Part shown: positions 1 to 28,167 of the stretch, piece after piece
How positions within the stretch are numbered: position 1 is the stretch's first letter
Layout of the letters: each line of letters starts with the position of its first letter
From: a virus
IMG/VR virus record: IMGVR_UViG_3300007537_000012
Coordinates: 1-28,167 of that record
DNA: 28,167 nt
Reading direction: 5' to 3' (one strand)
The notes under the pieces: model-generated
What the model saw: only the letters and a program-made list of their open reading frames with translations
Told to the model about the DNA's origin: nothing
The model's database searches: none
Translations under genes and position numbers: made by a program

Positions 1-1703
1 CTTAAATATTCATGATTATTGGCACCTGATATAGCTTCATCAACTATAAACCTATCTTCATTACCTGATAATGCAGGAGTAGGTGTACCATTATAATCAA
101 TATTCCAATTACCTCCCGTAGTCCATAATTCAGATACATCATAACCACCAGATGTACCAGGCGTTGCTACCATATTACCTAACCCCATACCATATACAGT
201 GCTATTACTACTATCTCTCTTACTATATAATATTTCCCAATACCTAACATCAGAAGGGATGTTAGTTACATTAGTTACATTTATTCCTAATATTGGTAAT
301 TCAATTTTGTATATATCAGAATTAGTAGGTCTAAGATTATCATATAGGTATCTCTGTGAAGGAAACCTATGATGTCTAACATTATTTCCTGCTAAACTAG
401 GAAAGCCTGGAGGATATTGTTCATTACTATTTTCCCAATATCCCATATCACCACCTGTAACACCTGTAACAGTATCTTGTACTTGAAATCTTTTTTTATT
501 AGACCATCCACCTGATTGAGCTTGTGTTAATACCGTAGTATCTGATGCAGTAGGAGTTCTACCAGGTATATGAAAAGCTCTTGAATATGTACCATCATTG
601 TACCAGAATCTAATATAAAATGAATATACCTCTCCTGCCATAAACCCATTAAACTCTTGTAAAGCATTCATTTCTTCAGCAGAAGATGTATTTGATGGAA
701 AATTTATTGACCTATAATCTACAATTGTCCAACCTATTGATATATTATTAGCAAATTGTTGATAATCTAATGTGTCTTTTTGTTCTAAATTAGCTCCATA
801 TAATCTATCATTTAAAAGAGCTAATGATTTAACTTTATTATATCTGATTTCAGGAACTAATAAATCTTCAACTGTGGTATTATTATAGTTATTAAGAGAT
901 GTAATTAATATAGATTTAGTACTACTATTATAAGATATTAAATCTGATTTATAAGCTAATAATCCTGTACCACCATTAAATAATACTCCTACTTTAATAA
1001 AATCATAACGAGTATCTAAATTAGTAAATGTAGCAGTTATAGCTTTATCAGTAATTTGATTACCTGCATCACCCTCATATTGTTCACCACTTAAACCAGG
1101 TGCTGCAAAATCTCCTGATACTATATAAATAGGATTACTAACATTATATTCAGATGTTTCTGTATCAATAGTTGCATAACTATATGTAATATAATATGTA
1201 CCACTACGTAACAAACCTTCTTTTGATATACCTGTTGTAATATTAGCTATATTACTACTAGGAAACATCTCTATATCATTAGGGTCATCAGCATTAGTAA
1301 CTATATTAGACGTAGGAGTACCAATATTTATAACCTTAGGTGTATTAAAATCATCTGTAAATGCTACAATAATTTCATTATCATTATTAAATTCAGATTT
1401 ACCTACCACAGGATAATCAACATTAAGATTTAATGAAGCTATTATACCACCTACGTCTGTAATTTGTGTTACAGTTAAATCAGGTTTCTGCAAGTAGATA
1501 CTAGGAGTAGTAGTAAAGATTATACTATATTGTCCTAGAGGTACTACTCCTATAATAGTACCTGTTACAGTAGATATAAGACTATTACCTAATTCATTAG
1601 ACGCTTCATCTAATGATTCAGATAATACTATATTTTTAGCAAAGTTTACTTCACCTTCTTGCCTTCTATGAGGACTCCTATCTTGTTGAATACCTTTTAC
1701 CAT
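1..1703 (-). CDS. Large tail protein, muzzle-type, 3' end outside window
   Basis: The frame opens at the ATG at 1703 and stays open for 567 codons to the left edge, so the C-terminus is missing. The start overlaps the end of the preceding ring-type gene by seven bases. The N-terminus (MVKGIQQDRSPHRRQEGEV) is followed by long stretches rich in Asn, Thr, Ser and Tyr with alternating hydrophobic residues, as in large beta-rich tail proteins of crAss-like phages. In the crAss-like phage whose virion structure is known, as I recall, a muzzle protein that closes the distal end of the tail is encoded directly after ring protein 1. Position and style here match that arrangement. I see no enzyme motif. 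The reading frame is certain. The muzzle name is an inference from order and composition; another large tail-tip protein is the main alternative. Confidence 0.7.
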   Translation of the reverse strand, partial: MVKGIQQDRSPHRRQEGEVNFAKNIVLSESLDEASNELGNSLISTVTGTIIGVVPLGQYSIIFTTTPSIYLQKPDLTVTQITDVGGIIASLNLNVDYPVVGKSEFNNDNEIIVAFTDDFNTPKVINIGTPTSNIVTNADDPNDIEMFPSSNIANITTGISKEGLLRSGTYYITYSYATIDTETSEYNVSNPIYIVSGDFAAPGLSGEQYEGDAGNQITDKAITATFTNLDTRYDFIKVGVLFNGGTGLLAYKSDLISYNSSTKSILITSLNNYNNTTVEDLLVPEIRYNKVKSLALLNDRLYGANLEQKDTLDYQQFANNISIGWTIVDYRSINFPSNTSSAEEMNALQEFNGFMAGEVYSFYIRFWYNDGTYSRAFHIPGRTPTASDTTVLTQAQSGGWSNKKRFQVQDTVTGVTGGDMGYWENSNEQYPPGFPSLAGNNVRHHRFPSQRYLYDNLRPTNSDIYKIELPILGINVTNVTNIPSDVRYWEILYSKRDSSNSTVYGMGLGNMVATPGTSGGYDVSELWTTGGNWNIDYNGTPTPALSGNEDRFIVDEAISGANNHEYL

Positions 1704-2572
1704 TCTTGTTGTGTTCTAGTAATACTTCTTTCTGTATAAATACTTTCTGCATTATGTCTATAAAAATCTTCAATATTCCAATCAGGTATGAGTTTAACAA
1801 ACTCTGATGAGAAACTTCTAATTTGGTCTGATGATGGAAATGATATAGCTACCCTAGCAGCCAATACAGCTTCCTCATATAATTGTTTTAATAACATAAA
1901 TCCTTGACCACCTCTAAATACCGGATGTTCGTAACCCCTACCTACCATCTTTTGTAATACATAATAATACATAGCATCTCTAAGATGTGCTGAATCAGGT
2001 ATCATTGGAAAATTATCACAATCTAAATACCAAGTCATAAAATCTATTTCAACAATTCCTTCTTCAAATGAGAACTTATAAGCATCTCCATCTATATAAT
2101 AATATTCTGATATAGTAGTGCTAGGTTGAACACGTTGTAATGTTAATCCTGTATCTCTATTATCTACCAAACTTGTAGATATTTGATTACCATCTTCATC
2201 AAATTTAATAGTTCTATTTATATAAAGCCTGTCAGTCCAAGTTGTTGCTGTACTTTCCTGTGAATCCCTAGTATCTTCTGAAATACCCCAGCGTCTATTA
2301 GAATTATGATTACGTACATCAGCACCATAACGTAACCTACAACCTTTGTGAGTTACTGCAATAGTTCTATATACAGGACATGGAATATATGCTGTATGGT
2401 CAGACACATTTAAACTAATATTACCTCTTATTAATGTAGGTTCACAATTAATCTTTTCCATAACTTCAGCTATCCAACCTTTCATAGCAGAAATGTCATA
2501 GTTTGCATCTTTACCTATATCTGTAATAATTTTAAATATTACAGTCTTAACTGATGTATAACGTTCTATCAT
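1697..2572 (-). CDS. Tail ring-type structural protein (291 aa), probably next to muzzle
   Basis: This 291-residue protein has a helical N-terminus (residues 1-42, including SAMKGWIAEVMEKI) followed by a beta-rich body with Cys at 43, 64 and 78. The middle contains a polar, low-hydrophobicity loop (about 88-135), and the C-terminal third is helical, with a YYVLQKM segment. No signal peptide, membrane segment or catalytic motif is visible. The order helical adaptor-type protein followed directly by a very large tail protein matches the ring-protein-1 and muzzle pair that I recall from a crAss-like virion. It would then form one of the stacked dodecameric rings below the portal. The gene starts 12 bases after the upstream gene and overlaps the next by seven bases, so it sits inside one operon. 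The ring assignment is by position and style, not by a searched match. Confidence 0.6.
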   Translation of the reverse strand: MIERYTSVKTVIFKIITDIGKDANYDISAMKGWIAEVMEKINCEPTLIRGNISLNVSDHTAYIPCPVYRTIAVTHKGCRLRYGADVRNHNSNRRWGISEDTRDSQESTATTWTDRLYINRTIKFDEDGNQISTSLVDNRDTGLTLQRVQPSTTISEYYYIDGDAYKFSFEEGIVEIDFMTWYLDCDNFPMIPDSAHLRDAMYYYVLQKMVGRGYEHPVFRGGQGFMLLKQLYEEAVLAARVAISFPSSDQIRSFSSEFVKLIPDWNIEDFYRHNAESIYTERSITRTQQEW

Positions 2573-2584
2573 TGTTATCTATAT

Positions 2585-3142
2585 TTAACGTACAAAATTC
2601 TTCCTTCTATTAATCTTTTTATATTTATGTATTAAATTAGAATTAGCATTATTAGCTTTAACTAATAAACCCTTAGCACCAAGTTTATCAGGAGTATTAT
2701 TATTAGTAGGTTTAAAGTTATGCCACATTCTACCAAATTCCCCCTTATCCCAATTAAATCTTAAAAACCTATTATTATCATATAATACTAACCACTTCTC
2801 ACCATCAGGTGCTGTTTTTTTATTATAAGGAGTTCCTCCTCTAGCTATAATACTCCTTTTAATCTCATTAGATTTTCCCCAATTAACCTTAGCATTTTTA
2901 ACTTTATTTTCATCATTTAAAGAAAATACCTTTTCACAATTAATTACATTAATAGACCCAACAGTTCTACCTAATGAAAATGATTTACCTTGATAAATGA
3001 TTTTATCTAATGCTTTTTTCATCATTCTTTCAGCAATTAATCTAAATAGATTATATTGCATAATATCTTTTACCTTATTTTTTTTAGCTTTATTTTTATA
3101 CCATTTATAAATATCAGTAAAAGTAACACTTTTATTTCCCAT
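2585..3142 (-). CDS. Small basic virion-associated protein of unknown function
   Basis: I do not recognise this family. The 185-residue product is very rich in Lys and Asn and strongly basic at both ends. The N-terminal third (residues 8-50) looks helical and amphipathic. The middle carries short beta-type segments, including an aromatic stretch near residues 115-145 (WLVLYDNNRFLRFNW). There is no signal peptide or membrane segment. It lies between two ring-type genes in the tail block, with gaps of 12-18 bases on either side, so a structural or tail-assembly role is likely. The start context reads TAAAATTATG, the same as three other genes of the window, which supports the chosen ATG. A DNA-binding tail or injected protein would also fit the charge. 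Confidence 0.55.
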   Translation of the reverse strand: MGNKSVTFTDIYKWYKNKAKKNKVKDIMQYNLFRLIAERMMKKALDKIIYQGKSFSLGRTVGSINVINCEKVFSLNDENKVKNAKVNWGKSNEIKRSIIARGGTPYNKKTAPDGEKWLVLYDNNRFLRFNWDKGEFGRMWHNFKPTNNNTPDKLGAKGLLVKANNANSNLIHKYKKINRRKNFVR

Positions 3143-3160
3143 AATTTTATCTATTATTTA

Positions 3161-3781
3161 TTACCTTAAATCTTCATCAATTTCAGCATGTTGTGTTTGT
3201 GGTTGTAATGGTGTTAGTAATCTATAAATATTACTAATAATTTGTGATGCCATATCATCTGAAACATGTAACTTATCAGGTTTACAATCAGAACAATCAT
3301 ATTCTTCAAGAGATAATGGGTCATCATATACCGCTACAATATTTATTTTAGTTAATAATTGATTATTCAATATATATACATAATCATTAATTAATGTCCA
3401 CCTTAAATCTTTAGATGTCCATTTACTGTGCTTAAAAAATGGTATCTCTTGTGGATTAATATAACCTATCCAATTAAGTAAATCTACAGTAGATACTTTA
3501 TATTGAGGCATTCCCTCTATATTAATAGCTGTTGGTATTTGTAATTTAGTCTTTAATGCAGCACATATAGGTAAATTACATTCATTAGCTAATGTAGAAG
3601 ATTCTAATTCAAATGTAATAGATGATTCATACTTAGAAGGGTCATCCCCCTTCTTAATACGCTGCTTCAACATCCTAGCCCTTTCTTGAACAACCAATTT
3701 ACCTATTGTATTAATAATAGATTCATCAGTATCTCTGCCTAAAATGTTTATAATCTCATATTCTATTTCTCTAATTGTCAT
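3161..3781 (-). CDS. Tail ring-type structural protein (206 aa)
   Basis: The 206-residue product begins with a helical segment (MTIREIEYEIINILGRDTDE, then a second helix near 24-45), a pattern common in head-to-tail connector and ring proteins of crAss-like phages. The middle is beta-rich with a Trp/Tyr-rich region (about 95-145). A CSDC pair sits near residues 163-166, and the C-terminal part (about 172-195) is helical. The start overlaps the end of the upstream gene by 11 bases, which suggests translational coupling. No enzyme motif, signal peptide or membrane segment is seen. I place it among the stacked tail rings because of its location between other adaptor-like genes. The particular ring number cannot be decided from sequence alone. 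Confidence 0.55.
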   Translation of the reverse strand: MTIREIEYEIINILGRDTDESIINTIGKLVVQERARMLKQRIKKGDDPSKYESSITFELESSTLANECNLPICAALKTKLQIPTAINIEGMPQYKVSTVDLLNWIGYINPQEIPFFKHSKWTSKDLRWTLINDYVYILNNQLLTKINIVAVYDDPLSLEEYDCSDCKPDKLHVSDDMASQIISNIYRLLTPLQPQTQHAEIDEDLR

Positions 3782-4088
3782 CTTTTAAATCATATTTATC
3801 TGTATAATTAAACCCATATTCCTCTATATACTTACTAAAATCTACTGCAAAGAAATCACTACAAGTAGGAACTTCTGTAATTTTACCACCTAATTCCATA
3901 AAGGCAAAAAATGCCCATTTTAATAATTCTAAATCAAAAGTTCTAACCCATAAAGGGTCTTTTGCAGTAATCTCTTCTAATGACCAAAATTTATTAAATA
4001 AAACATCCATATCTATAACATCCCAAAATGTTTTATTAAAATGTTCTGTTAATATAGGAGCTTCATTATTTTCTATTAATAATTCCAT
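3771..4088 (-). CDS. Small tail-block protein of unknown function (105 aa)
   Basis: An ATG further upstream at 4136 exists, but it would overlap the preceding gene by 44 bases and add a hydrophobic leader unlike the rest. The ATG at 4088, four bases after the upstream gene ends, is the better start and gives MELLIENNEAP. The 105-residue product is acidic and helical, with several Trp and Phe residues (FWDVIDMDVLFNKFW and LLKWAFFAFMELGG) that look like an amphipathic bundle. No known motif is visible. It lies between a Cys-rich tail protein and a ring-type protein and overlaps the latter by 11 bases. A small connector or tail chaperone role would fit, but that is only inference. Confidence 0.5.
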   Translation of the reverse strand: MELLIENNEAPILTEHFNKTFWDVIDMDVLFNKFWSLEEITAKDPLWVRTFDLELLKWAFFAFMELGGKITEVPTCSDFFAVDFSKYIEEYGFNYTDKYDLKDDN

Positions 4089-4092
4089 ATTT

Positions 4093-4653
4093 TTAACATC
4101 CACAAGGTTTATAACAATCATCACAATATGTCGCAATACGTGATACTAATTTTACTAGATTAGAAGAATCTTCACTATATGCTGCTATCTCATCAATAGT
4201 AGTAATTACAGCAGATTCTGTCTGAACATCTGTCCAATAATGGTCTAACTTAACCATATAATTAAGAACTGTAAATAATATTACTTTATCTTTATCATAA
4301 CATTTATAACAATCATTACATAAATTATTCTCTATTAAATTCTTAGTAATCTTTAACATACAATTTAATAAAGATTGATAAGAACCAACAAGTATATAAT
4401 ATACATTACTAGCATGATAACCTGTAAATTCTATAAGATATAACCCTTCATCTAGTTTAAACTCATAACTTGTAGAAGTATCTACATTAACATAGGTAGT
4501 ACTAGATGTTACTGTTAAATCTAAATTTACTAATTTAGCTGTTATAGTTGGAGTAGTTGTACCCGTTAAATCAGCAGGAGTAATAATAGTATATTTAGAG
4601 GCTGTGTCTTTAGTTATTGTATGAACAAATGTATTTATTGTAATATTTGCCAT
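4093..4653 (-). CDS. Cys-rich tail-block protein
   Basis: The 186-residue product has two parts. Residues 1-90 are a Thr/Val/Ile-rich beta domain of the kind seen in tail and head-completion proteins. Residues 91-186 are helical and carry two cysteine clusters: C112-x2-C115-x2-C118, and C177-x2-C180-x3-C184-x-C186 at the extreme C-terminus, plus C98. The spacing suggests a metal site (zinc or an iron-sulfur cluster) or disulfide staples. No signal peptide is present, so the protein folds in the cytoplasm, where metal binding is more likely than disulfides. It follows the 407-residue ring-type gene with a 12-base gap. I infer a virion or tail-assembly role from location. I do not recognise a named family. 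Confidence 0.55.
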   Translation of the reverse strand: MANITINTFVHTITKDTASKYTIITPADLTGTTTPTITAKLVNLDLTVTSSTTYVNVDTSTSYEFKLDEGLYLIEFTGYHASNVYYILVGSYQSLLNCMLKITKNLIENNLCNDCYKCYDKDKVILFTVLNYMVKLDHYWTDVQTESAVITTIDEIAAYSEDSSNLVKLVSRIATYCDDCYKPCGC

Positions 4654-4665
4654 TATTGTTTAATT

Positions 4666-5889
4666 TTATGGTTCTAATTGAGTACTAATAGCCTTAGCTT
4701 GCATATCTTGATATTGCATTTCTAATGCTGCAATATCTACTGCTCTATCTACTATATTCTGATGTAAGGCTTCATTGAGTTCCGAGTTCCACCCAGACCT
4801 TAAATTTATAGGTCTAGGTATTCTTATATAATCTAGGTAAACCTTGTTGATAGATACATTATCTGCAACATATAGTATAATATTATTATTAGTTCTATTA
4901 TATAAAGGTCTATCTTTACTAGGCTTATCTATTGGAGAATCTATATATTCATAAGTCTTTTTTATATCAATATTTCTACCTATACCTGTACCTTCAAAAG
5001 GAATATTTGCTAAATTTACATTTCTAGTAGTATATTGAACAGCATTAAATATACCCCTACTTCTATAATCATTTATAATATAATAATTAGAATCAGTAGG
5101 TGTAACACTATATGAAGCACCTCCTGAATTAATTTCTAATTCCATAAACTTACCACTTGCATAAGTTTCATCATCTGATACAAATATAAAACTATTAGGG
5201 TAATATAAATCATCAAATCTTTCCCAATATACTTCTAAGTTTAGAAATTCATCTAATAAGAATGTATCAGCAGGATTATTACGTATAGCTGATGCAGTAG
5301 TAATATCTAATCTATTTTCTCTATTTAAGAAATCAAGTATATGATTAACTACATGGTAAGCATCATTCCAACTTTCAATAGTCCAATTATAATCTGATGA
5401 ATCAAATAATGTTATAGGAGTACCTGATTGGTCATAGTTAATCTTAATAGTATAACTATTTAATGTAGCAAACATATCTTTATTCATTGGTACAATAGAT
5501 ATAAATTTATCTACATTTGAATCTGTTATATTATTACCTGATAAAGGATTACATTTATTTCCAGCATCAATATCAGGTTTAACGTTTACTGTATATAAAT
5601 GATTACCAGGTAGTTGAAAATAAAAAGTGTTTACGTGAGGTTCAAATAAATGATGAGGTTCTTTAATAACATAACAATCTAACACTCTATTTTTAGTAAG
5701 AATATTAGAAAAATCTTCACTATTCTTATCTATCTTATTACCATGTAATTTCCATTGAGATTCTATAACCCCTAATTGACCTCTTGTTAAATACATATCT
5801 ATCTCATCTTCTGTAAAAGTAACATCTTGATAAGAAGCTATTTTATTTAACCCTTGTAGAAATCTAATATGTAATTCTTGTACTAACAT
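4666..5889 (-). CDS. Tail ring-type / connector protein (407 aa)
   Basis: The N-terminus (VQELHIRFLQGLNKIASYQ, then EDEIDMYLTRGQLGVIESQW) is the amphipathic helical pair that I associate with a conserved structural protein of crAss-like phages. The C-terminus has another typical helix (residues 376-397, LNEALHQNIVDRAVDIAALE). Between them lies a long beta-rich region with many Asn, Tyr and Asp. These features fit a ring protein in the tail barrel below the portal. The ATG lies 16 bases downstream of the tRNA 3' end, so tRNA processing probably creates the 5' end of this message unless a promoter that I cannot see lies in between. It is first in the tail operon, with the Cys-rich gene 12 bases behind. 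Recognition is from memory and order, so the exact ring identity stays open. Confidence 0.65.
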   Translation of the reverse strand: MLVQELHIRFLQGLNKIASYQDVTFTEDEIDMYLTRGQLGVIESQWKLHGNKIDKNSEDFSNILTKNRVLDCYVIKEPHHLFEPHVNTFYFQLPGNHLYTVNVKPDIDAGNKCNPLSGNNITDSNVDKFISIVPMNKDMFATLNSYTIKINYDQSGTPITLFDSSDYNWTIESWNDAYHVVNHILDFLNRENRLDITTASAIRNNPADTFLLDEFLNLEVYWERFDDLYYPNSFIFVSDDETYASGKFMELEINSGGASYSVTPTDSNYYIINDYRSRGIFNAVQYTTRNVNLANIPFEGTGIGRNIDIKKTYEYIDSPIDKPSKDRPLYNRTNNNIILYVADNVSINKVYLDYIRIPRPINLRSGWNSELNEALHQNIVDRAVDIAALEMQYQDMQAKAISTQLEP

Positions 5890-5905
5890 AAGATGTGAAG
5901 TTTAG

Positions 5906-5979
5906 AAGCGAGAGAAGGATTTGAACCTCCGACCTCCAGATTATGAGTCTGACGAGCTACCTGACTGCTCTATCTCGCA
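5906..5979 (-). tRNA. tRNA with CAT anticodon, initiator (fMet)-like
   Basis: The minus strand folds as a full cloverleaf. The acceptor arm pairs 5973-5978 with 5908-5913, leaving the outermost pair (5979 with 5907) as a T-T mismatch. The bases U8 and A9 are normal, the D stem is GAGC/GCTC, the anticodon stem is TCAGA/TCTGG around loop CTCATAA (anticodon at 5943-5945), and the T arm is GGAGG TTCAAAT CCTTC. No CCA is encoded. The unpaired first position and the A11-U24 pair are marks of bacterial initiator tRNA, and the D arm (AGAGCAG and GGTAGCTCGTC) is very close to initiator tRNAs. However, the three consecutive G-C pairs of the initiator anticodon stem are absent (A-T, G-C, A-T here). Elongator Met, or Ile with a lysidine-modified C, are the alternatives. 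Confidence 0.88.
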
Positions 5980-5990
5980 ATATTAAAATA

Positions 5991-6024
5991 AAATATAGTA
6001 AGCATAATTATACTTACTATATTT
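5991..6024 (-). terminator. Intrinsic terminator after the Ala/Thr-rich virion protein gene
   Basis: Perfect 12-base arms at 5991-6002 and 6013-6024 enclose a 10-base AT-rich loop. Read on the minus strand the hairpin is followed by a T-rich run (TTTTATTTTAATATT). It lies nine bases after the stop of the 414-residue protein gene and just before the tRNA. The stem is AT-rich, so termination may be partial, which would allow read-through to the tRNA and tail genes. Confidence 0.65.
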
Positions 6025-6033
6025 ATGAAAAAC

Positions 6034-7278
6034 TTATAGTCCTAAAACTGTATCAATTGCAGCATTTAATGCACTAGGAGTAGTTGCGTTTGTCTGCTTA
6101 CAACAAATAACAAATTCTTCAGGAACTTCATCCCAATCTTTTTTATTAATACCTGTTGTTTTTCTAGTTAAAGTATATACACTATAAAATGCCCCAATCT
6201 CTGATAATTCAGGTGCTTGTGGGTAACTATCTTTGTGCATAGTATTTTTAGAAGTATATCCTAAATTAATAGAATTAAATTCTTCATAACCTTTAACTTG
6301 CTTATAAGAACCTGCTTCAGTTACTCTACCTACAACAGCATCAGATACAGTTGCAACATCTAAATCATCTCTTGTAGATGTACTAAATATTTCTTCAACA
6401 TTTACATCAGCAGTAGTAATTTTAATACCAACTTCACTAGGTACAGTAGCACCAGCATCAACAGTATCAGCGTTAGCAATAGTAGCAGTTTCACCTCTGT
6501 AAGGTTGGTCTAATACTAGAGTAGTACCTGTAGTTCCTGTTACAGCTTGGTAAACATCTCCACCAAGTGATACATAATCTCCTACACCAACTCCGTGAGC
6601 AGCAGAAGTAGTCAATGTTGTAGCACCTTTTACAGCAGCAACAGTAGCTGATGCAGAAAATGCAGAACCTGTAGCATTAGATGATACAGTAGCAATATAT
6701 CTTCTTACCTGATTATAGCTATGATATGCAGCATTGTCATCATTTGAAATTTTACTTGCTAATTTTTGTGCAATAACAAAATCTTCACTTGTAGAAGATG
6801 CAGCAGTTACATCTGCTGATGTAGCAACATATTGAAATGTAAATCCATCAGCAGGATAAGTCAATTCTGTAAGGTTCTTAATATTAACTACAAAAGAATC
6901 ATTTTTTGTTAAAGTAGTAATACCTAATGAACCTGTTGCATTAACATCATCATAACCAATATAACTTACCTGCTTAACAGGTGCTACATATTCTTGCTTA
7001 TTAACATCATATTCAGCAATATCAATTTCATGACTACGGTACATAAAATGATTACCATTTTCGCTATCAACTCTTTGTCCAATAAAAAATGGTGTACCTG
7101 TTGAAATAGCGGAAGTAGTGCTTTCCCATCTACGGTTAGAGCTATTGTATGTAAAGAATTGTACTTCTTTATCGCTCATAGTTTGGGTAGTATCACCAGA
7201 AGCTAATGCTGTAGCAGCAGTAATAAAAGCTCTGTTAATATTTCTTTTCCAAACTCTATTTTTTGTTTCTTTTAACAT
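6034..7278 (-). CDS. Ala/Thr-rich virion structural protein (414 aa)
   Basis: The 414-residue protein is rich in Ala, Thr, Ser and Val and poor in Lys and Cys compared with its neighbours, a composition usual for abundant virion proteins. It is predicted all-beta by eye. A compact stretch (about residues 225-275, with HGVGVGDYVSLGG) resembles a small beta-barrel or Ig-like decoration module. No signal peptide, membrane segment or catalytic motif is seen. The gene has its own unit: a hairpin terminator ends the upstream gene and another follows this one, and its leader shares 16 identical bases with the leader of the major capsid gene. I infer an abundant capsid-associated or tail protein, for example an auxiliary capsid protein, but I cannot choose between these from sequence. 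Confidence 0.6.
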   Translation of the reverse strand: MLKETKNRVWKRNINRAFITAATALASGDTTQTMSDKEVQFFTYNSSNRRWESTTSAISTGTPFFIGQRVDSENGNHFMYRSHEIDIAEYDVNKQEYVAPVKQVSYIGYDDVNATGSLGITTLTKNDSFVVNIKNLTELTYPADGFTFQYVATSADVTAASSTSEDFVIAQKLASKISNDDNAAYHSYNQVRRYIATVSSNATGSAFSASATVAAVKGATTLTTSAAHGVGVGDYVSLGGDVYQAVTGTTGTTLVLDQPYRGETATIANADTVDAGATVPSEVGIKITTADVNVEEIFSTSTRDDLDVATVSDAVVGRVTEAGSYKQVKGYEEFNSINLGYTSKNTMHKDSYPQAPELSEIGAFYSVYTLTRKTTGINKKDWDEVPEEFVICCKQTNATTPSALNAAIDTVLGL

Positions 7279-7294
7279 AATCTAATATTTTTTT

Positions 7295-7310
7295 GTTATA
7301 ATAGTTAAAT
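7295..7310 (-). promoter_or_regulatory. Leader element shared with the capsid gene
   Basis: The sixteen bases GTTATAATAGTTAAAT (plus strand) occur here, upstream of the 414-residue virion protein gene, and again at 10734-10749, directly upstream of the major capsid gene. No TTG / TAnnTTTG promoter is visible in front of either gene, so the shared block could be part of a different promoter class or a leader element. AT-rich chance identity cannot be excluded. Confidence 0.3.
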
Positions 7311-7313
7311 AAA

Positions 7314-7341
7314 ATAGTTTATACCCAAAGATATAAACTAT
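7314..7341 (-). terminator. Intrinsic terminator after the GroES-like gene
   Basis: Perfect 10-base arms at 7314-7323 and 7332-7341 (ATAGTTTATA and its complement) enclose an eight-base loop. On the minus strand the hairpin is followed by TTTATTTAAC. It lies 32 bases after the stop of the GroES-like gene and separates it from the Ala/Thr-rich virion protein gene. Confidence 0.65.
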
Positions 7342-7373
7342 AATAATTGTGACCAAGAAAACTTAGTATAAAG

Positions 7374-7967
7374 TTATTTAATACTATTTCTTCTATCTTC
7401 CAAATCTTCAAGAGTTTTATGATGTAAATGTAATTTATCTGTAATATCTTGACAATCACCTTCTAGGGTAGCTATTACATCAACAGGTCTTATTAAAAAG
7501 AATCTAACTCCATTGTGCATAAATCCTCTATAATTCTGATAATATCTAGCATCTAATATAACTCTCTGACCTATTTCAAATCTATCTCCTGATGACCCTA
7601 CAACAGTATGACCAACTTCTTGAACAAATGTTCCCTTACCTTCACTAATAAATGCAGATGCTATAATATCTGTATTAGGAACATATATTTCAAAATAACC
7701 TGATGTAACTAAAATGTTATCATTTTCTAATGTAGCCATTACAGGTAATCCCTCAACTATTGCAACAGTCTTACCATCTACTTTTGCCCAACCATCAGGT
7801 AAATACTTATACAAGGGTTCACCAGAATCTTCCATAATCTTCTGGACATCCTTATAGGTATCATACATATCAAGATATGTAGTTTCTCCATAGTCTTTTA
7901 TTAATTCTACAAATCTAACCCTATTAGCATTTTCCATTGCTAAATCCTTATTCTTTTTATCTTTCAT
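7374..7967 (-). CDS. Possible GroES-like (gp31-type) co-chaperonin
   Basis: Residues 72-169 of this 197-residue protein follow the GroES pattern: a beta segment with a mobile-loop-like stretch (about 88-108), then GKGTFVQEVG (111-120), GDRFEIGQRVILD (127-139), and NGVRFFLIRPVDVIATLE (152-169). These line up with the G-x-V-x-x-V-G, v-G-d-x-V and D-i-l-A-x-v-E positions of GroES. Residues 1-70 and the His-rich tail after 172 are extra; GroES itself is about 97 residues. T4 and related phages use a GroES-like protein to fold the capsid protein with host GroEL, and this gene lies in the capsid block, two genes after the major capsid gene. That is suggestive but not proof: a beta-barrel capsid accessory protein could give similar spacing. 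The gene follows its upstream neighbour by 31 bases and ends before a terminator. Confidence 0.5.
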   Translation of the reverse strand: MKDKKNKDLAMENANRVRFVELIKDYGETTYLDMYDTYKDVQKIMEDSGEPLYKYLPDGWAKVDGKTVAIVEGLPVMATLENDNILVTSGYFEIYVPNTDIIASAFISEGKGTFVQEVGHTVVGSSGDRFEIGQRVILDARYYQNYRGFMHNGVRFFLIRPVDVIATLEGDCQDITDKLHLHHKTLEDLEDRRNSIK

Positions 7968-7998
7968 AATTCTATAATTTTATTAAGTTTAAATACTA

Positions 7999-9117
7999 TT
8001 AGTCTAAGTTAATTCTATTACTATTAGGATTATATAAATCTTGTACCTTCTTATGATATTGGTCTTGAATAGATGTTTCATATTGAGATACTTGTTTATT
8101 AAATGATATTAAAAATTGCTTATTTACAGGATTACTCATCCAACGTAAAGCTGCTAATTCATCACCTATTGTAGTTTCCCCATGATAATATTTCTCACCT
8201 GTTTTATCTAAGCATCCTGCTAATACATATTTGAATAGTTTTAACTTATTCTTTTTATTATTATCTTCATGAATACTTAAAAATACTTCAGGGTATGATT
8301 TAACTAAATCATCCATTTTCATTAATGTTGCACCTTCATCTAAACATAATTCTGTTACATTATCTGTTTTCAATGCGGCAACACCTTTATCTTTAAATAA
8401 GTGAATATATAAAGAATAATCTTCTTTTTCTAATGCTAAATATTGTTCATTAGCTTTACGTCTAAGTTTAATTTCTTCAATTCTTTTATCAGTCATACTA
8501 TCTTCATTATGAACATAATATTCATGCTTTATATTTATTAAAGTCATATCCTTAGCAACATTCTTTTTTTCTTTAATAAACCTATAAATAATATAGTCTT
8601 TGAAATTAATAGGTTCTTTTTTATAAGATTTTTCAGTTATTATTTTACCATCTCTATCAACAGTTGTTTCAAATTCTATTTCTTTAAAACCAATCTCTAA
8701 TTCAATACCACCTGTACTAGATACTCTAACATTAACGTTATAATACCATTCATCTATTTGTTCATTAAAATACCCCTTATTATCACCATAATCATTAATC
8801 CCTAACAGTTTTTGAAACAGGTAAACTTTCTCACCAATCTCCAAGCCTGTTTTAGGTTTACCTGTTCTCTTATCTAATGATACAGTAAATGAAGTAACCA
8901 TGTTTTGATATTGAGGAGCTACTTTATCTTTATTACCTTTTTCATTATTATATTTATTCATATAATACTGATAAGGGGTAGTTACAGGAAATATTTGAAT
9001 CTTATTACTTCCCAAAGGTTCATCTTTAAAAATTCCCGTATATATTTTTAAATGTTGTGTTTCAACATTTTCTTCTTTTTTAGTACTTTTAGTAGTACTT
9101 TTTGTCTGTTTAGCCAT
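7999..9117 (-). CDS. Conserved-looking capsid-block protein of unknown function (372 aa)
   Basis: I do not recognise a defined domain. The first 20 residues are a Lys/Thr/Ser-rich tail (MAKQTKSTTKSTKKEE). The next part, to about residue 180, is beta-rich with several GxxxY and aromatic positions. Residues 180-372 look largely helical, with Lys/Glu-rich segments and an RIEEIKLRRKANEQYLALEKE stretch of coiled-coil character. No membrane segment, signal peptide or catalytic motif is seen. It has its own promoter-like site (boxes at 9139-9146 and 9167-9170) right behind the terminator of the major capsid gene, and shares that unit with the GroES-like gene. A capsid-maturation or packaged-cargo role would fit the place. 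This is inference from location only. Confidence 0.55.
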   Translation of the reverse strand: MAKQTKSTTKSTKKEENVETQHLKIYTGIFKDEPLGSNKIQIFPVTTPYQYYMNKYNNEKGNKDKVAPQYQNMVTSFTVSLDKRTGKPKTGLEIGEKVYLFQKLLGINDYGDNKGYFNEQIDEWYYNVNVRVSSTGGIELEIGFKEIEFETTVDRDGKIITEKSYKKEPINFKDYIIYRFIKEKKNVAKDMTLINIKHEYYVHNEDSMTDKRIEEIKLRRKANEQYLALEKEDYSLYIHLFKDKGVAALKTDNVTELCLDEGATLMKMDDLVKSYPEVFLSIHEDNNKKNKLKLFKYVLAGCLDKTGEKYYHGETTIGDELAALRWMSNPVNKQFLISFNKQVSQYETSIQDQYHKKVQDLYNPNSNRINLD

Positions 9118-9138
9118 AATGTATATTAAGTTTTGTTA

Positions 9139-9170
9139 CAAATATATAAAAACTCTATAATTAAGCCAAA
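9139..9170 (-). promoter_or_regulatory. Bacteroidetes-type promoter for the 372-aa gene
   Basis: On the minus strand TTTG (9170-9167) is followed after exactly 20 bases by TATATTTG (9146-9139). This matches the known Bacteroides consensus TTTG, 19-21 bases, TAnnTTTG. The start codon at 9117 lies about 20 bases beyond the box. The upstream box directly abuts and overlaps the foot of the capsid-gene terminator. Confidence 0.75.
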
Positions 9171-9200
9171 TAAAAACTACCAAAATGGTAGTTCTTATTT
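9168..9200 (-). terminator. Intrinsic terminator after the major capsid gene
   Basis: Arms 9168-9182 and 9186-9200 pair over 15 positions with a single mismatch (9174 with 9194) around a three-base loop. The inner eight pairs (AACTACCA and TGGTAGTT) are perfect. On the minus strand the downstream arm ends in TTTTTATTTGG, a T-rich tail. It lies 22 bases after the capsid gene stop and is the strongest hairpin in the window. Confidence 0.8.
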
Positions 9201-9222
9201 AAACTTAATAAAATTATGCGAA

Positions 9223-10731
9223 TTATGATAGTTTTATAATACCATGTAAACTTGTATTTGGTCTACGCATAGTAATACCACAAGTACCAATTCTGTGTGC
9301 AGCACTAACATCCTTATCAGTAGTAGTAATATTATTATTAGCTACTTGAATATCTGAGGGATAAGATGCCATACCTGGTTGATTTTTATCAATTACTTCT
9401 CTACCTTTTTCATATACATACTGAAGGTTAGTTTCACCATCCATAGATACATCATCTAAGAATACCATTCTGTATGATTCTAAAGGTAAGTTAGTTCTAG
9501 GATGTCTAGGCGATTTAATAGCTCTTAAACCGTGGTCAAATAATCTATTATGAATTACCTCTACACTATAACCCCCAATGAAATATACTTTAGTAATATA
9601 TCCACCAACAGCCATTTCCATATTATTAGAATTATCCTTAGCATTAGATAACATTTTATCATTAGTTGTATTCCAACCTGCAACATTAGATGTTAAATAA
9701 TCTTTCATAGCTCTATCAAATTCTTCCATACCACCTTGACCTGTAATTAATTTTACAGTCTTGCCGTTAGTTTCAGGATTAGCAAAGAATACATCCATAA
9801 TAATTGAATTAAGATAATCATAAGTTAATCTTGTATATTCAAACTTATTAGGAATTTGTTGTAATACCCCTGCACCTTGACGAATAACACCAGAACTATT
9901 AGCTTCTGTTAAATGGATTCTACCATTTTCATCTTTATTATACTCACCATACCACATGATTGTTTCTTTACTTCTCATCCAATCAAGTTCAAACATCCAT
10001 TGGTCTTGATCAATTAAATAATTAGATGTCTTATTATTACCTGCTGGTACAGATACAGTAAGTTGCTTATTAGCTACATTACCTCTCCAATTACGTGAAG
10101 CTCTTAATACATTAATCTGATTAGTAGCTTTACCTGGTAATACTCTGTGTCCTGAACCTGGTGCTTCTGATTTATCTTCACTATGACTACTCCACATCAT
10201 TGCCCATTTAGTTCCAACTGCCCAATCATCTTCTGGTAAGAAATATGATGATTTATTAGAATCTAATTGACAAGTATATTTATATCCAGCAGATACAGGA
10301 ATAGCACTTGTTTGAATACGTACACGTACTTCATTCTCGGATTCAATAGTATAACCTTTTTTAAATGTATCAGTTTCAAAAATTAATTCAAATGTCTGAT
10401 AATCTTGTCCTACTTTATCACCTGGTTGATATGTAGTACTACTAATACTATCCATTCTATGAACATGACCCATGATTAACCATTCGTAATCCATAGTGTT
10501 CATCTTTTTAGCTGACCTAGAAGTTTCTCTACCATTAGTAAGAGCTTCTCCGATAGTCATTTGGTGTAATAGTAATTCACCTTCAAACTGATTACCAAAT
10601 AAATGAGTAGTGGTTTGTGTAAGTAATTCAGGCTTCATCCATTCTGTGCCATAAAAATCACCAACAGATAATTCTGATGAATTATTAACTTCTGTATCTA
10701 GGATTTTTAAATCCTTAATTAAATCTTTCAT
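9223..10731 (-). CDS. Major capsid protein (crAss-like)
   Basis: The 502-residue product has the length and style I recognise for crAss-like major capsid proteins, which adopt the HK97 fold and build the icosahedral head. Visible marks are a Gln/Glu-rich N-terminal region with LLLHQMTIGEALTNGRETSR (about 54-73), many Trp residues in the middle (WAVGTKWAMMWSSHSED, WMFELDWMRSKETIMWYGEY), a long helix-like segment at about 297-315, and a C-terminal region with HRIGTCGITMRRPNTSLHG. The gene follows an acidic scaffold-like gene and precedes a strong terminator, the usual arrangement for a highly expressed capsid gene. The leader shares 16 bases with that of the 414-residue virion protein. No other class of protein fits as well. 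Confidence 0.85.
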   Translation of the reverse strand: MKDLIKDLKILDTEVNNSSELSVGDFYGTEWMKPELLTQTTTHLFGNQFEGELLLHQMTIGEALTNGRETSRSAKKMNTMDYEWLIMGHVHRMDSISSTTYQPGDKVGQDYQTFELIFETDTFKKGYTIESENEVRVRIQTSAIPVSAGYKYTCQLDSNKSSYFLPEDDWAVGTKWAMMWSSHSEDKSEAPGSGHRVLPGKATNQINVLRASRNWRGNVANKQLTVSVPAGNNKTSNYLIDQDQWMFELDWMRSKETIMWYGEYNKDENGRIHLTEANSSGVIRQGAGVLQQIPNKFEYTRLTYDYLNSIIMDVFFANPETNGKTVKLITGQGGMEEFDRAMKDYLTSNVAGWNTTNDKMLSNAKDNSNNMEMAVGGYITKVYFIGGYSVEVIHNRLFDHGLRAIKSPRHPRTNLPLESYRMVFLDDVSMDGETNLQYVYEKGREVIDKNQPGMASYPSDIQVANNNITTTDKDVSAAHRIGTCGITMRRPNTSLHGIIKLS

Positions 10732-10733
10732 AA

Positions 10734-10768
10734 GTTATAATAGTTAAATTTTAGTTGTATAGTTAAAT
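10734..10768 (-). promoter_or_regulatory. Leader of the capsid gene with repeated ATAGTTAAAT
   Basis: The plus-strand 10-mer ATAGTTAAAT occurs twice, at 10740-10749 and 10759-10768, exactly 19 bases apart, within the 41-base gap before the capsid gene. The proximal copy is part of a 16-base block also present at 7295-7310. No consensus Bacteroidetes promoter is seen in this gap, so these repeats are candidates for a leader or a phage-specific promoter. Low-complexity chance is possible. Confidence 0.3.
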
Positions 10769-10772
10769 TAAT

Positions 10773-11876
10773 TTATTTTTTTCTTTTATTACTATTTGCA
10801 ATTTGTTGTGCCAATTCTATAATTGTACTAGGGTTATCATAATTACCCTGTTTAGTATTACGCTTTTTACCCTTAGATACTTTATTACGTTTTAAATAAT
10901 CTTGAACACTTCTTGTAGCAGCTTTTGCTTCTACAATGTCTGATATATTACCTCCTCTATATTCATAAAATAAAGATTCTAAACCATTTTCGTCAAGAGG
11001 TGTTAATACTACTAAATCTCCATTATCATTAGGTACAATTTTTTGATTTTCTAATCCTGTAGCTATATATTTTAAAAACTTATCTTTATCAGAATTAGGA
11101 ATCTTTAATTTGCCAGCAACACCTTTATCAATATGTTCTTGCAATCTATCAATATTTTTATCAAATCTTTCTTGTTTTAACTGCAATTTTTGTTTCTCTT
11201 TTTGAATGGCTAATTGATTTTTTTCAGTAAATTCATTATTTCTTTTTTCAGCAATAGTCTTAGCCTTATCATATAAATCTCCTTCATCTTTCATTTTACC
11301 TATCTTATCGTTGATTTCATCTTCTGTAAACCAACCACCCCTTTGCATTTCCTCTCTTACTAACTTTTCAGATAAAACTTCATCATTTTCTTTTAAATCT
11401 ATTTCACCTGTTTCATTATAAGCACTAACTATATTAGACATTGTATTATAAACATCTCCACCTTTATATGCAATATCTAATAAATTATATATATCAGGAT
11501 GTTCTTTTTGAATACTTGTATAAATAGACTCTTGTAAAGATTTACCATATTTATCAGTAATATATTTAGCAACACCTTCAACAGATTGATTATCAGCAAT
11601 ATCCTCTACTTCTAATTCTAAACCTAGTAATTTATTAAGTTCATTAAACAAATTAGGTTTTTCCTCACCATCTTCAATATCATCCTCTAAATCATCTTCT
11701 GGAACATCCTCTGAATTTTCTAGCTCATCCTCGTCAGTACTAGAATCATCAGGGGTATCTAAATCATCATCTTGTACTTCTGGATTATCTAAATCATTAT
11801 CAGTATCTTCTATATTATCATTTTCATTAGATTTCTCTGATAATCCATTCAATAATTCTTTTAAATCGTTTGCCAT
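10773..11876 (-). CDS. Capsid scaffolding-like protein
   Basis: The 367-residue product has the architecture of a scaffold. Residues 15-75 are almost entirely Asp, Glu, Asn and Ser (strongly acidic). Residues 185-255 are a long Lys/Glu/Gln-rich helix with coiled-coil character, and the C-terminal 45 residues are basic and helical (YLKRNKVSKGKKRNTKQG and an ALAQQ-type end helix). In many tailed phages a scaffold with a basic C-terminal helix that binds the capsid protein is encoded directly before the capsid gene, as here (41-base gap). It would guide prohead assembly and leave or be cleaved before packaging. No protease motif is seen. The start context TAAAATTATG supports the ATG at 11876. 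The function is inferred from composition and order. Confidence 0.65.
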   Translation of the reverse strand: MANDLKELLNGLSEKSNENDNIEDTDNDLDNPEVQDDDLDTPDDSSTDEDELENSEDVPEDDLEDDIEDGEEKPNLFNELNKLLGLELEVEDIADNQSVEGVAKYITDKYGKSLQESIYTSIQKEHPDIYNLLDIAYKGGDVYNTMSNIVSAYNETGEIDLKENDEVLSEKLVREEMQRGGWFTEDEINDKIGKMKDEGDLYDKAKTIAEKRNNEFTEKNQLAIQKEKQKLQLKQERFDKNIDRLQEHIDKGVAGKLKIPNSDKDKFLKYIATGLENQKIVPNDNGDLVVLTPLDENGLESLFYEYRGGNISDIVEAKAATRSVQDYLKRNKVSKGKKRNTKQGNYDNPSTIIELAQQIANSNKRKK

Positions 11877-11902
11877 AATTTTATTTTATTAAGTTATTAT
11901 AA

Positions 11903-12397
11903 TTAAAAAGGTAATTTTATTTTACCCAACACATATAGTATTAGAAGTCCTAGAATTATTAATATGATAATTAACCAAGTTAAAGTTCTAACATATTTAC
12001 GTTTTTCAGCTTTAAGTTTACGTTTCTCCTTAGCTAATTTAGTTTCAAGATTCTTTTGTATTCTTGAAAGTTTTATATTGTCATCCTGTAATCTAAGAAC
12101 TTTACGTTTTTCTATTCTAGCTAATTTAACAGCTAAATCCATACTATCTTTAACAGCAGCATATCGTTGTTTAGCCAATTGCCAATTAGCTTTTAATTGC
12201 TGTCTTAAAGAAGTATTATCTAACTTTTTTAAACTAACTAAAGTTCTTTTAATAATTCTAAGTTTTCTAGGAGATACACTTTTAAAACAAGTACTATAAG
12301 CTGTTTGTAAATTGTTTTCAAGAGCTTGTACGTTATCCTGTGCTTTAATAGATGTTCCTAGTACAACTAATAATAATATAAGTAATAATCTTTTCAT
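11903..12397 (-). CDS. Spanin-like protein: signal peptide, coiled coil, C-terminal TM
   Basis: An earlier in-frame ATG at 12412 lies upstream of, or inside, the promoter-like box, so the ATG at 12397 (MKRLLLILLLVVLGTSIKAQ) is chosen. The 164-residue product has a typical Bacteroidetes signal peptide (residues 1-20, cleavage after KA or KAQ), a Lys/Arg-rich coiled coil (about 95-138), and a C-terminal membrane helix (140-158, LIIILIILGLLILYVL) with a short basic tail. Single-protein spanins, which fuse outer and inner membranes in the last step of lysis, have an outer-membrane lipid anchor at the N-terminus and a membrane helix at the C-terminus. The topology fits except that no lipobox Cys is present, so the periplasmic end would be free. 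A tail-anchored periplasmic protein of another role remains possible. Confidence 0.5.
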   Translation of the reverse strand: MKRLLLILLLVVLGTSIKAQDNVQALENNLQTAYSTCFKSVSPRKLRIIKRTLVSLKKLDNTSLRQQLKANWQLAKQRYAAVKDSMDLAVKLARIEKRKVLRLQDDNIKLSRIQKNLETKLAKEKRKLKAEKRKYVRTLTWLIIILIILGLLILYVLGKIKLPF

Positions 12398-12401
12398 GTC
12401 A

Positions 12402-12432
12402 CAAATATACACATTATTATATTACTAACAAG
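12402..12432 (-). promoter_or_regulatory. Bacteroidetes-type promoter before the spanin-like gene
   Basis: On the minus strand CTTG (12432-12429) is followed after 19 bases by TATATTTG (12409-12402). The -7 box is a full match to TAnnTTTG; the -33 box has only TTG. The start codon at 12397 lies four bases after the box, so the transcript would have almost no leader. The same CTTG-N19-TATATTTG layout occurs at 16429-16459. Confidence 0.6.
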
Positions 12433-12455
12433 CTAAAACCTAATATTCAGTTTTA

Positions 12456-12722
12456 TTAGACTTTTTTACCACATTTATTACAAATAGTATCATCTACAAT
12501 AGGTAATACATTAGATTCTACATTACTATCAGTATTAGATGTAAAGATTCCTGTAACTATAATAGATGTTATAGGTAATAATGTATGTATTATATTAGCT
12601 ACTATTTTAGGATTAACTATAATACCAATCCATATAGTTACAAAAGTGCATACTATAATCATTACACTTATAGTAGACACTAACTTATATGACCTAGATG
12701 TTAATTTATCTAATATACTCAT
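12456..12722 (-). CDS. Holin-like membrane protein with C-terminal CxxC (88 aa)
   Basis: The 88-residue product has a short basic N-terminus (LDKLTSRSYK), two membrane helices (about 15-36 and 40-60) and a polar tail that ends in C81-N-K-C84-G-K-K-V. Two helices in under 100 residues, with charged ends, is the usual layout of class II holins, which form lesions in the inner membrane at lysis. The CxxC tail is unusual for a holin and looks like half of a zinc ribbon. The ATG overlaps the stop of the preceding gene as ATGA, so the two are coupled. No endolysin is visible next to it. Function is from topology only; a membrane adaptor is the alternative. Confidence 0.5.
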   Translation of the reverse strand: MSILDKLTSRSYKLVSTISVMIIVCTFVTIWIGIIVNPKIVANIIHTLLPITSIIVTGIFTSNTDSNVESNVLPIVDDTICNKCGKKV

Positions 12723-12958
12723 TTCCTACCTATTATACTCCCAATAAATCCTTTTATTACTTGCATCAATATACCTGCTCCTATAAAAACAACAGAGAAC
12801 CAAAAGAATGTACTATAATCTTCTATAATCCACAATCTAGGAGATATAATAAAATCTATAATTAAACATATTATTCCTATTACTATCATAGGAACATTTA
12901 AGTTTTCTAATTTCCCCCCACCTGTCAAATAATATAAAACTTGTTTTATCTTTTTCAT
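12719..12958 (-). CDS. Holin-like membrane protein (79 aa)
   Basis: The 79-residue product starts with a basic amphipathic region (MKKIKQVLYYLTGGGK) and has two membrane helices (about 23-39 and 48-66) separated by a short charged loop (SPRLWIIEDYST), ending in a basic tail (IGRK). This is a two-helix small membrane protein of holin or antiholin type. It overlaps both neighbours by four bases (ATGA), so three membrane genes are translated in a coupled series. Having two such proteins in a row could mean a holin and antiholin pair, as in several phage lysis modules. The sequence itself shows only the topology. Confidence 0.5.
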   Translation of the reverse strand: MKKIKQVLYYLTGGGKLENLNVPMIVIGIICLIIDFIISPRLWIIEDYSTFFWFSVVFIGAGILMQVIKGFIGSIIGRK

Positions 12959-13437
12959 TGTAATTGCTTTTTTAAATTAGATATTTCTTTTTTCAAACTC
13001 TTTATTTCAAATTCAAGAGTAATTACTTTTTTGTTTAATTTACTTTCTTTTCTATCAAATAATCTACCCGCAGCATCTAATTGTCCTGATAAAATATTTA
13101 TATCTTTTGATAAATTATTTGATTCACTTTTTGTGTAATTTTTTATTGTTTCTATATTATCCTCTATATGCGTTTTTAACAGAATTAATTTATTTTCAAA
13201 AAATTTAGATGTGTAATTTTTATCTGACTTTTGTAATTGTGTTAATTCTCCAACTTTTCTATGTAAAGTATAAATACTATAAAAAAATACCCACCCTACA
13301 AAATCATATAATGTAAAATCTTTATTTGTATTTAATAAGAATATAAGATATAATATATTCATTATTAGGAATATTAGAAATATCCCTAATTTAGATTCTA
13401 TAAAATATTCAAATTTCTTTTTTACTTTCTCTATCAT
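12955..13437 (-). CDS. Membrane-anchored coiled-coil protein (160 aa)
   Basis: The 160-residue product has a basic N-terminus, two membrane helices (about 17-36 and 44-60) and then a long hydrophilic helix. From about residue 100 to the end the sequence has clear heptad spacing (LNKKVITLEFEIKSLKKEISN). The anchored coiled coil may lie in the periplasm or cytoplasm; the positive-inside rule suggests both the N-terminus and the coiled coil are cytoplasmic. It starts the series of ATGA-overlapping membrane genes, which points to a shared job, probably in lysis or membrane remodelling. I do not recognise the family. Confidence 0.45.
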   Translation of the reverse strand: MIEKVKKKFEYFIESKLGIFLIFLIMNILYLIFLLNTNKDFTLYDFVGWVFFYSIYTLHRKVGELTQLQKSDKNYTSKFFENKLILLKTHIEDNIETIKNYTKSESNNLSKDINILSGQLDAAGRLFDRKESKLNKKVITLEFEIKSLKKEISNLKKQLQ

Positions 13438-13455
13438 CTTATATAATTTTTATAA

Positions 13456-13647
13456 TTAAATCCAAGTATTTTGAATTTGTTTATATTCCTCTTGTTCTAT
13501 TAACCAATTAATATTAATTGGTAATTCAGCATTAAAATATTCTATCCTAACATAAGAACCTTCTGAAAATACCATAGCCCCTTTTTTAATAGCTATTTTT
13601 AAATCTTCTTTTTCTTTTGTAGTTAAGTTCTTTTTTAATTGTGGCAT
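13456..13647 (-). CDS. Small protein of unknown function after the propeller fibre (63 aa)
   Basis: A longer frame starts at 13710 inside the end of the fibre gene, but its first 21 residues are likely non-coding overlap. The ATG at 13647 gives MPQLKKNLTTKEKEDLKIAI, 26 bases after the fibre gene stop. The 63-residue product is a basic helix followed by a short beta-type segment (MVFSEGSYVRIEYFN) and a Trp-containing end. It has no membrane segment, unlike the three genes that follow. Nothing in it identifies a function. Confidence 0.4.
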   Translation of the reverse strand: MPQLKKNLTTKEKEDLKIAIKKGAMVFSEGSYVRIEYFNAELPININWLIEQEEYKQIQNTWI

Positions 13648-13673
13648 AATATTAATCAAATTGATTGTACGTC

Positions 13674-16403
13674 TTATAATAATTTTTTGTTCGTATACAT
13701 AAACAACCATTCCCCTGCAACTAAATTGCTTTGTCTAAATTTTATAATTTCATAATTATTACCGATTACCAAAATATTCGTTGCACTTGGTAATCTTAGA
13801 TTTGAAGAATGTACGAAATCTACTGTTAGTCCTGCATCAACCTCAATAGTAAGCTCATGATTACTATTTTCATCTTGTAATATGTCTGTTATAGTTTCTG
13901 TTGCATTTGAGGATGTGAGTATAATTCTACCAATATGGGGTTGATTACTCAAATCAATTACAGATAATCCTGTAATATCGTAAGTTCTCCAAAAGTTAGA
14001 AAATCCAGGCACACAGTTTTGATTTTCAACTAATACAGGTATTGTTTCATTATTTATAGTGAAATTTTTAATGGTACAAGCTACTAATTGTCCATTAGTT
14101 AAATCAGTGTTTTCTATACTACCATTTGATATTTCACAGGATTGTATCGCAGTATTAGAGTTAGATGTTAAGTTTATTATTTTGCTGCGGGATTCAATAT
14201 TAGAATCTCTAATAATACCTTTATAATTTAATAATTCTAAGAAAGAATCATGTTTAACTCTAACATCATTTACTTTATCATTACCCCATTGGAAGTTTTC
14301 AATGTTATCAATATAATCTAATGAGTAATAATCATTTGATTCTAATGATTGAGTTTCTGAAAAATATAAAGACTGCACTCTACTTGAGCTTCCACTAAAA
14401 GTATTACCATTCGCATCTATCCAAAAAATCCAAGTTTCTGTTTGACTTCTTACAGATGTAATACCTATCAATGCGGCAAGGGAACTTAATGAATAATTTG
14501 TAATAGTAGGGGATAAATCTTCTGCATTCTCTAACTCTATTTTGTGCATAACAGAAGGTGTAAAGTTATCTCCAACAAAAAGATATAATTTTCCATTATC
14601 TTGTACTGAAGTAACATTAGCGATTGTAGCACCTGTACCAAAACTTGATAGATTAACAATTGATGGTGTATTTGATAAAGAGTTTCCGAAATCTAGCCTA
14701 TTTAACTCTTCTCCGACAGTATCCGTAGCATAGAAAAAATAATATTTTGCATTTTCTTTTATTAGTGTTGAAAAAGCACGCTCTCTTCCATTGAATCCTA
14801 TTGAAAAACTAACCCTGTTTCTTACTTCTTCAGTATGTATATTTAAAATTGAATCTCCAAAATTATAAACACAAAAATCAAAACTATCTCCACCTAATGT
14901 ATGTTTATTAGCAAAAAACACTTTAATTTCACTATTTTCTACAAAAACAGTCATACCATAAGCACCGCCGCCATTTGCAGTTCCATCATCCAAAGTAACA
15001 CTTTTTACAAATGTTAAAGAAGACGCTAGAGCTGTATTAAATTCATATATAGATATTGTATTTCTTGAAGAATCATTAAATACGGAATTTTGGTATAATA
15101 AATACCATTTTGAATTTTTTTCATTATAAAAAGTGCTAATAAATAAAACGTTTTCACAATTACTTAAAACTCCTAAAGACACTTTAGAGGGAATATTATT
15201 AAAAGAGTTTCCAAAGTCTAATCTATATAACACATCTGTAGCACTATCAACAACAAAACCATAACAATTGCCATCTAAATCTTTTTGCATTGCTATTGCC
15301 CTATTATTTACGCTATTAGTTGGTAAAACTCCACTAATTACACTATTGTTTTGTATAGGAGTACCGCTAAGCTCGCCTTGAACTAAATCTATAAAACCAT
15401 CTTCCGTAGTAAATGTAAAACTTTGGTTAGATGTCTTTTGTAAAGCTATCATTCCAGCCCAATCCATCTGATTACCTCTCTTATCCTCTCTATATCTAAT
15501 AGTATCAGTATCAAAATCATAAAGAATATTATCAATTTCAGTTATACTATTAGGCACTTCAGTCCAATCTGAGTTTGTTTCGGGTTCTGAACTCTTACTA
15601 CCTATGTTAAAGTTAAATGTTTTACCATTCCATATTACAGTATTTGCATTAGTACTTGCTTCCCATATAGGGAAGGTTTGGTAGTCTGGAACTAATGCGA
15701 AATATTTTGCTGTTGTATCTAACTCACTAACCGACACAGGTTTAATTAGAATATTCCCATTCGTATTAAGGTGCGTTCTTTTTAATGATGTATTTATTAA
15801 GTAACGTTTAGATACATCTAAGTTGTTTGCATCTTTTAATGCTTTTAATGCGTCATAACTTATTTCTTCGTATACAATACTACTTAATAATTGTTCTTCT
15901 GTCACATTACTTGCATTACCAACCCATATATAATCTTCTGTTAAAGTATTCTTTTGATATACTTGATTTAATACATCAGGTGTTGCAATTAAAGATGCCC
16001 CTGTGCTACCAATAGCAGTATTTGCTTGTACTTCAGCTAACGTAGCTACTTCTAGTAATCCCTTGACTGTCGTAGTAGCATCTGTATTATATAGATTAGC
16101 AATTTCTTGAGCAGTAACTTTAGTGGGTAATCCTGTAGTTATATCTATTATTTCTAAAACATCTGAAGAATCTAATGTACCAATATCTGGTAAATCTTTA
16201 ATAGATATAGGTTTTAATTCACCATCAGGATTTATACGTATAGCATCCCAATCTTCTGAATTTTTAAATAACCCATCTATTAATCTTAAAATAGCAATTA
16301 TAGTATCTTTTTGACCAAATTTTTCATTATTATTAGTCTTTATAAAATTCCATAATCTTTCTATATAATCTTTAGTGAATAATAATTTTCCTAATTTTTT
16401 CAT
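13674..16403 (-). CDS. Fibre-type protein with propeller-like repeats (909 aa)
   Basis: The N-terminal 105 residues look like a virion-attachment region. Residues 108-148 carry a short module (ATTTVKGLLEVATLAE ... GASLIATPDVL) of the tail-fibre-repeat type, also found in the neighbouring fibre gene. Residues about 370-690 have beta-propeller character, with an exact RLDFGNS repeat at 394-400 and 569-575, each followed by N-x-P-S-x-V-x-L. The C-terminus (about 740-909) is a beta-helix-like region ending in a typical Bacteroidetes-phage fibre tip (DFVHSSNLRLPSATN at 862-876). Such proteins bind surface glycans or receptors as head or tail fibres. It has its own promoter-like site. No catalytic site was identified. 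The fibre call is confident in kind; head versus tail location is open. Confidence 0.7.
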   Translation of the reverse strand: MKKLGKLLFTKDYIERLWNFIKTNNNEKFGQKDTIIAILRLIDGLFKNSEDWDAIRINPDGELKPISIKDLPDIGTLDSSDVLEIIDITTGLPTKVTAQEIANLYNTDATTTVKGLLEVATLAEVQANTAIGSTGASLIATPDVLNQVYQKNTLTEDYIWVGNASNVTEEQLLSSIVYEEISYDALKALKDANNLDVSKRYLINTSLKRTHLNTNGNILIKPVSVSELDTTAKYFALVPDYQTFPIWEASTNANTVIWNGKTFNFNIGSKSSEPETNSDWTEVPNSITEIDNILYDFDTDTIRYREDKRGNQMDWAGMIALQKTSNQSFTFTTEDGFIDLVQGELSGTPIQNNSVISGVLPTNSVNNRAIAMQKDLDGNCYGFVVDSATDVLYRLDFGNSFNNIPSKVSLGVLSNCENVLFISTFYNEKNSKWYLLYQNSVFNDSSRNTISIYEFNTALASSLTFVKSVTLDDGTANGGGAYGMTVFVENSEIKVFFANKHTLGGDSFDFCVYNFGDSILNIHTEEVRNRVSFSIGFNGRERAFSTLIKENAKYYFFYATDTVGEELNRLDFGNSLSNTPSIVNLSSFGTGATIANVTSVQDNGKLYLFVGDNFTPSVMHKIELENAEDLSPTITNYSLSSLAALIGITSVRSQTETWIFWIDANGNTFSGSSSRVQSLYFSETQSLESNDYYSLDYIDNIENFQWGNDKVNDVRVKHDSFLELLNYKGIIRDSNIESRSKIINLTSNSNTAIQSCEISNGSIENTDLTNGQLVACTIKNFTINNETIPVLVENQNCVPGFSNFWRTYDITGLSVIDLSNQPHIGRIILTSSNATETITDILQDENSNHELTIEVDAGLTVDFVHSSNLRLPSATNILVIGNNYEIIKFRQSNLVAGEWLFMYTNKKLL

Positions 16404-16428
16404 TGTAATAGTTGTGTAGTTATATTTA

Positions 16429-16459
16429 CAAATATATTAAATATTAAATGTATTCCAAG
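16429..16459 (-). promoter_or_regulatory. Bacteroidetes-type promoter before the propeller fibre gene
   Basis: On the minus strand CTTG (16459-16456) is followed after 19 bases by TATATTTG (16436-16429), the same layout as at 12402-12432. The start codon at 16403 lies about 25 bases beyond the box. It falls in the 76-base gap after the other fibre gene, one of the few gaps of useful size in the left-running block. Confidence 0.65.
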
Positions 16460-16479
16460 TATTAATAATATATAGTTAA

Positions 16480-19353
16480 TTACATATTTTCTAAGTGTGA
16501 ACCTTTTTTCCATGAAGCATAAAATATATCAACTGATAATACTATTAAATTACCCGCAAATGTATCTGCCATAGATGTTCCTGTTCTACCATAAGTTAAT
16601 GAGAATATATCTACAACTCCTGTTGAACCAGATATAGATGCTTCAGGTATTTCTAAAGGATAACTAAAACTTTTAACAATATTATTTTCAGAAACACCAA
16701 TAGATATAATTTCATTAACAGACCTTTGATTAATTGATAATACAGGAGCAGAAGCAGAAGTCTTATATATGTCATCTCCAATACTATTTGTTCCCCATTG
16801 TAGATTAAACTCAATATTCCCAGCACTAGCATCATCTACCATATAATATATAGTCAAATACAGTGGACAAGAAGTATCTATATTTAAAGGTAATTTTTTA
16901 CCACCACCTTTATATCTATCACTAGATGAAGAAAATGAATTTTGATTACCTGCTACAACTAATGTTTTTGAAAAATATAAATCATGATTAGATATAGAGC
17001 TTGTAAGAGTTATTTGAACAAACCTATCTAATCCTAAATTTGTATAATATCTACTTTTACCAAAAGATTCATAAAATCCATCATCATTAAACTCTGTTCT
17101 ATCTGTACCAATTTTGACTTTTGATATTGTAGGAGATGTAGTAATAGTACTTGTAGTTACTAATCTCAACCAATAATATGTAGTACCTAATGTCATAGGG
17201 TCATTTTTAGCCCAAGTATTTAACATTCTGTAATCAAACCTTACTTGATAATCAGTTGGAGATTGTGTTAAAAAATCATTACCATAAGATACATAAGGAG
17301 CAGTGGCTTTACATAAATTAAAGTTTACAGATTCCCAAGATGTTCCATTCCAATATTGAAACTCCATAGTACCCGCTCCTAATGCTGTGGCTACCGTAGT
17401 AGTAACTTTAATACTTGTGAATGCTAAACCTTGAACATTAGAAAAATATAATGCTCCATTTGTAATGTTGTCCATAGTAACTGTACCCGCAGAAACAGTC
17501 TTTAATGTATTACTAACATCCGTAAAAATACCTCCTGATGATTCAGTATATACTAACATTCCCACTGTAAATGAATCACCTTTACCTGTTACAAATTCTC
17601 TACCTGCTGTAGGAAATCCTACATGTAATTCTTGTGCAACATTTAAGGCTTCTTCTTCAACAGTTTTATCAATCAATGTACCCACAATCTCCACGGCTCC
17701 TGTAAGTACTACTTTTGTTAAATCAACACTTACATTATATACTTCCCATTTAGGATTACCTGATATAATAACATCTGTAGTACAATCTTTTACTTCGCAA
17801 TTATGAAATTCTAATGTTCCACCACCAACAGCTTCCCAACCTGTTACACAATATAATGTAACAGTATTATCTATCTTTGATACAACACCATCTTCAAAAT
17901 ATATACCTGTACCAAATGCAGTTGTTTGTGTTAAATCTCCTGAAATATTAGCACCATCTATTATAACATTACAATTTGTCCTACAATAAATACCTATTGT
18001 ATTATTAGTTAATTGTAAATCACTTCCTATATAATTACCTTCTCCTAAATCTAATCCTCGTAATAATGACTCTCTTATAGATAATAAACCTGTATGAATA
18101 TTTAATAAAAAACTACTAGAATTAATTTTATTTAATCTAAAACCTGTTCTAATGTTATCTATTCTAATATCATTAGTATATATTACTTGTTGTGTACCAG
18201 CACCACCATCTTTTATAGTAATAGCTTCAGTATTAGGAGTAGTATTTAAACTAAAACCTCCTACAATATTAATATTACCTAATGGAGATGCCGTACCATT
18301 AAATCCTGTATATTCTATCTCAAATATTGTAGAACCTGCAACATCCTCTGCAACATCTATGGTAGAATCAAATACTCCCAAACCTCTTATACTATAATAA
18401 GGATTATTTAAGGTTACAGTATTTCTCAACCTATAACTTCCTATTACAAATATATTATATTTATTATTAACAGTAGCATTAGCTTCTGCATAAGTTACAG
18501 CATTTTCCAAAGATTGATATTTATGACCTGCAATGTCAGTAGTAAAATTAGAATTTACCCATATAATATTATCAATAGCTCCCAAAGTATTTTGAATATG
18601 AGAAGGTCTAACTACAAGAGAAGCTCCTGTAACAGGGTCTACATCTGTACTATCTTCAAATTCTAATAATGTAGCTAATCTAACAACACCTCTTAATGTT
18701 TCAGTAGCATCATCTGCTATATTAACTACATAATATTTATCATCTGTACTATTATATATTACTATATAATCATGATTGGCTTTAAATTCTCCAACTCCAA
18801 ATATTTTACCATCTTTTCTCTCAACTGTTTTAACACCTGTACCATTAATATCTAATGTAATACCTGTTACAGTATTTGTATTAATACATCTAACATAAGC
18901 CCAAGCACCATCTTCTAATATAAATTCTTCTATTGTAGTAGTATAATTATCTACATTAGCTAATTCCCCATAATATCTACTATTTCCATTTAATAATATC
19001 CAATTATCTTCATTAGATGCAGGATAATCTACTAGCAACCAGACTTCCCTAGTATCTTCTTGAAATACAATAGAACCTTCTTTTACTTCATTAGTCTTAG
19101 ACTTAATACTAGGTTCATCAGATAATAATGCTAACCTAGTAGTTTTATTAGGTACTTCTATATACTCTAATTCTAATAATCTTGCTAACTCTCTTAAATA
19201 TAAATAAGTTAATTCAAATCCTTCTTGATTTATATTATTATGATTGTGATTGTATTTTAATACAAATCTATCTCTATAATTTTTATCTATATTTGCAGCA
19301 TCTACAATATATTTAAAATTGTTTACATAATCTAACTTTACTCCTTTTGGCAT
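16480..19353 (-). CDS. Fibre-type protein with beta-helix domain (957 aa)
   Basis: Residues 1-130 form a mixed N-terminal part ending in NGNSRYYGELANVDNY. Residues 215-255 hold the tail-fibre-repeat-type module (ATETLRGVVRLATLLE ... GASLVVRPSHIQ) shared with the next gene. Residues about 265-560 look like a right-handed parallel beta-helix (pectin-lyase-like; many short Ile/Asn/Gly rungs and an ASPLGNINIVGG turn). Residues 585-957 form a C-terminal beta domain with YWLRLVTT and KIGTDRTEFNDDGFYESFGK (about 745-775), a style I know from fibres of Bacteroidetes phages. It follows the portal gene with a 10-base gap. In a crAss-like virion of known structure, as I recall, a head fibre is encoded directly after the portal, so head fibre is my first guess and tail fibre the alternative. 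Confidence 0.7.
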   Translation of the reverse strand: MPKGVKLDYVNNFKYIVDAANIDKNYRDRFVLKYNHNHNNINQEGFELTYLYLRELARLLELEYIEVPNKTTRLALLSDEPSIKSKTNEVKEGSIVFQEDTREVWLLVDYPASNEDNWILLNGNSRYYGELANVDNYTTTIEEFILEDGAWAYVRCINTNTVTGITLDINGTGVKTVERKDGKIFGVGEFKANHDYIVIYNSTDDKYYVVNIADDATETLRGVVRLATLLEFEDSTDVDPVTGASLVVRPSHIQNTLGAIDNIIWVNSNFTTDIAGHKYQSLENAVTYAEANATVNNKYNIFVIGSYRLRNTVTLNNPYYSIRGLGVFDSTIDVAEDVAGSTIFEIEYTGFNGTASPLGNINIVGGFSLNTTPNTEAITIKDGGAGTQQVIYTNDIRIDNIRTGFRLNKINSSSFLLNIHTGLLSIRESLLRGLDLGEGNYIGSDLQLTNNTIGIYCRTNCNVIIDGANISGDLTQTTAFGTGIYFEDGVVSKIDNTVTLYCVTGWEAVGGGTLEFHNCEVKDCTTDVIISGNPKWEVYNVSVDLTKVVLTGAVEIVGTLIDKTVEEEALNVAQELHVGFPTAGREFVTGKGDSFTVGMLVYTESSGGIFTDVSNTLKTVSAGTVTMDNITNGALYFSNVQGLAFTSIKVTTTVATALGAGTMEFQYWNGTSWESVNFNLCKATAPYVSYGNDFLTQSPTDYQVRFDYRMLNTWAKNDPMTLGTTYYWLRLVTTSTITTSPTISKVKIGTDRTEFNDDGFYESFGKSRYYTNLGLDRFVQITLTSSISNHDLYFSKTLVVAGNQNSFSSSSDRYKGGGKKLPLNIDTSCPLYLTIYYMVDDASAGNIEFNLQWGTNSIGDDIYKTSASAPVLSINQRSVNEIISIGVSENNIVKSFSYPLEIPEASISGSTGVVDIFSLTYGRTGTSMADTFAGNLIVLSVDIFYASWKKGSHLENM

Positions 19354-19363
19354 ATCTAATTAA

Positions 19364-21877
19364 TTAAAGGTTTTTAGTATTTTTAATAGCTTTATTTGTT
19401 TGCTTAGTAGATTCTCCTGATGTAGGATTACTTGCTTTAGCTTTTGCATTCATTTTAGCTATTCTTTCTTCCATAGCTAATTTCTTTTCTTGTATAAGAT
19501 TCTTTTGTTGATTAATTCTAATATCAGCAGAATCTTTTGCCATTTTACCCATTAATTCAGTACGTCTTAATGAGTTTTCTTCAACATTTCTAATATCTTC
19601 TATCCCATCACCATCTGCATCAAGTGTATTCTGGAAACTTAACTGATTGTTCTGACCTTGAATATATAACTCTTCTTTTTTATGTTCATGTCTATTATCA
19701 TCAATTTCCATTTGTGCCAACTTATCAATTTCAGCTTCTAACTCTTTCATCTCCATATCAAACTGTCTTTGCATCTCAACAGCTTCTTTTTCTGATTGCT
19801 GTTGTTGAGCCATTGCTTGCTCCTCTTTATTCTTTAACTGATATAGTATATCTTTTAACATTGCACTATTGTTAGCATATATGATTTCAGATAATTCATA
19901 AGGATTATTACCTTGTGTAGCTAACTTTTCAGCAATACCCCTCATCTTCTCTAACTTACGTCTTTCTTCATTAGACTTATTCATAAATATACCATACTCA
20001 CTATTCATGTGGTCATACCCATCTATATCTACATGAGCCACACTATTATCATCTCTAACAACAGTTAAATGCTTACCCTCTAAATAAGCAAATTGTGTCA
20101 TATCTAAAGTTTTTTGTAATAACCTTTTTTCAAAAGATTCAAACTTGTGAAAAAAGTATTCTGTTATTGCCATACTCCTAGAAATAGATTGTTCAACAGA
20201 ACCCACTGCTTGTGATGCTTGCTGTTGTGATTTTCTAGGTTCTGATATACCTACATATCTATCCCATAAATTCTGTATCTGTAATAATAATTGAGAATAA
20301 AAATTAATCTCATTAAAAGATGTAACATTGATTTTACCTAAGAATTGCGATAACCCCAACTTCCTAATATCAGGGTCTGATAAAGTATAGAACCCTACAC
20401 CTAGTTCTCTAAAAGTTTCTAGGAATTTCTGCCAATTCCAATCTTCCCTACCTTCTCCTCCCATAACAGCTTCAATAGGCATTAAGACCCCTTCACCCTG
20501 ACTCTTTTTTACAGCTTTTTCTAACCTATAAAATATAGAACTAAATAATTTTTGATAAGGTCTACCCATTTTTAAAAATGAAGTAAAATCTGTTTCTGTT
20601 CTATAATAGTATATACCATTATATGATAGCTTCCTAGTTTGTGTAAATAATCTATTAATACCTAAGAATATTCTCCATCTATCAAACTTCCCATTACCTA
20701 AATGTTTTTTATTAGGATATTTCCAATTCTTGGCATTATTTCTATTTTTAAAATGAGAACCGTAAGGGTCTACTACCCATCCTTCCCATATATCATCTAC
20801 CCACTCATATTCTATTGACCAACCTAAGGATTCTAAATCATCAGTTAGTTTAAACTCTTCTGATACTTCAACTTGTTCTAACTCTCCTGTTAGCATATCA
20901 GGATATGTAACAATACCTATTTTTCTATACATTCTCCATTGACAATGTATAACTTCTATTAACACATCATTACTAACATTGTTCCATTGGGTAGATTTAA
21001 AATAATGTGGATAAATAGAACCTAATCTATTCATACCTGTCAGAGATGTATCATCTAATAATTCAACCATGTCATCATCCATCTCATCTCTAAAATAATC
21101 TAATATCTGTGACGGCGACCAATTATATCTTACACATACCCAATCAGCATCTTCTATAAATCTATATGTATAATCATTACTATTAGCAGCATGGTCTATA
21201 TCCTTAGGACTAATTGGAATATTAGTTACATCATCATCTCTAACATCAGTTCTACAATATGTTTGACCAGCTATTAAAAAATGTTTCCACATTTCAATAC
21301 GCTTATCTTCATATTCATCTTCCTGTGTATAATAATCCATTATATTCTGACCTCTCAACGCCTTATTATCTTTATAAGAAGTATTCCACTTATCTAACTT
21401 TTTATCCAAAGATTGTGATTCAGGCTCATTACCTAAGTTTAAATCAGTAAACCTATTAAATAAATCTTTTTTAATAAATGCAGATTCTTCTTCTTTTTTC
21501 TTAGATGCAGCATCAGGACTCTTATTCTCTACTTGATAAGATAAAGGTCTGTCAATCATCTCACCTATAAGTAATGCAAAATTACTATATAATAAATTAT
21601 AATCATCTACTTTACTCTCATTACCTTTATCATTATTCTTTTCATTGGTAGGATTAGTTACGGTGTTTACCCAGGATTTAGGAACTTTTCCCGCTGCTAA
21701 ATCATATAAATCTGTTAATTCATCATAATGGTCATACCTGTTTAAATCTCCATAAAATCTACTATTAGAATATATATACTCTATCCAATCCTTCATCACA
21801 TCAAAATTATCTTTCATCTTTTCACGTTCTGAAAGTTTTGCAGGAGGTCGTTGTGTATTTAATAAATGATTTGCCAT
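19364..21877 (-). CDS. Portal protein
   Basis: The 837-residue product has the size of crAss-like portals. The N-terminus carries SEREKMKDNFDVMKDWIEYI and RFYGDLNRYDHYDE. The body is mixed alpha/beta with many Trp/Tyr, including WSIEYEWVDDIWEGWVVD (353-370). Residues 520-600 (FYSQLLLQIQNLWDRYVGIS, then EPRKSQQQASQAVGSVEQ and a long helix) match the stem and tunnel-helix part of portals. From about residue 680 a long Gln/Glu/Lys-rich coiled coil follows, broken at 753-761 by DADGDGIED, a dockerin-like calcium loop. Portals form the dodecamer at one vertex through which DNA enters and leaves. The start codon shares one base with the terminase stop (TAATG), so the two are coupled, as expected for packaging partners. 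Confidence 0.85.
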   Translation of the reverse strand: MANHLLNTQRPPAKLSEREKMKDNFDVMKDWIEYIYSNSRFYGDLNRYDHYDELTDLYDLAAGKVPKSWVNTVTNPTNEKNNDKGNESKVDDYNLLYSNFALLIGEMIDRPLSYQVENKSPDAASKKKEEESAFIKKDLFNRFTDLNLGNEPESQSLDKKLDKWNTSYKDNKALRGQNIMDYYTQEDEYEDKRIEMWKHFLIAGQTYCRTDVRDDDVTNIPISPKDIDHAANSNDYTYRFIEDADWVCVRYNWSPSQILDYFRDEMDDDMVELLDDTSLTGMNRLGSIYPHYFKSTQWNNVSNDVLIEVIHCQWRMYRKIGIVTYPDMLTGELEQVEVSEEFKLTDDLESLGWSIEYEWVDDIWEGWVVDPYGSHFKNRNNAKNWKYPNKKHLGNGKFDRWRIFLGINRLFTQTRKLSYNGIYYYRTETDFTSFLKMGRPYQKLFSSIFYRLEKAVKKSQGEGVLMPIEAVMGGEGREDWNWQKFLETFRELGVGFYTLSDPDIRKLGLSQFLGKINVTSFNEINFYSQLLLQIQNLWDRYVGISEPRKSQQQASQAVGSVEQSISRSMAITEYFFHKFESFEKRLLQKTLDMTQFAYLEGKHLTVVRDDNSVAHVDIDGYDHMNSEYGIFMNKSNEERRKLEKMRGIAEKLATQGNNPYELSEIIYANNSAMLKDILYQLKNKEEQAMAQQQQSEKEAVEMQRQFDMEMKELEAEIDKLAQMEIDDNRHEHKKEELYIQGQNNQLSFQNTLDADGDGIEDIRNVEENSLRRTELMGKMAKDSADIRINQQKNLIQEKKLAMEERIAKMNAKAKASNPTSGESTKQTNKAIKNTKNL

Positions 21878-24159
21878 TATTGATTATTTATATATTGTTT
21901 CATATTTTCCCATATATCATTGTAAACTCCTTTTTCTACCGTATTATTCAAATTTTGCATAAATTGCTTATGACAAAACATATATAATCTCATTGAAGAT
22001 ATACGGTCAAAGTTCCCGTCTATGACAAAACTAATACATTCTTTTAAGAAACCAATATCCATTATAGTATTTAACCTATACTGATATACAGTTTTATTTT
22101 TATCAGTATCGTCTACAACAGATACTTCCTCCATTAACCATTCAGCTAAATATTTATATCCCAACTTATTCATCTCATCAGTAAAAGTATTTCCAAGAGG
22201 AAGGTTCTTATTCCTAGACCTTTCTTTTGGGTCTAGCATATCTAATGAATGTTCTAGTAGATGTGTCTTCTTCCATTCCCTTGCATAATCTATTGCAGAT
22301 TGACCACCCCCACGTCTTTCAAAATTAATCTTACAATTATAATATTCTGCTAACTTAAATACATTAGACCACCAAGTTTTTAAATCAGGTCTACCTATAT
22401 ATTTAGCCACAATAGTACCTGTATATAAATTAATAGGAACATTTCTATCATACTCCTTTATAACATAACATGCACCAATAGATGTAAAATTATCTGTTTG
22501 GTCAGAAGCAAAAGGGTCTACTACAATAGTGTAGAGATTCTTAGGTATCTTCCGTACTTTATCATAGTGTTCTTGACCGTGAGAATTAATTGTCTTATAA
22601 TCATATACAACTCTTTTAGGTGTTTCTAATATACTAATACAACCTTCTATATTATCCACTCTATCATCTACAGGATAATCATTAAAAGGTATTAAATTAT
22701 TATCAGGTTTAAATGTAACACCACTCTTAGCTCTCTCTAATTTACCATGTGTCCATAACTTATCTAAATCCTCACTCTGTATTCTAATTAACTGCTCTTC
22801 TAATAACTTAGTAGGAAATATATTACCCTTAATACGCTGTAAAGCCTCCATTGGTGAAAAAGGATATTCTGCTGCATATTGTGTTACATTAGTTTCATTA
22901 CCACTAGCTCTAATCTTTTGTCTTTCCTTAATATGATGTAAATAACCACGTAAAGTATCCATGTTACCATCATCATCCATATATAAACCTATGCAATATT
23001 GAACAGGAAAAAAGAATCCACACTTCTTACCATATCTACCCTTATCCCAATAATTAATAAATTCTACCATATTATTAGCAGTAGGTGTATAAAACATCTC
23101 TCTTAATCCTATAATTCCTATACCATCTTCACCACCTGTACCCCACGGAATCAATGTACCAATAACATAACCATCTTGTTCTACCAAAGGTCTACTAGCG
23201 GATAATACATTCTTCAATGTTGGAAATGAACCTGCTTCTTCAAACATTACATATAATCCATCTAATCCCCTAACTTTTTTTTCTTGACTTAATGCTACAC
23301 CTTGTATTTCAGAACCTTTCCATATCTCATTCTTCCTCTTATCATACTTACTAGCTCTACGGTGCATCTTAGACATTGGACTATTTACTACTTGATGTGG
23401 CTTTAACATAGCACCATTAGTATTAATATTTAAAAAATCAATAGTATCCCAACATACCTTATCTAATATCCTTTTAGCACCACTAATCATATCCTTAGTA
23501 TACCCACAATATATAACAGTCTTTTTAAAGTCTGTAACGTAAGTGTGAACCCCTATTGACCCCATAACTTCTGTAAATCCTGTACGTCTAGGTTTTACAA
23601 CGCTAAGATGTTTACCCTTATTCTTAGCTTCTTCCTGTAATGCCCAAAAGAAATGATAATGTATTACCCAAAATTTAGGAAACCCATCCACCTTCTTACC
23701 TATACCAAGTTCCTTATCTACTTCAACAGTAATTTGCATCCTCCTATAATTTAGGAAAAAATAGTGCAACCCTGTAATATCTATTTGGTCAGGAGTACCT
23801 ACATTAATACTATAACCTTCTCTACATCTCCTATATTCTTCTTCCCAAAACTCTTTATATTTCCTACTCTTACGCCTATATTCACAATACTTACCTGTTT
23901 CAATAAATCTATTAGCCGCTTCAGATAACTTATGAGTATCTCTAAATGTAGAAGGAGTCTTATGATTATGATACATATTAGGTAACATTGGCATATAATC
24001 AGATAAGATTTCTTCATTAGCCTCTATATTAAATTCATCAAATATCTCCTTTATATCTTCTGTTAATATCAAATCACCGTTTGAATCATAATTCAATGTA
24101 TACCCAAACGGTGTTTCTATTTCTCTATCAATAAAAGATATTAATTCAAGTTCATCCAT
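21877..24159 (-). CDS. terL: Terminase large subunit
   Basis: The 760-residue product has the ATPase and nuclease parts in order. The Walker A-type loop is VVKPRRTGFTE (187-197), Walker B is LYVMFEEAG (302-310) with the catalytic Glu, and the coupling motif is VIGTL (332-336). The RNase H-like nuclease follows with acidic D548 in TIVVDPFASDQTDNF, E614 in INFERRGGG and an Asp near 701 in TIMDIGFLKECISF. It drives genome packaging through the portal and cuts the concatemer. The length suits crAss-like large terminases. It lies 17 bases after the small-terminase-position gene and overlaps the portal by one base. The start context is an AT-rich ATTATG. This is the most secure call in the window. 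Confidence 0.93.
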   Translation of the reverse strand: MDELELISFIDREIETPFGYTLNYDSNGDLILTEDIKEIFDEFNIEANEEILSDYMPMLPNMYHNHKTPSTFRDTHKLSEAANRFIETGKYCEYRRKSRKYKEFWEEEYRRCREGYSINVGTPDQIDITGLHYFFLNYRRMQITVEVDKELGIGKKVDGFPKFWVIHYHFFWALQEEAKNKGKHLSVVKPRRTGFTEVMGSIGVHTYVTDFKKTVIYCGYTKDMISGAKRILDKVCWDTIDFLNINTNGAMLKPHQVVNSPMSKMHRRASKYDKRKNEIWKGSEIQGVALSQEKKVRGLDGLYVMFEEAGSFPTLKNVLSASRPLVEQDGYVIGTLIPWGTGGEDGIGIIGLREMFYTPTANNMVEFINYWDKGRYGKKCGFFFPVQYCIGLYMDDDGNMDTLRGYLHHIKERQKIRASGNETNVTQYAAEYPFSPMEALQRIKGNIFPTKLLEEQLIRIQSEDLDKLWTHGKLERAKSGVTFKPDNNLIPFNDYPVDDRVDNIEGCISILETPKRVVYDYKTINSHGQEHYDKVRKIPKNLYTIVVDPFASDQTDNFTSIGACYVIKEYDRNVPINLYTGTIVAKYIGRPDLKTWWSNVFKLAEYYNCKINFERRGGGQSAIDYAREWKKTHLLEHSLDMLDPKERSRNKNLPLGNTFTDEMNKLGYKYLAEWLMEEVSVVDDTDKNKTVYQYRLNTIMDIGFLKECISFVIDGNFDRISSMRLYMFCHKQFMQNLNNTVEKGVYNDIWENMKQYINNQ

Positions 24160-24176
24160 AATTCTATAAGTTTATC

Positions 24177-24806
24177 CTAGAAGTCTTCACCTTCATCTAT
24201 CTCACCATAGTTATCCGTATTATCTTTTTTGTTTTCAACATATTTACTCTTTAAGTCCATTAAAGTTTCTAATAATACTTTAAAAGATTTAGCATTTGCA
24301 TTAGCTTTATTAATCATATCTAAACCACTAGCTATCTCATCATTCTCTAATTTATCTAAATTCTCTAAATCATTATCTATCTTTTCAGCTATCTTATTAT
24401 TAAATTTAATATACCTATGTATAGCCTTCCTAGTAGATTCTAGTGCATCATATATAATATCACGAGTTAATTTCTTATACACCTTAATACATTCCAATAA
24501 TATATCATCCTTCTCCCAACTATATTTATCATCCTTACTCTCTAATTCAGATACATATAATGCTTCCTCAATTCTTTCATCTTCTGTTAAATCTATTTCA
24601 GAAGTAGGACTAAAAGAATGATATATAAACTTTAAAGCTCTAACATCTTTTGGTGCAGATATTCTCTTATCATTTCTACCATCTTTATTACCAGACTCTC
24701 TCCTATAATCCCTAGAACATAATTTGTTATAACAATCATAGTGTAACATATACGGAGCTAATAATATCTCCCCTGTATCCATATCTAATCTAATTGGTCT
24801 ATCCAT
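24177..24806 (-). CDS. Protein in small-terminase position (209 aa)
   Basis: The 209-residue product has a mixed N-terminal part with two Cys (C25 and C30, in YDCYNKLCSRDYRRE), a basic stretch (about 31-52) and then a mostly helical body (about 75-200) with coiled-coil-like stretches (DNDLENLDKLENDEIA and ALLETLMDLKSKY-type segments). The C-terminus is acidic (EIDEGEDF). Small terminases are short helical oligomers that recognise the phage DNA and are usually encoded directly before the large subunit, as here with a 17-base gap. The sequence does not show a recognisable helix-turn-helix, so the function rests on place and helical content. Its start shares one base with the HU/IHF-like gene stop, so the two are coupled. 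The stop is TAG, which argues against TAG being read as an amino acid here. Confidence 0.5.
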   Translation of the reverse strand: MDRPIRLDMDTGEILLAPYMLHYDCYNKLCSRDYRRESGNKDGRNDKRISAPKDVRALKFIYHSFSPTSEIDLTEDERIEEALYVSELESKDDKYSWEKDDILLECIKVYKKLTRDIIYDALESTRKAIHRYIKFNNKIAEKIDNDLENLDKLENDEIASGLDMINKANANAKSFKVLLETLMDLKSKYVENKKDNTDNYGEIDEGEDF

Positions 24807-25075
24807 TATTTCTTCTTTTTATAAACTCTCTTTTCTTGTGAATTAAGATGCTTATGCAACCTATTCTTATTAATCTTAAATCTACCTAACCCATGTAATA
24901 ATACATCTTTATCATTATTAGTACGTAAGTGCATCTCTAAATAATCAGATATAATATTAAATACTAATCTAACATCCTTAACCGATACCCCTAAGTCATC
25001 ATTCAACTCTTTACCTAATTCAGCAAAAGTTATATCTTCTGCAACTTCTTCTATAATATTCTTATTCACTCTCAT
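24806..25075 (-). CDS. Small HU/IHF-like DNA-binding protein
   Basis: Residues 30-70 of this 89-residue protein (SVKDVRLVFNIISDYLEMHL, then NNDKDVLLHGLGRFKINKNR) follow the first half of the HU/IHF fold: helix, turn, helix, then beta with the L-x-G-x-G-x-F core. The DNA-clamping beta arm with its Pro is not seen. Instead the tail is short and very basic (EKRVYKKKK). Small IHF-like proteins are known in crAss-like genomes, and bending DNA at the packaging site or organising the genome would fit here. The gene overlaps the nuclease gene by 14 bases and the next gene by one base. A small basic regulator with only local similarity is the alternative. Confidence 0.5.
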   Translation of the reverse strand: MRVNKNIIEEVAEDITFAELGKELNDDLGVSVKDVRLVFNIISDYLEMHLRTNNDKDVLLHGLGRFKINKNRLHKHLNSQEKRVYKKKK

Positions 25076-26678
25076 AACAATTTATTAATATTTTACTGTA
25101 ATCATCACAATCATATCTAAAATATTCATCCTCTTTAAGATGAATAACTATTAACTCATCTATCTCAAATATTGTAGCATCTTCTAGTAATACCTTATAT
25201 GTTCCTAGTTGTAACTGATATTTATTAAAAGCATTTGCCACCAATGTATCAAAAGGTTTAAGTAAATACTCTGAATAATTTTTAAATAAATTAGCATTAG
25301 TTTTCCAATCACCTAATGACAATTTACCCGTATGCTTGGATACCATAGGTAAATCTATTGTACCTGCTAAATTATAGTTCTCACTATAAACTCTTAACTC
25401 TGGTACAATATACCAATAATCCTTACTATAATCTATTAAAAACTTTAAACCATATAATGCTTTATTTTTACAAACTTCTACATTAGATACTGATAACTCA
25501 TCAGCTTTACTAACTACTGCACTATACAACTTATTTCTTAAAGTATCAACTTTATCATTAAAAGCATAATCTATGTCAATTTTATAACAACTATACATAT
25601 ACTTAACAACTTCTTCTAAAGCATAATGCACAACAGTACCTTCATTAGCAGCCCTATCTCTATTATTATCCCACTTCTCAATAATCTGCTCTTTTGTAAA
25701 ACCTTTATAATTTTTAGTACCAACACATCTACCCGCTATCATATCCCAATCCTTATACTTTTCATAACCTTTATTAAAGGTAGTAACACTAACTCTTTGG
25801 TTATTTTCAACAGTATAAGTATGAGTATCTTCTACAAACTTTAACCTACTAAAAGATTTATCTAATTCCCCTTGAATATCAAATATATTCCAAGAACTAC
25901 GTTCAATAGTATTATTACCATACTCCTTTAAAATTAAAGAATATAACCAATTAATACCCTTAGATGTCATCCTTACAACTTTACCAACTTTATATTCAAA
26001 ATATCCAGACTCTATATACTTTCTATAAGGTATGTTATTTTTATTTAATATCTTCTTATCCCTTAAAAAAGAATATAAGTTATTCCTACCCACATTACGC
26101 TGCCTCATTATATTAGCAACTTCTGATATATTATATAAATTAGTATCACTATCTATACAAGTATCAAAAAATTCAACCTTAGGTTTAACACTTTCTAACA
26201 TATCCTGCGTATCAGCTAACATCCTTAAAGCCTCTGAAAAACTAGAAGGTAACTTATTAATCATCTCATTACGTACTTTTACAAGAGTTTCCTCACAACT
26301 TAATAGGTAATCCCTGTATCTACTAGCATTATCTGTTTTAGCCATCATAGCTAAATGCTGCCCTGTACGTAAAGTAATAGCATAGTCCATCTTTATATTA
26401 CCCTTCAACTTTCTACCTGTATTACTATCCTCAATAGGTGTGTAATCTATACCATTATTAAATAACGTATCTTTCTTAGCAGTACCTACTAAATTACGTC
26501 TTACCCACTTAGACCAATTACTAGGATGTAATCCTAAACCATTATACAATTCTCTCAATGATACAACCTTAGAAACTTCACCATTAATCTCTATGTCTTT
26601 AACAGTAAGTAATTCTAACTTATTATCCATATAGTCAGGTATTATATCATCATCTGATATTTTAATATTGCTTGACAT
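25062..26678 (-). CDS. AntA and ANT antirepressor domains fused to PD-(D/E)XK nuclease
   Basis: Three parts are visible in 538 residues. Residues 40-110 match AntA/AntB-type antirepressor domains (LRELYNGLGLHPSNWSKWVR, then IKMDYAITLRTGQHLAMMAK). Residues 158-252 match the ANT/KilAC-type domain (ISEVANIMRQRN...NNLYSFLRDKKILN, then RMTSKGINWLYSLI). Residues 278-525 form a RecB-type PD-(D/E)XK nuclease: an H-x-Y turn (286-288), G347-T-V-V-H351, E427, G-T-I-D442, G-D457-W-K459 and Q488/Q490 with Y494. The catalytic set looks complete. PD-(D/E)XK nucleases near the terminase are typical for crAss-like phages; the antirepressor fusion is unusual. The front part may bind DNA or a regulator, and the rear part cleaves DNA in recombination or end processing. 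It overlaps both neighbouring genes by 14-17 bases. Confidence 0.8.
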   Translation of the reverse strand: MSSNIKISDDDIIPDYMDNKLELLTVKDIEINGEVSKVVSLRELYNGLGLHPSNWSKWVRRNLVGTAKKDTLFNNGIDYTPIEDSNTGRKLKGNIKMDYAITLRTGQHLAMMAKTDNASRYRDYLLSCEETLVKVRNEMINKLPSSFSEALRMLADTQDMLESVKPKVEFFDTCIDSDTNLYNISEVANIMRQRNVGRNNLYSFLRDKKILNKNNIPYRKYIESGYFEYKVGKVVRMTSKGINWLYSLILKEYGNNTIERSSWNIFDIQGELDKSFSRLKFVEDTHTYTVENNQRVSVTTFNKGYEKYKDWDMIAGRCVGTKNYKGFTKEQIIEKWDNNRDRAANEGTVVHYALEEVVKYMYSCYKIDIDYAFNDKVDTLRNKLYSAVVSKADELSVSNVEVCKNKALYGLKFLIDYSKDYWYIVPELRVYSENYNLAGTIDLPMVSKHTGKLSLGDWKTNANLFKNYSEYLLKPFDTLVANAFNKYQLQLGTYKVLLEDATIFEIDELIVIHLKEDEYFRYDCDDYSKILINCYESE

Positions 26679-26880
26679 CTTCTGTATAATGTTTAATGGT
26701 TCTATCTATTATATTTTGATTAATATGTTTTTTATAAGAATCTAAGTTCTCATAATATATATCCTTTAATTGAGGATACTTATTCAATATCTCACCACAT
26801 TGCTCAATAAAGATGTGTGGGTATTTTAACATCTTATCAATATATTTACGGTGTATCTTTTTAGCTTTTTTACTTTTCAT
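26662..26880 (-). CDS. Small basic protein of unknown function (72 aa)
   Basis: The 72-residue product is rich in Lys, Tyr, His and Ile (MKSKKAKKIHRKYIDKMLKY) and looks wholly helical. It has no membrane segment or known motif. It lies between the RusA-like gene (10-base gap) and the antirepressor-nuclease gene (17-base overlap) and has the shared TAAAATTATG start context, so it is probably real and translated with its neighbours. The charge suggests nucleic-acid binding or a role as partner of the nearby nucleases, but that is only a guess from place. Confidence 0.45.
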   Translation of the reverse strand: MKSKKAKKIHRKYIDKMLKYPHIFIEQCGEILNKYPQLKDIYYENLDSYKKHINQNIIDRTIKHYTEDVKQY

Positions 26881-26890
26881 AATTTTATAT

Positions 26891-27445
26891 TTAATATTCT
26901 ATACGATAACCTAATTCAGTACTATTCTCTAATTTAATATCTTCCAATAAAATATTCTTTAATTCTTCAAACTTAGCATCTAATCTAGCCCCTAGATAAT
27001 CTTGCTCACTCTGGAAACTTATATAAACACCTGGGGATTCCTTGTCTATACTATACCACCCACCATTATAATACATAGGTACAGGAATTATATAATCCAT
27101 GTTGTCATCCTCTATCACATCATGTGCTACCATTAAATCTAATACTATCTGACATACATTATGGAAATCAAACTTCCTCCTACTATCTCTTACAAAATGA
27201 AATTTAACTATAATAGGAGAACTCCTATCTATATCTACATCTTTAAATATCTTTTCAAATTCATTATCCCTAGTCTTATAATTAGTGTATTCCTTCTTAC
27301 TAACACTGAACTTCTGTACCCCTAACTTCTGTAAATACTTTTTAACAGTCTTACTATGGAATACTCCTTTAGAAGTTTTAACTTTACTGTTCTTAGAACT
27401 AGGAACATTGTTGGGAATAAATATACAATCATCTAATAAATTCAT
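26891..27445 (-). CDS. RusA-like Holliday junction resolvase
   Basis: The 184-residue product shows the RusA pattern: the N-terminal IPNNVPSSKNSKVKTSKGVF (10-29), then FVRDSRRKFDFHNVCQIVLD (84-103) and LMVAHDVIEDDN (104-115). In E. coli RusA the acidic residues lie in an R-D-x-D-N motif and in a downstream D-D pair. Here the first motif reads FDFHN (D93, H95, N96), so one of the two Asp positions is His, while D113/D114 are kept. This variant is familiar to me in phages of Bacteroidetes. RusA enzymes resolve branched DNA during replication, recombination and packaging. It is the first gene of the leftward unit, behind a good promoter-like site, followed after 10 bases by a small gene. The family call is sound; activity with the changed residue is unproven. 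Confidence 0.82.
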   Translation of the reverse strand: MNLLDDCIFIPNNVPSSKNSKVKTSKGVFHSKTVKKYLQKLGVQKFSVSKKEYTNYKTRDNEFEKIFKDVDIDRSSPIIVKFHFVRDSRRKFDFHNVCQIVLDLMVAHDVIEDDNMDYIIPVPMYYNGGWYSIDKESPGVYISFQSEQDYLGARLDAKFEELKNILLEDIKLENSTELGYRIEY

Positions 27446-27463
27446 AATTTTATACAGTTTTTA

Positions 27464-27495
27464 CAAACATAGTTAAAACTATATATATCTACAAA
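27464..27495 (-). promoter_or_regulatory. Bacteroidetes-type promoter for the RusA-nuclease-terminase unit
   Basis: On the minus strand TTTG (27495-27492) is followed after 20 bases by TATGTTTG (27471-27464), matching TTTG-N19-21-TAnnTTTG in both boxes. The start codon at 27445 is about 18 bases beyond. A palindrome with arms ATAGTT and AACTAT (27469-27482) overlaps the -7 box and the spacer and could be an operator. Confidence 0.72.
27469..27482. promoter_or_regulatory. Palindrome over the -7 box, possible operator
   Basis: ATAGTT-AA-AACTAT, two six-base arms with a two-base centre, overlaps the last three bases of the -7 box and runs into the spacer of the leftward promoter. A repressor bound there would block polymerase. 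The downstream operon encodes AntA/ANT-type domains, a class linked to relief of repression. Palindromes of this size arise by chance in AT-rich DNA, so the call is weak. Confidence 0.3.
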
Positions 27496-27553
27496 TAATA
27501 TGGGAAATAAAATGCTATTATATTTAGGTGTGAAAAAGGCAGAGATACAGCTG

Positions 27554-27667
27554 TAACGTTTTACTGCACGTAGTGTAAGTACTACAAACAAGTTTTATTA
27601 AATGTTTTATAGTTTCTTGTTTTAACGTTTAACAAGTGTTTACCTGTTTGTAAAACTAACGTTTTAC
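27554..27667. repeat. Three TAACGTTTWAC repeats (iteron-like)
   Basis: TAACGTTTTAC occurs at 27554-27564 and 27657-27667, and the one-base variant TAACGTTTAAC at 27623-27633. The starts are 69 and 34 bases apart, close to a 2:1 ratio. All three are in the same orientation. The middle copy sits inside a dyad (CTTGTT at 27616-27621 and AACAAG at 27631-27636). The last copy overlaps a hairpin with arms GTAAAAC and GTTTTAC (27650-27656 and 27661-27667) around a TAAC loop. Repeated short sites with dyads in a gene-free region suit an origin or operator cluster. Confidence 0.5.
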
Positions 27668-27721
27668 AGAGGGAAAAAGTTGCCTATTAATAGGTTATTA
27701 ACAAAACATTAACAACTACCC

Positions 27722-27729
27722 TATATTTG
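27722..27729 (+). promoter_or_regulatory. Plus-strand TATATTTG box, weak promoter candidate
   Basis: TATATTTG on the plus strand equals the -7 box of three leftward promoters in this window. No TTG is found 19-21 bases upstream, so the -33 element is missing. It would drive transcription to the right, out of the window. It may be chance in AT-rich DNA. Confidence 0.25.
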
Positions 27730-27730
27730 T

Positions 27731-27772
27731 TAGGAACTTCTAGGAAATCCTGTATTGTAAAAGCTGTTCCTA
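27731..27772. repeat. Inverted repeat with nested dyad
   Basis: TAGGAAC (27731-27737) pairs with GTTCCTA (27766-27772), and AGGA-AA-TCCT (27742-27751) lies inside. The pair directly follows the plus-strand TATATTTG box, so it would be in the 5' leader of any rightward transcript. It could be a structured leader or a protein-binding site. Confidence 0.3.
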
Positions 27773-28030
27773 TAATAATTACTTGTAGTATATACACCAT
27801 CAATATAATACCCTAGACCTAAAAATAATTTTTGAAAAATATTATTTAACAATGAGGAATTTATGAGATTCTTATGTGGGTAATACTATATCCCCCCTAT
27901 TCTTATAATTTGGAGTATTTTTAAATTTAGCGTATTTGTAAATGTGTGGGGTTATTTTACAAAAAATTCCCTATTAAAAAACAAAAATCCAATTATCCCC
28001 CTCAAAAATAAATTAACAACAATTATTTTT

Positions 28031-28081
28031 ACTAGGTTTCCACAGCCTACAATTCTACGTTGCCACTAGGTTTCACCACAG
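28031..28081. repeat. Imperfect direct repeat ACTAGGTTTC(AC)CACAG
   Basis: ACTAGGTTTCCACAG at 28031-28045 and ACTAGGTTTCACCACAG at 28065-28081 differ only by two inserted bases. The copies start 34 bases apart. They open a stretch of clearly higher G+C than the AT-rich DNA to the left, running to about 28155, with a short hairpin TGGAAG/CTTCCA downstream (28104-28121 region). No function is recognised. Confidence 0.45.
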
Positions 28082-28167
28082 GGTCAAGAGTCTACAAAGA
28101 TGGAAGAAAAACCTTCCAGGTTTTCTCTTTGAAGAACACCTCATACATAGTTTGATTGAATTTTAAA

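Follow-up and report, generated by a model that had tools for sequence, protein, structure and literature searches.

The structural gene block of crAss-like phages contains a PD-(D/E)XK nuclease that was named PDDEXK_a by Yutin et al. 2021 (PMC7886860) and whose function has been described as unclear (PMC10136315). AntA-ANT antirepressors are known from temperate phages such as phiCDKH01 (PMC11172241), and epsilon crAss-like phages encode stand-alone Bro-N/KilAC antirepressors along with a repressor (PMC11054128). Odn of phage ICP1, in which a captured DNA-binding domain is linked to a nuclease, is a proven example of such a fusion and shows that the arrangement can redirect a phage nuclease (PMC8263062). 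Here, we describe a gene in which AntA and ANT domains are joined in frame to the nuclease of a crAss-like phage. It is a genuine, complete gene fusion, apparently unreported so far and found in a single divergent lineage; through it, a known crAss-like nuclease takes on a new domain architecture. First-pass annotation of the window (the whole 28,167-bp stretch of DNA that was analysed) had read the locus as antirepressor domains fused to a RecB-type nuclease; that observation is confirmed, and the interpretation offered with it, taken up below, is partly supported.

The fused gene lies on the minus strand, which the earlier annotation had not specified, within a tight operon. In the direction of transcription, the order is as follows:
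26891-27445, minus strand: RusA-like Holliday-junction resolvase, upstream neighbour (phrog_1682, 1.3e-14)
26662-26880, minus strand: 72-aa protein with no assigned family, upstream neighbour, overlapping the fused-gene start
25062-26678, minus strand: fused gene AntA-ANT-PD-(D/E)XK, 538 aa, with a matching ORF in an independent genome
24806-25075, minus strand: HU/IHF-like DNA-binding protein, downstream neighbour, overlapping the fused-gene end (PF00216, 6.2e-5, above cut-off)
24177-24806, minus strand: 209-aa protein adjoining TerL, a TerS candidate by position only, with no convincing family match in Pfam or PHROGs
21877-24159, minus strand: crAss-like terminase large subunit, TerL (phrog_6681, 3.2e-93; ~32% identity to crAss-like TerL)
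19364-21877, minus strand: crAss-like portal protein (phrog_6547, 7.8e-65)

Two genes separate the fused nuclease from TerL. Further crAss-type marker proteins are recognised by Pfam (Crass_capsid, 2.9e-55; CrAss_Ring_2, 1.4e-20; CrAss_Ring_1, 9.5e-27), and we assign the phage to Crassvirales by the sequences of its crAss-type major capsid protein, ring proteins, TerL and portal. Between the portal and major capsid genes are two large proteins of 909 and 957 aa (13674-16403 and 16480-19353) with no convincing Pfam match. A tRNA-Met gene (CAT anticodon) is found inside the structural gene block, at window positions 5905-5979.

A separate IMG/VR genome of 92,710 bp (G001) contains the whole window and the fused ORF, with 40 SNPs over 28,167 bp and no indels. 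The two ends of this genome share 320 bp at 99%, indicating that it is effectively complete and circular. Four of the 40 SNPs, two silent and two replacement, fall within the fused ORF, either inside the AntA region or immediately following it. From residue 238 to residue 312, the ORF lacks any in-frame ATG, GTG or TTG; the nuclease therefore has no standard codon from which to start independently at the junction, and we reject separate translation there; an AAAGGAG..ATG close to residue 251 is out of frame. In the complete genome, the fusion is the sole phrog_298 nuclease found, and the sole ANT found is likewise within the fusion. Neither an HTH_3-type repressor nor a tyrosine integrase was found in this genome. 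A search of PADLOC-DB matched no family and recognised no known anti-phage defence protein, on which ground identity as a defence system was rejected. One ORF in the late region of this genome is 5392 aa long (35278-51456, minus strand). A 56-nt element occurs in four copies (locus L010, 6320-6375, 6641-6696, 7306-7361 and 7812-7867) in noncoding DNA past the late-operon start, near 86.3-87.9 kb of the complete genome, and one copy is within the window (28100-28155). Each copy has a hairpin, with three compensated pairs across the four, and then an invariant GAACACCTC box, for which there are 4 matches against 0.1 expected.

Within the fused protein, the following parts are distinguished, from N- to C-terminus, with invariance judged among 44 relatives:
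26334-26564, minus strand: AntA domain, residues 39-115 (Pfam PF08346, E 9.5e-11)
26154-26327, minus strand: two long helices, residues 118-175 (predicted at 118-142 and 147-175, moderate to low confidence)
25926-26198, minus strand: ANT/KilAC domain, winged-helix-like in the model, residues 161-251 (Pfam PF03374, E 3.3e-14)
25890-25925, minus strand: junction linker, residues 252-263 (low model confidence at 255-259)
25068-25889, minus strand: RecB/Cas4/MGME1-type PD-(D/E)XK nuclease, residues 264-537 (phrog_298, model, Foldseek)
25614-25628, minus strand: H351 and E355, GTxxH(xxxE) motif, invariant
25398-25400, minus strand: E427, invariant
25353-25355, minus strand: D442, AGTID motif, invariant
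25302-25310, minus strand: D457-W-K459, (D/E)XK motif, D457 and K459 invariant
25197-25211, minus strand: Q490 and Y494, QxxxY motif of RecB-type nucleases, invariant

The AntA match, earlier placed at residues 40-110, covers the full profile (1-68 of 68) and scores 42.6 bits against a curated cut-off of 27. The ANT match, earlier placed at 158-252, covers nearly all of its profile (4-107 of 108), scoring 53.6 bits against a cut-off of 25.3. In addition, the phrog_63 anti-repressor profile matches residues 22-307 (3.2e-35), and residues ~22-253 align end to end with stand-alone AntA-ANT phage proteins at ~30% identity. By these sequence matches, residues 1-255 constitute a whole antirepressor-type module with both AntA and ANT domains. 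The full-length model (mean pLDDT 81, pTM 0.55) predicts the order AntA, two long helices, ANT (helices and a beta hairpin), low-confidence linker and nuclease. Its N-terminal half is of moderate confidence only, and at this pTM the placement of the halves relative to each other is uncertain. The helices at residues 118-175 may form a coiled coil or oligomerisation segment.

The motif set and predicted fold both place the C-terminal half in the RecB/Cas4/MGME1 branch of the PD-(D/E)XK superfamily, and its activity would be that of an exonuclease. The nuclease had been expected at residues 278-525; we find that it extends over 264-537, with the phrog_298 exonuclease profile matching 264-527 (1.3e-22). 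H351, E355, E427, D442, D457, K459, Y487, Q490 and Y494 are invariant in the alignment of 44 relatives, and the catalytic set is recovered in a separate 10-sequence alignment as well. The first-pass list of catalytic residues thus stands for H351, E427, D442, D457, K459, Q490 and Y494; it fails for Q488, which is not conserved, and the position of W458 is mostly Tyr in relatives. An AlphaFold2 model of this half, folded with the 44 relatives, has a pLDDT of 94.5. Foldseek matches it to AdnAB (1.2e-5) and MGME1 (1.6e-5), and also to Cas4, AddAB and Dna2; MGME1 is the best PDB match by profile (2.7e-4). Profile searches by part succeed for AntA, ANT and phrog_298, and PF12705 (PDDEXK_1) gives no match to the fused protein at the Pfam cut-off. 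Since most stand-alone homologues score below that cut-off too, the miss reflects the reach of the Pfam model. From the phrog_298 match and the location in the structural block beside TerL, we identify the nuclease half as crAss-like PDDEXK_a.

How rare is the joined architecture? Nuclease loci were gathered by short-pattern scans that list no more than 80 loci apiece, and the counts are those among the matches listed. The 411 loci listed contain 183 distinct complete nuclease ORFs; the two that carry ANT are the variants from this lineage, and none of the ~180 others has the domain. This bears out the expectation that the fusion is rare. The first 255 residues do match AntA and ANT, and nowhere did we find the architecture to be common. 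No INPHARED phage or PLSDB plasmid record covers at least 80% of the fused protein, and the fusion was not found among the IMG/VR relatives listed by nuclease, ANT or TerL, in GTDB contigs, in 396 Bacteroidota genomes or by BFVD structure comparison; on these searches we reject a common architecture. In 50 large viral contigs that bear the nuclease, ANT is confined to this lineage. Across 788 bacterial genomes of two phyla, no open frame with an ANT match above cut-off exceeds 322 aa. No adjacent stand-alone ANT gene, as a possible precursor, is present within the fetched flanks. The nearest TerL outside this lineage among the IMG/VR matches listed is only 34% identical, implying that the collections lack close relatives.

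The best explanation, one that could go either way, is that the phage's own PDDEXK_a has been joined in frame to an AntA-ANT protein that tethers or controls it. Because the nuclease is present in single copy at its canonical position by TerL, it has presumably retained a housekeeping role; AntA-ANT is best regarded as an addition to this enzyme, a canonical exonuclease at its usual place. The nuclease would keep its usual job of trimming DNA ends or flaps in late recombination, branch resolution and packaging, and would act together with the proteins encoded nearby, namely the RusA resolvase, HU-like protein and terminase. The N-terminal AntA-ANT module may make the nuclease an oligomer, and the ANT winged helix, or a protein contact, may hold it at particular phage DNA or at a partner complex. 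In this way AntA-ANT probably steers an ordinary enzyme and does not create a new kind of system. Counted against tethering are the occurrence of the fusion in one lineage only, the two amino-acid replacements, in AntA or immediately following it, among the four codon differences between strains, and the limited confidence of the N-terminal model with its uncertain placement of the halves. The earlier interpretation, that cleavage is coupled to a regulatory signal or that ANT is a putative targeting domain, is plausible.

A bolder version, which we put forward tentatively, is that the antirepressor has been turned into an address label: AntA-ANT would bind specific phage or competitor DNA and so confine or switch a packaging or recombination exonuclease. 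If true, this would be a site- or signal-gated RecB-type exonuclease, a kind without earlier description. The natural fusion offers a handle on both the near-universal crAss-like PDDEXK nucleases and the poorly defined binding of AntA/ANT, as the target of AntA-ANT should lie where this crAss-like nuclease acts. It also suggests that an antirepressor module has been reused, probably outside lysogeny control.

It is also conceivable, and in our view rather unlikely, that an acquired antirepressor gene became continuous with the nuclease gene when a stop codon was lost, with the N-terminal part merely tolerated. The single lineage, the low-confidence linker in the model and the location of all four between-strain differences inside the AntA region or immediately behind it would fit such a passenger. 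A dead passenger, however, is expected to decay, and here both antirepressor domains are complete though only ~30% identical to any relative, in a joined frame that is intact in two strains. Complete domains at this distance from their relatives imply that AntA-ANT has probably long been kept under selection, which argues against a decaying passenger.

Quite unlikely is a bifunctional regulator, in which AntA-ANT inactivates a repressor (the phage's own, or that of the host or a resident prophage) and the nuclease works independently. By annotation and in the literature, AntA-ANT proteins are antirepressors in temperate phages, phiCDKH01 among them, and the epsilon crAss-like phages provide a precedent with their Bro-N/KilAC proteins and repressor. 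A classical antirepressor role or simple lysogeny control is less likely here, because the search of the complete genome yielded no HTH_3 repressor and no tyrosine integrase. The gene is, moreover, placed in a structural operon, and antirepressors are normally short stand-alone genes, as in the 788 genomes above.

We regard it as improbable that AntA-ANT sends the nuclease to competitor DNA, such as prophages or satellites, in the manner of Odn. Odn itself is a precedent for the design, and ANT occurs in prophages, which could share target sites. Against this, the fusion is the genome's only phrog_298 nuclease and sits at a housekeeping position, and PADLOC gives no match. The closest solved relatives are end-dependent exonucleases, whose substrate preference makes them poorly suited to cutting intact circles. 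Finally, an assembly artefact merging two separate genes has nothing in its favour except the single-lineage occurrence and is hardly credible, as the continuous ORF recurs in an independently assembled genome that differs at 40 sites and has no indels; we reject it.

Like the PDDEXK_a proteins of p-crAssphage (gp83), crAss002 (gp4) and cr3_1 (gp67), the nuclease half belongs to PHROG 298, shares the invariant residues and is encoded a few genes upstream of TerL. Those three proteins stand alone at ~330 aa and lack AntA/ANT, in agreement with the earlier statement that PD-(D/E)XK proteins near crAss-like terminases are normally free of antirepressor domains; here there is an N-terminal extension of 257 residues. 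The extension resembles the antirepressors of Staphylococcus phage phi 13, Marinitoga camini virus 1 and Bacteroides phages BF698P1 and C3_41T2LP, which combine AntA with ANT and are ~30% identical to the fusion over ~230 residues. These antirepressors stop after ANT (~222-244 aa), whereas the fused ORF runs on into the nuclease and, unlike their genes, sits in a structural operon. AntA appears in other combinations too: at L211 (2878-4158) it shares a protein with a Pox_D5-like primase/helicase C-terminal segment, a further fusion of AntA to a replication-type domain, and at L209 (2437-3858) a 473-aa protein has P22_Cro/YdaS, KilA-N and AntA domains in series.

The nuclease domains of MGME1, Cas4 and the AddAB-AdnAB-RecB group share the RecB-type motif set and are the best solved-structure matches by profile and fold, but they are only ~11-21% identical and lack AntA/ANT. 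Odn of ICP1 is, by analogy only, a similar phage protein in that it pairs a borrowed DNA-binding module with a nuclease; it differs in its GIY-YIG (T5orf172) nuclease, in its DNA-binding module and in being an accessory anti-satellite gene. The longest other fusion among the nuclease loci listed is an 847-aa ORF on a Prevotella contig (L234, 2303-4846), in which an SF1 helicase (AAA_11/AAA_12) is fused to a nuclease of the phrog_298 family. There, as here, the nuclease is C-terminal; its N-terminal partner is a helicase and not AntA-ANT. The Prevotella protein thus indicates that this nuclease family accepts N-terminal partners elsewhere.
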